Shown one piece after another: positions 1 to 64,000 of a stretch of DNA of 64,000 bases (its first letter is position 1; the number at the start of each line of letters is the position of its first letter). The translations under genes and the position numbers were made by a program. The stretch comes from Acidobacteriota bacterium. Its GTDB lineage: Bacteria; Acidobacteriota; Thermoanaerobaculia; Multivoradales; JBCCEF01. The stretch spans positions 1 to 64,000 of the forward strand of contig JBCCHV010000013.1 of the NCBI GenBank assembly GCA_039028635.1, in the 5' to 3' direction. The notes beneath the pieces were generated by a model. That model made no database searches. It was given only the letters and a program-made list of their open reading frames with translations, and was not told the DNA's origin.

Positions 1-138
1 GGGGGGGGTGGGGGGTGGTGGCGTGGCGTTGGGGGCCCGCTGGGGTTTTTTCCGGGGTGTGGGGTGGGGGGGCGGGGCGGGGGGGGGGGGGGGGGGGGGG
101 GCGGCCGGGAGGGCGAAGCTCCCGGCAGCCCGATGGCT
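1..138. other. G-homopolymer low-complexity edge
   Basis: Bases 1-110 are almost entirely G, including one G run of about 24, with short T interruptions. No credible gene lies here. The abrupt change to normal coding sequence at about base 110 suggests a contig end or a read artefact. A real G-quadruplex-forming tract is possible but less likely. Confidence 0.7.
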
Positions 139-3100
139 TCAGTGCTCGTTGCTGCACTCGGCGGAGGCAGCGTGGTGTCCTTCCTGGAAGGCGTTCATGA
201 TTTCCTGAAAAGCCGGCCATCCAGTGGACATGAAGATCGGTGCGATGGAGCCCGGTGGCTGGCCGAGCTTCGCAGTGTGCTGCTGGTTGATCTCCGGCAC
301 CAACCGGAAGGGGCTCATGACGACGTCCCCGACAGCAGAGCCGGCCATAGCTCCGGCTGCCGAGATTCCGCCCATGACGAGATGCTCGAACTGGGCGACG
401 GGCCAGGTGTAGTAGAGGGTAGCGAAGGTGCAGGCCACGATGTTCTTGTCCTCGCCCGTCTCGGGCTCGTCTGGATCCTCCGGATCCGGATCGACCGGCT
501 CGTCCGGGCCGCCGCCGCCGCCGTTGCCGTTGCGCGGTCCGTCACCCCAGTCGCGCCGGATAGTGCCCGGCGGACGGGCGTTGCCGTCGTAGTAGCGGGT
601 TCCATCGATGAAGCCGTTGTCTCCGGTGCCGCCGCCGCGCCCGCCATCGACGATCTCGTCGTCGCTGTAGAAGCACTCGACTCTCTCGCCATCGTGGTAG
701 CAGACCAGTATCGAGCTCAGGCCTGTCGGGTCGGTGCGGTTGATTGGGTTGCCCAGGGTGTAGGCATAGCGGTTGAGGCTCTGCGGCTGGCTCGTGACGC
801 CCACCACCGGGTCGACGCTCAGGAACCGGCCGAGGCTCCACAGGTAGTGCCGGGCGTGCATGTAGTCGGCGCCGGTGGAGCCGTCGCGCTCGTGGCCGGT
901 GAACAGGGGTGAGTCCTCGAAGTTGGCGCTGCCGCCTTCGCGCTCGCCGTAGGGAAAGAAGAAGTGCTCGTCGCGGTAGGTACCAGCCGCCCGCTTCATG
1001 GCGACACCGTGGGTGACCAGTCGCACGCTGCCGAGGTGGTCGAGGTGGAAGTCGCGGTCGGCGAAGGTGTCCGTCGAGGCGCGGGCGAGCAGGCGGCTGC
1101 CGGCGTAGATGTAGTCACGGTCGCGTAGCCAGCGATCGCCGTCGAGGGTGATCTTGGTGATGAACCGTTGGTCGAGATCGCGCAGGAAGAAGGCGCCACC
1201 AGCCATCGTCGCATCGGCGGCGATCTGCATCGTGCGCTCCCCGAAGGCGTCGTAGAGGTAGCGTTGGTTGCCCTGACCGACCAGTCGGTTGGAGGTGTCG
1301 TAGGTGAACTGCCAGGCCGGGATGGACGACGACGGTGGCGGCTGCAGGAGGTTGCCGGCGGCGTCGTAGCTCGCGCCGCTCAGGCGGTTGGTCTGCGGGT
1401 TGACGGGCAGTGAGCGTTCGCCGGTGGTGTAGCCGTCCACCGCCGTGAGGTTGCCGAAGGGATCGTAGGTGTAGCTCTGGTCGAAGGCTCCCGACAGGTA
1501 GGAAGCCCGGGCCAGGCGACGGGCTTTGTCATAGGTGAAGGCATGGCTGCCCATCGTTTTGAGATTGCCGGCGCCGTCGTAGGTCATGGTGCCGCTGTCG
1601 AAGCCCGGAGTGACCGCGCTGGTGTAGAGGCGTTGCGGACGCCGGCGGAAGCTCGGGTCGATGTCCTGGTGGTCGCGCACTCCGTTGGCGTGCTCGATCT
1701 CCTTCCACACGCCGCTCGGGTGGTAGGTGATGGAGCGTGCCCAACCCGGAACCTCGGTCAGCCGGCCGCTGTCGTACTTGTAGGTCACGACGCGGCCGTT
1801 GGCGGCCGGGCCGGTGCAGGTGACCGGCAGATCGCAACGCGGAAAGTCGCGGCTCGCCACCTGACCGAGCTCGCTGTAGGTGTAACCCTGGCGGAAACGG
1901 ACGCTGGGACTGCTCCACAGCAACTGAGTCGTCTTCTGCGACACGGCGTTGGCGAGGCCATCGTAGGAGAAGGTCTGCTGGACGATGACCGGCTCCTCGC
2001 CGGTGCCGTTCCAGGGTAGATCGAGGTAGTTGTATTCCTTGGCGATCCACAGCTGGCCGCGGCTGGCGGCGACCACACCATCCCACTGCAGCTCGCGCAG
2101 CAGGCGCGATGCGGCGTTGCGGTCTCGGACCGTCCGCAAGCGCCCCATCAGGTCGTAGGTCAGGGCGTGGCTGTTGGGGCCGTCGTCGCGCCGATGGGCG
2201 AGGCCGAGGGCATCGTATTCGCGGTAGTAGAGGGTGCCATTGCCGGCGGTGCCCTTTTCGGGCACCGTCTCCGAGAGCAGGAAACCGCGGTTGTCGTAGG
2301 AGAAGTTGCGCACCTGGGTGGTGCCGCCGCTGGTGGTGGTCGCCGACGTCAACCGGCCGCCAACGTCGTAGCGGTAGGTGGTGGGAACCAAGGCTCCGCC
2401 GGCGCCCGACCGCTCGCGCACCGTGCGCAAGCGGCCGTAGCGGTCGTACTCGAAAATCCGCGGCACGTAGGTTTCGCCACCGGCGAGGGCCAGCTTGGTC
2501 TTGCGCTTGACCTTCCACTCGGCGATGCGCTGCACCTTGAGGTCGTGGGTCGATCCATTCGGCGGACGGATGACGCTGGCTCGGCCGAAGGGGTCGAAGC
2601 TGAGGTATTTGGTGCTCGGCTTGGTCTCGTTCCAGGCCCCCCACTCGGAGATCGAGGTCATCCAGCCGCGGGCGTTGTGCTGGCGCTCGCGGGAAGACCA
2701 GATATTGCCCGGCAGGAGGCGTCGCTCGTCGGCCAAGCGACCGAGGGCGTCGAAGATGCGGTGACTCTGCGCCAGGACGGCGCCGCTGGTGGGGGAGATT
2801 TGGGTGGTGGTGAAGCGCGGCCCGTTGCTGGCCGAGGCGATGACGTAGGCGTACTCGGTGCGGGCCCCGGCGTCGGGAGTGACGGTGAGGGGCCGGCCGA
2901 GGGTGTCGTAGGTGTAGCGGCGCTCGAAGCCGGACGGATCGCGCTCCGCCAGGACCAGTCCGGTTCCGGCCTCGACATCGACGTCGTAGAGCAGGAATGG
3001 GCCGTTGCCTCCCGCCGAGGTTCGCGCTCGGCTGCGCAGGTGGGCGGGGCTCTGGGAGTCGTACTCGTGGCTCAGCCAGTAGGCCGGCTGAGCGGGAACC

Positions 3101-5163
3101 GAGCCGCAGCCGCCGCCGCTGGTGGACAGGGGCTGCCGGTCGCTGCCGTAGTGGCGCTGGTCGGTGACTCGGCCGCGGGCGTCCCGAGAGCGCACCGTCA
3201 GCAGATCCCGGGAGCTGCGGACAGCGCCGGCGGCGAGCGCCCGCTGGCAGGTTAGAAAGCCGGTATCCGACTCGAAGTGGAACTCGCTGCGGGCGCGCTG
3301 CTGGCCGTGGGCGTCCGGCTCGTAGACCTCCGTCGAGTCGAAGATCCCGAGCACCCAGGGCTCGCTGATGTGGACCGGCGCATAGCTGCCGGGATAGGTG
3401 CCGGTCGAGCGGTTGAAGCCGATGCTGGTCTCGCGCCGCTCGCCATGGCTCGAGCCGGCCCAGAAGTTGCCGGTGGTGACCTCGCGGCGAAAGTGTCCCA
3501 GGCCGTCGTACTCGCTCCACACCGTGTCCATTTGGCGATCACCGGTGGGGTCGTGAAAGACCACCCGCTGCGCTTCCACCTGGCGGTTGGTGTTGTGCCA
3601 GTCGACTTGGGGATAGACCTCGGTGCCCTGGCCCGGGGTGGTGTCGCGGCGGAAGCGCAGGTAGGTGGAGCGTTCGAGGTTGCCAGCGCAGCCGTCGCTG
3701 CCGTCGTGGTCGCTCCAGAACTCCGAAGACAGGTAGAGCGAGCCATCGGCACTCTCCCGACTGTAGGCGAAGGGCAAACCCGTTTCCCAGCCCCGTGGGC
3801 GTCCCAGGGAGTTCACCGGATCGACCCAATAGATGGCGTTGAAGAAGTGCTTGCTGCAGTCGTTCGTCGGGTAGACCACCTCGATGTGCATCTCGGGATC
3901 ATGGGGCTCTCCCGGCACTCCCGAGGGCAGCGCCGGAATTGCCGTCCACTTGTATTTCCAGACGCCGAGCTCGCTCTGGGAGCTGATCGGCCCGGCGTCG
4001 TAGAGGCGGCGTTCCTTGACCGACGCGGTGGAGTTGAACACCGAGTTCGATTCGTTGGGCGGGAACTCCCGCTCTTCGAAGTCCCAGCGGATCTTGCCGC
4101 CGGTCGGCAGGTTCAGGCCCCGCAGAACTCCGGGCAGGTCCTCGACTTGCCGGCCGCCGATCGACTCGCACTGGTTGTAATAGAGGAGCTGGCCAGCCTC
4201 TTCCATCGCGAAGGAGCTGCCGTCCGGGAAGTCGACTGCGGTCAGGTGCGGAAGGGGGATGCGAGGATCCGTGGACGGCGACGTGTCCTTGCAACCGACA
4301 TCCACCTGAACCTCTCGGTAGTGGAAGTCGTAGACCGCCGGCGTGGCGCCGAAGGAGTCGATCTCGACCCGCGTCACGATGCGGTGGAGGTAGTGGATCG
4401 GAGCTCCGCCGATTTGGTCGGCGAGGTAGACCCGGTGGGTCAGGCCGTAGCGGTCGACGACGGTGCGCAGGGTGTCGTCCGTGCCCGGGGTGCTGGGATC
4501 GGCGCCATAGGTGATGGTGAGATCGGGGTCGCTTTCCGATCCGAAGGCGTTCCACACTTTGGTCAATCGCAGAGGGCTCTGCGGACCGCAGGTGCCGACA
4601 AACTTCTGGGTCGTGCCGTCCGGCGACTCGATCTCGACGGAGCAGGGACTGAGCCGCAGCCGCAGGTAGCTGCCGTCGCGGGTATAGAAGACCTGTTTGG
4701 TGCCGTCGTCGCCATCGTCCCCGTCGTCGCGGTGGAGCTTGTCGTAGAAGACGTGGCGGCCGCCGTCGGCTCCTACGTAGAGCCACCGGCCGGTGCCGTT
4801 GTAGGACGCCTCCGGATGGTAGACCTCACCCCAGCCCAGATGCCATCCGAAGCCGGCCGTCTTGTTGCGGTCCGGGCTCGCCACGATGGTGTCGTCGGGG
4901 AGGGTTTCGTACTGCCACAGGTTGCTGTTGTAGGTCAGACTCCAGGGGCCGATCGGAATCGTGACCGACAGGGCACCGGAGTAGAGATCGACCACATCGA
5001 CCTGCTCGGCGCTTCTCAGCAGGGCGCGCTCGGGATCGCTGACTCCCACCGGGTGGCTCGGGGAGTAGGCGAGGGCGAAGGGCGCTATGGCCAGGCTGAG
5101 AAGGGCGAGGAGCGGGGCGACGAGTGGTCTGGAATTCGGGTGATGGAGGTGCTGCTTCGACAT
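139..5163 (-). CDS. secreted RHS/YD-repeat protein with distinct C-terminal domain
   Basis: A protein of about 1674 residues. The start at 5163 (MSKQHLHH...) is chosen because it gives a signal peptide (hydrophobic LLALLSLAIAPFALA) and has an AGGAG ribosome binding site upstream. The body is full of YD repeats (YDxxGRL, YDxxGNL), and the RHS core ends in the classic motif RYLWSLGRFLSVDP...DPTGL. About 192 residues follow DPTGL: an acidic Pro/Asp/Glu linker, then a segment with a Gly/Ala-rich hydrophobic stretch (residues HLVMGGISAAGAMAG). In RHS proteins this variable tip is often a toxin, but I do not recognise this one. The immunity gene would be expected just downstream, where the window ends. 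An RHS identity is secure; a toxin role is inference. Confidence 0.93.
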   Translation of the reverse strand: MSKQHLHHPNSRPLVAPLLALLSLAIAPFALAYSPSHPVGVSDPERALLRSAEQVDVVDLYSGALSVTIPIGPWSLTYNSNLWQYETLPDDTIVASPDRNKTAGFGWHLGWGEVYHPEASYNGTGRWLYVGADGGRHVFYDKLHRDDGDDGDDGTKQVFYTRDGSYLRLRLSPCSVEIESPDGTTQKFVGTCGPQSPLRLTKVWNAFGSESDPDLTITYGADPSTPGTDDTLRTVVDRYGLTHRVYLADQIGGAPIHYLHRIVTRVEIDSFGATPAVYDFHYREVQVDVGCKDTSPSTDPRIPLPHLTAVDFPDGSSFAMEEAGQLLYYNQCESIGGRQVEDLPGVLRGLNLPTGGKIRWDFEEREFPPNESNSVFNSTASVKERRLYDAGPISSQSELGVWKYKWTAIPALPSGVPGEPHDPEMHIEVVYPTNDCSKHFFNAIYWVDPVNSLGRPRGWETGLPFAYSRESADGSLYLSSEFWSDHDGSDGCAGNLERSTYLRFRRDTTPGQGTEVYPQVDWHNTNRQVEAQRVVFHDPTGDRQMDTVWSEYDGLGHFRREVTTGNFWAGSSHGERRETSIGFNRSTGTYPGSYAPVHISEPWVLGIFDSTEVYEPDAHGQQRARSEFHFESDTGFLTCQRALAAGAVRSSRDLLTVRSRDARGRVTDQRHYGSDRQPLSTSGGGCGSVPAQPAYWLSHEYDSQSPAHLRSRARTSAGGNGPFLLYDVDVEAGTGLVLAERDPSGFERRYTYDTLGRPLTVTPDAGARTEYAYVIASASNGPRFTTTQISPTSGAVLAQSHRIFDALGRLADERRLLPGNIWSSRERQHNARGWMTSISEWGAWNETKPSTKYLSFDPFGRASVIRPPNGSTHDLKVQRIAEWKVKRKTKLALAGGETYVPRIFEYDRYGRLRTVRERSGAGGALVPTTYRYDVGGRLTSATTTSGGTTQVRNFSYDNRGFLLSETVPEKGTAGNGTLYYREYDALGLAHRRDDGPNSHALTYDLMGRLRTVRDRNAASRLLRELQWDGVVAASRGQLWIAKEYNYLDLPWNGTGEEPVIVQQTFSYDGLANAVSQKTTQLLWSSPSVRFRQGYTYSELGQVASRDFPRCDLPVTCTGPAANGRVVTYKYDSGRLTEVPGWARSITYHPSGVWKEIEHANGVRDHQDIDPSFRRRPQRLYTSAVTPGFDSGTMTYDGAGNLKTMGSHAFTYDKARRLARASYLSGAFDQSYTYDPFGNLTAVDGYTTGERSLPVNPQTNRLSGASYDAAGNLLQPPPSSSIPAWQFTYDTSNRLVGQGNQRYLYDAFGERTMQIAADATMAGGAFFLRDLDQRFITKITLDGDRWLRDRDYIYAGSRLLARASTDTFADRDFHLDHLGSVRLVTHGVAMKRAAGTYRDEHFFFPYGEREGGSANFEDSPLFTGHERDGSTGADYMHARHYLWSLGRFLSVDPVVGVTSQPQSLNRYAYTLGNPINRTDPTGLSSILVCYHDGERVECFYSDDEIVDGGRGGGTGDNGFIDGTRYYDGNARPPGTIRRDWGDGPRNGNGGGGGPDEPVDPDPEDPDEPETGEDKNIVACTFATLYYTWPVAQFEHLVMGGISAAGAMAGSAVGDVVMSPFRLVPEINQQHTAKLGQPPGSIAPIFMSTGWPAFQEIMNAFQEGHHAASAECSNEH

Positions 5164-5590
5164 CGATGTTCTCCTTTCGTGGGCCAGATTTCCTGGCCAT
5201 TCTCGGGAGGCTCGATGGTGAGGTCTTGGACGGAATTGCGATCGCCCAGGACGGCGAGGCGAAGGCACCAAGAGGCCGGGTGCTCCCAGGAGAGCGTCCG
5301 GTCTGAAGCCGTCGTTTCGAGGTCGAGAAGCCGGCGGCGCCGGCAGGGGCCGGGACCTTCGTTCTCAGGTCGTCCTTGAACTGTCAACCCGGTGAGGACC
5401 GTACGGTGACCAGGAGATAGATGACGCGGTGAGGGCCGCGCTCAGTGCCGTCGAGAGGTGAGCGAGCCTCCAGGGGCGTTCGCCCGTGGTCGCTTCCGGA
5501 ATGGGGTTCCGGAGGCGGTCTGCGATCCGAGTCCAGCGAGGCGAGGAGCCCGAGAATTCTCACGTGTCCGAAGTCCTGGAAAAGCTATCG
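5164..5590. other. gene-free upstream region of the RHS gene
   Basis: About 430 bases lie between the RHS start and the operator of the next transcription unit. I see no supportable gene. The segment near 5164-5180 holds the RHS ribosome binding site on the minus strand. The short frames that cross it show no domain and overlap both neighbours. Confidence 0.6.
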
Positions 5591-5592
5591 AT

Positions 5593-5614
5593 AATGACAT
5601 GTTTTTCTCATTAG
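5593..5614. promoter_or_regulatory. dyad, possible Fur/Zur-family operator
   Basis: TAATGA, ten bases, then TCATTA forms a perfect 6-bp inverted repeat in an AT-rich patch of a GC-rich region. It starts GATAATGA, which resembles a Fur-family half-site. It sits just upstream of a TATAAT box and covers the expected -35 region, which would suit repression. Assignment to Zur or Fur is inference from the downstream receptor. Confidence 0.45.
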
Positions 5615-5640
5615 GGCTGCAAGTCCTGCCTTTGCTTGGA

Positions 5641-5646
5641 TATAAT
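5641..5646 (+). promoter_or_regulatory. TATAAT -10 box
   Basis: A perfect TATAAT sits 8 bases before the ATG at 5655. Transcription would start about 7 bases after the box, at the ATG or within 2-3 bases of it, so the message is probably leaderless or nearly so. No good -35 hexamer is visible 17 bases upstream; the dyad occupies that place. Confidence 0.55.
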
Positions 5647-5654
5647 CCCCGGCG

Positions 5655-6005
5655 ATGAGGACCATTTGGGCGTTCTGCCTGGCCTTGGCGTTGGTCTTCG
5701 CCTCTTCGGCGGAGTTGGTCGGCCACGATCACGCGGCCGGCGCTGACTATGCTGTTCGCCACTGCGCCGCCGATCACGACAGCGGCCTGGGCGAGGAGCC
5801 CGGGGCCGGCTGGACGGCCGCCGGCGATAGCCATGAGCACCGCTGTCTCGGTTGCCGGATGGGCGCTCACCGTCTGGCTGCCGCGCCTGGGCTTGCCGTC
5901 GGTAGCCCGGCCTCGAACCCCGAAGTCCTCGTTGTCTCGGGTGTCGACTCCTGGGTCCTGCGGCCCTGGTCCAGTCACACCAATCGCGGTCCCCCTCCCC
6001 ACTAA
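5655..6005 (+). CDS. small exported His/Cys-rich protein upstream of metal receptor
   Basis: A 116-residue protein with an N-terminal signal peptide (WAFCLALALVFASSA). The mature part is rich in His and Cys: GHDH near residue 23, HEHRCLGCRMGAH in the middle, and a C-terminal RGPPPH. Small proteins of this style (for example DUF2946-like) often precede metal uptake or efflux genes. I cannot place it in a named family with confidence. It is the first gene after the putative metal-responsive promoter and leads into the TonB receptor gene, so it is probably co-transcribed with it. A metal-binding or metal-sensing role is inference. Confidence 0.7.
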   Translation: MRTIWAFCLALALVFASSAELVGHDHAAGADYAVRHCAADHDSGLGEEPGAGWTAAGDSHEHRCLGCRMGAHRLAAAPGLAVGSPASNPEVLVVSGVDSWVLRPWSSHTNRGPPPH

Positions 6006-6146
6006 GTCCTTTTCCTCGACCCCCAAGCGTCCCCTGCGAGGAGCGCCATTCGCGGACGGCTTACCGGTGTGGTGATGCCGTGCATTCCAGGAAAAAGACC
6101 CGTTGCCGGTCGTCTCATGACGGCTCGCGCCAAAGGATTCATAGAG

Positions 6147-8498
6147 ATGTCGATTTTCTGTCTTTCGGCTCGCCGACCCATCGTCTTTCTGTTGGGTCTC
6201 GCCACCTTGTCGTTCAGCCTGCTGTTTCCCATTGCCCTCGTCGCGCAGGAGACCGGTAGCCTCACCGGGCGCGTGACCCCTACTCACGACCACGACTTCA
6301 TCCTGTCGACGGCTCGAATTCCCGATCTCGGCCTCAAGGTCGACGTGGCCGCCGACGGTTCCTTCCGCTTTGGGTCCGTCCGTCCGGGTTCCTACATTCT
6401 CGAGGTTCGGGTGCCGACCCTCGGCGTGGTCGCCGAGCGGGTCGAAGTGCGCGCCGGTGAAGAATCGACGGTCGAGGTGGAGCTCAAGGCCGGCAGCCAC
6501 TCGGAAGAGATCTCGGTGACGGCGACGAGCGATGCTCGCGGCCTCTTCGAGCTCGCTTCGCCGACCACCAGCATCAGTGGCCAAGAGCTCGAGGAGCGCC
6601 TCGAAGCGACCCTCGGCGAGACCCTCGGGCAGGAGGCGGGCATTCACTCGACCTTCTTCGGTCCGGGAGCGAGCCGGCCGATCATTCGAGGCTTGACCGG
6701 TGACCGCGTTCGCATGCTGGAGGGCGGTATCGGTACCGGCGACGTTTCCGGGGTCAGTGTCGATCACGCCGTCACCGCCGAGCCGGCTCAGGCCGAGCGA
6801 ATCGAGGTGGTCCGCGGTCCGGGCACCCTGCTTTATGGCTCGAGCGCCATCGGTGGTGTGGTCAACGTCATCGACGAGCGAGTTCCCTCGGTGCGCGGAA
6901 CCACGGGAGTCCACGGCAGCGTCGAGGTGCGCGGTGGCACCGGTGCCGACGAGCGTCAGGGCTCGCTGCTGCTCGAGGGCGGCAGTGGCAACTGGGCGTG
7001 GAACGTCGCCGCCACCGGTCGCGAGACCGATGACTACGAGATTCCCGGCTTCGCCAACGCCGAAGAAGAGGAGCACGAGGAAGAGCACGAAGAGGAGGGC
7101 CACGAAGAGCACGAAGAGGAGAATCCCTTCGGCACCGTGCCCAACAGCGACATCGAGACGCGCAGTGCCCGCGCCGGTGTGACCTACTTCTTCGGTAATC
7201 GCGGCTTCTTCGGAGTCTCCGTCAGCGGTTTCGACACCGAATACGGCTTGCCCGGTGGCCACGGCCACGGGGAAGAGGGCGAAGAGCACGAAGAAGAGGA
7301 GCACGAAGAAGAGGAGCATGAGGAAGAAGAGGAGATCGTGCGCATCGATATGGAGCAGCGCCGCCTCGACCTGCAAGGTCAGGTGATCGATCCCTTCTCC
7401 GGCTTCCAGGCCTTCAAGTTCCGCCTCGGCACCACCGATTACGAGCATGCGGAGCTCGAAGGCGACGAGATCGGTACGCTGTTCTTCAACGACTACCTCG
7501 AGACCCGCCTCGAGCTGGTGCAGGAACAGCGCGGTCGCCATCGCGGCTCCTTCGGGCTGCAGTTCTCGGACCGCGACCTGGAAGCGATCGGCGAGGAGGC
7601 CTTCTTGGAGCCCACCACCACCCAGCGCTGGGGAGTGTTCACGCTGCAGGAGTACGCCGCCGGTGACGTCAACTGGCAGTTCGGAGCCCGCTTCGAGAGC
7701 CAGGACGTCGATCCCGCCTTCAACGCCTCGCGCTCCCACGATGGGCTGAGCGCTTCGGTCGGCCTGGTGTGGCAGGCCAACGAAGTCTTCTCCCTCGCCG
7801 CTTCGGTGGCGCGTTCGGTGAAGCTGCCGGCGGCCGAGGAGCTCTTCTCGGATGGGCTGCACGTCGCCACTCGGACCTTCGAGATCGGCGATCCGACCCT
7901 CGAAGAGGAAGTCGGGCTGGGAGTCGATGTGTCCTTGCGGGCAGATGGAGATGTCGTCTCGGGCGAGCTGACTCTCTTCCGCCAGGACTTCTCGGACTTC
8001 ATCTTCCAGGGCTTCACCGGGGATTTCGATGAGGGCTTCCCGGTGGTGGTCTACTCGCAGGAAGACGCGGTTTTCGAAGGTGCCGAGCTCAAGGGACGCA
8101 TCGAGCTTTTCGAGCAAGATGATCACCATGTTCACCTCAGCCTGATGGGCGACATGGTCGACGCCGAGCTCGACGCCGGTGGCAACCTGCCGCGCATTCC
8201 GCCGATGCGTCTCGGCGGCGGAGTGCACTACCACAGTGAGCGCTGGAACGCCGCTGCCGAGGTGCGCTGGGTCGACGACCAGACGGATGTCGCCGTCAAC
8301 GAGACCGGTACCGATGGCTACACCATGGTTCACGCCAGCCTGGGCTACCGAGTCCTGTTCGGTAACCAGATCCTCGATCTGCTGCTGCGCGGTCGCAATC
8401 TGACGGACGAGGAGGCGCGCTCGCACACCTCGTTCCTGAAGAACTTCGCCCCGCTGCCGGGGCGCAACATCACGCTGTCGGCGAAGTTCCGGTTCTAG
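6147..8498 (+). CDS. TonB-dependent outer-membrane receptor with His/Glu-rich loops
   Basis: The start at 6147 gives a 783-residue protein with a clear signal peptide (PIVFLLGLATLSFSLLFPIA); an in-frame ATG at 6117 is an alternative. After the signal comes a carboxypeptidase-regulatory-like domain (about residues 38-115), then a plug domain (PGASRPIIRGLTGDRVRML; IEVVRGPGTLLYGSSAIGG), then a beta-barrel ending in an aromatic residue (AKFRF). Two loops near residues 304-326 and 371-397 are almost pure His and Glu. Such loops are known from zinc receptors such as ZnuD, so zinc or another divalent metal is the likely substrate. The dyad upstream of the preceding gene fits metal control. The substrate is inferred, not shown. 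Confidence 0.92.
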   Translation: MSIFCLSARRPIVFLLGLATLSFSLLFPIALVAQETGSLTGRVTPTHDHDFILSTARIPDLGLKVDVAADGSFRFGSVRPGSYILEVRVPTLGVVAERVEVRAGEESTVEVELKAGSHSEEISVTATSDARGLFELASPTTSISGQELEERLEATLGETLGQEAGIHSTFFGPGASRPIIRGLTGDRVRMLEGGIGTGDVSGVSVDHAVTAEPAQAERIEVVRGPGTLLYGSSAIGGVVNVIDERVPSVRGTTGVHGSVEVRGGTGADERQGSLLLEGGSGNWAWNVAATGRETDDYEIPGFANAEEEEHEEEHEEEGHEEHEEENPFGTVPNSDIETRSARAGVTYFFGNRGFFGVSVSGFDTEYGLPGGHGHGEEGEEHEEEEHEEEEHEEEEEIVRIDMEQRRLDLQGQVIDPFSGFQAFKFRLGTTDYEHAELEGDEIGTLFFNDYLETRLELVQEQRGRHRGSFGLQFSDRDLEAIGEEAFLEPTTTQRWGVFTLQEYAAGDVNWQFGARFESQDVDPAFNASRSHDGLSASVGLVWQANEVFSLAASVARSVKLPAAEELFSDGLHVATRTFEIGDPTLEEEVGLGVDVSLRADGDVVSGELTLFRQDFSDFIFQGFTGDFDEGFPVVVYSQEDAVFEGAELKGRIELFEQDDHHVHLSLMGDMVDAELDAGGNLPRIPPMRLGGGVHYHSERWNAAAEVRWVDDQTDVAVNETGTDGYTMVHASLGYRVLFGNQILDLLLRGRNLTDEEARSHTSFLKNFAPLPGRNITLSAKFRF

Positions 8499-8560
8499 GC
8501 GGGCGATGACCGTTTGATCCGTGACGGCGCCTCGCCGCTTACGGATCCCGACGCCCTTCC

Positions 8561-8600
8561 GGCCCAGGACACCTCTCGAGGAGTCCTGGGCCTTTCTCTT
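8561..8600 (+). terminator. intrinsic terminator after the TonB receptor
   Basis: GGCCCAGGAC and its exact complement GTCCTGGGCC form a 10-bp stem around a 12-base loop, followed by TTTCTCTT. It lies about 60 bases after the receptor stop codon. Confidence 0.8.
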
Positions 8601-8674
8601 GAGTCGACGGACGTCTGTCCAGGGCGAGTCGAACGTCCTCGCGGCCGCGATAGCATGACCAGCCTGGGGAGTCT

Positions 8675-8803
8675 CTAGCAGGCTGCTGAAAATGTCGTCG
8701 GCAGCCTGCTCCCGGGCCGGAGAGGGGCGCGTAGCCCCTCTCGAAACAAATAGCTAGCAGCGCTGAAAAAGTCGCGAAGCGGACTTTTTCAGCAGCCTGC
8801 TAG
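8675..8803. repeat. structured dispersed repeat, family 1, copy 1
   Basis: A 129-bp element with terminal inverted repeats (CTAGCAGGCTGCTGAAAA and its near complement at 8786-8803). Inside are three hairpins: GCAGGCTGC/GCAGCCTGC, GAGGGG/CCCCTC, and CTGAAAAAGTC/GACTTTTTCAG. A longer copy lies at 47214-47424. One hairpin shows a compensatory base-pair change between copies. It ends 11 bases before the kinase start codon and contributes part of its ribosome binding site (TAGGAG). It looks like a REP/MITE-type non-autonomous element. Confidence 0.85.
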
Positions 8804-8814
8804 GAGATCGAAGG

Positions 8815-11739
8815 ATGAGCCGAGAGCAGTCCGGCGACCGCATCTCCGAGATCGTTGGCGATGCCCTCGAGCTCGAGGGCGAGGCGCAGGCTTCCTTTCT
8901 CGACTCGGTCTGTGGTGACGACGCCGCTCTGCGGCTGGAGGTCGAGTCGCTGCTGGCCGTTGGTCGCAGCCAGGAAGCCGAGGGCTTTCTCGCGGTGCCT
9001 GCTCCGGAGCAACTCGCCGCGGAGCGCTTGAGCGGTCTGACGGTCGGCAATCTCTCCGCGGGAGGCACCTCTTCGCGGGGCGTGTCCTTGCCCTCGAGCA
9101 TCGGTCCCTATCGCGTTCTCGAAGCCCTCGGCCAGGGTGGCATGGGGACCGTCTACCTGGCGCAGCAGGTCGAGCCGGTCGAGCGCAAGGTAGCCCTGAA
9201 GGTGATGCGCGGCCTCTTCGCAGGCTCCTCGAAGCGTCGCTTCGCGCGCGAGTCTCAAACCCTGGCCCGTCTCAATCACCCCAACATTGCGGCCCTCTAC
9301 GAGGTCGGTAGCACCGGCGAAGCCCCTTACGTTGCGATGGAGTGGGTCGAAGGTTTCCCGATCACCGCCTGGTGCGATCGCGAACGCCTCTCCCTCACCG
9401 AGCGCTTGCAGATCTTTCGCGGCGTCTGCGCGGGAACTCAGCACGCCCACGAGAAGGGGATTTTGCATTGCGATCTCAAGCCCAGCAACGTGCTGGTGAC
9501 CTCGATCGATGGCGAGGCGGTGGCCAAGGTGATCGACTTCGGTATCGCGCGGGCGCTCGGCGATCCGGTCACCAGCGAGTCGGCCGAGCTGGTTCTCGGA
9601 TCGCCGCCCTACATCAGTCCCGAGGCGCTATCGGCCGAAGGTCGCCGAGGACTCGGTGCTCGCACCGATGTCTACTCCCTGGGCCTGATCCTCTATGAGC
9701 TGCTGGTGGGGGTGCTGCCGTTCTCGAGCGAGAGTCGACAGAGCTTTCTGGCCTTCATGCGTCAGGTGACGGAGCAGGAACCCTTGGCTCCCAGCCAGCG
9801 GTTTGCGGGCCTGCCGGCGATCCGGTCCGAAGCCGTCGCCGAGCGTCGCGGACTGGGAGCTCCGCACCTTCGGCGTCACGTCGCTGGTGATCTCGACGCC
9901 ATCGTGCTCAAGGCCATCGCCCGCGACCCGAAGGACCGCTTCGGGTCGGTCAGTGAGCTGCTGGCCGAGATCGAGCGTCACCGCGCGAGGCGTCCGGTCG
10001 AGGCTCGGCTGCCCAATCGCGCTTATGTGGCCGGTCGCTTCGCCCGCCGCCACCGCACCGTGGTGGTGGCGGGGTTTCTCCTCCTGGTTGCGCTGGTGGG
10101 AGGACTGATCGCTCGTTCCATCGAAGCCCATCGGGCGCAGCAGGCCTTGGCCGAGTCGGAGCAGGTGCGCCAGTTTCTGGTCGACCTCTTCGAAAGTGGC
10201 AACCCCGAGGCCGCCTCCGGTGAGGTCTTCACCGTCCGTGACCTGCTCGATCAGGGGACGCTGCGCTTGCGCGAGGACCTCGCCGATCAGCCCCTGGCGC
10301 GAGCCCGCTTTCTGCACAGCATCGGTGCCATCTACCTCCGGCTCGATGAGCTCTACGCCGCCGCGGAAGTGATCGGCGAGGCGCTGGCGCTCCGTCGGCG
10401 GCACCATGGCGCGGGTCATCCGGAGGTGATCGAGAGCGAAAGCGAAATGGGTGTGCTGCTTCGGCGGCTGGGACGCTATGACGAAGCGGAGGTCTTGCTG
10501 CAGTCGGTTTTGACCGCCCGCCAAGCCGATCCCGACGTCGATCCCGAGCTGCTGGCTCGGGCCTACAGCAACCTTGGCAATCTCTACTGGAGCGCCGAGC
10601 GCTTCGAAGAGGCCGAGAGGATCCATCGCTCTGGGTTGGCTGTGCGTGAGCGCAACACTCGCCGGCTTCGGACCCCCGAGGCGCGAATGGATGAAGCCTA
10701 TTCCGCCAACAACTTGGCGGTGATGCTGCTGACCCGGCGTAAATATGCCGAGTCCCTCGCTCCCCTCGAGCGCGCCCTCGAGCTGTTCGAGACGGACAAC
10801 CCGGTGCTGCGGGGATCGGCCCTCAACAACCTCGGCTTGGTGCACCGCAACCTGCCGAGTTGGGCCGAGGCGGAGGGAACCTTCCGCGATGCCATCGACG
10901 TTCTCGATTCCGGCCTCGGATCAAAGCACGCTCGGCCCCTCAGTGCCCGCCGCAATCTGATCTTTGAGCTGGTCTTGCGTCATCGCTGGGAGGAGGCTCT
11001 GAACGAGAGCGAACGCGCCTTGCAGTTGGCGGAAACAGTTGATGATCGCTTGACCCTGGCCCAGATCGTGCGAACTCGTGCCCGCGTCCTGCGTCTCGCC
11101 GGGAAGGCCGATCTGGCCGTCGAAACGGCTCGCCGGAGTCGGGCGATCGCGGTTGCCGAGCAGGGGCCCGAGCAGCCGCTTCCGGTTTCCTGTCGCACCG
11201 AGCTGGCACTTGCCTTGGCGGCTCGAGGCGAGCTGACGGCGGCCGTCGACGAGTTGCGTGCCGTGGCCGAGATTCAGGGCCGCCTGCTGCCGCCGGACCA
11301 TCGCTCCCGTCTGCGCACGGAGCGCGCCTTCGGCATCGTCTATCTCGAAGCCGACCGCGGTGCCGAAGCCGTGGCCCACCTGCGCGGCGCCCTGACCATC
11401 GAGCGTCAGACGGCGAGCAAGAACCAGGCATCAGGCCCTTCCCGGGTGGTTGCCGAGACCCTCCTCCTGCTGGGGCGAGCCCTGCTTGTCGAGGATCTGG
11501 AGGAAGGCGTCACCTCCCTGGAGGAGGCCTTGGCGACGCTGCGGAAGGTGCTTGGAGATCGCCATCCGCTGGTCGCGGAAGCGGCCTTCCATCTCGGAAG
11601 GGCCGAGCGGCAGCGCGGTCGCCGGGATGAGGCGCGGAAGCTGTTGGCCGAGTCGGTGGCGATTCGGCAGGCGGTCTATCCTGCCGACGATGCCGACCTC
11701 GCCGCCTCCCGTCGAGCCCTCGCCGAGCTCGACGGTTGA
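8815..11739 (+). CDS. Ser/Thr protein kinase with C-terminal TPR repeats
   Basis: 974 residues. Residues 1-60 are the short helical leader common to these kinases. The kinase domain spans about 98-390: Gly loop LGQGGMGTVY, ATP-binding Lys129 in VALKV, catalytic loop HCDLKPSN with Asp220, DFG at 241-243, and a GSPPYISPEA activation segment. HCD replaces the usual HRD, which may alter control of the activation loop. One transmembrane helix follows (about 416-434), so the TPR region (about 480-960) is extracytoplasmic. This layout is common in Acidobacteriota and Planctomycetota. TAGGAG upstream of the ATG serves as ribosome binding site and overlaps the end of the repeat element. The ligand or partner of the TPRs is unknown. 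Confidence 0.94.
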   Translation: MSREQSGDRISEIVGDALELEGEAQASFLDSVCGDDAALRLEVESLLAVGRSQEAEGFLAVPAPEQLAAERLSGLTVGNLSAGGTSSRGVSLPSSIGPYRVLEALGQGGMGTVYLAQQVEPVERKVALKVMRGLFAGSSKRRFARESQTLARLNHPNIAALYEVGSTGEAPYVAMEWVEGFPITAWCDRERLSLTERLQIFRGVCAGTQHAHEKGILHCDLKPSNVLVTSIDGEAVAKVIDFGIARALGDPVTSESAELVLGSPPYISPEALSAEGRRGLGARTDVYSLGLILYELLVGVLPFSSESRQSFLAFMRQVTEQEPLAPSQRFAGLPAIRSEAVAERRGLGAPHLRRHVAGDLDAIVLKAIARDPKDRFGSVSELLAEIERHRARRPVEARLPNRAYVAGRFARRHRTVVVAGFLLLVALVGGLIARSIEAHRAQQALAESEQVRQFLVDLFESGNPEAASGEVFTVRDLLDQGTLRLREDLADQPLARARFLHSIGAIYLRLDELYAAAEVIGEALALRRRHHGAGHPEVIESESEMGVLLRRLGRYDEAEVLLQSVLTARQADPDVDPELLARAYSNLGNLYWSAERFEEAERIHRSGLAVRERNTRRLRTPEARMDEAYSANNLAVMLLTRRKYAESLAPLERALELFETDNPVLRGSALNNLGLVHRNLPSWAEAEGTFRDAIDVLDSGLGSKHARPLSARRNLIFELVLRHRWEEALNESERALQLAETVDDRLTLAQIVRTRARVLRLAGKADLAVETARRSRAIAVAEQGPEQPLPVSCRTELALALAARGELTAAVDELRAVAEIQGRLLPPDHRSRLRTERAFGIVYLEADRGAEAVAHLRGALTIERQTASKNQASGPSRVVAETLLLLGRALLVEDLEEGVTSLEEALATLRKVLGDRHPLVAEAAFHLGRAERQRGRRDEARKLLAESVAIRQAVYPADDADLAASRRALAELDG

Positions 11740-11770
11740 TCTCGCCCTGGCTTCGTCAGAGACTGTGGCG

Positions 11771-12160
11771 ATGCAGAAGCCTCAGGGAAAGACCCTCTCG
11801 CAAGTCCTCTCGGCGCTCGTCCTGGTGCCTCTGGGAGGGCTCTTCGGCATGCTCGTCGGCGGTCTGTTCGTGCGTCTGTTCGTGCCCCGTCGCGGTATGG
11901 GCTGGGATCAGCTCGCGGACTTCCTGGGGGGCGTGATGGTCGGCGGCCTCGTGGGCCTCGTCCTGGCGCTCGTCCTTTGTTTCTACCTGACCGCTCGTTC
12001 GCGTTGGTGGACGGCGGGGGCTCTGCTGCTGGCGGGAGCGCTGATCGTTCTCACCCTGCGGGTCTTGTCTCCGGCCCCCGAGGCCGAGGGGCGAGACCAT
12101 GGCGAGCCGCCGCCGGCGCCGCGGCCGACGACCAAGCCGGCCGACGGTCCTGGCGCGTAG
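11771..12160 (+). CDS. small membrane protein of unknown function
   Basis: A 129-residue protein beginning MQKPQGK, 31 bases after the kinase stop and so probably co-transcribed with it. It has three predicted hydrophobic helices (SALVLVPLGGLFGMLVGGLF; GGVMVGGLVGLVLALVLCF; WWTAGALLLAGALIVL) and ends in a Pro-rich polar tail. No family is recognised. The ribosome binding site is weak, so the start is less certain than the frame. Its position suggests a membrane role connected with the kinase, but nothing in the sequence proves it. Confidence 0.65.
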   Translation: MQKPQGKTLSQVLSALVLVPLGGLFGMLVGGLFVRLFVPRRGMGWDQLADFLGGVMVGGLVGLVLALVLCFYLTARSRWWTAGALLLAGALIVLTLRVLSPAPEAEGRDHGEPPPAPRPTTKPADGPGA

Positions 12161-12163
12161 AGC

Positions 12164-13381
12164 TCAGGAGCTGCTGCCGTCCCAGCCTTCGAGATCGCCC
12201 GACTCGAAGCCATCGCTGAAGATCGAACTCGAGTTGCCGAGGGTGTTCTTCCACACCCAAACCCGCTCGACGCTGTCGATCAGGAAGAAGACGTTGTTCA
12301 CCTCGTCATAGAGAACGCGGCCGTAGACCGGCGAGCCGTTGGGCCCCCCGGAGGGGGCGTACTCGGTCCAGGTTGCGCCCTCGATGTCGTAGTTGAAGAC
12401 GCTGCCACTGGCGCTGCCGCCGAACAGCACCAGCTGATCGTTGACGGCATCGTAGGCCAGTCCCGCGCCGGAGGTGTTGCCAGGTAGATTCTCGGCCGAA
12501 ACGATGCGGAACTGATTGCGATCGATGTCGTAGGCCGAGAGATTGTCGTCGCCCCCGTAGTCCCCGCCGTAGCTCCAGATCCAGCGCCGCGTCGGGTCGA
12601 GAACGCTGACCCGCTCGATGCCCGGGGGACCGTCGTCGTTGACCAAGGACCAGGCGTGGTTCGAAAAGTCGAGGCTCCAGATTCCTTGGGCACTGAGCTG
12701 GAACCAGAGATCGGCCTGCGGGTCGTACTCGCCGGAGGCCCCCGGCTGGGACAGCCAGTAGTCGATGTCGCCGCTCTGCAAGGCCGTGCGGTCGGTCCAG
12801 GCTGCGCTTTCGAAGTCGAAGGTCCAGAGATCGCCGTAGGAGCTGCCGTTGTTGAACGGCGGAGCGTCGGCGGTGGCGCCGGAGTAGGCGAAGAACAGGC
12901 CGAGGTGCTCGATGTAGTCGAGGTGGTCGTAGGTGTGCCGCGACACCGGGTCGCCGTTCAGGTAGCGATAGCCGGGGGTGGTGGAGAACTGGCAGACGGA
13001 CGTCGGGGGCGTCACCAGGTCCCAGGAGAGATCGTTGAGATCGAAGGCCAGTAGCTGGTTGCCGAAGTAGTCGTTGTGACCGCCGCCCCACAGCACGATG
13101 CGCCGGCGATCGGTGTCCAGCGTGGCGCCGGAGTAGGAGAAGATTCCCGGCAGCTCACATCCGATCGAGTAATCGCAGCAAGCGATGTCCATGGCGCCGA
13201 CACTGGTCATCGCCGAGCTCGGCAGGGCCGACCATTGGCCGTCCGGCAACGCCGCCAACTGCGGGTTGGGGACCTGGGCCACGAGCAGGCCCGCCGTCGA
13301 CAGCAGGAGGGCGGACGACAGCCCCAAGATTCTGCCCTTGCGAGGGTGCGGCTGCCGGTCGATTTTTCGGGTCGTGCTCAT
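12164..13381 (-). CDS. secreted Kelch/galactose-oxidase-like protein with DGFESG tail
   Basis: 405 residues. The start at 13381 (MSTTRKIDRQ) is preferred over 13405 because GGAGG lies just upstream. A signal peptide (LGLSSALLLSTAGLLVAQ) is followed by Kelch-type motifs such as RRIVLWGGGHNDYFGNQLLAF, DLWTFDFESAAW and QLVLFGGSASGSVFNYD, which predict a beta-propeller in the envelope or outside the cell. The last 19 residues begin IFSDGFESG with a Trp at position 14; the same tail occurs on three other exported proteins here. Its 3' end faces that of the upstream small membrane protein, only 3 bases away. Enzyme activity cannot be inferred. Confidence 0.88.
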   Translation of the reverse strand: MSTTRKIDRQPHPRKGRILGLSSALLLSTAGLLVAQVPNPQLAALPDGQWSALPSSAMTSVGAMDIACCDYSIGCELPGIFSYSGATLDTDRRRIVLWGGGHNDYFGNQLLAFDLNDLSWDLVTPPTSVCQFSTTPGYRYLNGDPVSRHTYDHLDYIEHLGLFFAYSGATADAPPFNNGSSYGDLWTFDFESAAWTDRTALQSGDIDYWLSQPGASGEYDPQADLWFQLSAQGIWSLDFSNHAWSLVNDDGPPGIERVSVLDPTRRWIWSYGGDYGGDDNLSAYDIDRNQFRIVSAENLPGNTSGAGLAYDAVNDQLVLFGGSASGSVFNYDIEGATWTEYAPSGGPNGSPVYGRVLYDEVNNVFFLIDSVERVWVWKNTLGNSSSIFSDGFESGDLEGWDGSSS

Positions 13382-13597
13382 GGCGCCTCCGCTGCTGTCA
13401 TTCATAGATCAACATAACAGCATGAGGGGCTCGGCGTCACTCGAACCCGAGAAGAGCCTTCGCGCGGTGTCGTATTCGGCGTGAAGATTGTCGTCCTTGG
13501 ATTTCTACCCACGGTGCAGCCCTGCAAGACTGAATTTCACGGGAGAGCGTCATGGGCGGTCTTCCTCAACAGGTCGAACCGACTCGGGAGAACCGCG

Positions 13598-14017
13598 ATG
13601 ACCAGTCCCCTCTTCCATGGCCTACTCGCCACGGCCCTCGCCGCCGGCATCGTCACCACCACGTCGGCGGCGGCTCAGGATTCCGGCAAAGTCTTCGAGC
13701 TCCGCACCTACATCACCTACGAAGGCCGTCTCGAGGCCCTCAACACCCGCTTCGCCGACCACAGCATCGCCCTGCTGCGCAAACACGGCGCCGAAGTCGT
13801 CGCCTTCTGGACCCCCGTCGACGGCAACAACGCCGAAAACACCCTCATCTACATCGTCGCCTTCCCGAGCCGCGAAGCCCGTGACCAGATCTGGCATGCC
13901 GTCTTCTCCGATCCGACCTGGCCCAAGATCAAGGCCGACTCCGAGAAAGGCGGCAAAGTCGTCAAGCGAGTCACCTCCCGGCTCATGACCGCCACCGAAT
14001 ACTCGCCCCTGCAGTAA
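13598..14017 (+). CDS. exported NIPSNAP-family protein
   Basis: 139 residues. The start at 13598 (MTSPLFHG) follows GGGAG and gives a signal peptide (LLATALAAGIVTTTSAAAQ). The mature part matches the NIPSNAP fold: ELRTYITYEGRLEALNTRF at the N-terminus, then VVAFWTP and a C-terminal WPKIKADSE segment. NIPSNAP proteins are small ferredoxin-like alpha/beta barrels of mostly unknown function. Export is suggested by the signal peptide. It appears to be a single-gene unit. Confidence 0.88.
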   Translation: MTSPLFHGLLATALAAGIVTTTSAAAQDSGKVFELRTYITYEGRLEALNTRFADHSIALLRKHGAEVVAFWTPVDGNNAENTLIYIVAFPSREARDQIWHAVFSDPTWPKIKADSEKGGKVVKRVTSRLMTATEYSPLQ

Positions 14018-14330
14018 CCGGCGAGCCCACCCGGACCCCATCGAAAGACCCTCCGCCACCACCAGCCGGGGCGCGCCGCCAGACCGCGCCCCGGTCCCGC
14101 CCTCCGGCCCCCTATCAGCGCCCGAACCATCGGTCACCCGCCCGCCGATCCTGCGCCAACCCCAAGTGCCCACAGAAATCCCGGGAGGTTCGCGGATCTT
14201 GTAAGTGGCTGAGGTCAATGAGCTTGCAGAACCCCCGCGTGACGTCCCGGGTGCGGAACTGAAGCCAGAATCAGAGGTTCGCGGAAACGGTGTTCTAAGC
14301 TACTGATCTGTAGGCAGTTACAAAGATCCT
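14018..14330 (+). promoter_or_regulatory. CRISPR leader candidate
   Basis: This gene-free stretch leads directly into the first perfect CRISPR repeat. It holds two direct copies of GAGGTTCGCGGA at 14185-14196 and 14274-14285. The array degenerates at the other end, and repeat orientation (ATTGAAAC at the 3' side) places the leader here. A promoter within about 14200-14330 is expected, but no clean -10/-35 pair is visible. Confidence 0.6.
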
Positions 14331-15237
14331 CTCGCCCCTCCCGCAGGGGCGCGGATTGAAACTACCGTGAGAGCCGCAAGGCCGAGGCGAAGGAGCCCGC
14401 TCGCCCCTCCCGCAGGGGCGCGGATTGAAACACTCCCCACCCGCGGACGTGGTTGAACCAGGAGCCTCGCCCCTCCCGCAGGGGCGCGGATTGAAACCCT
14501 TGAAGACCCTCACTCAGCTCAGGGCGAATCGGCTCGCCCCTCCCGCAGGGGCGCGGATTGAAACTCGCTGTCGAGTCCGACGCCCGGGCAGCTCGACGTC
14601 CTCGCCCCTCCCGCAGGGGCGCGGATTGAAACGTGATGTAGGCGCGGCCGGCGATGATGTTGAACCTCGCCCCTCCCGCAGGGGCGCGGATTGAAACTCC
14701 TACCTTGTCGTAGTCGTCTCCGACTCTGGTGTCTCGCCCCTCCCGCAGGGGCGCGGATTGAAACAATCACTCGCCTCTCAAGGGCTAGAGAGAAAAGCCT
14801 CGCCCCTCCCGCAGGGGCGCGGATTGAAACTCGGCCTACAGTGATGGCCCAAGCCCCTCCCGACGCTCGCCCCTCTCGCAGGGGCGCGGATTGAAACCTG
14901 ACGGTCGGCGGCGTGGGGATCGAGGTGAAGCCTCCTCGCCCCTCTCGCAGGGGCGCGGATTGAAACCTCGCGGATGAGCTCGCGCGCAGTCTTGGCGGAG
15001 CCCCTCGCCCCTCTCGCAGGGGCGCGGATTGAAACAAGTGGGGGTGGTTGAAAGACCACGGTTCCACGCCGGCTCGCTTCTCTCGCAGGGGCGCGGATTG
15101 AAACGGGAGCTGCGGGTAGGAGATCCGGTCGAGCGTCCGCCTCGCCCCTGCCGTCGGGGTGCGGATTGAAACTCTAGCCTGGCGTCGACAAGTTTGCTCG
15201 GTCGCTCTCGTCCCTTGCCGCAGGGGTGCGAATTGAC
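14331..15237 (+). CRISPR. CRISPR array, type I-C-like repeats, 14 repeats and 13 spacers
   Basis: Repeats are 32 bases, with stem GCCCCT-CCCGC-AGGGGC and 3' end GCGGATTGAAAC. They start at 14331, 14400, 14466, 14533, 14601, 14666, 14733, 14799, 14866, 14935, 15004, 15073, 15141 and about 15207. Spacers are 33-37 bases and all differ. Repeats 1-8 are identical, 9-11 share a C-to-T change, 12 has further changes, and 13-14 are degenerate, so the leader is on the left. The repeat form and spacer length match subtype I-C. No cas gene lies within this window, so processing must depend on genes elsewhere or the array is an orphan. Confidence 0.97.
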
Positions 15238-15894
15238 GGAAGCGAGTGAAGTGCAGAGTGCGCATCGAGACTGAGGACCGCAGCTCAGGTTGAACTCCTA
15301 AGGGTGAACTTGCGGCGGATGCGGGCCCTTGTGGGGTCACCTCACCGGTGAGCCGGGATGCTGAGGGATCTCTAGCGGAGCCTGAGCCCGCGGGCACTTT
15401 TCTTTGAAGTCCGAGATTGCCGGCCCGTGGAGGAAAAGCGGAGGCATTTGTTTGAGCGTAGCGAGTTGTGCCTGCGCCCGTAACGGGCCGGTTCGGAGTC
15501 CGAGCTCGTTCTCGCGGGCGACTTGGCGGAGCGGCAGATCCTCCAGCATTCCGGCGACTCGCGCGCTTTACCCTCCGTTCAGCGACAACCCGGTTCGGTA
15601 GGCGCCCTGGCGATGCGGCGAAATTCTGCTGCTTCTCGGAGAGCTGGCGGAGGCAACTGGCCTCGCGGAGCCGCGTCCACTCTGGCTCGAGAGATTTGAC
15701 CTCCCAGCGCCCCGTATGCCACCCTTTCCGCGGCGCCAGCTCAACGCCCAACCCCTGACAGCTCGCCGTCGCCGAGCTCACGCAAGGGGCAAAGGGGTCA
15801 CCAACACCTCGAGCCGCAGGACACGCGTCACGTTCTCCAGAGCGGGATCCAGTCAGCGACGGAAGGGTTGAGTCTCGTGGAAAGGACGATGACG
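15238..15894. other. gene-poor stretch right of the CRISPR array
   Basis: About 650 bases without a convincing gene. A 70-codon minus-strand frame (15337-15549) and two plus-strand frames overlap one another and show no domain or ribosome binding site. The region may contain decayed coding or mobile DNA, but no terminal repeats or transposase motifs are visible. GGAAGG near 15861 and AAAGGA near 15881 belong to the next gene. Confidence 0.5.
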
Positions 15895-16632
15895 ATGACC
15901 GACGCCCGCAAACTCAAAGCCAAAATCCGTGCCCGTGCCGAGCGCACCGGGGAAAGCTACGCCGCCGCCCGCCGTCACGTCGTGGCGCAGCTCGATGCCG
16001 AGCGCCAGGCGCGCACCGAAGCGACCGCCGACAAAGCCCGCAAGAGCAGCGCCACCGGTGCCGTGAGCGACGAACGCTGCCGGGAGAAGACCGGCCACGG
16101 ATTCGACCACTGGTTTGGTGTTCTCGATCGCTTCGGAGCCCGGCGCGAAGGGCACACGGCGGCCGCTCGACACCTCCGCGAAGAGCATGGGGTCTCCGCC
16201 TGGTACTGCCAGGCGATCACCGTAGCCTACGAACGCGCCCATGGACTGCGCGAAGTCGGCCAGCTCTCCTCGGGGAAGTACCAGACCTCGGCGACCCGGG
16301 TGCTGCCGGCGAGTCTCGAATCGGCCGCCAGGGTGCTGGAAGGTGAACCGGGATCCGTCCACTGGCTCGCTGAGCTGGGAACGGAAGAAGCCGAGAGCTT
16401 GCGCAGCGCGATCGAGGATCCTGGTCTGAAGGTCTCCGAGGGTCGCCGACGCCTTCGCTACCGATTGCGCAAGACCGTGATCGAGCTCGACCTGCGTTCC
16501 CGCCCTGATGGGCGCTCAGGGATCGCCTTGCGGCACACCAACCTGCCGGATCGGGACAGCCTCGAGACCCACAAGGCGGCCTGGCGGGCGATCCTCGATC
16601 GCTTGCGGGAGCTTCTGCGCGAGCAATCGTAG
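15895..16632 (+). CDS. DUF4287-domain protein with AHSA1-like tail
   Basis: About 245 residues from the ATG at 15895, which has AAAGGA eight bases upstream; starts at 15889 (ATG) and 15868 (TTG) are alternatives. The middle (HWFGVLDRF...HTAAARHL..EHGVSAWYCQAITVAYERAHGLR) is the DUF4287 signature. The C-terminal 100 residues (VIELDLRSRPDGRSGIALRHTNLP...WRAILDRL) resemble SRPBCC/AHSA1-type ligand-binding domains. The N-terminus is basic and Ala-rich. No signal peptide is seen, so it is probably cytosolic. It sits beside a CRISPR array and a toxin-antitoxin pair, but nothing in the protein ties it to defence. Confidence 0.8.
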   Translation: MTDARKLKAKIRARAERTGESYAAARRHVVAQLDAERQARTEATADKARKSSATGAVSDERCREKTGHGFDHWFGVLDRFGARREGHTAAARHLREEHGVSAWYCQAITVAYERAHGLREVGQLSSGKYQTSATRVLPASLESAARVLEGEPGSVHWLAELGTEEAESLRSAIEDPGLKVSEGRRRLRYRLRKTVIELDLRSRPDGRSGIALRHTNLPDRDSLETHKAAWRAILDRLRELLREQS

Positions 16633-16713
16633 TCCTCGGGGGAGGAGGAGCCGCGGCCGTCCGGCTGAGCTCAGAGGTTCGTCTGCTGGAGATCGGCGAG
16701 AATATGCTGTCGT

Positions 16714-17154
16714 ATGCGCTATCATGATTGGGTGCGCGTGGTCATTGACACAAGCGTCTTCGTAAGCGCCATCCTTGGCCACGAAGGAAGTGCGAGCCGG
16801 GAAGTGCTCCGGCGCAGTTTGGTTCGAGAGCTGCTGCCTGCGATGGGGACGTCGCTCTTCTTGGAGTACGAATCGGTCGTTAGCCGTCCCTCGATCTTGG
16901 AGCAGTCGCGCCTGGACCAGAGAGAAGTCGAGGAATTGCTCGACGCCTTTGCAAGTGTCTGCACCTGGACGACGGTCTACTACCGATGGCGTCCGAGCTT
17001 GGTGGACGAGGCTGACCACCACCTCCTCGAGCTTGCGATCGCGTCCGGAGCTGACGCGATCGTCACTAAGAATGTTCGTCATCTCCGAAGCGGCGAGCTT
17101 CGATTTTCACAGCTTCGAATTCTGCGGCCCGAAGAGCTGACCAAGGACTCATAG
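16714..17154 (+). CDS. PIN-domain ribonuclease toxin (VapC-like)
   Basis: Up to 146 residues. A GTG at 16732 is a possible internal start, since PIN toxins of this group usually begin near the VVIDTSVFVSAIL motif. Conserved acidic residues of the PIN nuclease are present: Asp in VIDTSVF, Glu in FLEYESVV, Asp in DEADHHLLELAI and ADAIVTKN. It matches the putative toxin component PIN family (COG1569-like). The next gene starts two bases after its stop and encodes a DNA-binding antitoxin-like protein, so the toxin comes first in the operon. Expected activity is metal-dependent RNA cleavage. Confidence 0.88.
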   Translation: MRYHDWVRVVIDTSVFVSAILGHEGSASREVLRRSLVRELLPAMGTSLFLEYESVVSRPSILEQSRLDQREVEELLDAFASVCTWTTVYYRWRPSLVDEADHHLLELAIASGADAIVTKNVRHLRSGELRFSQLRILRPEELTKDS

Positions 17155-17156
17155 CC

Positions 17157-17384
17157 ATGGCGACGATCACTGTCCGACTCCCCGACGAGAAACACGAGCG
17201 CTTGAAGCTCATGGCCAGACGGTACGGAATCAGCCTCAACAAGCTCTTCGAAGAGCTATCGACTACGGCCCTCGCTGAGTTCGATGTCGAAACACGGTTT
17301 CGAGTACGAGCAGGCCGTGGCTCGATCGAACGAGGGTTGGCGATTTTGGACGGCTTGGACGATGCGGCCGGCGAGTCGCCGTAG
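17157..17384 (+). CDS. ribbon-helix-helix antitoxin
   Basis: 75 residues. The N-terminus (MATITVRLPDEKHERLKLMARRYG) is a typical ribbon-helix-helix segment: a beta-strand (TITVRLP), then helices and ISLNKLFEELSTTAL. The C-terminal part (RFRVRAGRGSIERGLAILDGLD) is the likely toxin-binding tail. With the preceding PIN gene it forms a type II toxin-antitoxin module, in which the antitoxin would neutralise the nuclease and repress the shared promoter. The ATG lies two bases after the toxin stop codon. Confidence 0.85.
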   Translation: MATITVRLPDEKHERLKLMARRYGISLNKLFEELSTTALAEFDVETRFRVRAGRGSIERGLAILDGLDDAAGESP

Positions 17385-17467
17385 CTGGTGGATAGCCTCT
17401 CTAAGGTGTTCTCGAGCGGCCAAGGTGCGACGGTAAGAGGGATCCGTTCCGGTTTCTGGAGGAAGCC

Positions 17468-18331
17468 GTGAGCCCAACGCCAGCGAAGTGCTCTCCACTG
17501 CGATCGGACTCCGATCGCTGGTCCGAGTTGCATTGCGGGCGCCGCACGTTCCTGTCCGGCGTGGCAGCGGCGACGATTGGCGCATGGTGGCGGATCGACC
17601 GCTGGACGACCGAGGCCGCAGAGGTTCCGGATGCTCCGGCCTCCACCGCTCGGGGCATCTTGAGTTTGCGCCTCCAAGCCACCGATCTCGACGCCCAAGC
17701 GCGCTTCTACGGCGAAGCGCTCGGCTTCTCGATTGGCCGAACCAAAGATCGACTGAGGGTCCAGGCCGGAGGGACTGAGATCGAATTCTCGACCGCTCCC
17801 GAGGGCACTCAGCCGATCTACCACCTGGCTTGGTCGATTCCTTCCAACCTGCTGGCATCGGCCAAGGTCTGGCTCGCCGAGCGCACGCCCTTGTTGGTTC
17901 ATCCGGATGGGCGGGACGAGTTTCACTTCCGGCGGCCGCAACGTCGTGCCGCCTACTTTGCGGATCCGGCTGGCAATATCCTCGAAGTGATCACCCGAGA
18001 TCGCCTTGGCGATCGGCAGGAAGGGCCCTTCGACCGCCGTCATCTGCTCTCCGTCAACCACGCCGGATTGGTGGTCGACGACATGACGGCGGCGATCGAA
18101 GAGATCCGCCGTGGGCTCGGCCTCGAGCTGCGCTACGAACCCACGGCCCACTTCGCCCAGCTCGGGGACGAGCATCGCCACCTGGTGCTGGTGACGCGGC
18201 AGCGGCTTTGGCTTCCGGAGAGAAAGGTCCCCGCGGAGGTTTTCGCGACCGAGGTGCACCTCGACGGAGACCAGGACGCAAGGCTCGACTTGGCGGGCTA
18301 TCCCTACCGCCTGCGTATCGGTTCGTCCTGA
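17468..18331 (+). CDS. Tat-exported VOC (glyoxalase-like) protein
   Basis: 287 residues from a GTG with GGAGG five bases upstream. The N-terminus contains a twin-arginine signal (GRRTFLSGVAAATIGAWW). Two vicinal-oxygen-chelate modules follow: residues about 62-180 (ILSLRLQATDLDAQARFYGEALGF ... AAYFADPAGNILEVITRD) and a second half from LLSVNHAGLVVDDM. The metal-binding Glu in NILEVI is visible. VOC proteins include glyoxalase I, extradiol dioxygenases and resistance proteins. Most are cytosolic, so Tat export of a folded, perhaps metal-loaded, VOC protein is unusual. The substrate is unknown. Confidence 0.85.
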   Translation: MSPTPAKCSPLRSDSDRWSELHCGRRTFLSGVAAATIGAWWRIDRWTTEAAEVPDAPASTARGILSLRLQATDLDAQARFYGEALGFSIGRTKDRLRVQAGGTEIEFSTAPEGTQPIYHLAWSIPSNLLASAKVWLAERTPLLVHPDGRDEFHFRRPQRRAAYFADPAGNILEVITRDRLGDRQEGPFDRRHLLSVNHAGLVVDDMTAAIEEIRRGLGLELRYEPTAHFAQLGDEHRHLVLVTRQRLWLPERKVPAEVFATEVHLDGDQDARLDLAGYPYRLRIGSS

Positions 18332-18354
18332 GATTTCCGCGCTTTGCCTGAAAG

Positions 18355-19296
18355 TCAGGGCACGGTCATCGACCAAGCGTTGGTGTTGCCGGACTCGAAG
18401 CCGTCCTCGAACAGAATCGGAATGGCGACGAAGCCGCGTCGGGTGCCCTTGGCATCGACGAACTCGCCGGTGAGCCGGCCTGCTTCGTTGATGCCCACCG
18501 ACAGAGTGCCGGCGGCTCCCGGAACGTCGCAGGGCTCGAAGACGCCAGCCGTCCAGACAAACCCATGGGGAGATCCGCCAGCGTCGAAGTAGGTGCCGAC
18601 GACATCCCCGGTGTTGTTGATGCCGCCGGTCACGGTCGAAACGGCGCCGGGAAAATCGAGAGTCGAGTAGGCACCGGCGGTGCTGCGCCGAAATCCGTGG
18701 CGCGAGCCGGTGGTGTCGTCGTAGTGGCCGACGATCTCGCCCAGGTCGTTGATGCCGCGGGCGCGGGACTCGGCGGCCCCCGGAACATCGACGTTGATCA
18801 GGGTGCCTCCGAGTCGCGCGAAGGCGTGTCGAATGCCGTCAGATCCCTCGTATTCGCCGACGATTTCCCCAAGATTGTTGACGCCGCGAATCACCGTCTG
18901 ATCCGCTCCGGGATACTCCACCCAGCTGTACAGGCCGCCGATGAGCTCGAAACCGTCCTGACCACTCGAGCGCAGGGCCGAGCCGACGACGACGCCGGCG
19001 TCGTTGATGTCGAAAGCGCGGCGGTCGCCGATGGAGGTCGGTGGATCGATGTCGACGATGGTCCCCGCACAGCGCCTAATCGCGTGGGCGGTCGAGAAAT
19101 CGCTGGCATCGGTCTGGTAGTAGCCGGCTTCGCAACCGGTGTCGTTGATCCCCCGGCCACCGGTGATCGGGGCTCCCGGAACCTCGAAGATCTCGAACTC
19201 GTAGCTGCCGGCGTCGACTGTCGACGCCAGAATGATCAGGCTGGCGGTCGCCGCTCCGGTGCAGGCTCTCCGCAGGAGACATCGCCCAATCGACAT
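18355..19296 (-). CDS. secreted HAF-repeat protein with DGFESG tail
   Basis: 313 residues with a signal peptide (ATASLIILASTVDAG). The body consists of tandem HAF-type extracellular repeats, each with a core such as GINDLGEIVGHYDD, GVNNLGEIVGEYEG or GINNTGDVVGTYFD followed by HGF or HAF; at least six units are visible. Together they should form a beta-propeller. The function of this repeat family is unknown. The last 19 residues start LFEDGFESGN with Trp at position 14, identical in layout to three other exported proteins in this window. It is convergent with the VOC gene, 23 bases away. Confidence 0.9.
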   Translation of the reverse strand: MSIGRCLLRRACTGAATASLIILASTVDAGSYEFEIFEVPGAPITGGRGINDTGCEAGYYQTDASDFSTAHAIRRCAGTIVDIDPPTSIGDRRAFDINDAGVVVGSALRSSGQDGFELIGGLYSWVEYPGADQTVIRGVNNLGEIVGEYEGSDGIRHAFARLGGTLINVDVPGAAESRARGINDLGEIVGHYDDTTGSRHGFRRSTAGAYSTLDFPGAVSTVTGGINNTGDVVGTYFDAGGSPHGFVWTAGVFEPCDVPGAAGTLSVGINEAGRLTGEFVDAKGTRRGFVAIPILFEDGFESGNTNAWSMTVP

Positions 19297-19482
19297 GCGC
19301 TCAGGCTAACAGATGCCGTTGGTCCTCCGGAGCCTTTGCCCAGGGCGCGAGATCGAGGCTCGCTGAATCACGCCTTCTAGGCTGACTGAGGGATCAGGAG
19401 AGCTCGTCAGGGCCGGTTGTGTGTCTTGGGATGTGCTCTCTGAGGACCAGTCTTCAAGGATTAACATGCGCATATACTTGTA

Positions 19483-19516
19483 ATTTGACAAATTAAAATT
19501 TTGAATTTAGTTTTTT
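19483..19516 (+). promoter_or_regulatory. AT-rich island and promoter upstream of the peptide gene
   Basis: A sharp AT-rich block in GC-rich DNA with TTGACA at 19485-19490 and, 17 bases later, TAGTTT as a possible -10. It would give a leader of about 90 bases before the GTG at 19610. A similar block (AAATTTTAAAATTT) lies at about 19951-19970 before the next gene. Confidence 0.5.
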
Positions 19517-19609
19517 TGGTATTCCGATATAGACCGGAGTGCCTTGAACCTCGGCAGGCGCTTCGGTGCGGGTGTCCCGCCGGGGTGCAACTGAACGAGG
19601 AGGTTTATC

Positions 19610-19801
19610 GTGAAGAAGCTTCGTAATCTTGGCCTCGCCTTTGCCATGGTAGCCACTCTGGCTCTCAATTTCGGCGTCATGGGTGCGACCGTACAGGTTG
19701 CAGAAAGCAACACGCCCTGCACGGATCGTTATGACGATTACTTCGAAGAGGATGGCCAGTGGTGTGCCTGTATGTGGGGCCGCTACGGCTACGAGTGCTA
19801 G
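19610..19801 (+). CDS. small exported Cys-rich peptide
   Basis: 63 residues from a GTG with a strong GAGGAGG at 19597-19603. A signal peptide (LGLAFAMVATLALNFGVMGA) precedes a mature region of about 37 residues, which is acidic and contains four Cys: one in NTPCTD, two in WCACMW and one as the last residue. The spacing would allow two disulfides. No named peptide family is recognised. A perfect 13-bp hairpin follows, then the propeller lipoprotein gene of a probable export-type operon. Possible roles are a secreted signal, a bacteriocin-like peptide or a substrate of the downstream proteins; all are inference. Confidence 0.75.
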   Translation: MKKLRNLGLAFAMVATLALNFGVMGATVQVAESNTPCTDRYDDYFEEDGQWCACMWGRYGYEC

Positions 19802-19819
19802 TTCCTCGCTAGCACCACC

Positions 19820-19849
19820 CCGTGGGGGATTGGCTTCAATCCCCCACGG
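19820..19849 (+). terminator. perfect hairpin after the peptide gene
   Basis: CCGTGGGGGATTG pairs exactly with CAATCCCCCACGG around a GCTT loop. No long T-run follows, so it may be a partial terminator or an mRNA-stabilising hairpin. Either would let the peptide message exceed that of the downstream operon. Confidence 0.65.
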
Positions 19850-19934
19850 ATTCGCCGTTCGTCTTCGACAACTTCGATCATCCCAATGTGGTGAGCCGTC
19901 CTGCCCAGGAGGCTCTTGCGTCGGCGATGCGATA

Positions 19935-19970
19935 TGCATATAATAATAAATGTTAAATTTTAAAATTTGA
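19935..19970 (+). promoter_or_regulatory. AT-rich promoter of the propeller/RND operon
   Basis: TATAAT at 19939-19944 lies in an AT-rich block, with CTTGCG about 18 bases upstream as a weak -35. The block continues as GTTAAATTTTAAAATTTGAG into the ribosome binding site (GAGAGG) of the lipoprotein gene. Confidence 0.55.
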
Positions 19971-19984
19971 GAGGTTGTCGTGTC

Positions 19985-21007
19985 ATGGTGAAGCATAGTC
20001 TGGCGCTCCTCGCAATGGTTCCCTGGCTCTTGGTAGGTTGTTCGGAGGGCGTTTCAGTGGAGCTGTCCGAAGGTGTGTCTGTAGTTCGAAACGCCGGGGC
20101 AGGGACAGTGCCTGGACTAGAAGAGCAGCTCATTCCGCAATGGGAGCTTGGCTCCGTCGATGGCGACGACATGTACTTCTCGACCCTCATGGGTATCGAC
20201 TTCGACGATGCTGGAAATCTCTACGGGCTCGATTTTCGGGACCAGACGATTACGAAGATCGATGCTGACAAAGGCGAGATCATGGGTCGTTTCGGGGCCA
20301 AGGGACAAGGCCCCGGTGAGCTTGCCGGAAGTCGTAGTCTGGCCTGGTTTCAGGGCAAGGTCTTGGTGGCGAACGAAGGCAACGGTCGGGTCGAGGTATT
20401 CAGCGAGGATGGTGAGCCTCTCGATCCGGTCCGGCTCAGCGAGGTGGCGACTCCCTCCTACGTTTTCGCCCATGGAGATCATTTGATGGTCGGGCGTAGG
20501 TTCGTTCCGGACGGCCACTTCGTTTATCGCTATGGCCAAGACCTCCAGGCGGCGGAGCCTCTCAAGGAAGCCGGGAGAATGGCGGAGAGGCTCGACTTCT
20601 TGCGCAGCCACAATTTGCAGTGTCCGACGGCCGACGGCACTTGGATCGTCTACATGTTGCTCGACAAGATCGAGAAGATCGACGATTCGGGGAATACCGT
20701 CATCAGCATGTCTCGCGAGCTCGACTGGGACTTTCCGGTCGAAGAAGATGGCGAGGTCGTTCCCGAGATCCTCGTGACCCGTCGCTGCGCGACCGATCCC
20801 GAGGGCAATCTCTACGTCATCTACAGCAATCCGGAAGACTGGAAGCGCGGCAACGATGTGTTCAAGTTCGCCCCCGATGGCCGTCTTCTCGGCAAGGCCT
20901 TCACGCTTCCGGTGCACCGTGCGACGGCCCTAGCGTTCGACGGGCAAGGTGACCTCTACTACAGCGACGGCGTCACCCTCTTCAAGGCCCAGGTGCAGGC
21001 GGGCTGA
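19985..21007 (+). CDS. six-bladed beta-propeller lipoprotein
   Basis: 340 residues from the ATG at 19985 (GAGAGG ten bases upstream). A lipobox (PWLLVGC) makes it a lipoprotein. The body has NHL-like propeller motifs: GIDFDDAGNLYGLDFRDQTITKID, GRFGAKGQGPGEL, VANEGNGRVEVFSEDG, ATDPEGNLYVIY and LAFDGQGDLYYSDG. It resembles the 6-bladed beta-propeller proteins found beside small secreted peptides in several phyla. It is followed within 5 bases by a thioredoxin-like gene. A role as a periplasmic or surface binding protein for the peptide or another secreted product is inference. Confidence 0.85.
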   Translation: MVKHSLALLAMVPWLLVGCSEGVSVELSEGVSVVRNAGAGTVPGLEEQLIPQWELGSVDGDDMYFSTLMGIDFDDAGNLYGLDFRDQTITKIDADKGEIMGRFGAKGQGPGELAGSRSLAWFQGKVLVANEGNGRVEVFSEDGEPLDPVRLSEVATPSYVFAHGDHLMVGRRFVPDGHFVYRYGQDLQAAEPLKEAGRMAERLDFLRSHNLQCPTADGTWIVYMLLDKIEKIDDSGNTVISMSRELDWDFPVEEDGEVVPEILVTRRCATDPEGNLYVIYSNPEDWKRGNDVFKFAPDGRLLGKAFTLPVHRATALAFDGQGDLYYSDGVTLFKAQVQAG

Positions 21008-21011
21008 GGCG

Positions 21012-21620
21012 GTGAACGGCTGGCTGGGAGCGGCACTCGTCCTGCTCGTGCTGAACGGGGTCTTGATCTACCAGAATCAGATGCTTCGCGGGCGTAGTGC
21101 TGCGATCGAGAAGGCGGCCCATGGTGCCGATCTCGAGCGTGGCGAGGTGGACCTCCTGGCTGCTTCGGCGCAATTAGTCGGCACCTGTGTGCCGCGGGCC
21201 GAAGAGCCTCTGCAATCAGAGAGCGCCGAGCCCGCTCTACGCCCCCTGAGGCTACAGCTCTACTTCTCTCTGGCGAGCGACTGCATCTCTTGTGTCCAGG
21301 CGGAAGTCGAGAAGTTGCACAGTCTTCTCGAGTACGCCGATCAACGCGGTGTTGCTCTGCAGGTGGAAGGTTTTGCGAACATTGGTGATCCTCTGGCTCG
21401 ACGGACTCTCGATCGCGACCTCCGGCCGGCCTTCCCGGTGAGCCATGTGGGAGATGTCAGGGGTGCATTGGCATCGATGGGGCTATCCGGAACACCGGTC
21501 CTGGTGCTGCTCGACGAGGCCAGTGGTCGGGCCTTGGGGGCGCATTTCCCGGCCCGCTTCGACAAGCGGGACCGGCGCTTCATCGATCGGGTGCAGCAGC
21601 TCCTGGAACCTTGCGCCTGA
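21012..21620 (+). CDS. membrane-anchored thioredoxin-like protein
   Basis: 202 residues from a GTG at 21012 that follows the lipoprotein stop by four bases. One N-terminal helix (WLGAALVLLVLNGVLIY) anchors a periplasmic domain. The domain has a thioredoxin-type strand and active site (QLYFSLASDCISCVQAEVEKL, i.e. a CISC motif), a cis-Pro site (SGTPVLVLLD) and a C-terminal helix. It probably acts as a thiol-disulfide oxidoreductase in the periplasm. A natural substrate would be the four-Cys peptide or the rhodanese encoded next, but this is inference. Confidence 0.82.
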   Translation: MNGWLGAALVLLVLNGVLIYQNQMLRGRSAAIEKAAHGADLERGEVDLLAASAQLVGTCVPRAEEPLQSESAEPALRPLRLQLYFSLASDCISCVQAEVEKLHSLLEYADQRGVALQVEGFANIGDPLARRTLDRDLRPAFPVSHVGDVRGALASMGLSGTPVLVLLDEASGRALGAHFPARFDKRDRRFIDRVQQLLEPCA

Positions 21621-22021
21621 GCTACGGCGGGCGGTTCGCGGGGTTGCTACTGGTGGTGCTCCTCGTCAGTACCGGCTGTCAGCGAGGGCTCTCGGGCCTG
21701 CCGATGATCGTCGGGCTCGACGACGTTCGGGCTGCGGTCGGTGATCCCGAAGTCGTCCTGATCGATGCTCGCTTCGAGCTCCAGTACCAGTTGGGGCACA
21801 TTCCCGGAGCCGTGCACTTCTCCCTTTCCGAGGCGAGCGACGATTTCATCGCCCGGCATGATCTGCACAATCGAATGGCCATCGTGTACTGCGGAAGTCC
21901 GGAGTGCGATGCCGCCGGGGTTGCCGCAGCATTGCTCCGTTCGAGAGGGTGCCGAAGGGTGTTGGTCTTCCCGGGGGGCTGGCAGGAGTGGGCTGAGCAC
22001 CATGCCGCGAGAGGTCATTGA
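21611..22021 (+). CDS. rhodanese-domain lipoprotein
   Basis: 136 residues from a TTG that overlaps the previous gene by ten bases. A lipobox (VVLLVSTGC) predicts lipidation. A single rhodanese domain follows: LIDARFELQYQLGHIPGAVH, then the active-site loop YCGSPEC with the catalytic Cys, and VFPGGWQEW near the end. Rhodaneses transfer sulfane sulfur or bind persulfides. A periplasmic rhodanese next to a CxxC thioredoxin-like protein suggests a thiol or sulfur step in handling a secreted product. The overlap implies translational coupling. Confidence 0.85.
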   Translation: MRLSYGGRFAGLLLVVLLVSTGCQRGLSGLPMIVGLDDVRAAVGDPEVVLIDARFELQYQLGHIPGAVHFSLSEASDDFIARHDLHNRMAIVYCGSPECDAAGVAAALLRSRGCRRVLVFPGGWQEWAEHHAARGH

Positions 22022-22108
22022 TGGCCGGAGGGGGCTCCGCGTCCGAGATCGCTCTCCGAGCTTGCGTTATCATTCATCTATGCGATTCGTGTAATCTTCT
22101 CGTGCGCG

Positions 22109-23350
22109 ATGTCGAATAGATCGAGAGGCCGCTGGTTCGCTCTCTTCCTCCTGGTGCTGATCGGGGGGGCAGGGGGAGTATGGCTCGGAGTTCTTCCTTT
22201 CGGGCCTACCGTCAGCCTGCCCTTGGCGGAGCCTGCGTCAGAGGGTGACGGCGGAGATGCCGCGGTGCTCGTCGAAGCCGGCGAGGTTGTTCGGGCCGAC
22301 CTGTCGTTGCGGACGGAGGCGACGGGCCACCTGCAAGCCTGGCGCCGAGTCGAGGTCAGTGCTCCAGCGGCGGGGCAGATCGTTCGTCGCCGGGTCGACG
22401 AAGGAGACTGGGTCGAGGCCGGTACAACGCTTCTCGAGCTCGATGATCGCGACGCTCGTCTCGAGCTCGAGGAGGCGCGCACTGAGTTACTCCGGGCGCG
22501 GGCCGAGTTCGCGGTCGAGTACGGCGGCGAGTATGCCCTCGATGAGGTGGCGGTTCCTTCCCCACAGGCCGACTCTGCTATGCGGGAGCATCAGGAGACC
22601 GAGCGGCTGTTCGAAAAAGGACTGGTGTCGCGTCAGGAGCTGCGGCGCAGCGAGCAAAAGCAGCAAGCCCTCGACTTGCTGAGGGGCGAGCATCGTCAGG
22701 ATGTGCAAGCGGCCACCAGCGGTTTGGCTCAAGCGGAGCAGCGGGTTGAGCGAGCCCAGCTTTCGCTGCAGAGGACTCGCGTTCGGGCTCCCTTCTTCGG
22801 TCGGATCGCCGACCTCCTCGTCGAGGAGGGACAGCGAGTCGCGGTGGGCGAGGCCTGCATGACCCTGCTCGACGACTCACGACTCAAGGTCGAGGTCGAG
22901 GTTCTGGAAGAAGATCTGGTGCGCCTGGCCACCGGCGCTTCGGCAGAGATTCGGTTGCCGTCGCTCGGCGATCTTCGGCTTGGGGGGACGATTCACAGCA
23001 TCAACCCGGCGGTCGATCCGGAGACTGGGACGGGACGATTGGCCGTTGCGATCTCCAACCGTGAGGGACGCCTCTTACCCGGTCTCTTCGCTGCCGTCCA
23101 GATCGAGACTCGGTTGCTCCGAGATCGCTTGCTGGTGCCACGGGCGGCGGTCCTCGATCGGGAAGGCCGCGAAGTCGCCTTTCGGATCGTCGATGGGCGA
23201 GCTCGTTGGAGCTATCTTCGGACCGGCGCCCGCGATGGAGATTGGGTGGAGGTACTGGAAGGCTTGAAGGAAGCCGACCGAGTCGCCGTTAGTGGCCATC
23301 TCACCCTCGCCCATGACGCCATTGTCCAGACGGTGGACGGCGACGGCTGA
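22109..23350 (+). CDS. RND efflux periplasmic adaptor (HlyD/AcrA family)
   Basis: 413 residues. An N-terminal membrane helix (WFALFLLVLIGGAGGVWLG) is followed by the first half of the lipoyl domain (VSAPAAGQIVRRRVDEGDWVEAGTTLLELD), a coiled-coil hairpin with tip motif RLFEKGLVSRQEL, the second lipoyl half (VRAPFFGRIADLLVEEGQRV), and beta-barrel and membrane-proximal domains. It would link the two RND pumps encoded next to an outer-membrane channel. No channel gene is found in this operon, so an outer-membrane partner must be encoded elsewhere. The gene starts 87 bases after the rhodanese gene. Confidence 0.93.
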   Translation: MSNRSRGRWFALFLLVLIGGAGGVWLGVLPFGPTVSLPLAEPASEGDGGDAAVLVEAGEVVRADLSLRTEATGHLQAWRRVEVSAPAAGQIVRRRVDEGDWVEAGTTLLELDDRDARLELEEARTELLRARAEFAVEYGGEYALDEVAVPSPQADSAMREHQETERLFEKGLVSRQELRRSEQKQQALDLLRGEHRQDVQAATSGLAQAEQRVERAQLSLQRTRVRAPFFGRIADLLVEEGQRVAVGEACMTLLDDSRLKVEVEVLEEDLVRLATGASAEIRLPSLGDLRLGGTIHSINPAVDPETGTGRLAVAISNREGRLLPGLFAAVQIETRLLRDRLLVPRAAVLDREGREVAFRIVDGRARWSYLRTGARDGDWVEVLEGLKEADRVAVSGHLTLAHDAIVQTVDGDG

Positions 23351-23372
23351 GGTCCGATTTGAAGAGCGACGG

Positions 23373-26300
23373 ATGAGAACGCTGATCGCTCTGTGCGTGC
23401 GCCGTCCGGTGGGAGTGATGGCCCTCTGCGGACTCGTCTTGGGCGCGTCGGTACTTGCGCTGGCCAAGCTGCCGGTCGAGCTCTTGCCGGGGTTGCGACT
23501 GCCAACTCTGGCGGTTTGGACCGGACTCCCGGATGTTCCGCCCGCGCGCGTCGAACGCACCGTAACGGAGCCCTTGGAAGAGGCTTTGGGTGGGCTTTCA
23601 GGTCTTCGTGAGCTGACCAGCAAGAGCCAGCTCGGCGGTAGTCTCGTACGGCTCGACTTCGGTTGGAATCAAGACCTCGACCTGACCCTCCTCGAGGTGC
23701 GCGAACAGCTCGACAGAATCGCCCACAAGCTTCCCGAAGAAGCTGTGCGCCCGGTGGTGCTGCGCATCGATCCGGCAGATCGCCCGATTCTGTGGATCGC
23801 CGTCTCGAACCGAGCCTCCGAGGGGACCTCCCCAGCGGATTTGGCGGCCGCCAAGCAGGTGGCCCGAGACGTTGTCGCTCGGCGCCTCGAGCAACTGCCG
23901 GGAGTTGCACGGGTCCGCCTGACCGGTGGCTTCGATCCCCGAATCGTTGCCCAATTCGATCCCGACCGGTTGCTGGCCCACCAAGTTGGGCTCGAGGCCG
24001 TTTCGGAGGCGATTCGGCGCTCCAACGTCAGCCTTTTCGGCGGTGTCGTGAGGCGGGGCCTTCTTCGCTATCCCCTCGAAGTCCGAGGAGAGATACAGAA
24101 TTTGGAGGAACTGGGCGATATTCGGGTCTCGGCGGCCGATGCGCCGGCAGTGCGCCTCGCGGACCTTGCCCGCTTGCAGAGAGGGTTCGAGGATCGTCGA
24201 GGAATGGTTCGCCTCGATGGTCGGGAGGTTCTCCTGCTGTTGGTGGAGCGCGCGACCGATGCCAATACCCTGCAAACGGCGGCCGCTGTCGCGACGGCCT
24301 TGGATGAGATGGAAGGGGATTTGCCGGGTCTCGAGCTCCGGATTGTGACCGACGAGAGCGTCTTCATTCGGCAAGCGATTCGTGGTGTCGTGCAGGCCTT
24401 GGCGCTCGGTGGGATCTTGGCCGTGATTGTGTTGTTCGCCTTCTTCCGTCGTCGCGGCCCCCTGATAGCGGTCGCGATGGCGATTCCTCTGTCGCTGGCG
24501 ATCACCACGGTTTTGTTCGATCTTCTCGACGTCTCGATCAACCTTCTCGCCCTCAGTGGATTGGCTCTCGGGATCGGCATGTTGCTGGACAATGCCATCG
24601 TTGTCGTCGAGAACGTTGCGCGCTGTAGGGAGGAGGGATTGGCTCGGGCAGAGTCCGCCATTCGCGGAGCCCACGAAGTCGCTCCGGCCGTGGTCACCAG
24701 CACCTTGACCACGCTTTCCGTCTTCTTGCCGCTGAGTTTCGTTCCGGGGCTCGGAGGGCGGCTGTTCCGAGATCAGTCGATGGCAGTGGTGGCATCCTTA
24801 CTGGCATCTCTGCTGGTTGCTCTGGCGGTCGTGCCGGTTTTGTTGGCGCGTGAGACGAAGGGGCGGGCGAATCCCCGCCCTCAGGCTCTGAGGCCGCAGT
24901 CAAGACAGCTCTACGAACGCCTGCTCGAGGCGGCGTTGGCTCGGCCAGGTCGGATAGCGGTTGGTGCGGTCCTGCTGATCTTCGGCGGCTTCTTGGCGCT
25001 CGCAGCCCTGCCGCGGGAACTGATTCCGGCGAGCGATCAGCGGCGACTCGAGCTCGAGGTGACCCTAGCCCCTGAGTCCGATCTTCCACTCCTGTCGCAA
25101 CTAGTGGCAGCGATCGAGACGGAAGTGGCCCGCTGGCCCGAAACCGCTCATTTGCTGGCCGATCTCGGTGAGCGGGACGAAGCTCGCCTGGAGCTCGATC
25201 CTCGGCCCATTTGGCAGGCCGACTTGGTGCTTCACCTGGGCGCTCCATTGTCGTCGGTGGAGGCTCGCCGACGCCTCCTGGCAGCAGGTGACAAGGTCGC
25301 AGTTTCAGGAGCTCGAACCGATCTTGAGCGTCTTCTCCTCCCGGACGAGGCGGATCTCTCGATCGACCTGAACGCCGAGTCTCGGGGGTTGATCGAGCCA
25401 CACGTGGCCATGGTGGAGGAGGAGTTGCGGTCTCTCACCTCATTGGCCAATGTGCGTCCGGCATCGACAGGCCGTCTTTCGTCCTTCCAGTTGTACTTCG
25501 ATCGCGAGAGCGCGGTGCGTTTCGGGGTCTCGCTGTCGGCTTTGGGAGATTCTGTGGAGGCCGCTACCCAGGGCCGCAACGCCGGCTCCCTGCGGCGTGT
25601 TCAGCGAGACTTACCGATCTCTTTGCACCTCCCGACCACGAGCTCCCTCGATGAGCTCGTCGAGCTTCCCGTGGCGACCAATACTGGGTTTCAGCCACTG
25701 AAGCGGTTTGTCCGGGTCGAGCCGCTCGAGATCGAGTCGGCCGTATGGCGGCGTGATCAGGTACCCGTGGTGCTGTGGTTTGCCGACCTGTCGCCGGGAG
25801 TAGGGCTTCAGCAAGCGGTAGGAGAGATTGGGAGATCTCTCGAGGGACGCCTTCCAACGGGGATTCGCGCCAAGGTTGGGGGAACCAATGAGGCCTTCCT
25901 GTCTGGACTGGAAGGCGCCGGCCGAAGCCTCCTCCTCAGTCTGTGCCTGATCTACTTGATCCTGGCCGCTCAGTTCGAGAGCTTCCTACAGCCACTGGTG
26001 GTCATCGCAGCGGTGCCCTTGGCCTTTGCAGGGGTTGCTCTGGCGCTTTGGTTGACTGGGCAGAGCCTCAACTTGCTGAGCTTGACCGGGGTCGTGGTGT
26101 TGACCGGAGTGGTGGTCAATGACGCGATCTTGAAGGTCGACCGCATCAATCGGTTGCGGCGCGCGGGAAACTCTCTCCGAGCCTCGATCCTGGAGGCCGG
26201 CGCGCAGCGGTTGCGGCCGATTCTGATGACTTCCATCACGACCGTGGCGGGTCTGATTCCGCTGGCTGTCGGAGCCGGTGCAGGGCAGGAGGTGCGGTCG

Positions 26301-26414
26301 CCACTGGCCCTGACCATTCTGGGAGGACTGTCGAGCTCCACCGTGTTGGTTCTCTTCGTCGTACCGGTCCTCTACCGGCTCATCTCGGGCTCCGGTGAGG
26401 ATCCGAGCTCGTGA
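23373..26414 (+). CDS. RND efflux pump, HAE-type, first of a tandem pair
   Basis: 1013 residues from the ATG at 23373. Twelve-helix RND layout: TM1 RPVGVMALCGLVLGASVLAL, a large periplasmic porter loop, TM4 with GMLLDNAIVVVEN (Asp406, with Asn where MexB-type pumps have a second Asp), and TM10 with VVVNDAILKVDRI (Lys921, the proton-relay lysine). It follows the adaptor by 22 bases. The next pump overlaps its stop codon by four bases. Tandem pumps of this type can form mixed trimers, as in MdtBC. The substrate is unknown; the neighbouring genes suggest a peptide or thiol compound, which is inference. Confidence 0.93.
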   Translation: MRTLIALCVRRPVGVMALCGLVLGASVLALAKLPVELLPGLRLPTLAVWTGLPDVPPARVERTVTEPLEEALGGLSGLRELTSKSQLGGSLVRLDFGWNQDLDLTLLEVREQLDRIAHKLPEEAVRPVVLRIDPADRPILWIAVSNRASEGTSPADLAAAKQVARDVVARRLEQLPGVARVRLTGGFDPRIVAQFDPDRLLAHQVGLEAVSEAIRRSNVSLFGGVVRRGLLRYPLEVRGEIQNLEELGDIRVSAADAPAVRLADLARLQRGFEDRRGMVRLDGREVLLLLVERATDANTLQTAAAVATALDEMEGDLPGLELRIVTDESVFIRQAIRGVVQALALGGILAVIVLFAFFRRRGPLIAVAMAIPLSLAITTVLFDLLDVSINLLALSGLALGIGMLLDNAIVVVENVARCREEGLARAESAIRGAHEVAPAVVTSTLTTLSVFLPLSFVPGLGGRLFRDQSMAVVASLLASLLVALAVVPVLLARETKGRANPRPQALRPQSRQLYERLLEAALARPGRIAVGAVLLIFGGFLALAALPRELIPASDQRRLELEVTLAPESDLPLLSQLVAAIETEVARWPETAHLLADLGERDEARLELDPRPIWQADLVLHLGAPLSSVEARRRLLAAGDKVAVSGARTDLERLLLPDEADLSIDLNAESRGLIEPHVAMVEEELRSLTSLANVRPASTGRLSSFQLYFDRESAVRFGVSLSALGDSVEAATQGRNAGSLRRVQRDLPISLHLPTTSSLDELVELPVATNTGFQPLKRFVRVEPLEIESAVWRRDQVPVVLWFADLSPGVGLQQAVGEIGRSLEGRLPTGIRAKVGGTNEAFLSGLEGAGRSLLLSLCLIYLILAAQFESFLQPLVVIAAVPLAFAGVALALWLTGQSLNLLSLTGVVVLTGVVVNDAILKVDRINRLRRAGNSLRASILEAGAQRLRPILMTSITTVAGLIPLAVGAGAGQEVRSPLALTILGGLSSSTVLVLFVVPVLYRLISGSGEDPSS

Positions 26415-29400
26415 CGACGGTTTCCGACGGGGATTCTCTGCGGCGATGGCTCGAGGATCTGTTGGCGCGACCGGTCGCTGTCTTCTCCCTTTCTCTAGCA
26501 CTCTTCCTGGCCGGAATTCTGCTCGCTCGTCGGTTGCCAGTCGAGTGGTCTCCAAGCCTTGAGCTGCCAACGGTCAGTGTGACCACAGCGTGGCCCGGAG
26601 CCTCGGCTCGAGCGGTCGAAAGAGAGATAACTCTGCAGGTTGAGCGGGCCGTCCAGAGGGTGCCCTGGATTGCAGCCCTGGAGAGTGTTTCGGAGCCGGG
26701 CAGCTCGGTGGTGCGGGTCGAGGTCGCGAGCCTCGACAAGCTCGACCTCACGGTCGCAGAAATTGGCGAGCAGGTTGCGCGATTGCGTCCGATCCTGCCT
26801 CCCTGGGTCGTGCCCCGAGTCGACCGGGAAGCACCGGCCTCGGATCGTCAGCGGACTGGGTTCATGCGCTTGCAGCTAGTGGGCGGCGTGTCGGCTGTGG
26901 CGCTGCGCCGTTTGGCCGATGAGCGAATTGCTCCACCTCTGCTCAATCTTCCGGGCGTCAGTCGTGTGCGAGTCGAGGGTGGCGAAGAGCTGGAGCTCGG
27001 CATCGATCTCGATGCCGATCGACTCAATACCCACGGCCTCGCTGCGGAAACCGTCTCGCGGGTGCTGCGACGAGCCTTCGAGGAGCGTTCTTTCGGCACC
27101 TGGCGCCGTGAGGGAAGGGTAACCCTCCTCCAGGGCCGAGCCATGGAGCAGGCTGACGAGGTGGGAGAGCTGGTGGTTGCGCTCCAAGGAGAGACTCCGG
27201 TGCGCGTGCACGATCTCGGGCGGGTGAGGTTACGGCCGGCGGCGGCCGTCAGTCGGAGCCGGGTCAACGGACAGCCGGTCGTTTCGCTGCAAGTCGATCG
27301 TGCGGCAGGGAGTCATCTTCTCGAGACCGCTCGATCGGTACGTCGGAAAGCCGAGGAGCTGGTGGACACCCTTCCGGACCGGACGGTGGCGCTCTCGGTG
27401 GTTGAGGACCAGAGCGAGGACCTGCGTGCCGAGCTGACGGACCTGAAGTGGCGGGGAGCTGCCTCGTTGGTACTGGTCATCGCCGCCCTTTTTGTGATGT
27501 TACGGAGCCGTGGTGCGGTGTTGAGCGTGCTGCTCGCCGCCGCGCTGAGCCTGGCCCTCGCTCTCGGGATGCTGGGAGTCATCGGCCTGACTCTGAACTT
27601 GGTGACGCTGGCGGGTTTGGTGGTCATCTTCGGCTTGCTGGTCGACAACGCGGTGGTTGTGGTCGAGCAGTTCCAACGCCGCTTGCGCAGCCGGACGGGC
27701 GGTCTCGGCGCCCGGCAGCTCGCTTCCGCTCTGCGTGCTGTTGCTTTGCCGCTCGTCGCCGGAACCCTGTCTACGATCGCCCTGACGGCTCCTTTGGTCC
27801 TGCTCAGTGGCGACTGGCGCCAAGTCTTCTGGCCATTGGGTCTGCTGCTGGCTGCCATCCTCCTCCTTTCGCTTCCCGTGGCCTTTCTGTTGCTGCCGGT
27901 GTTGGGGCGTTGGCTGCACCTCGTTCCTTCCCGACGGAGGAGAGCCTGGCGCCTGCGCCGCGTCAGCCTTTTGCCCTACCGGCTGGCGGCCCGTTGGCCT
28001 CGCCTCACATTGATCGCGGTCGTTCTTTTCGTAGGCATTCCGTGGTGGCTGCTACCGCACAAGATCGAGCTCCCACCGTCGTTCGGTGAGGCGGAGGTCG
28101 CGGGGCAGCGGCGAGCGGCCCTCTACAACCGCACCCTCGGTCACCCTGCGGCGTTGCGGTTGCGCTCACATCTCGAAGCCGGAACCGGAGGCTTGATTCG
28201 GCCGCTGTGGAGGGCGATGACGAGGAGCGGACGAGGCCGCTCGCTGCCGGTACCGTCCACCCTCGTCGTGCGGGTTCGATTGCCGGCGGGTGCCGGCATC
28301 GATCGCGCCGATGAGCTGATTCGACAGTTCGAGGAGCTGGCCCTAGAGTCGTCGTCGGTCGAACGTTCCTTGGTCACGGTGCGCGATTCGTCGGCCACTC
28401 AGCGCTCGGTATGGCGCTCCGGGGCTCTCGAGACGGCAGGTCCGTTTCGACTGCGTGAGCGGATGATCGACCGTGCGACTCGGGTGACCGGAGCGCGTGT
28501 CGACATCCGAGGACTGACCCGTGAGGGCTTCACCAGTGGAGGCGGACGGGACGCGGTGCCTTTTCTCTTGGCGGCATCGGGGCCCAGCTTCGAGGATCTC
28601 GAGGCTTGCCTCGAGGATTTTTCGGCCCAGTTGCTGAAGCATCCGAGGATCAGCCATGTCGAGCTTCATGCGGACCGTGTAGGGCGTTCATTGAACCGGC
28701 AGGTCGTGGCGCTTCAGCCGCGCTGGGAATCCATGGAGCGCTGGCGCATCGACACCGAGTCCTTGGCCGAGGCGCTCCGTTCGCGGATCGCGACTGCGAT
28801 GCCCAGCCTCTATGCCGATTTCGACCGCTGGCAACGGCTCCCGGTGAGAATCTCCGTCGGCAATCGCGAAGTCCCCGAGCTCGATTCCCTGATGGCAACT
28901 GCAGTCCGCAACAGCGACAATCTTGCGTTGCCCTTGAAGGAGCTGACGCGACCCGGGATCGAGTCGCGGTCCGCGGTCATCGAGCGCACCAACCAACAGT
29001 ACGTTCGGCACCTGACGGTGAGCTTTCGCGGCCCTCTGCATCTCGGGAGCGAAGTTATCGACCGGCAGCTCGCGACGTTCCGTGCTCCACCGACGATTCA
29101 GCTTCGACGCACGGATCTGACTTCTTACCAGCTCACCTCGCCTCGCCTCATGCTGATCCTGCTCTTGGTCACGACCGGAGTCATCTTTCTGGTCATTGCC
29201 GCGGCCTGCGAGTCATGGTCCCTGGCCGCCCTCGCGGTTGTTACCCTACCGGTCGCCCTGGCCGGGGCAGGGGTTGCTTTCTCGGGTCCGTTTGCCCTGA
29301 GCTTCGGTGAAGGCGCCTTCATCGGCCTCCTTCTGCTACTCGGCATCAGTGTCAACGACCACATTCTGATGGCGGCGCGCTACCGTTCCTTGGAGCGCCG

Positions 29401-29647
29401 CCGGCCAAACCTGGAGCCGCGCCGACGAGTGCTCTTGGCCCTTTCGCAGCGCTTGCGACCGATGTGGACCACGACCGCGACGACCCTTGCCGGGCTGCTG
29501 CCTTTGCTGGTGGCAGTGGGCGGCGACAGCGGTCGTTTTTGGCAGGCCATGGCCTTGACCGTGACTTTCGGGTTGCTGGCATCGACCGCCCTCGGTCCGC
29601 TGATCCCAGTCGCTTGGTTTTCCTGGCGAAGGCGCTCTGCGGGTTGA
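26411..29647 (+). CDS. RND efflux pump, second of a tandem pair
   Basis: 1078 residues from a GTG that overlaps the first pump's TGA (GTGA). It has the same 12-helix layout: TM1 RPVAVFSLSLALFLAGILLA, TM4 with GLLVDNAVVVVEQ (Asp then Asn), and TM10 with LLLLGISVNDHILMAARY. The TM10 lysine of the first pump is replaced by Met or His here, so the proton relay is altered. It may be a structural or partner subunit of a heteromeric pump. This gene ends the operon; no terminator is evident before the repeat element at 29822. Confidence 0.9.
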   Translation: MTTVSDGDSLRRWLEDLLARPVAVFSLSLALFLAGILLARRLPVEWSPSLELPTVSVTTAWPGASARAVEREITLQVERAVQRVPWIAALESVSEPGSSVVRVEVASLDKLDLTVAEIGEQVARLRPILPPWVVPRVDREAPASDRQRTGFMRLQLVGGVSAVALRRLADERIAPPLLNLPGVSRVRVEGGEELELGIDLDADRLNTHGLAAETVSRVLRRAFEERSFGTWRREGRVTLLQGRAMEQADEVGELVVALQGETPVRVHDLGRVRLRPAAAVSRSRVNGQPVVSLQVDRAAGSHLLETARSVRRKAEELVDTLPDRTVALSVVEDQSEDLRAELTDLKWRGAASLVLVIAALFVMLRSRGAVLSVLLAAALSLALALGMLGVIGLTLNLVTLAGLVVIFGLLVDNAVVVVEQFQRRLRSRTGGLGARQLASALRAVALPLVAGTLSTIALTAPLVLLSGDWRQVFWPLGLLLAAILLLSLPVAFLLLPVLGRWLHLVPSRRRRAWRLRRVSLLPYRLAARWPRLTLIAVVLFVGIPWWLLPHKIELPPSFGEAEVAGQRRAALYNRTLGHPAALRLRSHLEAGTGGLIRPLWRAMTRSGRGRSLPVPSTLVVRVRLPAGAGIDRADELIRQFEELALESSSVERSLVTVRDSSATQRSVWRSGALETAGPFRLRERMIDRATRVTGARVDIRGLTREGFTSGGGRDAVPFLLAASGPSFEDLEACLEDFSAQLLKHPRISHVELHADRVGRSLNRQVVALQPRWESMERWRIDTESLAEALRSRIATAMPSLYADFDRWQRLPVRISVGNREVPELDSLMATAVRNSDNLALPLKELTRPGIESRSAVIERTNQQYVRHLTVSFRGPLHLGSEVIDRQLATFRAPPTIQLRRTDLTSYQLTSPRLMLILLLVTTGVIFLVIAAACESWSLAALAVVTLPVALAGAGVAFSGPFALSFGEGAFIGLLLLLGISVNDHILMAARYRSLERRRPNLEPRRRVLLALSQRLRPMWTTTATTLAGLLPLLVAVGGDSGRFWQAMALTVTFGLLASTALGPLIPVAWFSWRRRSAG

Positions 29648-29821
29648 TGGTCCGCCGCCATCTCTGGCGGGCCTCGGTGGCTGCTTCCCCGCTCGAGCAC
29701 TCTAGCTTCAGTGAATGGACTACATGCCCGAGAAACTGAAGCTTCATCCGAGGTTTCTGACTCTCGCGATGCGCGTTTCCAGGAACCTTCGTTCGTCGAG
29801 AAGTCTGGTGAGGAAGTCGCT

Positions 29822-30005
29822 CTAGCCCGCCCTTCTCACGAGCTTTCCGCTGCGTGTCCGTATGTCCCGGAATCTGCTGCGTTATCCGTCGCCTGCTCTC
29901 CTCGCAGTACGTCGAGTACGGCGGCGTCGTGGCAGCGACGGATGCCTTGCATCTTCAAGAACCTACGGCCTCTCGCCAGGAAACCTCGTGAGAAGGCCGG
30001 GCTAG
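29822..30005. repeat. dispersed repeat, family 2, copy 1
   Basis: A 184-bp element with terminal inverted repeats: CTAGCCCGCCCTTCTCACGAG at the left and its near complement at the right. It shares the core GCTGCGTTATCCGTC and the pattern TATGTCCC...TGCTGCG with a second copy at 54837-54982. It lies in the 410-bp gene-free gap between the RND pump and the convergent copper operon. Both ends carry CTAG, as family 1 does. No coding capacity is evident. Confidence 0.75.
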
Positions 30006-30057
30006 GAGAGGTCTTGTAGGGCGAATCGGGTTGGCCCGGGAGGAGTCTTCCTGGGGC

Positions 30058-33000
30058 TCACCTTTCGCTTCGGTGAGCCAGCTGATCCTCATCGAGCCCG
30101 CGGCTGCGCCACAGGAAGTAGAGCACCGGAAACAGGAAAAGGATGGCGGCGAAGCTGGTGAAGACGCCGCCGACCATCGGCGCGGCGATGCGCCGCATGA
30201 CGTCGGAGCCGGTGCCGGTGGCCCACAGGATGGGCACCAGGGAGCAGAAGGTGGCGGCGACGGTCATCATCTTCGGGCGCAGGCGGCGGACGGCGCCGTG
30301 GTCGACGGCCTCGAGGAGGTGCCTGCGGTGGGCCATCTTGCCGTCTTGGCGCCAACGCTCGTAGGCGAGGTCGAGGTAGAGCAGCATGACGACGCCGTTC
30401 TCCGCCGCCAGGCCGGCCAGTGCGATGACACCGACGATCGCCGCCACCGACCAGTTGTAGCCCAGCAGATCCATCAGCCAGACGGAGCCGACGAGGGAGA
30501 AGGGCAGGGCGGTCAGCACCAGGGCGGTCTTGGTGAGGGAGCGGGTGTGCAGATAGAGAATGGCGAAGATCAGCAAGAGGGTGACCGGAATGATCAGGGC
30601 GAGGCGGGCGCGGGCCCGCTCCATGGACTCGAACTGGCCGGACCAGTAGAGGGTGTAGCCGGGGGGCAGCTCGACCTGTCGGGCAACCTCCTGGCGCGCC
30701 TGCTCGACCCAGGTGCCGATGTCGACGCCGCGCAGGTCGACGTAGACCCAGGCGTTGGGCCGCGCCCCTTCGGATTTGATGCTCGGTGGGCCGTCTCGCA
30801 GCTCGAGGCGGGCCACTTGCCGCAGCGGCACTTGGCCGCCGTTCGGGGTCGCCACCAGGATCTCGCCGAGGGCTTCGGGGGTGTCCCGTAGCTCGCGCGG
30901 ATAGCGCAGGTTGATGGGATAGCGCTCGAGGCCCTCCACCGTCCAGGAAATGTTGCGGCCGCCGACGGCGGAGGCGATGACGTCCTGGATGTCGCCCACC
31001 CGCAGGCCGAAGCGCGCCGCCGCGGCGCGGTCGATCTCGAAGTCGAGGTAGCTGCCGCCCATCACCCGCTCGGCGTAGGCAGACAGGGTGCCCGGCAGCG
31101 GTTTGACGACCTGTTCGACCTGCGCCGCCAGTCGTTCCAGGGTGGCGAGATCGGAGCCGCCGATCTTGATGCCGACAGGAGTTCGAATTCCCGTCGACAG
31201 CATGTCGAGGCGGGTCTTGATCGGCATGGTCCAGGCATTGGTCAGGCCCGGAATCTGGACTGCCCGATCCATCTCGGCGATCAGCTCGTCGCGCGTCAGG
31301 CCCGGTCGCCAGTCCTCCGGATCCTTGAGCGCGATGGTGGTTTCGATCATCGACAGGGGGGCCGGGTCGGTGGCGGTCTCGGCGCGACCGACCTTGCCGA
31401 AGACGGACTCGACTTCCGGAAAGGTGCGCAGGATCTTGTCCGTCTGCTGCAGAATCTCGCGCGCTTTGGTGATCGACAGGCCGGGCAGGGTGGTCGGCAT
31501 GTAGAGCAGATCGCCCTCCCATAGGGGCGGCATGAACTCGGAGCCGATGCGCGACAGGGGCACGGCGGTCACCAGCAGGAGGGCGACCATCGCCAGCACC
31601 ACCAGCCAACGACCGCGCAGGGCGAGGCGCAGGAGCGGGCGGTAGACGGCGGCGAGCAGGCGCGACACCGGGTGCTGGGCCTCGCTGCGAATACGGCCGC
31701 GCACGAACCACAGCATGAGCACTGGTACGACCGTGACGGCGAGGAGGGCGGCCATCGCCATGGTGTAGGTCTTGGTGAAGGCCAGGGGCTTGAAGAGGCG
31801 CCCCTCTTGGGCTTCGAGGGCGAACACTGGCAAGAAGGACAGGGTGATGATGAGGAGAGTGAAGAAGAGGGTCGGACCGACCTCTTGGGCGGCGCGCCGG
31901 ATGATCTCGAAATGGGGCGTGTCCAGACCCTGGCGCTGGGCCCGTTCGAGGTGCTTGTGGGCGTTCTCCACCATGATGATGGCGGCGTCCACCAGCACGC
32001 CGATGGAGATCGCGATGCCGCCCAGGGACATGATGTTGGCTCCCAGGCCCTGCAGGTGCATGAGGACGAAGGCGAGCAGGATGGAGAGGGGAATGGAGAC
32101 GATCGCCACTAGCGCCGAGCGCAGGTGGAAGAGGAAGATCATGCACACCAGGGCGACGATGAGGAGCTCTTCGAGGAGGGTTTCGCGCAGCGTGTCGATG
32201 GCGCGGTCGATCAGGCCGCTGCGGTCGTAGGCCACCGCGATCTCGACGTCATCGGGGAGGCCTTCCCGGAGCTCGGCGAGGCGGTCCTTGACCCGCGCGA
32301 TGGTGCGGCGAGTGTCGGCACCGGCACGCACCACCACGATGCCGCCGACGGTTTCGCCTTCGCCGTTCCAGTCCGCCAGGCCGCGCCGCATTTCCGGCCC
32401 GAGGGTGACGCGGGCGACGTCCCGCAGCAGCACCGGTACGCCGCCGGGGCCGCTGGTGAGAACGATGCTCTCGAGGTCGCCGACGGCGCGCACGTAGCCC
32501 TTGCCGCGCACCATGAACTCGCGCTCGGCCATCTCCACCAGGCGACCGCCGACGTCGAGATTGGAGCGCTGGATCGCCTGCTCGATGCTCGCCAGACTGA
32601 TGCCGTAGGCGCGCAGCCGGATGGGGTCGACCTCGACCTGGTACTGGCGCACGAAGCCGCCGATGGAGGCCACCTCGGCGACTCCCTCGACGGCGGCCAG
32701 GCCGTACTGCAGGTACCAGTCCTGCAGGCTGCGCAGCTCGGCAAGGGAGCGCTGCGGGGAGTTGAGGACGTACATGAAGGCCCAGCCGACGCCGCTGGCG
32801 TCGGGTCCGAGCTGGGGCGTGACGCCGGGCGGCAGCTCGGGAGTCAGGGCCGAAACGTACTCGAGCACCCGGGAGCGCGCCCAGTAGAGGTCGGTGCCGT
32901 CTTCGAACAGCAGATAGACGAAGGAGTAGCCGAAGAAGGAGTAGCCCCGCACCACCTTGGCGCCGGGCACCGCCAGCATTTTCGAGGTGATCGGGTAGGT

Positions 33001-33195
33001 CACCTGGTCCTCGACCACCTCCGGCGCCTGGCCCGGGAACTCGGTGTAGAGGATGACCTGGACGTCGGAGAGGTCCGGGATCGCGTCGACGCGCATCTCG
33101 CGCATCGACCAGACGCCACCGAGGACGATCAGGACCACCGCCAGCAGAACCAGGACGCGGTTGTCGAGGGACCAGGAGATCAGTCGGTCGAGCAT
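30058..33195 (-). CDS. cusA: copper/silver RND efflux pump, CusA-like
   Basis: 1045 residues. It has features of the heavy-metal RND subfamily: RVDAIPDLSDVQVILYTEFPG near the N-terminus, VRGYSFFGYSFVYLLFEDGTDLYWARSRVLEYV, and TM4 GGIAISIGVLVDAAIIMVENA with Asp-Ala-Ala. These are typical of CusA rather than the multidrug type. The substrate is probably Cu(I)/Ag(I) exported from the periplasm or cytoplasm. It is the last gene of a four-gene operon with its adaptor, channel and a small Cys/Met-rich protein. The Cus assignment rests on sequence type and context; CzcA-like substrates are a less likely alternative. Confidence 0.93.
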   Translation of the reverse strand: MLDRLISWSLDNRVLVLLAVVLIVLGGVWSMREMRVDAIPDLSDVQVILYTEFPGQAPEVVEDQVTYPITSKMLAVPGAKVVRGYSFFGYSFVYLLFEDGTDLYWARSRVLEYVSALTPELPPGVTPQLGPDASGVGWAFMYVLNSPQRSLAELRSLQDWYLQYGLAAVEGVAEVASIGGFVRQYQVEVDPIRLRAYGISLASIEQAIQRSNLDVGGRLVEMAEREFMVRGKGYVRAVGDLESIVLTSGPGGVPVLLRDVARVTLGPEMRRGLADWNGEGETVGGIVVVRAGADTRRTIARVKDRLAELREGLPDDVEIAVAYDRSGLIDRAIDTLRETLLEELLIVALVCMIFLFHLRSALVAIVSIPLSILLAFVLMHLQGLGANIMSLGGIAISIGVLVDAAIIMVENAHKHLERAQRQGLDTPHFEIIRRAAQEVGPTLFFTLLIITLSFLPVFALEAQEGRLFKPLAFTKTYTMAMAALLAVTVVPVLMLWFVRGRIRSEAQHPVSRLLAAVYRPLLRLALRGRWLVVLAMVALLLVTAVPLSRIGSEFMPPLWEGDLLYMPTTLPGLSITKAREILQQTDKILRTFPEVESVFGKVGRAETATDPAPLSMIETTIALKDPEDWRPGLTRDELIAEMDRAVQIPGLTNAWTMPIKTRLDMLSTGIRTPVGIKIGGSDLATLERLAAQVEQVVKPLPGTLSAYAERVMGGSYLDFEIDRAAAARFGLRVGDIQDVIASAVGGRNISWTVEGLERYPINLRYPRELRDTPEALGEILVATPNGGQVPLRQVARLELRDGPPSIKSEGARPNAWVYVDLRGVDIGTWVEQARQEVARQVELPPGYTLYWSGQFESMERARARLALIIPVTLLLIFAILYLHTRSLTKTALVLTALPFSLVGSVWLMDLLGYNWSVAAIVGVIALAGLAAENGVVMLLYLDLAYERWRQDGKMAHRRHLLEAVDHGAVRRLRPKMMTVAATFCSLVPILWATGTGSDVMRRIAAPMVGGVFTSFAAILFLFPVLYFLWRSRGLDEDQLAHRSER

Positions 33196-33211
33196 GGTTT
33201 CGCTCCGGCGC

Positions 33212-34801
33212 TCAAGGAAGCGAGTCGGTCGGGCCGTGGTGGTGGCCGGCGTGGTTGTCGACGGGATCCTCGCCGGTCGGGGTGGGCGAATGGACGTGCT
33301 CGGAGTGACTCTCGCCGGGGTCGGCGGGCGCCATGGTGAGGCCTTCCGGTGCAGACTCGGAGGCCATCGCCGACGCGGAAGAGCTCTGGGCGGTCGCCAT
33401 CTTCTGGATCGCCTCGCGCAGGGTCGACTCGGAGTCGAGGAGGAACTGTGCCGAGGTCACCACCTGGTCGCCTGCCTCGAGGCCCGAGAGGACCTCGGCG
33501 AAGCCTTCCGCCTCGCGGCCGAGGACCACTTCCCGAGGCGCGAATCGTCCCTCCCCCTGGGCCACCACCACGACGTTGCGGCGGCCGGTTCGCAGCACCG
33601 CCGGCAGCGGCACGGCGATGGTGTCGCGCACTTCCACTGGTTGCAGCTCGACGGTGGCGTACATGCCCTTGCGCAAACGGCCGTCGCGGTTGGGAATTTC
33701 GATCATGGCGCGCACCGTGCGGGTGGTTTCGGAGAGGGCCGGCTCGAGGAACCGCACCCGGCCGCGAAAGGTCTCGCCCGGGAAGTAAGACAGGGTGATC
33801 TCCGCCGGACTGCCCTCGCGGACCGCGGCGAGCTGGTCTTCGAACAGCTCCACCGACAGCCACAGGCTCGACAGGTCGGCGATATGGAAGAGCTCCATGC
33901 CGGGCTCGACGGCCATCCCGTCGAGGCCCGGCACGCGCTTCATTACCAGCCCGCCGGCGGGAGCGGCCACCTCGAGGGTGCGGAACACTTCGCCGGTCTC
34001 CTCGAGGCGGGCGATCTGCTCCGGGGTGACGTCCCAGTAGCCGAGCCGAATCCGCGCCGACTCGACCAGCGACTCGGCGCGCCGTCGGGCGTCGCTCGGC
34101 GCCCCTTCCATCTCGCGGGCGAACTCGAGGGCCGAGAGCAGCTCCTGTTCCGTTTGCACCAGCTCCGGCGAGTAGATTTCGAACAGCGGCTGGCCGCGTC
34201 GCACCTGCTCGCCAACGTAGTTGACGAAGACCTTCTCGACCCAGCCCGAGTACTTGGTCGTCACCGTCACCATGCGCTGCTGGTCGAACTCGAGGTAGCC
34301 GACGGTGCGCAGGCTGCGGGTGAGGTCACGACGCGCGATGGGTGCGGTGCGAACGTTCATGTTCTGCACCACCGCGGGATCGATGCGCACGACATTGCCG
34401 TCAGCCGGGTCGTCGCTTTGGTCGGCGTAGACCGGTACATAGGGCATGCCCATGGAGTCCTCGGCGGGTACTGGAGAGGTGATCGTCGGATCCATCGGGT
34501 TGCGGAAGTAGAGGATCTCTCGCTCTCCCTCGGTCGTCGGAGCGGCGCTGCGGCGCGGCGTCAGGTCCATGCCGCAGATCGGGCACTGGCCGGGACCGCT
34601 CTCGGCCACCTGCGGGTGCATGCCGCAGGTCCACACGTCGTGCTCCCCATGGTCGTGATGGTCGCCCTCGTGGATGGCGTTCGAAGCCGTTGGATGGGGG
34701 CCAAATGGGAGGAAGCGGGCGAGGAAAACGCCGGCGACGAGGGCGATCACCACGGCGGCGATCCAGGGCAGGGGAAAACGACTCGAAGCTGGCGAGCTCA
34801 T
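33212..34801 (-). CDS. cusB: copper/silver RND adaptor, CusB-like, with metal-binding domain
   Basis: 529 residues. TM anchor at about 12-33, then a His-rich stretch (HEGDHHDHGEHD) and a heavy-metal-binding domain at 56-82 (WTCGMHPQVAESGPGQCPICGMD). Barrel, lipoyl and hairpin segments follow (GWVEKVFVNYVGEQVRRGQPLFEIYSPEL). The C-terminal tail is again His-rich (SHSEHVHSPTPTG...HAGHHHG). The added metal domain is common in adaptors that deliver Cu(I) to CusA. The start ATGA overlaps the stop of the channel gene, and the pump gene begins 16 bases after its stop. Binding of periplasmic copper by the His/Cys sites is inferred. Confidence 0.93.
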   Translation of the reverse strand: MSSPASSRFPLPWIAAVVIALVAGVFLARFLPFGPHPTASNAIHEGDHHDHGEHDVWTCGMHPQVAESGPGQCPICGMDLTPRRSAAPTTEGEREILYFRNPMDPTITSPVPAEDSMGMPYVPVYADQSDDPADGNVVRIDPAVVQNMNVRTAPIARRDLTRSLRTVGYLEFDQQRMVTVTTKYSGWVEKVFVNYVGEQVRRGQPLFEIYSPELVQTEQELLSALEFAREMEGAPSDARRRAESLVESARIRLGYWDVTPEQIARLEETGEVFRTLEVAAPAGGLVMKRVPGLDGMAVEPGMELFHIADLSSLWLSVELFEDQLAAVREGSPAEITLSYFPGETFRGRVRFLEPALSETTRTVRAMIEIPNRDGRLRKGMYATVELQPVEVRDTIAVPLPAVLRTGRRNVVVVAQGEGRFAPREVVLGREAEGFAEVLSGLEAGDQVVTSAQFLLDSESTLREAIQKMATAQSSSASAMASESAPEGLTMAPADPGESHSEHVHSPTPTGEDPVDNHAGHHHGPTDSLP

Positions 34802-36192
34802 GGTGAAACCTCGCGGAGAAAGTCGCTCGCCGGAGCGGCGACGGCACGTTCGAGCTCCGCCCAGCCATTGGCGAGGTCGGTGCGGGTGCGTTCGGCGGCG
34901 ATTCGGACTTCGAACAGGACGACCTCGGCGTCGAGCAGGTCGATGGCATTGAGGTGACCCAGGCTGTAGGCCGACTCGGCCGAGCGCAGCGCTTCGCGAG
35001 CCTGTTTGAGGAGGACGCCGTCGAGCAGCTCGAGGTGCTGCTCGAGCAACGGCAAGCGGGTGGTCCAGTCACCGAGGGCGCGGTCGATTTCGGCTTCCAA
35101 GGCCCGGCGTTCGGCTTCGAGGGCGGAACGTCTGCTTTGCGATTCGGCCACTTCGGCGGTGAGCTTGTGACGCCACACCGGCAGGGCGACGGCACCGCTG
35201 AGGGCCAGGACGTCGTCGCCGTTGTCCGGCGGTGGCATGAGGCGCCCTGGGCGGTCGCGGCGTTTCTCGACGACTCTGTAGGAGAGGCCGAGGTCGAGAT
35301 CTGGTTGGCGGTTCTTCGTCGCCAGCTCGAGATGGGCGTCGGCAGCCGCGAGACGGGCTGCCAGAGCGGTCATTTCGGGCCGCTTGAGGCGCGCGAGGGA
35401 GGCCAGGCCGGTGGCCGTCAGGTGGCTCGTCGACGGGCTTTCCGGTGGGGTGGTGACGAGGGTGCCGGCGGGGCGGTCGCGCAGCGCGTTGAGGTGGGCG
35501 AGGCGGGCGCCGTGCTGCTCTCGGATCTCGAGCAGGCGGGTGTCGATTTGGGTGATCTGGGCCTGAATTCGGACACTCTCCTGCTGCAGGCCGGTGCCGG
35601 CGGCGTAGCGTGCCTGGGCCGCCTGCTCGTAGCGCGCCAGGGTGATGCGCTCACCTTCGACGATGCGCTCGGAGGCGGCCAGGAAAGCGAGCTCGTGGTT
35701 GAGGCGCCGGACCTTGGTCAGCAGGTCGAGACGCAGCGCTTCGATGTCGTGCTCGAGGGCGGCGGCCTGTGCCAGGGCGGCGCGCTCGCGTAATCGGAGC
35801 TTGCCGAACCACGGCAGCTTCTGTTGCAGCGAGAGGGTGAGTCGCTGTGGTCCGGTGCGCGTTTCCGGGGGCAGCAGAAAGAGGCTGAGGGCAGCCACCG
35901 GATCCGGCAACGCCGCCACCTGCGGAGCCCGGGCGGCGGCCGCTGCGGCTTGGTGGCGGGCGCGAGCAATCTGCGGATTTCGCGCCAGCACGTCACTGCC
36001 GAGCGCCCGCAGGCCCTCCGAGGGTAGGGAAGCCAACAGGGCTCGAGCCGGCGACGGGGCGGGCGCTGAGGAGAGCGACGGACTCTCCGGCGAGGCCGGC
36101 TGGGCCAGGCCGGGAACGGTGAAGCTGGCGGTCGCGAGGGCGAGACCGAGGGCCCGGCGGCGAAGCGGCCGGGAAACGAGCTGGGCAATCAA
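34798..36192 (-). CDS. cusC: outer-membrane efflux channel, CusC/TolC-like
   Basis: 464 residues from a TTG (LIAQLVSRP) with a strong AAGGAG upstream. A signal peptide (RALGLALATASFTVPGLAQ) precedes two long alpha-helical coiled-coil repeats typical of outer membrane efflux proteins (NPQIARARHQAAAAAARAPQ and RPEMTALAARLAAADAHLEL). No lipobox is visible after the signal. The gene overlaps the adaptor by four bases. It would complete a tripartite copper pump with the adaptor and CusA-like protein. Confidence 0.92.
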   Translation of the reverse strand: MIAQLVSRPLRRRALGLALATASFTVPGLAQPASPESPSLSSAPAPSPARALLASLPSEGLRALGSDVLARNPQIARARHQAAAAAARAPQVAALPDPVAALSLFLLPPETRTGPQRLTLSLQQKLPWFGKLRLRERAALAQAAALEHDIEALRLDLLTKVRRLNHELAFLAASERIVEGERITLARYEQAAQARYAAGTGLQQESVRIQAQITQIDTRLLEIREQHGARLAHLNALRDRPAGTLVTTPPESPSTSHLTATGLASLARLKRPEMTALAARLAAADAHLELATKNRQPDLDLGLSYRVVEKRRDRPGRLMPPPDNGDDVLALSGAVALPVWRHKLTAEVAESQSRRSALEAERRALEAEIDRALGDWTTRLPLLEQHLELLDGVLLKQAREALRSAESAYSLGHLNAIDLLDAEVVLFEVRIAAERTRTDLANGWAELERAVAAPASDFLREVSP

Positions 36193-36265
36193 GACGAGAC
36201 TCCTTTCGGGTAGACGTCAGCACGCGCCGGGAATCCGGCGCGGTCGAGCTACGACGAATGAAGTC

Positions 36266-36718
36266 TCAGATCAGGAAGACGCTGTGGAGCGTCAAGAGGT
36301 CCCGCGGTGGTGCGTCCGGTGGTCGGTCTTGGCGCCGGTCTCGGCGGGTTTCGGCTGCCGTGGGGATTCTTTCCGAGGTGGCGACGAGGTGTCCTGTCGC
36401 GACTTCGCTGACCGCCTCGATCAGGGCCGAATCGGTGGGCAAGGCTGCCACCGCCGGGCAGCAATCGGAAATCGCCATGGCGGCGAACAGGCTCTCGCAG
36501 GGTTGATCGTCAGAGGCCGGCTCCGCGGGCAGATCCTGGTCACCGGGCGTCGCCTCGTGGCACGGCATGCTGATGGCGGCCGGACTCTCGGGCGCCGCTT
36601 CTGGCGAGTCCATCGCCGGCGTCATCGCCGGGCACGCGCAGACCAACGCCATGGCCGTTCCGGCGGGAACGATCAGCACCGCTAGGAGCAGCGAGACGAT
36701 GAGCGAGCGCCAAATCAT
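36266..36718 (-). CDS. small exported Cys/Met-rich protein leading the copper operon
   Basis: 150 residues with a signal peptide (LIVSLLLAVLIVPAGTAMA). The mature region contains several Cys and Met sites: LVCACPAMTPAMD, ISMPCHEA, QPCESLFAAM and SDCCPAV. It ends in a Pro/Arg segment and LHSVFLI. Small proteins with this kind of tail often precede copper RND operons, but I know no established function. It is the first gene transcribed, 73 bases before the channel gene. A periplasmic Cu(I)-binding role is inference. It parallels the 116-residue protein that precedes the TonB receptor. Confidence 0.72.
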   Translation of the reverse strand: MIWRSLIVSLLLAVLIVPAGTAMALVCACPAMTPAMDSPEAAPESPAAISMPCHEATPGDQDLPAEPASDDQPCESLFAAMAISDCCPAVAALPTDSALIEAVSEVATGHLVATSERIPTAAETRRDRRQDRPPDAPPRDLLTLHSVFLI

Positions 36719-36806
36719 GTCGATCTAGAAAATAAAGCTTCTGGGGTGCAGAAAGCAATCCCCGCGGGTTCGTGAGCCTCTCGCCGCCCGAGTGAAACCG
36801 CAGGAG

Positions 36807-38978
36807 TTACCGTTGCTGCCATGCGAGGTCCACCTGTGGCGGACCTCGCACTGTGTACAGCACCTCGTGGCCGGACGGCGACACCGAGAATGAACCCTCG
36901 GCCCGACCATTCAGATTGGCCAACCTCTGCGGCTCACCGGCGTCCGGCTCGAGTACCGAGAGCTCTCCGGAGGAGGAATCGAGCAGATGGATGCGGTCGC
37001 CGGAGGCCTGCCGCTGGCGCCAAAGTGGTCTGGCGATGGGTTCTTCGGCCGGCAGAGGTCGGATCCGGTGATTCCGGAAGGAGAGGAACATCAACCGTCC
37101 GTCCTCGCCGCGGAAGGTGATGCCCGAACCGTCGTTGGCGGCCAGGGCGGCGATGCCGCCGCGTTGCGTCACCTGAATCGGCTCGGCTCCGGCGCGGGTC
37201 ATTTTCCAGATCTCCCACCGGCCCGTGTGTGCCGAAGTGAAGTAGATCTCTGAACCGTCCGCCGCCCAGGCGGCGGCGAGCTCTTCCTCGACATCGTGGG
37301 TCCAGCGCTCGACCAGGCGGCTCGCGATGTCGACAACGAAAAGATCGGTCTTCTGGTCGACCCGGGCCGAGAAGGCGATGCGGTCGCCCCGCGGCGACCA
37401 CGCCAGGTCTCCCAGTCCCTCCGCCTCGAGGGAGGTCAATCGCCGAGGCTGAGAACCGTCGGCGCGGGCGATCCAGAGATCCTGGCCGCCGCCGCGCCGC
37501 GAGGCAAAGGCGACGAAACGGCCATCGGGGCCGTGGCGCGGCGCGCTCTCACCAGCGGTGGAACGGCCCCAGGCGCGGGACTCACCGCCGGGGCCGAGGG
37601 CTCTGCGGCGAATCGATGGCGGGGTTCGCCGGTGGTGTTCGAAAACCAGTCTGCCGGCGCGCAGGGCCGGGAAGGCGGCGAGCTCCTGTGGCAGGTCGAG
37701 GCGGCGGGGTGTTCCGCCCGCGATCGAGATTTCCCAGAGATGAGCCCCGCGAGCCTCTTGCAGGCCATAGATCAGGTGGTCTCGACGATCACTCCAGGTC
37801 AGGCCGATGAGGATCCCCGGAACCTCGGTCACCAGCCGAGGCGTGGAGTCCGTCGGACCCTGAACCCAAAGCTGACCCCAGTGACCTTCGCCGCCGCGAC
37901 CGAAGGCCAGGGAGCCATCGTCCGGGGAGATGACGGGATAGCCGTCACCGAGCCCTGACGGCGGATGGGTGAGGTCCCTTTCCTGGCCGTCTGCGAGGTC
38001 GAGACGTACCAGGCGGTAGCCGAGCTCGGGATGGTGGCGGGAGTAGATCAGGGTCCGGCCGTCGAGGCTCCAGGTGAGGCCCCAGGTGACGGCCGCCGGC
38101 AGCTCCTGGAGAGGGCGGACTGTGCCCGAGCGGAGGTCTCGACTGACCAGCTCGAGGGACTCCGGAGACGAGCGGCGGAAGTAGGCGATGGTGCGCCCAT
38201 CGGGTGACCAGGCGGGCCATTCCTCACGCTGAGGATCCGCCGTCAGGCGCCGCGGCTCGGCCTCGGCGATGTTTTGCAGCCAGAGGTCCCAGGTCGCCTC
38301 CGGTTCTTCGGAGCGAGCCGCGAAGAGCACCGCGTCGCCGCTCGGCGAGAGCGCTGGCTGCCGTTCGACCCCCGGAGCGCTGGTGAGGGGGTAAGGGGCC
38401 GCCGTTGCGAGCCCGGGCTGGCTGGTGGGTGGGCTGCTGGCGGTGAACCAGGCTCCTCCGAGACCGCCGACCAGGAAAGCGAGGGCGAGGGGCAGCCAGA
38501 TCTTGCCGCGCGATGGCTTTCTGGCTTTGGCGGCGAGCGGTGGCGGCAACGTGCTGACGGAGTGCGACGGTGAAGGTCCGGCAGGTGGCGTGCTCATTCC
38601 CGATTCGCTGGCGGCGGGGCCTCCGTCCGTCGAAGCTTCGACGGCGGCGATCAAGCGGTAGCCGCGCCGGGGAACGGTCTGGATGTAGCGTGGCTGACGG
38701 CGGTCGTCGGCGAAAGCGCGACGCAGCTTGTGGACCGCCAGGCTGACGGAACCGTCGGCCACCACCACGTCATGCCAGACCAGGTCGAGGAGGCGTTGCT
38801 TGGACACCACCTCGCCGGCCGCCCGGCTGAGAATCATCAGGACCCCCATCACTCGCGGCTCCAAGACCAAAGTCTCGTCCCGGCGTTGGATCTCGAGCCG
38901 GTCTGGATAGGCCATCCATTCGCCGACCCGCAGGGGTTGGTCGAAGTCTGGTTGCACGCCAGTGAGTCCTTCCTCCAT
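36807..38978 (-). CDS. CadC-like membrane regulator with TolB-like propeller
   Basis: 723 residues. An N-terminal OmpR/PhoB-type winged-helix domain (about 15-115; RVMGVLMILSRAAGEVVSKQRLLDLVW ... RRGYRLIAAVE) binds DNA. A linker and one membrane helix (WLPLALAFLVGGLGGAWFTA, about 172-192) follow. The rest is a periplasmic PD40/WD40-like beta-propeller with repeats such as SPSGDAVLFAARSEE, WSPDGRTIAYFRR and WSPRGDRIAFSAR. It has no phosphoreceiver domain, so sensing is probably through the propeller. It is divergent from the secreted metallopeptidase gene, with 212 bases between the two start codons, and may control it; this is inference. Confidence 0.9.
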   Translation of the reverse strand: MEEGLTGVQPDFDQPLRVGEWMAYPDRLEIQRRDETLVLEPRVMGVLMILSRAAGEVVSKQRLLDLVWHDVVVADGSVSLAVHKLRRAFADDRRQPRYIQTVPRRGYRLIAAVEASTDGGPAASESGMSTPPAGPSPSHSVSTLPPPLAAKARKPSRGKIWLPLALAFLVGGLGGAWFTASSPPTSQPGLATAAPYPLTSAPGVERQPALSPSGDAVLFAARSEEPEATWDLWLQNIAEAEPRRLTADPQREEWPAWSPDGRTIAYFRRSSPESLELVSRDLRSGTVRPLQELPAAVTWGLTWSLDGRTLIYSRHHPELGYRLVRLDLADGQERDLTHPPSGLGDGYPVISPDDGSLAFGRGGEGHWGQLWVQGPTDSTPRLVTEVPGILIGLTWSDRRDHLIYGLQEARGAHLWEISIAGGTPRRLDLPQELAAFPALRAGRLVFEHHRRTPPSIRRRALGPGGESRAWGRSTAGESAPRHGPDGRFVAFASRRGGGQDLWIARADGSQPRRLTSLEAEGLGDLAWSPRGDRIAFSARVDQKTDLFVVDIASRLVERWTHDVEEELAAAWAADGSEIYFTSAHTGRWEIWKMTRAGAEPIQVTQRGGIAALAANDGSGITFRGEDGRLMFLSFRNHRIRPLPAEEPIARPLWRQRQASGDRIHLLDSSSGELSVLEPDAGEPQRLANLNGRAEGSFSVSPSGHEVLYTVRGPPQVDLAWQQR

Positions 38979-39190
38979 GTGCGCTTCTTACGCGCGACCT
39001 GCGCGGTGGTTACGGTTCGAGCTGTTCGCGGAAGGTCGCAAAGAAGAACGAAAGACGGAGGAAAGAAGGGCCCAAAGACTTCGCCCTCGGGCTTGCCTAA
39101 GGTCGAATCCGGTTAGGCACCCATGAGAGCCCTCCGCGCTGCCAAGCGGCGAGATCGGGCTCGCGACTTCAGCGATGAGGAGGCCCCTCT

Positions 39191-42100
39191 ATGATCAGGA
39201 AACTTCTAACCTTCAGCTCGTTGCTGTTGCTGGCGGGCGTGGCCCAGGCCCACGGACCTGAGGCCGGTGATCCGGGTCTCATCCGGCCCCAGCTCGACGA
39301 CTGCGCCTGGCCTTGCGAGGACCCCAGCCTGCCCCTCGAGCTCGACACCCGCGGCGGCGACCAGCCGCCTTTCGGTCTCGACTGGGAATTGCTGTCGACG
39401 ACCCCCGAGGCCACCTTCTACCGCCAGACCTTTCAAGGCATTCCGATTTACGACACTCAGCTGGTCGATCTCCCGACCACGCCGTGGAAGCGCTTTGCCT
39501 ACCGGGCCTATCCCCTCGAGCTGCTCAAGGTTCACTTCGGCAATCGACCGATCGCCCGCGGCGATTCGCAGGCCGCCCTGCAAGCGGCTTCTGACCTCTG
39601 GCCAGGGGCGGAGCTCAGGTCAGAGCTTCAGATCCTGCCCTTGAGGGGTGGACCGCGGCTGACCTGGCGAATCAAGAACCTGGGGCCCGATGGCTCGCCC
39701 GGGGACGGCTCGACTCTGCTCGTCGAGGTCGGCACCAGCCTGCCGATGGCGATCTTGCGGCCGGAGGTCTGGGGAGTGGGGGAGGTGCCGCGAGGCGAGG
39801 CCCGGTGCCCGGACTTGGCCCGCTTCGAGCACGGCGAAGGGAAAGACCTGGAGGGCAATTTTCTCTGCTTCCCGGCGGCCTACCAGGATCCGCCCGTGGC
39901 CAGCGGTCGCTTCGCCATCATGAACACCTACCTCGGGTCGGATGACGTCACCTTCTCGACCTACTACCCGCCGGGTGAGATCAGTGTCGTCGAGGCCGGC
40001 GATCCCCAGGACGACTGGCTGCCGAAGACCCGGCCGCTCGGAATCGGGACCATCAACAACAACTTTACGGGTCGCTTCAAGGATGCCGTGTCGGCCCAGT
40101 ACCTGCTTTTTCAGGCCTTCGATTTCTGGCAACGGAGCAGTCTGCGGCCCCTCCTTTTCCCGCGAGCGGACCGCGAAATCCGAGCCGTGACTCGGGTGGT
40201 TCATAGCAGCGCCTACTGGGATCTCGATCAAGGCTATTTTGGATTCCCCTTCAGCAAGCCCGAGCACTTCACTTTGGATGTCGTCGGGCATGAGTACGGT
40301 CATGCTTTGAATGGACGCCTCGAGTCCTACTCGGAAGGCAGCGCCAGGATCGCCAACGAAGCGGTTGCCGATTACCTCGGCCTGATGCTCGAGTCGGGCG
40401 TCGCTTCGCCGGCTGGGAGCTCGGTCGCCTTGCCGCTCAATTGGCTGGTCGGGGAGCATCCTCTCCGCAATCTACCGATCCGAGACCTGCGGCAGCCGAG
40501 TCGAACGAGGAACCTGAGTCACTTCTGGCAGTTTCCCAATGGCGGGACGGCCAGGTGTCATGTCCTCTCGGACCCTCCGACGAATCACAGCCCGCACACC
40601 TTGGCGACCATTGTCGGCCATGCCTTCTTCCTGATGGTCGAAGGGGGTTTCGCGGAGCACGATGCGGTGTGCCCTGCCCCCGCCGTGTCGTCCGCGCTGT
40701 CCTTCGAGGAGGTGGGACGAATCGCCTTCTGGCTGAACTACAACGGCATCAGTGACGCTCTCGCGATCGATGAGCTGTTGGAAAAGTCTCTCGCGGCGGC
40801 CGCCTCCGTCGGGCTCGACGAGCCGGCGCAGCACCGGACCATCGAGCAGGCGTTTCGCGCCGTGGGTCTTCCGGATCTCGAGATCATCGACCGCACGGTG
40901 TCGGTCGAACGGCGAGATCTTCGGCTTCCGAAGTACTTCGAGATCATTCCCAACGCCGATTGGGATCCGCGAGAAAGATCCCTCGCGATTCACCTGAAGG
41001 GGCCTGCCGGGTCTTCCTATCGAGCGGCGGTCCATCTCGAGCACCTCCCGGATGTCTCGCGTTGCATCGGCAACACCGGACCGCTCAGTCCCTACTGTTT
41101 CGACTTCGAGGTCGCCAACGGGGAGGGGGACGCAGAGCTTCTGGTTCCATTGAACCCCTACCTCGAGCAGGTTTACCTGGTCGTCGACCCAGGGGGCTTT
41201 GAGCTGTCCACCCTCGATCTCGACCTCGAGGCCTTCGAGCCCAAGCCCTTGCCGAACCACGAGACGTCCGAGATCTCCGGGCCGCCCAAGCCCGGGACTC
41301 CGGAAACCTTCAAGATCGAGATCGATCCAGCACCGCAGCAGTTCCAGCAGGCGACCGCTCAAACCTTGCGGCTGGTGATGAGCGGCGGGACCGGCAATGC
41401 CGATCTGTTTCTCAAGCGGGGTAGCGTTCCGACGCCGCGGGATTTCGACTACGGATCGCCGGTGGCTGGTAACGAAGAGACCATCATCGTCGAAAATCCA
41501 CCGCCCGGGGACTGGTACGTTTCGGTCTATCCTCGCCCCGATTTCGCGGCGGTTTCGCTGAAGCTCAGCTATGGCCTGGCTCCGCCCGAGGTCTCGCGAC
41601 CGGACGAGCACTTTCCGAGTTATCAACTCGGCGATGTCGCTCGCCTCGAGATTCGCACCGATCCTCCTCAGCCTGGAAAGCCGGTTTACTCCTGGCGGCT
41701 CCTCGACGGCGAGGTCGAGCGCGAGGCCTCGCCGCTGCAATGGCAAGACGAGCAGGGAAACTTCTTCCCCTACCTGACGAGCGACGCCGGCGAGCTGGAG
41801 CTCGAGCTGCAGTTGCCGGTCGACGCCTTCGACCTCTGCGGTCATTACACCGACGAGCGTTTCGCTGTCGGTAGCACTTCGGGGCCCCAGTCCCAGCCTC
41901 TCGAGTATGTCGTCGAGTGCCCTGGCGGCAGCCAGTCCGGTGGCGTCACGGCGGTGCGGCCGGACGGTCACTTCCCCAGCTATCGGCTCGGCGATATGGC
42001 TCAGCTTCATCTGACCACCTTTCCTCCGCGGCCCGGCGAGCGGGTCTACGGCTGGCGCCTCAAGGACGGGGCGGTGGAGCGAGACGGTGTGGTTCTGCAG

Positions 42101-42286
42101 TACGACGATGCCGAAGGCCGCCGTCACGACTACCTGACCGACGAGAACGGCGAGCTCCTGATCGAACTCACCCTCTCCGACCCGTCCGTCTGCGGCAGCT
42201 ACTCGCAGGAGCAGTTCGCGGTGGGCGACCCCAACTCGGCGCGCTCGGCGCCAGCCAGTTTCACCGTCGAATGTTCGAACCCCTGA
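39191..42286 (+). CDS. secreted gluzincin metallopeptidase with repeat C-terminus
   Basis: 1031 residues from an ATG with GAGGAGG upstream and a signal peptide (LLTFSSLLLLAGVAQA). A fungalysin/thermolysin-like propeptide region (about 20-220) is followed by the catalytic domain. The zinc motif HEYGH is at 367-371, and the third ligand Glu is at about 390 in ANEAVADYLG. A PPC-like beta-sandwich lies near 715-800. The end carries two tandem copies of a domain of about 110 residues, each starting RPD[EG]HFPSY[QR]LGD. It probably digests external protein. The CARDB gene starts 15 bases later, so the two are likely co-expressed. Confidence 0.92.
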   Translation: MIRKLLTFSSLLLLAGVAQAHGPEAGDPGLIRPQLDDCAWPCEDPSLPLELDTRGGDQPPFGLDWELLSTTPEATFYRQTFQGIPIYDTQLVDLPTTPWKRFAYRAYPLELLKVHFGNRPIARGDSQAALQAASDLWPGAELRSELQILPLRGGPRLTWRIKNLGPDGSPGDGSTLLVEVGTSLPMAILRPEVWGVGEVPRGEARCPDLARFEHGEGKDLEGNFLCFPAAYQDPPVASGRFAIMNTYLGSDDVTFSTYYPPGEISVVEAGDPQDDWLPKTRPLGIGTINNNFTGRFKDAVSAQYLLFQAFDFWQRSSLRPLLFPRADREIRAVTRVVHSSAYWDLDQGYFGFPFSKPEHFTLDVVGHEYGHALNGRLESYSEGSARIANEAVADYLGLMLESGVASPAGSSVALPLNWLVGEHPLRNLPIRDLRQPSRTRNLSHFWQFPNGGTARCHVLSDPPTNHSPHTLATIVGHAFFLMVEGGFAEHDAVCPAPAVSSALSFEEVGRIAFWLNYNGISDALAIDELLEKSLAAAASVGLDEPAQHRTIEQAFRAVGLPDLEIIDRTVSVERRDLRLPKYFEIIPNADWDPRERSLAIHLKGPAGSSYRAAVHLEHLPDVSRCIGNTGPLSPYCFDFEVANGEGDAELLVPLNPYLEQVYLVVDPGGFELSTLDLDLEAFEPKPLPNHETSEISGPPKPGTPETFKIEIDPAPQQFQQATAQTLRLVMSGGTGNADLFLKRGSVPTPRDFDYGSPVAGNEETIIVENPPPGDWYVSVYPRPDFAAVSLKLSYGLAPPEVSRPDEHFPSYQLGDVARLEIRTDPPQPGKPVYSWRLLDGEVEREASPLQWQDEQGNFFPYLTSDAGELELELQLPVDAFDLCGHYTDERFAVGSTSGPQSQPLEYVVECPGGSQSGGVTAVRPDGHFPSYRLGDMAQLHLTTFPPRPGERVYGWRLKDGAVERDGVVLQYDDAEGRRHDYLTDENGELLIELTLSDPSVCGSYSQEQFAVGDPNSARSAPASFTVECSNP

Positions 42287-42301
42287 CCGTGGAGACCTGT
42301 C

Positions 42302-44068
42302 ATGACTTCAAAGATCCTCCTCCCTTCCCCGCGGCGCTGGCTCCCTTGGCTGGCCTTGGCCTTGTCCTTTGCTCTCACGGCTGCAGCGCAGGTCGAAACA
42401 CCGGGCGCCGAAGATGCCCCGCCTTCGACGCTGATGAATGACATCTATCGCTGCATGAGCGTGTCCGTCAGCCCTGCCGGGATGGTGACGGCGAGCCAGG
42501 GAGCGACGCTCACCTTCCGGGTTCGCAACTCTCCGCTCACCGGCTGCAATCGTCCGACTCAGCTATCGGCTGAAGTGTGGAGCCGATCGGGTGGTGTGGA
42601 TTCGGCCAGGGTGCGGCGCATCGATGACAACCTCATCGAGGTCGACGTCACCCTGGACGCCGCCGCCTGGCACGAGGAGTGGGTACGGTTCGAGGCCAAG
42701 GTGTTCTATCGCTTCAACAACGTCTGGGGCCTGATCGGCGAAGGCCTCGATCGCTTCGACAAGCATCGCATCTTGGTATCCAACGGCTTGCGAGGGCAGG
42801 ACTTGGTGGTCGCGGACGCCAAGGCCGAGGTGATCTACCAGGCCGGTGCCGAAGGCAATGTCCACATCACCGGCAAGGCAATCAATGCCGGCGATGGTCA
42901 GGTCGACGATTACGTCGAGATGCACCTCGCGATCGATGGCCAGACGCAGTCGATCCGAGACTGCAATGCCCAAGAATGGCAAGCCCATGGCGGCTGTCCG
43001 GTCGATGAATGGCTGAGCCTCGATGCGGGTCGACATCGAGTCGAGATCATCGTCGACAAAGGTAACTTCGTCCGCGAGACCAACACTGGCAACAACCGAG
43101 CGGTGCTCGAGCTCGACATCCTTGGACCGACAGCGGATCTCTGGCCCTTCTCTCTCGGTTGGACGGGGGCGCCGGAGGTCGGCATGGCGACCACGGTGCG
43201 GATCGAGGTCCTCAATGTCGGATCGGCAGCGAGTCCGCCGAGTGAAACCCTTCTCGAGCTGCCCGATGGCGAGCTCCGCCTTCCGCTGCCGGGCCTTCTG
43301 GCGGGACAGAGCCACGTTCACCAGGTCGATTGGGTGCCGGCGGTCTCCGGTAGCGGTGTGATCCAGGCGATCGTCGACCCCGACGGCCAGGTCGTTGAGC
43401 TGCGGGAAGACAACAACGTCCGTTGGCGACAGGTGACGGTGGGCTCGGGGCCGCCGGCGCCGCAGCCGCTGCCGGACCTCCGCCTGCGGCCGGAAGACGT
43501 GTCGATGGCTCCGGCATCGCCCCTCGCCGGTCAGCTCATTTACTTCACGGTTCGTCTGCGCAACGAGGGCACGGCGCCGGTCTCGCGAGAGATTCGCGTC
43601 GATACGCAGGTGGGCGGCCAAGCTCACAGTCTCGTCTGCGAGCCTCCGCTCCCGGTGGGCGAAGTCTGCGTGCTGACGGTGGAACCCTGGCTCGCCACCG
43701 CCGGAACTCAGGCCTTCAAGGTCGAGGCCGATCCCGAGGACGAGATCGCGGAGCTCGACGAGAACAACAACGATCGCGTGCTGCACTTCAACGTTGCCGG
43801 TGCGGGGGCGCCGACGCTCTCCTGCCAGGGCACTTGGACTCTCACCGGGATCGGTCACCAGGGCCACTCGGTCAGCCAAGGGAGCGTCGCGGACGACTGC
43901 CGGGTCTACTGGGGCATGAACGAGCCGATGGGCTGCTGGAACACCACCGGGTCCGAAGGCCTGGTGGCCCGCTGGTATCGCGATGGCGGGGCGGTGTGCC
44001 CGAATCGGGTCAAGGTCTTCGATCATCCGATCGATGGCGATCTCGAGTATTGGATCACCATCGACTGA
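42302..44068 (+). CDS. secreted CARDB-domain protein
   Basis: 588 residues with a signal peptide (WLPWLALALSFALTAAAQ). Several CARDB (cell adhesion related) domains are visible: LVVADAKAEVIYQ...VHITGKAINAGDGQVDD, WTGAPEVGMATTVRIEVLNVGSA, and LRPEDVSMAPASPLAGQLIYFTVRLRNEGTA, each ending in a DPDGQVVELREDNN-type strand. A separate C-terminal segment has four Cys (LSCQGTW, ADDCRVY, GCWNTTG, VCPNRV). It is coupled to the metallopeptidase gene and may help it adhere to a surface or substrate; the function is inference. No anchor or DGFESG tail is present. Confidence 0.88.
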   Translation: MTSKILLPSPRRWLPWLALALSFALTAAAQVETPGAEDAPPSTLMNDIYRCMSVSVSPAGMVTASQGATLTFRVRNSPLTGCNRPTQLSAEVWSRSGGVDSARVRRIDDNLIEVDVTLDAAAWHEEWVRFEAKVFYRFNNVWGLIGEGLDRFDKHRILVSNGLRGQDLVVADAKAEVIYQAGAEGNVHITGKAINAGDGQVDDYVEMHLAIDGQTQSIRDCNAQEWQAHGGCPVDEWLSLDAGRHRVEIIVDKGNFVRETNTGNNRAVLELDILGPTADLWPFSLGWTGAPEVGMATTVRIEVLNVGSAASPPSETLLELPDGELRLPLPGLLAGQSHVHQVDWVPAVSGSGVIQAIVDPDGQVVELREDNNVRWRQVTVGSGPPAPQPLPDLRLRPEDVSMAPASPLAGQLIYFTVRLRNEGTAPVSREIRVDTQVGGQAHSLVCEPPLPVGEVCVLTVEPWLATAGTQAFKVEADPEDEIAELDENNNDRVLHFNVAGAGAPTLSCQGTWTLTGIGHQGHSVSQGSVADDCRVYWGMNEPMGCWNTTGSEGLVARWYRDGGAVCPNRVKVFDHPIDGDLEYWITID

Positions 44069-44239
44069 AGGTCAGAGTCCTCCTCTCGTCGCCCCCTCCC
44101 CAGGGTTCCCGGTTTCGCCACCAGAGCTCGGGGAGGGGGTGATCGAGTGTGGAGGAGGGTTCGGTTGCTCGCTCGCGGCCGGGGGCCCTGATCGGGCGGC
44201 CGGTTCTCGCCGGTGAGACCCAGTGCCAATGGCTGGGAT

Positions 44240-45409
44240 TCAGAGGCGCGCCATCGGGGCTCGCCGCAGCACCATAAAGCCGATCACGCCGGCGATCGCC
44301 GAAGCGACCAGAATGCCGAGGCGGTTGGCGGTCAGGAGCTCCGGCTGGGGCAGGTGCTCGAAGGCCAGCGAGCCGACGAACAGGCTCATGGTGAAGCCGA
44401 CGCCGCAGAGCGCTGCGATGCCATAGACCTGGAGCCAGGTGGCGCCGACCGGGCGCTGGGCCAAGCCGAGGGCGGTGGCGAGCCAGGAGAAGGCGAAGAT
44501 GCCGATCTGTTTGCCGACCACCAAGCCCAGGATCACGCCGAGGGTCACCGGATGGCCGAGGTCGGCGAGGCTCAGGCCGTCGAGGTGAACGCCGGCGTTG
44601 GCGAAGGCGAAGATCGGCAGAATGAAGAAGGAAACCCACGAGTGGAGGGCGTGCTCGAGGTGATAGGCCGGTGACTTCTTGCCCTCGTAGGGGATGGCGA
44701 AGGCCAGGACGACGCCGGCGAGGGTGGCGTGGACTCCGGACTTGAGGACGAACAGCCAGAGAGCCAGCCCCACCACCATGTAGACCCCGATGTTGCGCAC
44801 TCGCAGACGATGGAGCACGGCCAGAGCGACGACCGCCGCCGCGGCGAGGGCGAGGGAGGTCGTGGACAGGTCGCGGGTGTAGAAGAGAGCGATGATCAGG
44901 ATGGCGCCGAGGTCGTCGAAGATGGCCAGAGCGAGGAGAAACACCTTGAGCGTTGGCGGAAACCGGTTGCCGGCCAGGGCCAGGATGCCGAGGGCGAAGG
45001 CGATGTCCGTAGCCACCGGCACGGCCCAGCCGTTGAGGGCAATGGGGTCGTCGTAATTGATGGCGACGAAGAACGCCGCCGGCACCAGCATGCCGCCGAG
45101 AGCCGCCGCCAGGGGCAAGGCGCGCTGAGACCAGGTGGCCAGCGCGCCGTCGGTCATCTCGCGCCGAACCTCGAGGCCGATCATCAGGAAGAAGATCGCC
45201 ATCAGGCCATCGTTGATCCACAGCAGCAGCGGTTTTTCGAGACCGGAATTGCCCACCGCGACCGAGAGGGGCGTTTCGAGCAGAGCGTCATAGAGGCCGG
45301 ACCAGGGGCCGTTGGCGGCAACCAGGGCCAACACCGCCGAGGACAACAGCAACAGGCCGGAGCGGGCTTCAGCCGAGAGCCCGGAGGTCTTCTGAGGGGA
45401 GTTCGTCAT
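44240..45409 (-). CDS. nhaA: NhaA-type Na+/H+ antiporter
   Basis: 389 residues from an ATG with AGGAG upstream. It has the NhaA core: WINDGLMAIFFLMIGLEVRRE near the N-terminus, ATDIAFALGILAL (Asp equivalent to E. coli Asp133), and AIFDDLGAILIIALFY (the Asp-Asp ion-binding pair 163/164). The length matches the family. It exchanges external H+ for internal Na+ across the inner membrane. It is transcribed alone, and the terminator of the HEAT gene at 45591 lies between it and its upstream neighbour. Confidence 0.97.
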   Translation of the reverse strand: MTNSPQKTSGLSAEARSGLLLLSSAVLALVAANGPWSGLYDALLETPLSVAVGNSGLEKPLLLWINDGLMAIFFLMIGLEVRREMTDGALATWSQRALPLAAALGGMLVPAAFFVAINYDDPIALNGWAVPVATDIAFALGILALAGNRFPPTLKVFLLALAIFDDLGAILIIALFYTRDLSTTSLALAAAAVVALAVLHRLRVRNIGVYMVVGLALWLFVLKSGVHATLAGVVLAFAIPYEGKKSPAYHLEHALHSWVSFFILPIFAFANAGVHLDGLSLADLGHPVTLGVILGLVVGKQIGIFAFSWLATALGLAQRPVGATWLQVYGIAALCGVGFTMSLFVGSLAFEHLPQPELLTANRLGILVASAIAGVIGFMVLRRAPMARL

Positions 45410-45590
45410 GGCGTGCTCCTCAACGCAAGCTGTCCTGGGATCTGTCCGCGACGGGGTCCGGACGGTCGGGTTCCTGCAGGGAAAATCCCCTGAGAAGACC
45501 ACAACGAATCAGCAGCGAGAATATTCGCCCCGGCGGCACTTTTTTCGGATTTGTGACAGAGGCGGTTCTGGCTCTGCGTTGGCGCCCATG

Positions 45591-45617
45591 AAAAAGGCCG
45601 CTGATCGCTCAGCGGCC
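45591..45617 (-). terminator. intrinsic terminator of the HEAT protein gene
   Basis: On the minus strand GGCCGCTGA and TCAGCGGCC form a 9-bp stem around GCGA, followed by TTTTT. It lies about 30 bases after the stop codon at 45649. Confidence 0.85.
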
Positions 45618-45648
45618 GGGGGGAGGACGAGCTTCGTTGCCGGGGGCG

Positions 45649-47100
45649 TTAGCGCTCGACCTCGAGGGCGCGGCGCAGCTTGTCGGCAAGGGCCGGGTAG
45701 TCGAGGTCGGCGTCGTGGCCCTCGGCGCAGCGGGTCAGCGCCCAGAGGGCTTGGCGGCGTACCTCGGAGTCCGGGTCGTCGAGGGCGTTGGTGAGGGCTT
45801 CGAGGGCGCGGCCGTCCTCGATCATTCCGAGGGCCCAGGCGACCTGCTTGCGGACTGCGGCGTCGGTATCGTTGAGGGCCGAGAGCAGGCCGTCGACGGC
45901 GGCGGGGCTTTCGATCATTCCGAGGCCCCAGGCGGATTGTTCGCGGACCTTGGCCTGGGCATCCTCGAGGCTGCTCAACAGACCCGCGACGGCGGCGGGA
46001 CTCTCGATCATTCCGAGTGCCCAGGCGGCCTGCTCGCGCACCTTGGTGTCGTCGTCTCGCAGCGCGTCCGCGAGTGCCTCGACGGCGCTGGGGGCTTCGA
46101 TCATTCCGAGTGCCCAGGCGGCCTGCTCGCGCACCTTGGCGTCGTCGTCTCGCAGCGCGTCCGCGAGCGCTTCGACGGCGCTGGGGGCTTCGATCATTCC
46201 GAGAGCCCAGGCGGCCTGCCGGCGCACCGGAGCGGCGTCGTCGCCGAGGGCTTGGCCGAGGGCGGGTACAGCCTGCGGCGACTCGATCATTCCGAGCCCC
46301 CAGGCGGCCTGCTCGCGCACCTGCGAATCTCCGTCGCGCAGGGCTCCGTCGAGGGCCGGGACAGCGCTGGGATCTTCGATCATTCCGAGTGCCCAGGCGG
46401 CCTGCTTACGGACTTTTGCTGCGCTGTCCGCGAGGGCCGAGGCAAGACCCTCGACGGCGGCGGGGCTCTCGATCATTCCGAGTGCCCAGGCGGCCTGCTC
46501 GCGGACCTCGGCGAGTCGGTCGTCTCGCAGCCTTCGACCGAGGGCCGGCACAGCCTGCGGCGACTCGATCATTCCGAGAGCCCAGGCAGCCTGTTCGCGC
46601 ACCGCGCCGACCTCATCTCGAAGGGTGGTGATGAGGGGCTTGACGGCTCTCGCGTCTTCGATCATTCCGAGGGCGTAGGCGGCGTTCTCGCGCGCCGCGC
46701 TTGGCGGGCTCTGCAGTCGATCGATCAAGGGCTCGACGACCGCTGCGCCGATTCGTTCCAGGGCTATCGCCGCCTCGCGGCCGGGGGACGTGGGCTCGTC
46801 GCGCCAGCCGATCCAGTTTCTGCCGTCGCGGCACAGGGGGCGCTCCAGGGGGCTGCCGTCGGCGAGGAGCTCGAGGAGGGCGGGTGCCGCTGGCGTGATG
46901 TCGCCGGACTCGAGCTCCGCCAGCTCACAGGCGGCCATGGCGCGGTCGCGCGCGTCCGGGGCGTCGAGTTGGCGGATCAGGCGGTCGAGGCTCGGAGCCG
47001 GCTGCGCCAGCACCAGCGACACGGCGATGAGTGAGAGGACGGTGGCCACGGCGGCTCCGAGAGTCGCGCCCTGGGAGGTCTTGAGCTGCGTTGTCGACAT
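45649..47100 (-). CDS. exported HEAT-repeat protein with WALGMIE repeats
   Basis: 483 residues with a signal-like helix (AAVATVLSLIAVSLVLA). After a less regular N-terminal part (to about 170), eleven HEAT-like units of 31 residues follow. Each has a core such as VREQAAWALGMIESPAAV, and ten units keep the LGMIE core with few changes. The array would form a short superhelix in the periplasm. The same core repeats occur in the M56 peptidase fusion encoded upstream, and both genes carry a TGTTAA...TTAACA dyad. A binding partner or decoy role for that sensor is inference. The high sequence identity among repeats implies recent internal duplication or conversion. Confidence 0.9.
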   Translation of the reverse strand: MSTTQLKTSQGATLGAAVATVLSLIAVSLVLAQPAPSLDRLIRQLDAPDARDRAMAACELAELESGDITPAAPALLELLADGSPLERPLCRDGRNWIGWRDEPTSPGREAAIALERIGAAVVEPLIDRLQSPPSAARENAAYALGMIEDARAVKPLITTLRDEVGAVREQAAWALGMIESPQAVPALGRRLRDDRLAEVREQAAWALGMIESPAAVEGLASALADSAAKVRKQAAWALGMIEDPSAVPALDGALRDGDSQVREQAAWGLGMIESPQAVPALGQALGDDAAPVRRQAAWALGMIEAPSAVEALADALRDDDAKVREQAAWALGMIEAPSAVEALADALRDDDTKVREQAAWALGMIESPAAVAGLLSSLEDAQAKVREQSAWGLGMIESPAAVDGLLSALNDTDAAVRKQVAWALGMIEDGRALEALTNALDDPDSEVRRQALWALTRCAEGHDADLDYPALADKLRRALEVER

Positions 47101-47113
47101 GGGATTTTCCTTT

Positions 47114-47134
47114 CGCCGAGGTCAACCCTCGGCG
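47114..47134 (-). promoter_or_regulatory. 5'-UTR hairpin of the HEAT gene
   Basis: CGCCGAGG and CCTCGGCG form a perfect 8-bp stem around five bases, directly upstream of the ribosome binding site (AAAGGA). It lies four bases from the dyad operator and could affect translation of the exported HEAT protein. Confidence 0.55.
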
Positions 47135-47137
47135 TAG

Positions 47138-47153
47138 TGTTAATAATTTAACA
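47138..47153. promoter_or_regulatory. TGTTAA-TAAT-TTAACA operator
   Basis: A perfect 6-bp dyad with a 4-base spacer lies 38 bases upstream of the HEAT protein start. Both half-sites recur in the region upstream of the blaI-like gene (49631-49663). It is a likely binding site for the BlaI-type repressor. Confidence 0.6.
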
Positions 47154-47203
47154 TTCCGAGGCGAAAAACAACGGGCGACCGGAAGGCCGCCGGCCAGCTT
47201 GCT

Positions 47204-47424
47204 CAGCAGCCTGCTAGCAGGTTGCTGAAAATCTCGTCGGCAACCTGCGACCGGGCCCGAGAGGGCCCGGCGGCGGTAAGCCGCCGCGACGGGAGAGGAG
47301 GCCCAAGAACCGCGGTTCTTGGGCCGGAGCGGGACGCGTAGTCAGGGGCGCGTAGCCCCTCTCGGAAAAAACAGCTAGCAGCGCTGGAAAAGTCGCGAAG
47401 CGGACTTTTTCAGCAGCCTGCTAG
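47204..47424. repeat. structured dispersed repeat, family 1, copy 2 (with partial copy)
   Basis: A full copy at 47214-47424 (211 bp) shares both ends with copy 1 at 8675-8803 but has a longer middle with extra hairpins (GGCCCAAGAACC/GGTTCTTGGGCC). A truncated end of another copy (CAGCAGCCTGCTAG) abuts it at 47204-47217. The first stem differs from copy 1 by a paired change (GCAGGTTGC/GCAACCTGC). The end of the element supplies the TAG stop codon of the M56-HEAT gene. Confidence 0.85.
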
Positions 47425-49220
47425 TGGGAGATTTGACCGACTGCCCAGAGGGCTTGTCGGCGAACCTCGGGGTAGTCGTCGGACATGGCATCGAGCAGGC
47501 CGTCGAGAGCGGCTCGATCTTCGATCATTCCGAGTGTCCAGGCGGCCCTTTCTCGCACCTTCGGCGACGAGTCTCCGGCGAGGACGGTGACGAGATCCCC
47601 GACGGCGGCTTCGCTCTCGATCATTCCGAGGGCCCAGACGGCTTGCTCACGGACCCCATCGACGGGATCTCGGAGGGCGCCCCGCAGATCGTCGACGGCG
47701 TCGGGGCTCTCGATCATTCCGAGGGCCCAGGCGGCCTGCTCGCGAACCGCCGAGCTGTCGTCGTCGAGAGCTGCGCCGATGTCCTCGACGGCGTCGGGGT
47801 TTTCGATCATCCCGAGCGCCCAAGCCGCCTGTTGTCGAACGTTCGCTGCAGGATCCTCGAGGGCCGGGATGAGGGTAGCCACCGCCTCGGGGCTCTCGAT
47901 CATTCCGAGGGCCCAGGCGGCCTGCCCTCGCACGGTGGCGGAGTCATCCCCCGCGAGAGCCCGGGTGAGGGCGGGGATCGCCCTCGTATCCTCCGCCATG
48001 CCGAGGCTGGAAGCGGCCTTGGCCCGCGTCCGCGGCGAGTCGTCGTCGAGGGCCGAGACGAGGGCGTTGGTGACTCGTTGGTCGATGGCCGAATCGTCGA
48101 CCGTCGTCTCGACCTTGGTTTCGACCGTCGTCGCCCGCGAGGGACTCTCTTCTTGAGCCCCGACCCGCGGCTGCAGGGCCGCCAAGGGTAGCGCCAGGCA
48201 GAGCAGAGCGAGCACGCCAAGAAGACCGCGTCGTGGCGATTGATTGCGATCGACCCGCGGGTCGAGGATGGCGAGCAGGCGACCTTCGAGCTCGCTCGGT
48301 CGCGCCATCGCCACCAGCGCCCAACTCGGGGTCAGGCGACTGCGCACGGCGCGGGCGATGTCCAGCAGATGGCGGGCGTAGTCGGATCCCGCGGTGCCGG
48401 CGGTCAGGACGAGGTCGTCGCAGGCGTGCTCGCGCTCGGTCTGCAGCCGGCGTAGGGCGACCCAGGCGAGCGGGTTGGGCCAGTGGAGCGCCGTCACCAG
48501 CCGGGCCAGGAGCAGCCACTGACAGTCGCGTCGCTTGATGTGGGCGAGCTCGTGAAGGAGCACGACGCGCCGACGGTCGTCGCTCCAGTCTCGAGAGCTC
48601 GTCGGGAGCAGCACCGTCGATTGTCGCAGGCTCCAGGCCATCGGCATGGTGATTCGCGGGTGCTCGACCACCTGGACTCGGGTGCCGAGGTCGAGGCGTC
48701 GGCAGAGGGCGTCGACCTCGGCCAGGCGCGCCTCGTCCCGCAGCGGCGCTGCCGTGCGCACCAGTCGTTGGGCGGCGAGGGACGAGAGCAGCAGCCTCAG
48801 CAACAGCAGGCTGCTGCCGAGGAGCCAGATCAACGGCAGGGCGCGGCGCAGATCGAAGCGGCTCGCGAGGGTTGAGGATCGGGTCGGCGAGTCGGCCACC
48901 GGTGCCGGGGTGGTGGGCACGACCGTCGCCGCCGGGACGCCCGTGGGCGTGGCGATCGGCGTCGGAGCTGCGTCGGCCGGGCCGGCGGGCGCCGCGGTCG
49001 GGATCAGGACCGGCAGCTCCCAGCTCGGCAGGACCAGGGAGAGCAGCGGCAGGGTCAGCACGGCCACCAGGGCGGTCGTCCAGAGGCGATGGCGGGCCGC
49101 CGCTGAGGCGCGCCGGAGGGCCAGCGAAAGGACCCAGGCGAGGAGCAGAAGAAGGGTTGCCTTCAGCCCATAGTCGAGCGCCGTCGCCAGGCTGAGTGAG
49201 CTCGCGAGAAGGTCGATCAT
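47421..49220 (-). CDS. M56 (BlaR-like) membrane peptidase fused to HEAT-repeat sensor
   Basis: 599 residues. Membrane helices lie near 20-37, 48-66, 127-150 and 332-350. The M56 peptidase domain holds HELAH at 223-227 and a downstream Glu in TEREHACDDLV. In BlaR1/MecR1 the last helix is followed by an extracytoplasmic penicillin-binding sensor. Here it is followed by about seven HEAT units (380-599) with the core WALGMIES. The gene overlaps blaI by four bases. It probably senses an extracytoplasmic cue and cleaves or triggers loss of the BlaI-type repressor. The stop codon TAG is formed by the flanking repeat element, so the original C-terminus may have been altered by the insertion. Confidence 0.92.
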   Translation of the reverse strand: MIDLLASSLSLATALDYGLKATLLLLLAWVLSLALRRASAAARHRLWTTALVAVLTLPLLSLVLPSWELPVLIPTAAPAGPADAAPTPIATPTGVPAATVVPTTPAPVADSPTRSSTLASRFDLRRALPLIWLLGSSLLLLRLLLSSLAAQRLVRTAAPLRDEARLAEVDALCRRLDLGTRVQVVEHPRITMPMAWSLRQSTVLLPTSSRDWSDDRRRVVLLHELAHIKRRDCQWLLLARLVTALHWPNPLAWVALRRLQTEREHACDDLVLTAGTAGSDYARHLLDIARAVRSRLTPSWALVAMARPSELEGRLLAILDPRVDRNQSPRRGLLGVLALLCLALPLAALQPRVGAQEESPSRATTVETKVETTVDDSAIDQRVTNALVSALDDDSPRTRAKAASSLGMAEDTRAIPALTRALAGDDSATVRGQAAWALGMIESPEAVATLIPALEDPAANVRQQAAWALGMIENPDAVEDIGAALDDDSSAVREQAAWALGMIESPDAVDDLRGALRDPVDGVREQAVWALGMIESEAAVGDLVTVLAGDSSPKVRERAAWTLGMIEDRAALDGLLDAMSDDYPEVRRQALWAVGQISH

Positions 49221-49612
49221 GGCTGCTCCTCACGCTCGCGGGCGGCCTGGATCAGTCCCTCGAGTCGGTCGAGCTCGGCATCCGAAAGGTGCGGTGCCGA
49301 GTCGTCGAGGAGGGCGGCCATCGCCTTTTCCGGGGAACCGTCGAAGAAGGTGGTCACCAGGCGCTTCAAGGCCGATTTCTTGGCTCGCTCCTTGGTCACC
49401 GTGGGCTGATAGAGGTAGCGCGGGCCGTCCTGCCAGTGGCGGACGTGCCCCTTGTCGACCAGGATTCTCAAGTGGGTGCGCACCGCCGAATCGCTCGGGG
49501 CGTCGGCCATGGCACCACGGATCTCGGCGGCGGTCGCCTGGCCGCGCTGGAAAAGCACGTCCATGATCTGGCGTTCCCTTCGACTCAGTTGATGCTCTAG
49601 TGGTTCGGCCAT
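49217..49612 (-). CDS. BlaI/MecI-family transcriptional repressor
   Basis: 131 residues. It has the winged-helix BlaI pattern: LSRRERQIMDVLFQRGQATAAEIRGAM, then the recognition segment SDSAVRTHLRILVDKGHVRH and wing GPRYLYQPTV, then a dimerisation helix with the KSALKRLVTTFFDGSPEKAMAALL motif. It would repress its own operon and be inactivated through the M56 protein. The overlap with the M56 gene (ATGA) supports co-expression. A TGTTAA...TTAACA dyad lies directly upstream. Confidence 0.94.
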   Translation of the reverse strand: MAEPLEHQLSRRERQIMDVLFQRGQATAAEIRGAMADAPSDSAVRTHLRILVDKGHVRHWQDGPRYLYQPTVTKERAKKSALKRLVTTFFDGSPEKAMAALLDDSAPHLSDAELDRLEGLIQAAREREEQP

Positions 49613-49630
49613 GTGGGCTCCGGTCTTGGG

Positions 49631-49663
49631 TGTTAAGAAATTCGCACTGCCAATTTTTTAACA
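49631..49663. promoter_or_regulatory. long dyad operator upstream of the blaI-like gene
   Basis: TGTTAAGAAATT and AATTTTTTAACA are inverted around a 9-base spacer. The outer TGTTAA/TTAACA half-sites match the tighter dyad at 47138-47153. It lies 19 bases upstream of the repressor start, as expected for an autoregulated BlaI operator. Confidence 0.65.
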
Positions 49664-49698
49664 TCTCGCTGCCGGCGCTGTCAACCGAGGTTCCCTTT

Positions 49699-51192
49699 CT
49701 AAGGCAGGACGGTCGACCAGGCGCCGGTACTGCCGGACTCGAAGCCGTCGCCGAAGATCTCGCTGCAGTCGCCGGGACCGCAAACCTCGAAGGCGCCGAG
49801 GTCGAGGGGATCATCCACCGGCCGAGGAGTGCTGCCCTGGTGCTTGCGGTAGTGGCGCACCGGCAGGTGATCCGGCATCACGGCGGCCGGCAGGGCGGCG
49901 CCGGCATCCTCGCTGCCGGACCCCGACAGGAGGCCGAAGTCCTGACTGCCGAGGTCAAGGAAGCCGGGATCACTGCCGGTGATTCCGGTGTTGTCGTCGA
50001 TCACGACGCCACCGCCGGAGCTGTGGTTTTCGACGAAGCCCGGTTTGGTCCAGTTGCGGCTCAGGGAGAGGGTGCCGTCGCCGTTGAGCATTGCCAGACG
50101 CGAGCCGGTGGCGGTGGTGAAGAGGATGTTCTGGCGCACGTCGGCGTTCTCCGCCGCCGACGACAAACGCAGCAGCGTGGTGTTGCCGCTGCGGGTCGAG
50201 ACCACCGTGTTGTGGAAGAAGTAGAGGTCGCCCTGCCGGTAGTTGGCGAGCGTGCCGCTGTCACCACCGTAGTGGACGACCTGGCTGTTGCCGGCACCGT
50301 CGGGCTCGATCAGCACGTTGCCGTAGACGAAAGTCTCCCGATACCTCGGATCGTTGATCAGGGTGCTGCTGCCGGACTCCACCAGGTCGAGCTGTCGATT
50401 GCCGCCCTCGATCCAGTTGTAGCGCACCACCAAACCGGCCGAGCGGTCCTTCAGGTTGTTGCCGCCGGCGCCGCTGCGCAGCGGCCCGAAGCGATTCTCC
50501 TGGTAGGTGATGCCGAGGGCTTCGGTGTAGCTGTTGTGCTCGAAGATGCTGCCCACGATGCCGTTGTCGTAGAGGTGGTTCCCTGTGATCAGCACGTTTT
50601 GGGTCTGGCCGCCGAAGGCGCCGATGAACAGTCCGTTGCCCGAGTCGTGGAGCACACAGTCTCGGATCGTCAAGTGCTCGGCTTTTTCGACGTAAATGGC
50701 CGCCGCATTGCTCGAGTAGGTCTGGCTCGAGCCGCCGTCGTCGGTGAAGGTAAAGGGCGGTCGGCCGGAGCGAATCTCCAGGCCCTCGATCACCAGGTGC
50801 CCGGGCAGCCCGTCCGGCGGCGTGTTCGAGCCGCCGATCTTGATCACGCCGCGAACCTCGTTCCAGAAGTTGAGGCCGCTCGCCGTCACCGCGCCGTTGC
50901 CATCGATCACCGGTTGTTCGCCGTTGGGGCCGGGCAGCCCGCGAATCACGATCGGCTGGGTCGCGGTGCCGCGGCGGTTGATCACCCATTTCTCGGCGTA
51001 GGGCGTCGCGCGCCAGTGAATCAACACGCGATCACCGGCTTGGAGAGTCGCCCAGGGGACCTCGCCGATGGAGGTCGCCGCCTGCCCCGGACCGACGTGG
51101 TAGTCGGTGGCCGAGGCGGCGACGGAGAGAAAGCAGCCAATGACCGCGGTGACGAGAGTGCGGCGCAGCGGCCGGAGCGTGATCAAATCCAC
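49699..51192 (-). CDS. secreted parallel beta-helix protein with DGFESG tail
   Basis: 497 residues from a GTG with GAGAGGA upstream and a signal peptide (LVTAVIGCFLSVAASA). Right-handed beta-helix coils dominate from about 110 to 400, with ladder motifs such as HLVIEGLEIRSG, HLTIRDCVLHDSGNGLFIGAF and NVLITGNHLYDNGI, as in pectate-lyase-like proteins. Catalytic residues of a known lyase family cannot be assigned. The last 19 residues begin IFGDGFESG with Trp at position 14. It probably binds or cleaves polysaccharide outside the cell. It follows the DinB-like gene on the same strand, 16 bases after its end. Confidence 0.88.
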   Translation of the reverse strand: MDLITLRPLRRTLVTAVIGCFLSVAASATDYHVGPGQAATSIGEVPWATLQAGDRVLIHWRATPYAEKWVINRRGTATQPIVIRGLPGPNGEQPVIDGNGAVTASGLNFWNEVRGVIKIGGSNTPPDGLPGHLVIEGLEIRSGRPPFTFTDDGGSSQTYSSNAAAIYVEKAEHLTIRDCVLHDSGNGLFIGAFGGQTQNVLITGNHLYDNGIVGSIFEHNSYTEALGITYQENRFGPLRSGAGGNNLKDRSAGLVVRYNWIEGGNRQLDLVESGSSTLINDPRYRETFVYGNVLIEPDGAGNSQVVHYGGDSGTLANYRQGDLYFFHNTVVSTRSGNTTLLRLSSAAENADVRQNILFTTATGSRLAMLNGDGTLSLSRNWTKPGFVENHSSGGGVVIDDNTGITGSDPGFLDLGSQDFGLLSGSGSEDAGAALPAAVMPDHLPVRHYRKHQGSTPRPVDDPLDLGAFEVCGPGDCSEIFGDGFESGSTGAWSTVLP

Positions 51193-51207
51193 TGCCGTCC
51201 TCTCGGA

Positions 51208-51771
51208 TCAGTTCTGGGGTTGGCTCCAGGGCGGCACGATGCCCATCGAGCGGGTGTAGGCGATCGCCTGACCGAGGTGCTCGTGGGCGTGGCCGAGGAG
51301 CACCATGTAGTAGGCCCGCTTGGGCTGCGGCGCCCCGAAGAGCTGGACCTCCGTGTCGAGGTCTTCGAGGGAAGCGAGGGCCTGGGTGACGTAGGCGAAG
51401 GACTCCTCGAGCTTTGCGATGACCTCTTTCTTGGTGGTGATGTCCTTCTCCAACTGCTGCAGGGTGGCGTACGGATTGTCGCCCATCTCGAGGCCTTCCG
51501 GCGGCGTCGCGCCGAGCGAAACCGGCAGCAGGAGGTTGGCGCCGACGATGTGCATGTAGACCTCGCTGACGGTGCGCACCTCGACGTTCGGGCGCCAGCC
51601 GAACATGTCTTCCGGGGTGGCTTCGGCCAGGGCGACGATCTTCTTGGCCGTCGCTTCGAGGTTGGCGTTGACGGACGCCTTGAGGGCCTCGTCGCCGCCT
51701 TCGGCGAAGGCGCTCGGCGCCAGAGCGAGGATTAGCATGAGGGTGACCGGTACGAGCTTGCGGTATTTCAT
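51208..51771 (-). CDS. exported DinB-family protein
   Basis: 187 residues with a signal peptide (LVPVTLMLILALAPSAFA). The four-helix DinB/YfiT-like fold is indicated by the His ligands in VSEVYMHIVGANLL and LLGHAHEHLGQAIAY. Members bind a divalent metal and include thiol-dependent enzymes; many have unknown roles. Export is less common for this family. It is divergent from the beta-helix gene at 52010 and precedes the beta-helix gene 49699-51192, possibly as a two-gene unit. Confidence 0.88.
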   Translation of the reverse strand: MKYRKLVPVTLMLILALAPSAFAEGGDEALKASVNANLEATAKKIVALAEATPEDMFGWRPNVEVRTVSEVYMHIVGANLLLPVSLGATPPEGLEMGDNPYATLQQLEKDITTKKEVIAKLEESFAYVTQALASLEDLDTEVQLFGAPQPKRAYYMVLLGHAHEHLGQAIAYTRSMGIVPPWSQPQN

Positions 51772-52009
51772 CAGTTCGGCTCCGTGGCTGTCTGGGTCCG
51801 GGGCTTGAAACCTTGGTGGGGCCGACCGGCGGGCGGTCGGGCAGTTTGGAGTCTATCGCGCTGCCCTCGGACCGCTCGCCGCGACCTCGCTGCTCGGCTC
51901 GGCTCGGGTGAAGGTCTGCCTCGGCCCGAGTTTCGTATTCTTGGATGCCGAGGGGTCGCCGCCGGGTGCTCGTCGCGGGTGTCCCGGGAGCAGAGCCCGG
52001 CGAAAAACC

Positions 52010-54019
52010 ATGGTCGAGTCCACGAGAGTCTTCGGAAGCCGGCGTTCGATGCGATGGGCCGCGGCTGTCGCCACGATCCTGCTGACCTCGGTCCTGGCCG
52101 TCGCGGTCTGCGGCGAGCCCGATCGCGGCCCTCGCGCGGCGGCCGCCGCCGGGCAGCAGCAAGCCTCGGCGGAAAATCTCGTGCAGCGCTTCCCGGCGCC
52201 GCCGAACGCCCGGCCGAGCCAGCGATTCTCGCTGCGGGTCGAGGGGCAGCCGGTGTTCGTGGAAGAAGATCGGCGGGTCAGCTTCGCGCACTTCGCCTTC
52301 GCCGGCGAGGTGGTCGTCGAGGTCGAGCTCGACGAGCCCTTCGAGAGCTTCACCCTCAGCCCGGCGCGATCCGAGATCTCGGCGCAGATGGAAGGCCGCC
52401 TCCTGACCTTCACCCTGCGCCGTCCCCAGCGCTTGGTGCTGCACGAGGTAAACGGCGAGGAAGCGGACTTCATCCTCGAGGAACGACTGCTGATCTTCGC
52501 CGATCCGATTCCGGAGCCTGCCGAGCAGGTGGCACCTCCGCCCTGGCGACGGTCCAGCGAGCTCGCCATCGACGACGGTGGCGAGGTCGACGTCACGGCG
52601 GCGATTCAGAACGCCCTCGACGCGCTGTCGCAGGCCGGCGGCGGCACGCTGGTGATGGCGCCGGGTCTCTATCGCGTGCAGTCGCTGTTCCTGCGCGACG
52701 ACGTCGCCCTTTACCTCGAAGGCGGAGCGCGCCTGCAGGCTTCCGACGAACCGTCCGAAGAGGACGCCATGATCAAGTTCTTCGGGGTCGACAACGCCCA
52801 CCTCCTGGGGCCCGGGTCGGTGGATGCCAATGGCGTTTTCCTGCGCTATCAGCGCGGCAAGTCCTGGTCCATCGTGCGTGCCGACAACGCTTCCAACAGC
52901 AGCCTCGACACGGTGACCTTGCTCGACCCGAGCGCCTTTGCGGTGTGGATTCGTGACTCCGAGCGGTGGCGCATGACGCAGACCAAGCAGATCGACTTCG
53001 CCAACCGCGACCTGGAGAGCAACGGCGGCGAGGACGGGATCGATCCGGACGCCTCGCGCCACGTGTTGATCGAGCAGTGCTTCGTCTATGCCGGCGACGA
53101 CGCCACCGCGATCAAGGCGATCAGCCCCCGCTGGCCGGTGATCGAGGACATCACCCTGCGCTCGAACGTGATCTTCAACGCCGCCTTGGGCTCTGGCCTC
53201 GGCATCGGCAGCCAGCTCGAACGCAGCCATCTGCGGCAAATCACCTTCGAGAACAACGATGTGGTGGCGGCGCGCTTTCCGCTCGACGTCAGCATGCGTC
53301 AGGCAACCTCCGGAGAAGATGACGACCCACTGCTCGAGGAGGTCTGGTTCCGCGGCAACCGTTTCGGCAAAAGCCGGGGCTCGGCGGTGTTTCGCGCCCA
53401 GGTGGCGAGGCGGGGAATCTTTCGCGACTTCGTGTTCGAGAACCTCGCCTTCGCGCCCAACCAGGATGGCAACGGTCCCCGGCTGCTGAGCTTCGACCAA
53501 GGCGCGATCACCGGCTGGACCTTCGATGGCGTCGAGCTGGCCTCGGGTCTGGTCGATGGGGTCGGTGACTTCGAAGAGCTCGGCTCAGGGGTCAGTGGCC
53601 TGAGCTTCGCGGACAGCGATCCAGTGGTGGTCGAGGTGCGGGCGTCGGAGGTCGCCTTCACGGAGCGGGACGGCGGCGCGCGAGGTTTTCGCGTGCGCCG
53701 CAGCGCTGACCCCTCCGGCCCGCTCACGGTGCCCTTCGCCCTGCGAGGTACGGCTCGAGAGGGTGACGACTTCGAGCCCCTCGGCCGGGCGGTGACCTTC
53801 CCTTCGGGGGAGAGCGAGGTGTTGATCGTCGTTCGGCCGCGGCGCGACGGGCTCGTCGAAGGCGGGGAAACGCTTCTTCTCACGCTGCACAACGACCACG
53901 GGACGGGCTTCATGGTGGGGCCCGAGTCGCAGGCCCAGATCCTGCTGGTCGATGCCGACCTGTTCGTCGACGGTTTCGAGTCCGGCGATACCAGCGCCTG
54001 GAGCGACGAGCAGTTCTGA
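52010..54019 (+). CDS. secreted GH28-like beta-helix protein with Calx-beta-like domain and DGFESG tail
   Basis: About 669 residues from the ATG at 52010 (an ATG at 52049 is an alternative). A signal segment (WAAAVATILLTSVLAVAVC) precedes an N-terminal beta-domain, then a right-handed beta-helix of the polygalacturonase type from about residue 180 (VDVTAAIQNALDALSQAGGGTLV). GH28-like sites are visible as DGIDPDAS, GDDATAIK and GSGLGIGS; key residues are only partly conserved, so the activity is uncertain. A Calx-beta-like domain follows, then the 19-residue tail LFVDGFESGDTSAW. It probably acts on a polysaccharide outside the cell. Confidence 0.87.
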   Translation: MVESTRVFGSRRSMRWAAAVATILLTSVLAVAVCGEPDRGPRAAAAAGQQQASAENLVQRFPAPPNARPSQRFSLRVEGQPVFVEEDRRVSFAHFAFAGEVVVEVELDEPFESFTLSPARSEISAQMEGRLLTFTLRRPQRLVLHEVNGEEADFILEERLLIFADPIPEPAEQVAPPPWRRSSELAIDDGGEVDVTAAIQNALDALSQAGGGTLVMAPGLYRVQSLFLRDDVALYLEGGARLQASDEPSEEDAMIKFFGVDNAHLLGPGSVDANGVFLRYQRGKSWSIVRADNASNSSLDTVTLLDPSAFAVWIRDSERWRMTQTKQIDFANRDLESNGGEDGIDPDASRHVLIEQCFVYAGDDATAIKAISPRWPVIEDITLRSNVIFNAALGSGLGIGSQLERSHLRQITFENNDVVAARFPLDVSMRQATSGEDDDPLLEEVWFRGNRFGKSRGSAVFRAQVARRGIFRDFVFENLAFAPNQDGNGPRLLSFDQGAITGWTFDGVELASGLVDGVGDFEELGSGVSGLSFADSDPVVVEVRASEVAFTERDGGARGFRVRRSADPSGPLTVPFALRGTAREGDDFEPLGRAVTFPSGESEVLIVVRPRRDGLVEGGETLLLTLHNDHGTGFMVGPESQAQILLVDADLFVDGFESGDTSAWSDEQF

Positions 54020-54089
54020 GCCGTCGGTCGGCGGCGTCGCTCGGGGTTGGGTAGACTGGGCCGGTACTTGACGGAGAGCCTCTGGCGCC

Positions 54090-54836
54090 ATGCGAATCGC
54101 TGCCCTTTACGACATTCACGGCAACCTGCCGGCCCTCGAAGCGGTGCTGGCCGAGGTACGCCGCGCCGGAGCCGAGCAGATCGTCTTCGGAGGCGACTTC
54201 GTGCCCGGGCCCGATCCGCGCGGCGTGCTCGAGCGGCTCGCATCCCTCGAGGTGCCGTGGCGGGCGATTCAGGGCAATGGCGAGGCGGCGGTGCTGGCGT
54301 CGCGGGCCGGCAGGCCCCTCGATGGTCGCTTGCCGCCGCCGGTCCAGGAGCTGATTCACTGGTCCGCAGCCGAGCTGACGGCGGACCAAGCGGCGCTTCT
54401 GGCGAGCTGGCCGATGACCCTGGAGCTCGCGGCGGCGCCTTTCGGGGAGATCTTGTTTTGCCACGGCACGCCGCAAGATGAAAATCAGATCTTCACCCGT
54501 CGCACCTCCGAAGCGCGGCTGCTGCCGCTGTTCGAGGCGGTGGCGGCACCGTTGGTGGTTTGCGGCCATACCCACATGCAGTTCGATCGTCGAATCGGCT
54601 CGCACCGGGTGGTGAATGCCGGGAGCGTTGGAATGCCCTTCGGAGCGCCCGGGGCCTACTGGCTGCTCCTCGACGGCGAGGTGGCGCTGCAGCGTACCGG
54701 GTACGATCTCGCGGCGGCTGCCGCCACCATAGCCGCGACCGCCTATCCGCAGGCCGACGAGTTCTCCCAGTGGGTGCTCAGTCCGCGACCGGAGGCCGAG
54801 GTGTTGACGCAGTTTTCTCAGGTCGAGCTGCGCTGA
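54090..54836 (+). CDS. metallophosphoesterase family protein
   Basis: 248 residues. All calcineurin-like motifs are present: DIHGNLPALEAVL, GGDFVPGPDP, GNGEAAV, FCHGTPQDENQIF and CGHTHMQFDR. The length and ending match YfcE-type and related small phosphodiesterases. There is no signal peptide, so it acts in the cytosol. The substrate is unknown; such enzymes hydrolyse phosphomono- or diesters with two metal ions. A family 2 dispersed repeat begins right after the stop codon. Confidence 0.93.
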   Translation: MRIAALYDIHGNLPALEAVLAEVRRAGAEQIVFGGDFVPGPDPRGVLERLASLEVPWRAIQGNGEAAVLASRAGRPLDGRLPPPVQELIHWSAAELTADQAALLASWPMTLELAAAPFGEILFCHGTPQDENQIFTRRTSEARLLPLFEAVAAPLVVCGHTHMQFDRRIGSHRVVNAGSVGMPFGAPGAYWLLLDGEVALQRTGYDLAAAAATIAATAYPQADEFSQWVLSPRPEAEVLTQFSQVELR

Positions 54837-54982
54837 CCGGACCTTCTCACCGCCTTTCAGCTACGGCAGCCTATGTCCCTGATTTTGCTGCGTTATCCGT
54901 CCCCTCTGCTCGTCGCTGCAGGTCGCGGCTGGCTGCGCTGCGCTTCTAAAGGCTCGCCGAGCAAACCGTTGAGAAGAGCCGG
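54837..54982. repeat. dispersed repeat, family 2, copy 2
   Basis: A 146-bp element with inverted ends (CCGGACCTTCTCA left; complement CCGGCTCTTCTCA right). It shares GCTGCGTTATCCGTC and adjoining sequence with copy 1 at 29822-30005. It fills the gap between the metallophosphoesterase stop and the sigma factor start. Confidence 0.7.
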
Positions 54983-54986
54983 CTGA

Positions 54987-55580
54987 ATGATGACCGGTGC
55001 CCTGTCGAGCTCGGGTCAAGTCACGGGCTTGCTGCGTCGCTGGCGCGACGGCGACCAGGAGGCCTTCGACGCTCTTTTGCCGCTGGTCTACGACCAGCTT
55101 CGCAAGCTGGCGGGATCCGCCATGGCACGCTCCCGGCGGGATCATACGCTGCAGCCGACGGCGGTGGTCAACGAGGCTTATCTCAGGTTGGCGAAGGTCG
55201 AGAGTCTCGACACCCGCGACCGCTCCCACTTCTTCGCGGTGGCGGCGCGGGCGATGCGCTTCGTCCTGGTCGACCACGCCCGGCGCCTCGGCGCCGGCAA
55301 GCGCAGCGCGGGGGGACACCGGGAACCGTTGCCCGACGACCTGCCGCAGAAGATGGAAGACCGCACCGAGATCCTCGACGTCCACCGTGCCCTCGAGGTG
55401 CTCGAAGCAAGTCATCCGCGGGCCGCCAAGCTGGTGGAGCTGCGCTTCTTCGGGGGTCTTTCCGAAGGCGAAGCGGCCGAGGTCCTGAAGCTATCCCGGG
55501 CGACCGTCACTCGCGAATGGCGGTTCGCCCGCCTCTGGCTCAAGGACCGACTGACGGCGTTGGAAGAGAGCGGATCGTGA
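54987..55580 (+). CDS. ECF-type sigma factor (TIGR02999-like)
   Basis: 197 residues. Region 2 is GDQEAFDALLPLVYDQLRKLAGSAM, followed by the typical LQPTAVVNEAYLRL and HFFAVAARAMRFVLVDHARR. Region 4 is ELRFFGGLSEGEAAEVLKLSRATVTREW. This pattern matches the TIGR02999 group, abundant in Acidobacteriota and Planctomycetota and often next to Ser/Thr kinases, as here. No anti-sigma factor is seen beside it, so control may come through the kinase. The start lies five bases after a dispersed repeat. Confidence 0.94.
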   Translation: MMTGALSSSGQVTGLLRRWRDGDQEAFDALLPLVYDQLRKLAGSAMARSRRDHTLQPTAVVNEAYLRLAKVESLDTRDRSHFFAVAARAMRFVLVDHARRLGAGKRSAGGHREPLPDDLPQKMEDRTEILDVHRALEVLEASHPRAAKLVELRFFGGLSEGEAAEVLKLSRATVTREWRFARLWLKDRLTALEESGS

Positions 55581-55963
55581 CCAGCTTCGAGAGACCAAAC
55601 GTTGCACCGTCGGTTCGTCCGCCGTCCCAGCCGACGCCGATGCCCCTTTCCCTGCTGAGCCTGCTGATCGGCTCCTTGACCTGGGGGGCGATCGTCGTCG
55701 GGTTGGTGGCTGCGGCCTTCCTGGTGATGGCCCTGCTGCGCTATCCCGAGGCTTCTCGCATTCTGGCGATGGTGTCCGTGGTGTGCTTTTTCGCCACCTC
55801 GATCCCCTTCGTCTACGGGTTGTTCACCGCCTTCCGTGGCCGGCGCCAGGGGCCGCTCTGGTCGTCGTGCCTCGGCCTGGCGGTCAATGCCGGCGGTCTG
55901 CTGACTCTGTTCGGCGTGCTGCTGGTGATTCTCAACGACGGCGTTCGGCCTCCGGCCCCTTGA
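55577..55963 (+). CDS. small membrane protein coupled to the sigma factor
   Basis: 128 residues from a GTG that overlaps the sigma factor stop (GTGA). Three helices are predicted: LLIGSLTWGAIVVGLVAAAFLV, ILAMVSVVCFFATSIPFVYGL and CLGLAVNAGGLLTLFGVLLVIL. No family is recognised. Translational coupling to the sigma factor suggests a role in its signalling, perhaps as a membrane partner, but no anti-sigma motif (such as a zinc HCC motif) is present. Confidence 0.7.
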   Translation: MTSFERPNVAPSVRPPSQPTPMPLSLLSLLIGSLTWGAIVVGLVAAAFLVMALLRYPEASRILAMVSVVCFFATSIPFVYGLFTAFRGRRQGPLWSSCLGLAVNAGGLLTLFGVLLVILNDGVRPPAP

Positions 55964-56197
55964 GCTCTTGGTGAGAATATCGGGTCGCCGAGCCGACCGG
56001 CCGCGAATTCCGTGGCCAGCTGCGCTCGGGCCGGTAGGGGAGGGCCCGACGACCCAGAAGGGAGATCGCCCTTCATTGTTGAGATCGCAGAACCGCCTCG
56101 AGATGCGTCATCGGGAAGTGTCGCAGCACTCCGATAGCGGCCTCTCAGGGAGCGCTTCAACGCAGCGCCGTGGGTATGCGGTTTGGAACAAGACGGT

Positions 56198-57967
56198 ATG
56201 AACGACCACCCTATCTCATCCTTCGACGATCTCTTGCGGGCAGCCGTCGCGGCCCCGGCGGGTGAGGTCGAGGAGGTGCTCGCGGCCTGTCCTGATCCTG
56301 CTCTGCGGGGTCGGGTCCGGGCGCTGTTGGCGGCGGAAGGAGATCTCGCTGGATTTCTCGAGACTCCCGCCCTGGGCAAGGTTCCGATCGCCTCGGCGCC
56401 GGCGCTCGACCGGTCGTTGCAGCATCGTTCGCTGCTCGAGGCGACGTCGACGAACACCACCCTCGGGCACAGTGGTCGGCGGCTGAGGACGGTCGGGTGG
56501 GGAGGCCTCGTCTTCAGCCTCTTTTTGTTGGTCTATCTCTCGGTTCCCGGATTTCTAGGTTTGCCATGGCGGGAGCTGCGGACCGAGCTGCTGGCGGCCG
56601 GTGCCATCGGATTGCTCAGTGGCCTGCCCTTGAGCAGTCGTGATCCCCATCGTCTGGCTCGCCGCGGATTGATCTACATGGTGGCGATCTGCGGCTTCCT
56701 CGCCGTCTTTCACGCCGCCCACGAGCTGCGCGTCTTCGGCATCGTCACCCCCTTCGGACCCTTCCTTCTGGTGGCCGGTATCTGGCCCCTGATCCAGTTC
56801 TTCAACCTGCGCACGGCCCTGGTGTCGACCGGCTTGGCGTGCTTGGCGGCCACTGCCGGCCTGGGGTTCGTGATCGTGCCGGCCGGCGAGTTGCCGCGGG
56901 TGCTGCCCCTTTTGCCGAACTTCATCGCCGCCGCCGTGACCGGTGCGGGAACCGCGGTCGCGGCTTCTTTCGGTATTTTGCGCCTGCGCCGCCAGGTCGA
57001 AAAGGCGAAGCAGCTGGGGAGCTATCGCTTGCACGAGAAGCTCGGTGCCGGAGGCATGGGCGAGGTTTGGCGGGCTACCCACCACCTGCTCGCCCGGCCA
57101 ACGGCGATCAAGCTGATTCGGCCGCGCCACCTCGAGAGCAGTACCGACCATCGTCGCCACCTCCTGGAGCGCTTCGCGCGCGAGGCGCGTGCCACGGCCT
57201 CCCTGCGTTCGCCCCATACGGTGGCTCTCTACGACTTCGGCATCACCGGCGACGGCACCTGCTTCATCGCCATGGAGCTGATCGACGGCCTCGACCTGTC
57301 TCGGCTGGTGGAGCGCTTTGGGCGGCAGCCCCCGGCGCGGGTGCGCCACATCCTGTCGCAGGCTTGCGATTCGCTGGGCGAGGCCCATTTGCGCGGCCTG
57401 GTGCACCGCGACATCAAGCCTGGAAACCTGATGGTCTGCCGCCAGGGAAGGCAGGCCGATGTCGTCAAGGTGTTGGATTTCGGCATCGTCGCCCTGACCG
57501 CTCGCCAGCCGATGGATCCGACCCTCACCGTGGCTGGAGACGTCCTCGGCACGCCGGCGGCGATGGCGCCAGAGACCCTGCGCCACGCCGGCAGCGACGA
57601 GCGCTCCGACCTCTATGCCCTGGGCTGTGTCGGCTATTGGCTGCTCACCGGCCGACAGGTGTTCGAGGTCGACACCGTTGCCGAAGTGATGGCGGCCCAT
57701 CTGCGCGACGAGCCACGGCCGCCATCGGCCGTCGGGGTCGATGTTCCCGCCGACATCGAGGCGGTGATCATGCGCTGTCTGGCCAAACAGCCGGGCGATC
57801 GCTGGCCCTCGGCCGATGCCTTGGCCGAGGCCCTCGCCGGCTGTTCCGAGGTGCCGACGTGGAGTGGCGACGAGGCCGCTGCCTGGTGGCGCCGTCATAT
57901 CCCGGCGGCGCCACCTCGGTCGCCGGCCAGCGGAGCCCTGCGCCAAGCCGATATCACCAGTCCCTGA
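56198..57967 (+). CDS. Ser/Thr protein kinase with N-terminal membrane domain
   Basis: 589 residues from the ATG at 56198. An N-terminal helical leader (1-70) resembles that of the kinase at 8815. Then about five or six helices span 100-262. The kinase domain begins at 276: LGAGGMGEVW, Lys305 in TAIKLI, HRDIKPGN at 403-410, DFG at 427-429, APE-like APETLR. The catalytic residues are complete. The kinase is C-terminal to the membrane part, the reverse of the TPR kinase. It lies downstream of the ECF sigma operon and may phosphorylate part of it, which is inference. No C-terminal sensor is present, so sensing is probably by the membrane domain. Confidence 0.93.
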   Translation: MNDHPISSFDDLLRAAVAAPAGEVEEVLAACPDPALRGRVRALLAAEGDLAGFLETPALGKVPIASAPALDRSLQHRSLLEATSTNTTLGHSGRRLRTVGWGGLVFSLFLLVYLSVPGFLGLPWRELRTELLAAGAIGLLSGLPLSSRDPHRLARRGLIYMVAICGFLAVFHAAHELRVFGIVTPFGPFLLVAGIWPLIQFFNLRTALVSTGLACLAATAGLGFVIVPAGELPRVLPLLPNFIAAAVTGAGTAVAASFGILRLRRQVEKAKQLGSYRLHEKLGAGGMGEVWRATHHLLARPTAIKLIRPRHLESSTDHRRHLLERFAREARATASLRSPHTVALYDFGITGDGTCFIAMELIDGLDLSRLVERFGRQPPARVRHILSQACDSLGEAHLRGLVHRDIKPGNLMVCRQGRQADVVKVLDFGIVALTARQPMDPTLTVAGDVLGTPAAMAPETLRHAGSDERSDLYALGCVGYWLLTGRQVFEVDTVAEVMAAHLRDEPRPPSAVGVDVPADIEAVIMRCLAKQPGDRWPSADALAEALAGCSEVPTWSGDEAAAWWRRHIPAAPPRSPASGALRQADITSP

Positions 57968-58000
57968 GTCGGCCGGACGAAGCGACCGGCGTCGCTGCGG

Positions 58001-58570
58001 TCAGGGCTGCGTCCGCTGCTGTGCCACGTAATCCTGCAGGCCGCGGTAGAGCTTCTCGTTGGCCTGGATGAAGAAGGTCATCAGCTCGTCGTACTCGGGC
58101 CGGTCGCGGTAGCCGATGCCGTAGGAGCGCAGTCGGGTCTTGGAATCCGAGAGCTCTTCGAAGAGCAGCACATTGGTGAGATTCTCGGCGTCCTCTTGGA
58201 GGATCTTCGGCCAATTCTTGGAGAGCTCGGCGCGCAGCGTGAGGAGAGTTTCGGGCACATAGTTGACGATCGTCAGGGTGTTGGTGCTGGCGTCGCCGAG
58301 CTCGCCTTCGGGGTTGTAGTTGGTGCGGATCGTGCCGCCGACCCGCAGGTCGACCTCGGCGAGGGGGGCCACCCAGGCGCGCCAGCCCTCCGCCGTGGAG
58401 TAGGCCTGCCAGACGATGTCGCGGGGCGCGTCCAGAATCACTTGGTGGTAGAGGATGCGCTCGCCGGCGTCGGTGGTCAGGACCTCGCTGCTGAGGTGGT
58501 CCGTGGCGAGAGTCGGGAGGGTCGTGCAGAACAGGAAGATGGCGCCGAGAGCTGTGATCGATCGCGTCAT
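58001..58570 (-). CDS. exported SRPBCC (AHSA1-like) protein
   Basis: 189 residues with AGGAG before the ATG and a signal peptide (ITALGAIFLFCTTLPTLA). The domain has the AHSA1/START-like pattern: ILYHQVILDAPRDIVWQAYSTAEGWRAWVAPLAEVDLRVGGTIR, then a long C-terminal helix. Such folds bind hydrophobic ligands. Export is unusual for this family. It is transcribed after the AraC regulator, 79 bases away, and may be controlled by it. Confidence 0.88.
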   Translation of the reverse strand: MTRSITALGAIFLFCTTLPTLATDHLSSEVLTTDAGERILYHQVILDAPRDIVWQAYSTAEGWRAWVAPLAEVDLRVGGTIRTNYNPEGELGDASTNTLTIVNYVPETLLTLRAELSKNWPKILQEDAENLTNVLLFEELSDSKTRLRSYGIGYRDRPEYDELMTFFIQANEKLYRGLQDYVAQQRTQP

Positions 58571-58649
58571 GGGAGGTCTCCTTTGGTTCGTCAGCGAAGC
58601 TATCCGATGGCGCTCTCGATGGGCTTGAAGATTTCTTACCTCGGCACCT

Positions 58650-59477
58650 TCAGTCGTCGGGAAAGAAGTTGACCCGTTGGTGCCCCTCGGCGGCGAAGCG
58701 CTGGGGCCGGTAGCCGGAAAAGGCGGCGAACTCGCGAATCAGGTGCGACTGATCGGCATAGCCGAGGTCGGCGCTGAGGTCGGCCCAATCGATCTCCTCC
58801 TGGCCGACCACCCGCTCGAAGATCTGGGCGAAACGCAGGATGCGTTGCAGAACCTTCGGGCTGGGGCCCACGTGGCGCTTGAAGAGCTGCAGAAAGTGCT
58901 TGTAGGAGATGTCCCCGGACTCTTCGACGAGGCGCGTCAGGGAGCCTTCGGCTTGGCCGGCGAGGATCGCTGCGACCGCCGTCTCGACGACCGGAGGGGC
59001 TTGCCGTTCCGGGTCGTGGCGAGCGACCAACCACTGTTCGAGGCGATCTAGGGCGTTCGCCGGTGTCGTCTGATCGGCCAAGGCTTGTCGCAGCTCGAGA
59101 ATCTCGGGCCCGAGAAGGTCCGTCGCATCGACCACGCGGTCGTTGATCTCGGCGAGGGCGGTGTGCAGGAAGGGGTAGGCCCCGGCGACCCCAAAGCTCA
59201 CCGCCATCAGGCGGGTGTCGGGACCAACGTCGCCGATCAACAGGTAGCTCGAGTGGATGCCCGACAGCCAGGCGCCACGGCAGATTTGTCGAGCCTGACG
59301 GGTTTGCGGATCGAGCACCTGGCGGGGCCGGCCATCGAGCTCGATGACCAGCGAGACCCGGCCGTTGGGGACCAAGCGCTCGATGCGGTGCTCAGGTGAA
59401 TAGCCCTCGAGATGAAAGAAGACCTCGACGAGGCCGGCCAAGGGGTCTTGGGTCGGGATGCGGGGTGTGTAGTCCAC
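58650..59477 (-). CDS. AraC-family transcriptional regulator
   Basis: 275 residues from a GTG. The N-terminal part (DYTPRIPTQDPLAGLVEVFFHLEG ... NGRVSLVIELDG) resembles the DUF6597-type sensor domain of AraC regulators. The C-terminal 100 residues hold two helix-turn-helices (GDISYKHFLQLFKRHVGPSPK and SADLGYADQSHLIREFAAFSG). It binds DNA and probably responds to a small molecule. The SRPBCC gene follows on the same strand. Confidence 0.92.
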   Translation of the reverse strand: MDYTPRIPTQDPLAGLVEVFFHLEGYSPEHRIERLVPNGRVSLVIELDGRPRQVLDPQTRQARQICRGAWLSGIHSSYLLIGDVGPDTRLMAVSFGVAGAYPFLHTALAEINDRVVDATDLLGPEILELRQALADQTTPANALDRLEQWLVARHDPERQAPPVVETAVAAILAGQAEGSLTRLVEESGDISYKHFLQLFKRHVGPSPKVLQRILRFAQIFERVVGQEEIDWADLSADLGYADQSHLIREFAAFSGYRPQRFAAEGHQRVNFFPDD

Positions 59478-59699
59478 GGCGTACCAGAGGATGAGGTTTC
59501 CGCCCAGCCCGGGAGCCGGAGGGCGAATCCGACCTCAGCGCCCATGCTAGCGCGACCCTCTCACCAGATTTCTGCTGCAGGGCCGGATGGCGGGGAATCT
59601 GCGGCTGGCGATCGACGGGCTAAACTGGGGCGAAAACGACGGACATCTTCTTCGGGCCGGCGATCTTCGTGGGCCCTTGGTTGGACGAGGAGGGTTGGA

Positions 59700-60194
59700 G
59701 TGCGCAAGATCATCATCGGGGTGATCGCCATCGCAGCGATTCTGGGCGCGCTGGTCATCGGCGGCGGTTTGATCCTCGTTTCCAGCGGACCGGACACCTA
59801 CATCTATGCTGGCGGCCAGACTCCGGCGCGGTTCGTCAAGACCGTACGCTCCCTCGGGCTGCTCTCCGAGGGCGAGTCGATCCGCTACTTCTATTCCGAT
59901 GCCTTGTTCGACATCAAGGACGGCTTCTACCTGGTGACCGATCGCCACCTGATCCTCTACTCGGACACCTGGGCGGAGCCGGAGACGGTCATTCCCTTCG
60001 ACACCATCGAGTCCGTCGACGTGGTCTACAACGAATCCTTCTTTGTCGATACCTGGGTGCAGGTGCTCACCGAGGACGGCCTCGACGTCTCCTTCCCGCT
60101 GTCGAGCGAACGGGGCTTGGACAAGCGGTTCGTCGCCCTGCTCGAAGCCGGTCTGGAGGACCCCGATGCGGAGCGACTCGAGGCCGTGGACTGA
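59700..60194 (+). CDS. membrane-anchored PH-like protein of unknown function
   Basis: 164 residues from a GTG with GAGGAGG upstream. One N-terminal helix (IIIGVIAIAAILGALVIGGGLILV) anchors a domain with a PH-like strand pattern: GFYLVTDRHLILYSDTWAEPETVIPFDTIESVDVVYN, then TWVQVLTEDGLDVSF and a C-terminal helix. bPH-type proteins often sit in the envelope. No partner is evident; the neighbours on both sides are transcribed the other way. Confidence 0.78.
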   Translation: MRKIIIGVIAIAAILGALVIGGGLILVSSGPDTYIYAGGQTPARFVKTVRSLGLLSEGESIRYFYSDALFDIKDGFYLVTDRHLILYSDTWAEPETVIPFDTIESVDVVYNESFFVDTWVQVLTEDGLDVSFPLSSERGLDKRFVALLEAGLEDPDAERLEAVD

Positions 60195-60253
60195 GTCTCG
60201 CCGGCCCACCGCGGTCACCCGAAGGCGAAACCAGCGGCCGGCCGGCGAGGGCT

Positions 60254-61318
60254 CTAAGGGTGATCGCCGAAGAATTCGACGATCTCGTCGCGAAAGTCGC
60301 TGCTGATGGCGTGGGCGCCGTACAGCTCGTCGATCTGCCGGGTGGCCTCGATGGTGAAGGTCGCCGTGAAGCTGGCGCCCAGGGCAATGCTCGAGAGGTC
60401 GAGGATCGAGGCCTCGTCCACCGGCACATCGCAGTCGTCGAGCATGTCGGCATCGCGCATGTCGGTGATCGCAGCTTCCGAGTCCTGATCGCTGACCGCC
60501 GAGCTCGGGTCGGCGATGCGAGCGAAGGCGAACTCGGTGGCGCCGATGGGCTCGTTGATCCACAGCTCGTGGTCGATACCGAAGCCCAGGAGGTGATCGA
60601 TGTTGGCCTCGAGGGTGCCATCGTCAGGGTCGACCAGGAGGTCGTTGCGGCCGATCACCCAGGCGGTCGGCGGGCCGCCGGCGGGGTGGGTCGCGGGGTC
60701 GTAGGTGGTTTCGTCACCGCGCACGTTGAGCAACGCCAGGGCGCTCGCCGGCTCGTAGCGGTGGGCGAGGCTGGCGAAGAAGCCGCCGGAGGAGTATCCG
60801 AGGTAGTAGATAGGCACCGTCGCCGGCACGCCCCCTCCCTGGGCGATGGCAATCGCCGATTGCAGGTTGACGACATCGACGTTGGTCGGGTCGTCGGTGG
60901 CGTCGAAGTTGCCGTCGTTGGGGTCGTCACTCTCGAGAGCCATCACCGCGTAGCTTTCGTCGACCAGGGCTTCGGTGATGCGCCGGGCCTCGATCTGGTT
61001 GAACCAGATGTCGGAGCCGCCGCCACCATCGAACAACATCACCAGGCCAATGGGCGACGCCGGTAGGTAGTAGCGCGCCGTGGTCTGACCGACGGGCACG
61101 GTGGAAAAGGACCAGGAGTAGGCCGGCGGCAGCGGGTCCTGCCGGTAGGTGCATTCCGGTTCCGGTTCTTCTTCGGTCGTGGGTTCTTCCTCGGTGGTGG
61201 GCTCCTCGGTGCCGTCGGTCCCCTTGTCCTTGTCGTCCGGGCAGCCGGCGGTGAACAGACTGGCGAGAACAACGAGGACTGCCAAAAGCCATCGCAAAGA
61301 TTGATTTGAAGAGTTCAT
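60254..61318 (-). CDS. alpha/beta-hydrolase-like lipoprotein
   Basis: 354 residues with a lipobox (VVLASLFTAGC) and an acidic linker of tandem TTEEEP units (about 34-55). A likely alpha/beta-hydrolase fold follows: VMLFDGGGGSDIWF, then the nucleophile elbow YLGYSSGGFFASLAH, in which the first Ser of GYSSG is the candidate nucleophile. Candidate catalytic Asp (VIGRNDLLVDPDDG) and His (DHELWINE) lie downstream. The substrate is unknown. The acidic tether would hold it away from the membrane. Confidence 0.85.
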   Translation of the reverse strand: MNSSNQSLRWLLAVLVVLASLFTAGCPDDKDKGTDGTEEPTTEEEPTTEEEPEPECTYRQDPLPPAYSWSFSTVPVGQTTARYYLPASPIGLVMLFDGGGGSDIWFNQIEARRITEALVDESYAVMALESDDPNDGNFDATDDPTNVDVVNLQSAIAIAQGGGVPATVPIYYLGYSSGGFFASLAHRYEPASALALLNVRGDETTYDPATHPAGGPPTAWVIGRNDLLVDPDDGTLEANIDHLLGFGIDHELWINEPIGATEFAFARIADPSSAVSDQDSEAAITDMRDADMLDDCDVPVDEASILDLSSIALGASFTATFTIEATRQIDELYGAHAISSDFRDEIVEFFGDHP

Positions 61319-61350
61319 GAAGCTCTTCGGCGCCGGCTTGGGAATCTTCG

Positions 61351-62589
61351 TTACGGCTGCGCAGGAGGTTCGAACGAGATTCGGGCCTCGGTGCCACGGT
61401 CCGGCTGACTGTCGAGCTCGAAGTGCCAGCCCAGGCGGCGGCAGATGCGATGCACCGTCGGCAGACCGAGGCCAGGCCCTGGTGGAGCCTCGGGATCGCT
61501 GAGCGATCTGGCCGTCTCCGGGCTCATGCCCGATCCGGGATCCCGAACCCGGGCGCCCTCGCCGTCGAGCTCGAGCTCGATGGTTCCCGTTTCGGTGTGC
61601 TCGATGGCGTTGTGCAGCAGGTTCGAGAGGGCGACGACCAGCAGGGGAGAGGTCGGCGGCTCACCGCGGAGACTGGTGGCGATGGTCACTTCCGCTGGCA
61701 AGAGGAGCCGCACCTCCTCGACCAGGTCGTCGACCTGATCCGCGATCGGGAGCTCGCCTTGGGCGCTGCGGCGATTCTCCTCCCGCGCCATGGCCAGCAG
61801 GCTCTGGATGGTGGCGTCGAGGCGACGGACGGAGCGGGCCAGGCGGTCGATGCGGTCCGCGAAGCGGCGTTCGTTGCTCGCCCCTTCGTCTTGCAGGAGC
61901 TCGGCGACGCCTTGGATGACGGTCACCGGGGTGCGCAGCTCATGGCTCGCCTCGCGGAGGAAGAGGCGTTCTCGCGCCAGGGCCTGGTGGCGGCGATCCT
62001 CGGCCTGGTCGAGGGCTTGGGCGAGCAGGCCGATCTCGTCGTCCGGCAAGCCCTCGGCGAGGGGCCTAGCGCCGTCTGCGAGACGCTGCTGTAGGACTTC
62101 GACGGGAGCCACGATGCGACGCGCGATGCGCCAACCGAGGAGGGCGCCGAAGACCACCGTGCTGGCGAGGGCTGCACCGAGGGCGAGGCTGAGGTTCTTC
62201 TCGGTGCGCTCGCTCTCGGAAAACCGGGCCACGGCGATCACTGGGCGAAGGGTCGCGGGGTGGGTCACCACCATGACGTGGAGCTCGGCGTCGGCCTCTT
62301 CGATCTCTCGGATGCCGATCTTCTCGGGATCGGGAACCAGCCGGGCGAGGTCCAGCGGGAGATCGTCTACGGGACCGAGGTAAAGGCTGCCGGTGAGCAG
62401 CGGATCGGGTCCGCCCTCGCCCCCTTCTCGTTCGATGTAGCGTTCCAGAGATGCCTCGAGCTGACGCCCGACGAAGCGGTCCTCGACGCGCCAGAAAACG
62501 GCTGCCGTGAGGGCGCTGAAGAGCCCTCCGAGCAGCGCCGCGAAGGCTGCGAAGACAACGGTGAGGCGCCAACCGATGGTGCGCTTCAC
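61351..62589 (-). CDS. sensor histidine kinase
   Basis: 412 residues from a GTG that overlaps the response regulator stop (GTGA). Two membrane helices (about 8-33 and 134-153) frame a periplasmic sensor of about 100 residues. A HAMP-like segment and the H box (SHELRTPVTVIQG, His216) follow. The ATPase has an N box (ALSNLLHNAIEHT), G1 (DPGSGMSPE) and G2 (GPGLGLPTVHRI). It phosphorylates the adjacent OmpR-type regulator. The signal is unknown. Confidence 0.95.
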   Translation of the reverse strand: MKRTIGWRLTVVFAAFAALLGGLFSALTAAVFWRVEDRFVGRQLEASLERYIEREGGEGGPDPLLTGSLYLGPVDDLPLDLARLVPDPEKIGIREIEEADAELHVMVVTHPATLRPVIAVARFSESERTEKNLSLALGAALASTVVFGALLGWRIARRIVAPVEVLQQRLADGARPLAEGLPDDEIGLLAQALDQAEDRRHQALARERLFLREASHELRTPVTVIQGVAELLQDEGASNERRFADRIDRLARSVRRLDATIQSLLAMAREENRRSAQGELPIADQVDDLVEEVRLLLPAEVTIATSLRGEPPTSPLLVVALSNLLHNAIEHTETGTIELELDGEGARVRDPGSGMSPETARSLSDPEAPPGPGLGLPTVHRICRRLGWHFELDSQPDRGTEARISFEPPAQP

Positions 62590-63272
62590 GACGGCCGACG
62601 GAGCAGGTAGCCCTGGCCGCGCACGGTATGGAGCAGGGGGACGTCGAAGGGGCGATCGATGGTGCGGCGTAGGCGGTAGATGTGGGAGCGCAGCAGGTCT
62701 TCCCGCACCTCCTGGTCACCCCACAGGGCCTGCATCAGGTCTTGTCGGCGGACCAAGGCCGGCGAGGCTCGCATCAGGATGGCGAGGATCTGGAGCTCGG
62801 TGCGATTGAGGGTGAGGGCGCGCCCTGCCCGCACCACGCGGCGCTCCGACCAGTCGAGCTCGAGGTCGTGGACCTTGAGGACGCTGGCGTCCGTTCGCAG
62901 GCCGCGGCGAAGCAGCGCTTGAAGCCGGTGGTGCAGCTCGGGCAGGGCGAAGGGCTTCACCAGGTAGTCGTCGGCGCCGGCTTCGAAACCCTCGATCTTG
63001 TCCTCGAGGGCATCCCGCGCCGTCAACATCAGGATCGGCGGCACCCCCGACATCTCGCTCTTCAGCCGTTGGCAGAGCGCGATGCCGTCGATGCCGGGCA
63101 GCATCAGGTCGAGGATCAGCAGATCGTAGCTGCCGGTCACCGCCAGGTGCAGGCCGCTGATGCCGTCGTAGGCGAAGTCGAGCACGAAGTCGCGCCGCTC
63201 GAGATACTCGGCGATATTGCGGGCGACGTCGGGATCGTCTTCGATGACGAGGACGCGGGGGGAATTCAACAT
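62586..63272 (-). CDS. OmpR-family response regulator
   Basis: 228 residues. The receiver domain has the acidic pair EDD (11-13), phosphoacceptor Asp55 in LLILDLMLPG, Thr84 and Lys106. The C-terminal winged helix (RRVVRAGRALTLNRTELQILAIL ... SHIYRLRRTID ... TVRGQGYLL) binds DNA. It is coupled to the histidine kinase. The truncated outer-membrane protein gene ends nine bases before its start codon, so the three may form one operon and the two-component system may act on envelope genes. Confidence 0.96.
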   Translation of the reverse strand: MLNSPRVLVIEDDPDVARNIAEYLERRDFVLDFAYDGISGLHLAVTGSYDLLILDLMLPGIDGIALCQRLKSEMSGVPPILMLTARDALEDKIEGFEAGADDYLVKPFALPELHHRLQALLRRGLRTDASVLKVHDLELDWSERRVVRAGRALTLNRTELQILAILMRASPALVRRQDLMQALWGDQEVREDLLRSHIYRLRRTIDRPFDVPLLHTVRGQGYLLRRPS

Positions 63273-63281
63273 GGTGGGCGA

Positions 63282-64000
63282 TCAGAAGCGGAAGAGCACG
63301 CCGAAGGCTCCTTCGAAGGTGGTGGCGGAGCCTTCGTCGCGGATCAGCGGGCTGTCCGCGGCGCGGCCAAAGTAGTGCTCCACCTCGAGATCCGCGAGCA
63401 GGCTCCAACGTCTTGAAAAATCATAGCGTAGGCCGGTTCCGAGGGTCGCCGACTTGAGGCCGCCGCCGGGCTCGTAGGGCGCCAGTCCGGAAGCTTCGGC
63501 GACCGGTGCGGAGATGCCGAACTCGGTGAACATGTGCTCGCTGTCGCCCCAGCTGACGTCGACCCGCGGACTCAACAGCATGCGCTCGCCGATCGCCCGG
63601 TCGTGGCCGAGAGCCAAAAAGTAGACCAGGCCCTTGCCGCGGTCCAGGATGTCCGGCTGAAAGACCGCGCCCGCCCAGCTGTTGCCGAAGCGGCGGAAGA
63701 GCGAAAGCTGGGCCTCGAGGGTGTCGCGAACCTCGTCGAACTCGGCGAGGGCGGCGTTCTCGTTTTCACGCCCCTCCTCGTACTCGAAGGTCACCTGGAA
63801 GGCGGTCTTCGGTCCGAGGTCGAAAATTGCCGAGGCTTCGCCGAGGGACAGGATGTAGCGGTTGCCCTTGGCGTCGCGAAAGAGTGCGCGAACGCCGGCG
63901 TCGGGCTCGATCTCGCTGTCGTCGGAGCCGGCATAATCGGGCTCCAATTCGACCCCGAGGAAGATCTCGACGTCCCACCAGCGACCGCTCTCCTGGAGAT
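63282..64000 (-). CDS. outer-membrane beta-barrel-like protein, 5' end missing
   Basis: The frame is open to the window edge, so the true start lies to the right; about 238 residues are seen. Strands alternate in a porin-like pattern (RYILSLGEASAIFDLGPKTAFQVTFEYEEG, VDVSWGDSEHMFTEFGISAP, TLGTGLRYDFSRRWSLLADLEVEHYF), and the protein ends in Phe (GVLFRF), as outer-membrane barrels do. It precedes the response regulator by nine bases. The family cannot be named from this part. Confidence 0.75.
   Translation of the reverse strand, partial: LQESGRWWDVEIFLGVELEPDYAGSDDSEIEPDAGVRALFRDAKGNRYILSLGEASAIFDLGPKTAFQVTFEYEEGRENENAALAEFDEVRDTLEAQLSLFRRFGNSWAGAVFQPDILDRGKGLVYFLALGHDRAIGERMLLSPRVDVSWGDSEHMFTEFGISAPVAEASGLAPYEPGGGLKSATLGTGLRYDFSRRWSLLADLEVEHYFGRAADSPLIRDEGSATTFEGAFGVLFRF

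Follow-up and report, generated by a model that had tools for sequence, protein, structure and literature searches.

The window, a 64,000-nucleotide stretch of DNA from a member of the Acidobacteriota (contig JBCCHV010000013.1), encodes four exported proteins of different fold that end in a common short peptide. A Kelch β-propeller protein of 413 residues (12164..13405, reverse strand) terminates in the tail IFSDGFESGDLEGWDGSSS (12167..12223, reverse strand), a HAF-repeat protein of 313 residues (18355..19296, reverse strand; TIGR02913, 60.9 bits) in LFEDGFESGNTNAWSMTVP (18358..18414, reverse strand), a right-handed β-helix protein of 497 residues (49699..51192, reverse strand; PF13229) in IFGDGFESGSTGAWSTVLP (49702..49758, reverse strand), and a protein combining GH28 and Calx-β domains (52010..54019, forward strand) in LFVDGFESGDTSAWSDEQF (53960..54016, forward strand). 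In each case the tail comprises 19 residues followed by the stop codon, and all four lie exactly where the initial annotation had placed them; its assignment of four distinct folds is likewise borne out, and signal peptides, which it had proposed as such or as signal-like segments, are seen in four out of four. For the GH28/Calx-β protein the likely start is the ATG at 52010, which gives the signal peptide MVESTRVFGSRRSMRWAAAVATILLTSVLAVAVCG.

Form and abundance of the tail

The tail recurs throughout the genome of the source bacterium, in which 76 tails conform to the pattern [IL]F-x-DGFESG-[DN]-T-x-A-W-[ST]-x4-stop and eight more are variants of it, so that about 84 otherwise unrelated exported proteins share this C-terminus. 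The abundance of the tail is far above chance, as gauged by reversed patterns, which yield 0 to 3 matches: 89 coding sites match DGFE-x-G against three for the backwards pattern, and 88 match F-x-[DE]-x-F-[DE]-x-G-x4-W against none for its control. The tail class is defined by the tryptophan together with phenylalanine or leucine at -2, and the full motif is missing from only eight of the 89 raw sites. Outside the search pattern, the tryptophan at +10 is present in every tail (76/76), a phenylalanine at -2 in nearly all (74/76) and an isoleucine or leucine at -3 in most (69/76). The distance from the aspartate to the stop, whose variability would have counted against a sorting tag, is nearly fixed, being exactly 16 residues in 62 of the 76 tails with extremes of 13 and 30; the length of exactly 19 residues reported for the window is thus the mode rather than a rule. 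In the tails of relatives the tryptophan is sometimes the final residue (as at locus L190), and in the source genome five copies of the motif are not terminal but lie internally or close to the N-terminus.

The composition of the tail bears out the earlier view that it is unlike LPXTG, PEP-CTERM and MYXO-CTERM. A hydrophobic helix is absent from 75 of the 76 tails, the exception having a 19-residue window above 1.6, and there is no basic C-terminal cluster, the net charge being negative in 75 of 76. In an AlphaFold model of one tailed DUF1501 protein the tail is of low confidence (pLDDT about 50).

Carriers and distribution of the tail

The recurrence of the tail on exported proteins of unrelated fold, proposed from four examples, is confirmed genome-wide. 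Pfam matches of 68 tailed proteins fall into 89 families, no one of them seen in more than six proteins; many carriers are enzymes and propellers of extracellular type, and both lipoprotein-type and Tat-type proteins are represented. Of the 67 carriers that could be assessed, 66 show a Sec or Tat signal and the other is frameshifted; no cytosolic carrier was found, whereas many of them would have counted against a sorting role. A strict signal heuristic gives the same bias (47/59 tailed proteins versus 167/393 other genes; Fisher p = 9e-8). The suggestion of a recognition tag is accordingly supported by the presence of the tail on exported, unrelated proteins across the genome.

The tail behaves as a suffix. 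DUF1501 homologues from three relatives (G021, G006 and G028) terminate in GFLG or GFMG, and the homologue from a fourth (G022) runs on past that end with GGGSPS-IFADGFESGTLGAWSSVV. Two tandem paralogues of the source genome (contig C14), 53% identical, end one in DGFESG and the other in IPTL-CTERM. These comparisons show a tail gained or lost at the C-terminus of whole domains and, between paralogues, exchanged with an exosortase tag.

Across the genomes compared, the tail spans nine families of one Acidobacteriota order, at anything from 0 to 143 copies per genome, and hardly occurs in the rest of the phylum, so that it is nearly confined to that order; the full motif was not found in genus g4. 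Numbers can differ sharply within a genus, one of which includes both G007, with 2 motif hits, and G040, with about 90. A plasmid search gave no match, and a phage search found the motif in three Halorubrum virus records. The recurrent neighbours of tail genes in the source genome are mostly kinases and regulators, with no machine among them, and the motif occurs in no paper of the literature collection searched.

A ConA-like domain at motif loci

A secreted ConA-like β-sandwich domain comes after the motif in tail-poor relatives, either fused to it or encoded by the next gene. Fusion is illustrated by a pair of GSDH homologues that share 68.6% identity over 471 residues: the protein of the source genome (C60:8572) ends at the tail, and its counterpart at locus L114 continues into a domain of ~245 residues. 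In four further loci (L116, L117, L121 and L128), three of them encoding DUF1501 homologues, the domain is encoded by the gene directly after the tailed gene, scoring 232 to 245 bits at L116, L117 and L121. The domain genes of L117 and L121 begin 3 to 4 nt past the tail stop and have their own signal peptide and no motif; that of L128 begins 13 nt past the stop, is preceded by a Shine-Dalgarno-like GAGGAG, and its product additionally carries three SLH domains. Locus L102 presents the reverse order, with the ConA-like domain behind a signal peptide and the tail at the C-terminal end. The fold assignment derives from an AlphaFold model (mean pLDDT 85.5) whose Foldseek matches include 8q2a, ulvan lyase and PL7 lyases.

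The domain is present at 15 of the 30 motif loci of tail-poor genomes, although ten of these 15 are fusions that were themselves picked up via the motif, and it was found in no other locus group searched (~1.9 Mb). None was seen near tails in the loci of the source genome, in a search covering ~17% of that genome, or in the loci of other tail-rich genomes. These loci show a link, in the predicted proteins of tail-poor relatives, between the tail and a ConA-like domain, whether in cis or encoded by the gene that follows. The motif immediately before such a PL7/LamG-like domain in relatives is thus found by itself at protein ends in the source genome.

Docking, secretion or processing

We favour, at a probability of roughly 45%, an order-specific C-terminal tag that docks non-covalently to a ConA-like surface partner and by which cargo is retained. 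The cargo would cross the inner membrane via Sec or Tat, guided by an N-terminal signal of its own; outside the cytoplasm the tail would then act as a docking peptide for a ConA-like (lectin/PL7-like) β-sandwich domain, borne on a secreted, surface-anchored protein and binding the tail in trans. As the proposed partner is surface-anchored, the cargo would be kept at the cell surface or matrix. An equivalent partner would presumably be encoded elsewhere in tail-rich genomes, that of the source bacterium included. An AlphaFold model of the motif with the domain in cis, built from ten sequences only, gave no confident docking and no strand (residues 1-20, pLDDT 51 to 59). Fusion and adjacency may also reflect shared ancestry of neighbouring genes rather than binding, three of the four adjacent cases being DUF1501 homologues, and the five internal or near-N-terminal copies are not what a pure C-terminal tag would predict.

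A possible but doubtful alternative is that the tail is a secretion signal for an outer-membrane export machine, for example one resembling the type II secretion system (T2SS), and that it perhaps remains attached to the protein after release. Every carrier is exported, and many are enzymes and propellers of the kind expected outside the cell; a T2SS-like cluster in the source genome includes F/E/D-like and pseudopilin genes, and how the T2SS recognizes its cargo is an open question in the literature (PMC10128026). A similar cluster, however, occurs in a tail-free genome (G004), and secretin matches are found in 59 of 59 genomes, so that the apparatus does not track the tail and the secretion channel envisaged as a co-occurring partner finds no support; the strong GspD-like matches turned out to represent PilQ, encoded in a type IV pilus operon. 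Moreover, the tail is also carried by lipoprotein-type and Tat-type proteins, the T2SS elsewhere is not known to use a linear tag, and the ConA-like link would be left unexplained.

Rather doubtful, too, is a variant of docking in which the tail is a donor-strand plug that completes a split β-sandwich in trans, fixing cargo to SLH-anchored or similar surface proteins. The ConA-like domain would here be secreted separately, without the tail segment, and the tails of many cargo proteins would complete it; if so, the L102 protein, with its N-terminal domain and C-terminal tail, could polymerize head to tail. The logic proposed for the tail, a short cargo element and a β-sandwich receptor on an anchored protein, is in the style of donor-strand or dockerin-cohesin docking, the likeness being one of logic rather than of sequence.

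It is unlikely that the tail is cleaved off by a sorting protease or transpeptidase dedicated to it, following the logic of sortase, exosortase or rhombosortase. The suffix behaviour, the many-to-one layout and the exchange with IPTL-CTERM recall PEP-CTERM/exosortase, in which dozens of unrelated exported carriers gain or lose a suffix within families, and also GlyGly-CTERM/rhombosortase and MYXO-CTERM/myxosortase, many-to-one C-terminal tags on exported proteins; exosortase H is also commoner in tail-rich (24/30) than in tail-poor genomes (7/29). Yet those tags consist of a motif, a hydrophobic helix and a basic end, whereas the DGFESG tail is an acidic motif and then the end of the protein, and processing, one of the roles suggested by the initial annotation, is not supported in a covalent form. 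Nor does the distribution of the enzymes match that of the tail, and the sortase-like or rhomboid-like partner envisaged earlier is not supported: exosortase H (PF09721) is absent from tail-rich G003 and G018 but present in tail-poor family f6, and that of the source genome, an XrtH, has IPTL-CTERM substrates of its own; rhombosortase lies above the cut-off in just seven of 59 genomes, and sortase occurs in 18 of 59 relatives and not in the source genome. With E values as high as 10 allowed, NCBIfam CTERM models matched none of the four window proteins, and no such model was among the 25 most frequent NCBIfam families of the 68 tailed proteins except the SVAGG family (a GlyGly-CTERM protein), weakly matched in three (best E 0.0035). 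The C-terminal domains of type IX secretion are roughly 70 or more residues long and occur in Bacteroidota. They also lack a transmembrane helix but differ from the tail of about 19 residues in length, and their models (Por secretion tail) matched none of the four window proteins. No described sorting system explains the tail.

A passive relic is an equally improbable reading: the tail would be what remains of the opening segment of a ConA-like domain, orphaned, spread by domain shuffling and now functionless. The same motif does open the full domain in homologous proteins, and in Halorubrum virus CGphi46 it precedes a different, unrelated stretch that appears β-rich; a relic would not, however, be expected to persist in ~84 copies on carriers from 89 Pfam families while retaining W, F, [IL] and its length, nor to be absent in full form from genus g4. 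Free ConA-like genes open with a signal peptide and lack the motif, making fusion at least as likely as truncation. It is most improbable that a DNA repeat, inserted at gene ends, gave rise to the tails, a reading that codon analysis led us to reject, since the likeness of tail DNA, noted earlier, mostly reflects identical residues and codon bias, with codons identical modestly more often than expected at G+1, F+2 and A+9 and background usage at most synonymous positions, while three stop codons follow the tails (TAG 39, TGA 32, TAA 5) and full motifs are nearly all in frame at ORF ends.

The docking tag that we favour can be examined by simple binding experiments and one profile search, since a candidate partner domain is named. 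The tail would represent a class of C-terminal tag for the exported proteins of outer-membrane bacteria that dispenses with the motif-helix-basic plan of LPXTG, PEP-CTERM and GlyGly-CTERM. In one Acidobacteriota order as many as about 140 proteins per genome bear it, and it offers a short, testable peptide with which to ask what brings unrelated exported proteins to the surface or keeps them there, as may be asked of T2SS cargo too.

A conserved tail across the genome

The four tails picked out in the window by the initial annotation proved exactly placed, at 19 residues apiece, and the folds that precede them are indeed different, comprising a Kelch propeller, HAF repeats, a right-handed beta-helix and a GH28 domain with Calx-beta. 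When these four proteins were scanned, no model in Pfam or NCBIfam covered the tail segment itself. The window belongs to a 6.28 Mb genome (G000), in which the coding pattern DGFE-x-G occurs at 89 sites, compared with 3 for the reversed pattern. All 89 were retrieved and each read in its own frame, giving 76 C-terminal tails, 5 full motifs inside proteins and 8 apparent chance matches. The distance from the D (position 0) to the stop is 16 residues in 62 of the 76 tails, and residues outside the search pattern are also kept: W+10 in all 76, F-2 in 74, [IL]-3 and S+4 in 69 each, T+7 in 53, A+9 in 49 and V+14 in 44. With a relaxed pattern there were 88 sites, and its control had none; nine were new and eight of these are also tails (variants DSFE, DNFE, DKFED and EGFE), which brings the total to about 84 genome-wide. 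The original observation holds, and more strongly than was first reported. Of the internal copies in G000, two lie in Rhs-like proteins, one just past a signal peptide and one between two domains, which shows that sites other than the C-terminus can also hold the motif. In the Rhs/YD-repeat-like proteins G000:C14:834 (L053) and G000:C90:17482 (L096), a mid-protein IFRDGFE-x-G-x4-W is followed by a Gly-rich stretch.

Exported carriers and exchange of tags

Matches to 89 Pfam families were found in 68 tail carriers, the most frequent family in 6 of them; they include beta-helices, FG-GAP and lactonase propellers, subtilases, M28 peptidases, glucose/sorbosone dehydrogenases, GH44, GH85, DUF11 and DUF1501. 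With starts checked by eye, a Sec, lipoprotein or Tat signal is present in 66 of the 67 carriers judgeable by length and completeness, while the N-terminal half of the 67th, a multicopper-oxidase-like protein on contig C22, lies in a different frame. A strict automatic signal rule, which is home-made and so serves as a rough control only, accepted 47 of 59 carriers and, among their neighbours, 167 of 393 (p = 9e-8). The evidence strongly favours a role for the tail as a functional tag of exported proteins, with a probability of about 0.8.

The tail behaves as a suffix. One DUF1501 homologue in G022 terminates in ...GFLGGGSPS-IFADGFESGTLGAWSSVV, while those of G021, G006 and G028 stop at GFLG or GFMG. 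Two tandem paralogues with 53% identity (G000:C14:62464-64826, L054) carry the DGFESG tail on one and IPTL-CTERM on the other, and the tags differ likewise in a DUF11-type pair on C65 and C6 (about 50% identity across 810 residues). The tail therefore holds the same protein position as a known sorting tag, IPTL-CTERM being that of exosortase H. This enzyme is present in G000 on C39 (L242:7654-8942; TIGR04177, 100.9 bits, cut-off 86), in a locus where its associated membrane protein is matched weakly, and no fewer than 16 proteins elsewhere in the genome score over cut-off for IPTL-CTERM. On C22 (L316:3970-6797), a rhombosortase (120 bits) directly 3' of a 730-residue protein with a GlyGly-CTERM-like end looks like a third C-terminal sorting system in G000.

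Distribution within the order

Tail counts in 59 genomes of this order span 0 to 143, and a reversed control gave almost no matches. The motif is C-terminal (mode 16) in 80 of 81 matches from 10 other tail-rich genomes and named loci; the latter are not independent because their search pattern included the stop, and the independent test is provided by the other tail-rich genomes (32 of 33). Close relatives can differ widely: in genus g7, G007 has 2 full-motif matches and G040 about 95, and genus g4 has zero full-motif copies where tested, compared with about 80 in G036 of the same family. Genus g4, which comprises many species (G004, G012, G019 and others), also lacks exosortase, sortase, rhombosortase over cut-off and a PilQ-type secretin match, so that its envelope may differ broadly. 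Among 198 genomes across the phylum, just three that lie outside the order have a match, a single one each. Almost all named genomes with the strictest motif form are MAGs of Acidobacteriota, and several carry the label Thermoanaerobaculia; the lone Hyphobacterium MAG match may be contamination.

A ConA-like domain as candidate partner

In tail-poor relatives the motif is often non-terminal and continues into a domain of 190 to 260 residues, modelled as a ConA-like beta-sandwich (mean pLDDT 85.5) with matches to TtX122B, ulvan lyase and PL7 lyases. The G000 protein C60:8572 ends at the tail whereas its homologue in L114 (68.6% identity across 471 residues) extends into the domain, as do L106 and L126 when compared with C11:60864, C2:122446 and L327. 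Elsewhere the domain is encoded by the immediate next gene, behind a tailed DUF1501 protein in three genera (L116, L117, L121) and a tailed metalloprotease-like protein in family f6 (L128). In L117 and L121 this gene starts 3 to 4 nt past the tail stop, and its product has a signal peptide of its own and a domain that lacks the motif; in L116 the gene start is perhaps frameshifted. The secreted L128 product (L128:222-1481, G006), starting 13 nt past the stop, carries the domain followed by three SLH domains. In L102:1486-3024 (G011) the domain lies right behind the signal peptide and the tail at the C-terminus of the same protein, which could self-assemble. In L117:830-860 (reverse strand) the final tail codons GGA GGA GGG would serve as Shine-Dalgarno of the downstream gene, an arrangement that suggests coupled translation of the two. 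The motif also occurs, as EDGFESGDLSAW, inside a protein of Halorubrum virus CGphi46 (HALG_00046, L335), ahead of a stretch resembling another beta-rich domain.

Overall, the ConA-like domain was found in 15 of 30 motif loci of tail-poor genomes and in 0 of the other locus groups (~1.9 Mb), with no such gene in the examined 17% of G000 or close to tails of other tail-rich genomes. Following the Rosetta stone argument, single-chain fusions and side-by-side operon genes make tail and domain likely partners. Among the mechanisms considered, docking of the tail to a ConA-like partner ranks first, although we hold it tentatively, at somewhat less than even odds; binding by completion of the sandwich is a guess, and in an AlphaFold model the motif has pLDDT 51 to 59 and no strand. 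No description of the motif was found in the literature searched, where coverage of subscription journals was thin.

Ranked next, and unlikely, is a secretion signal: G000 has a T2SS-like cluster, recognised by gene order and leader sequences rather than by a family scan of each gene, but so does the tail-free G004. Exosortase H is found in 24 of 30 genomes with at least 10 motif matches against 7 of 29 with fewer, but was rejected as tail partner, being absent in tail-rich G003 and G018 and present in tail-poor family f6. Sortase (18 of 59 genomes, none in G000) and rhombosortase (over cut-off in 7 of 59) were likewise rejected; unlike the substrates of known sorting enzymes, the tail is acidic and has no helix. 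A DNA repeat is rejected by codon identity near codon-usage expectation at most positions and by the use of three stop codons.

Under docking to the ConA-like domain, wherever that partner is anchored, as by the SLH domains of L128, the tail would hold its cargo at the surface.
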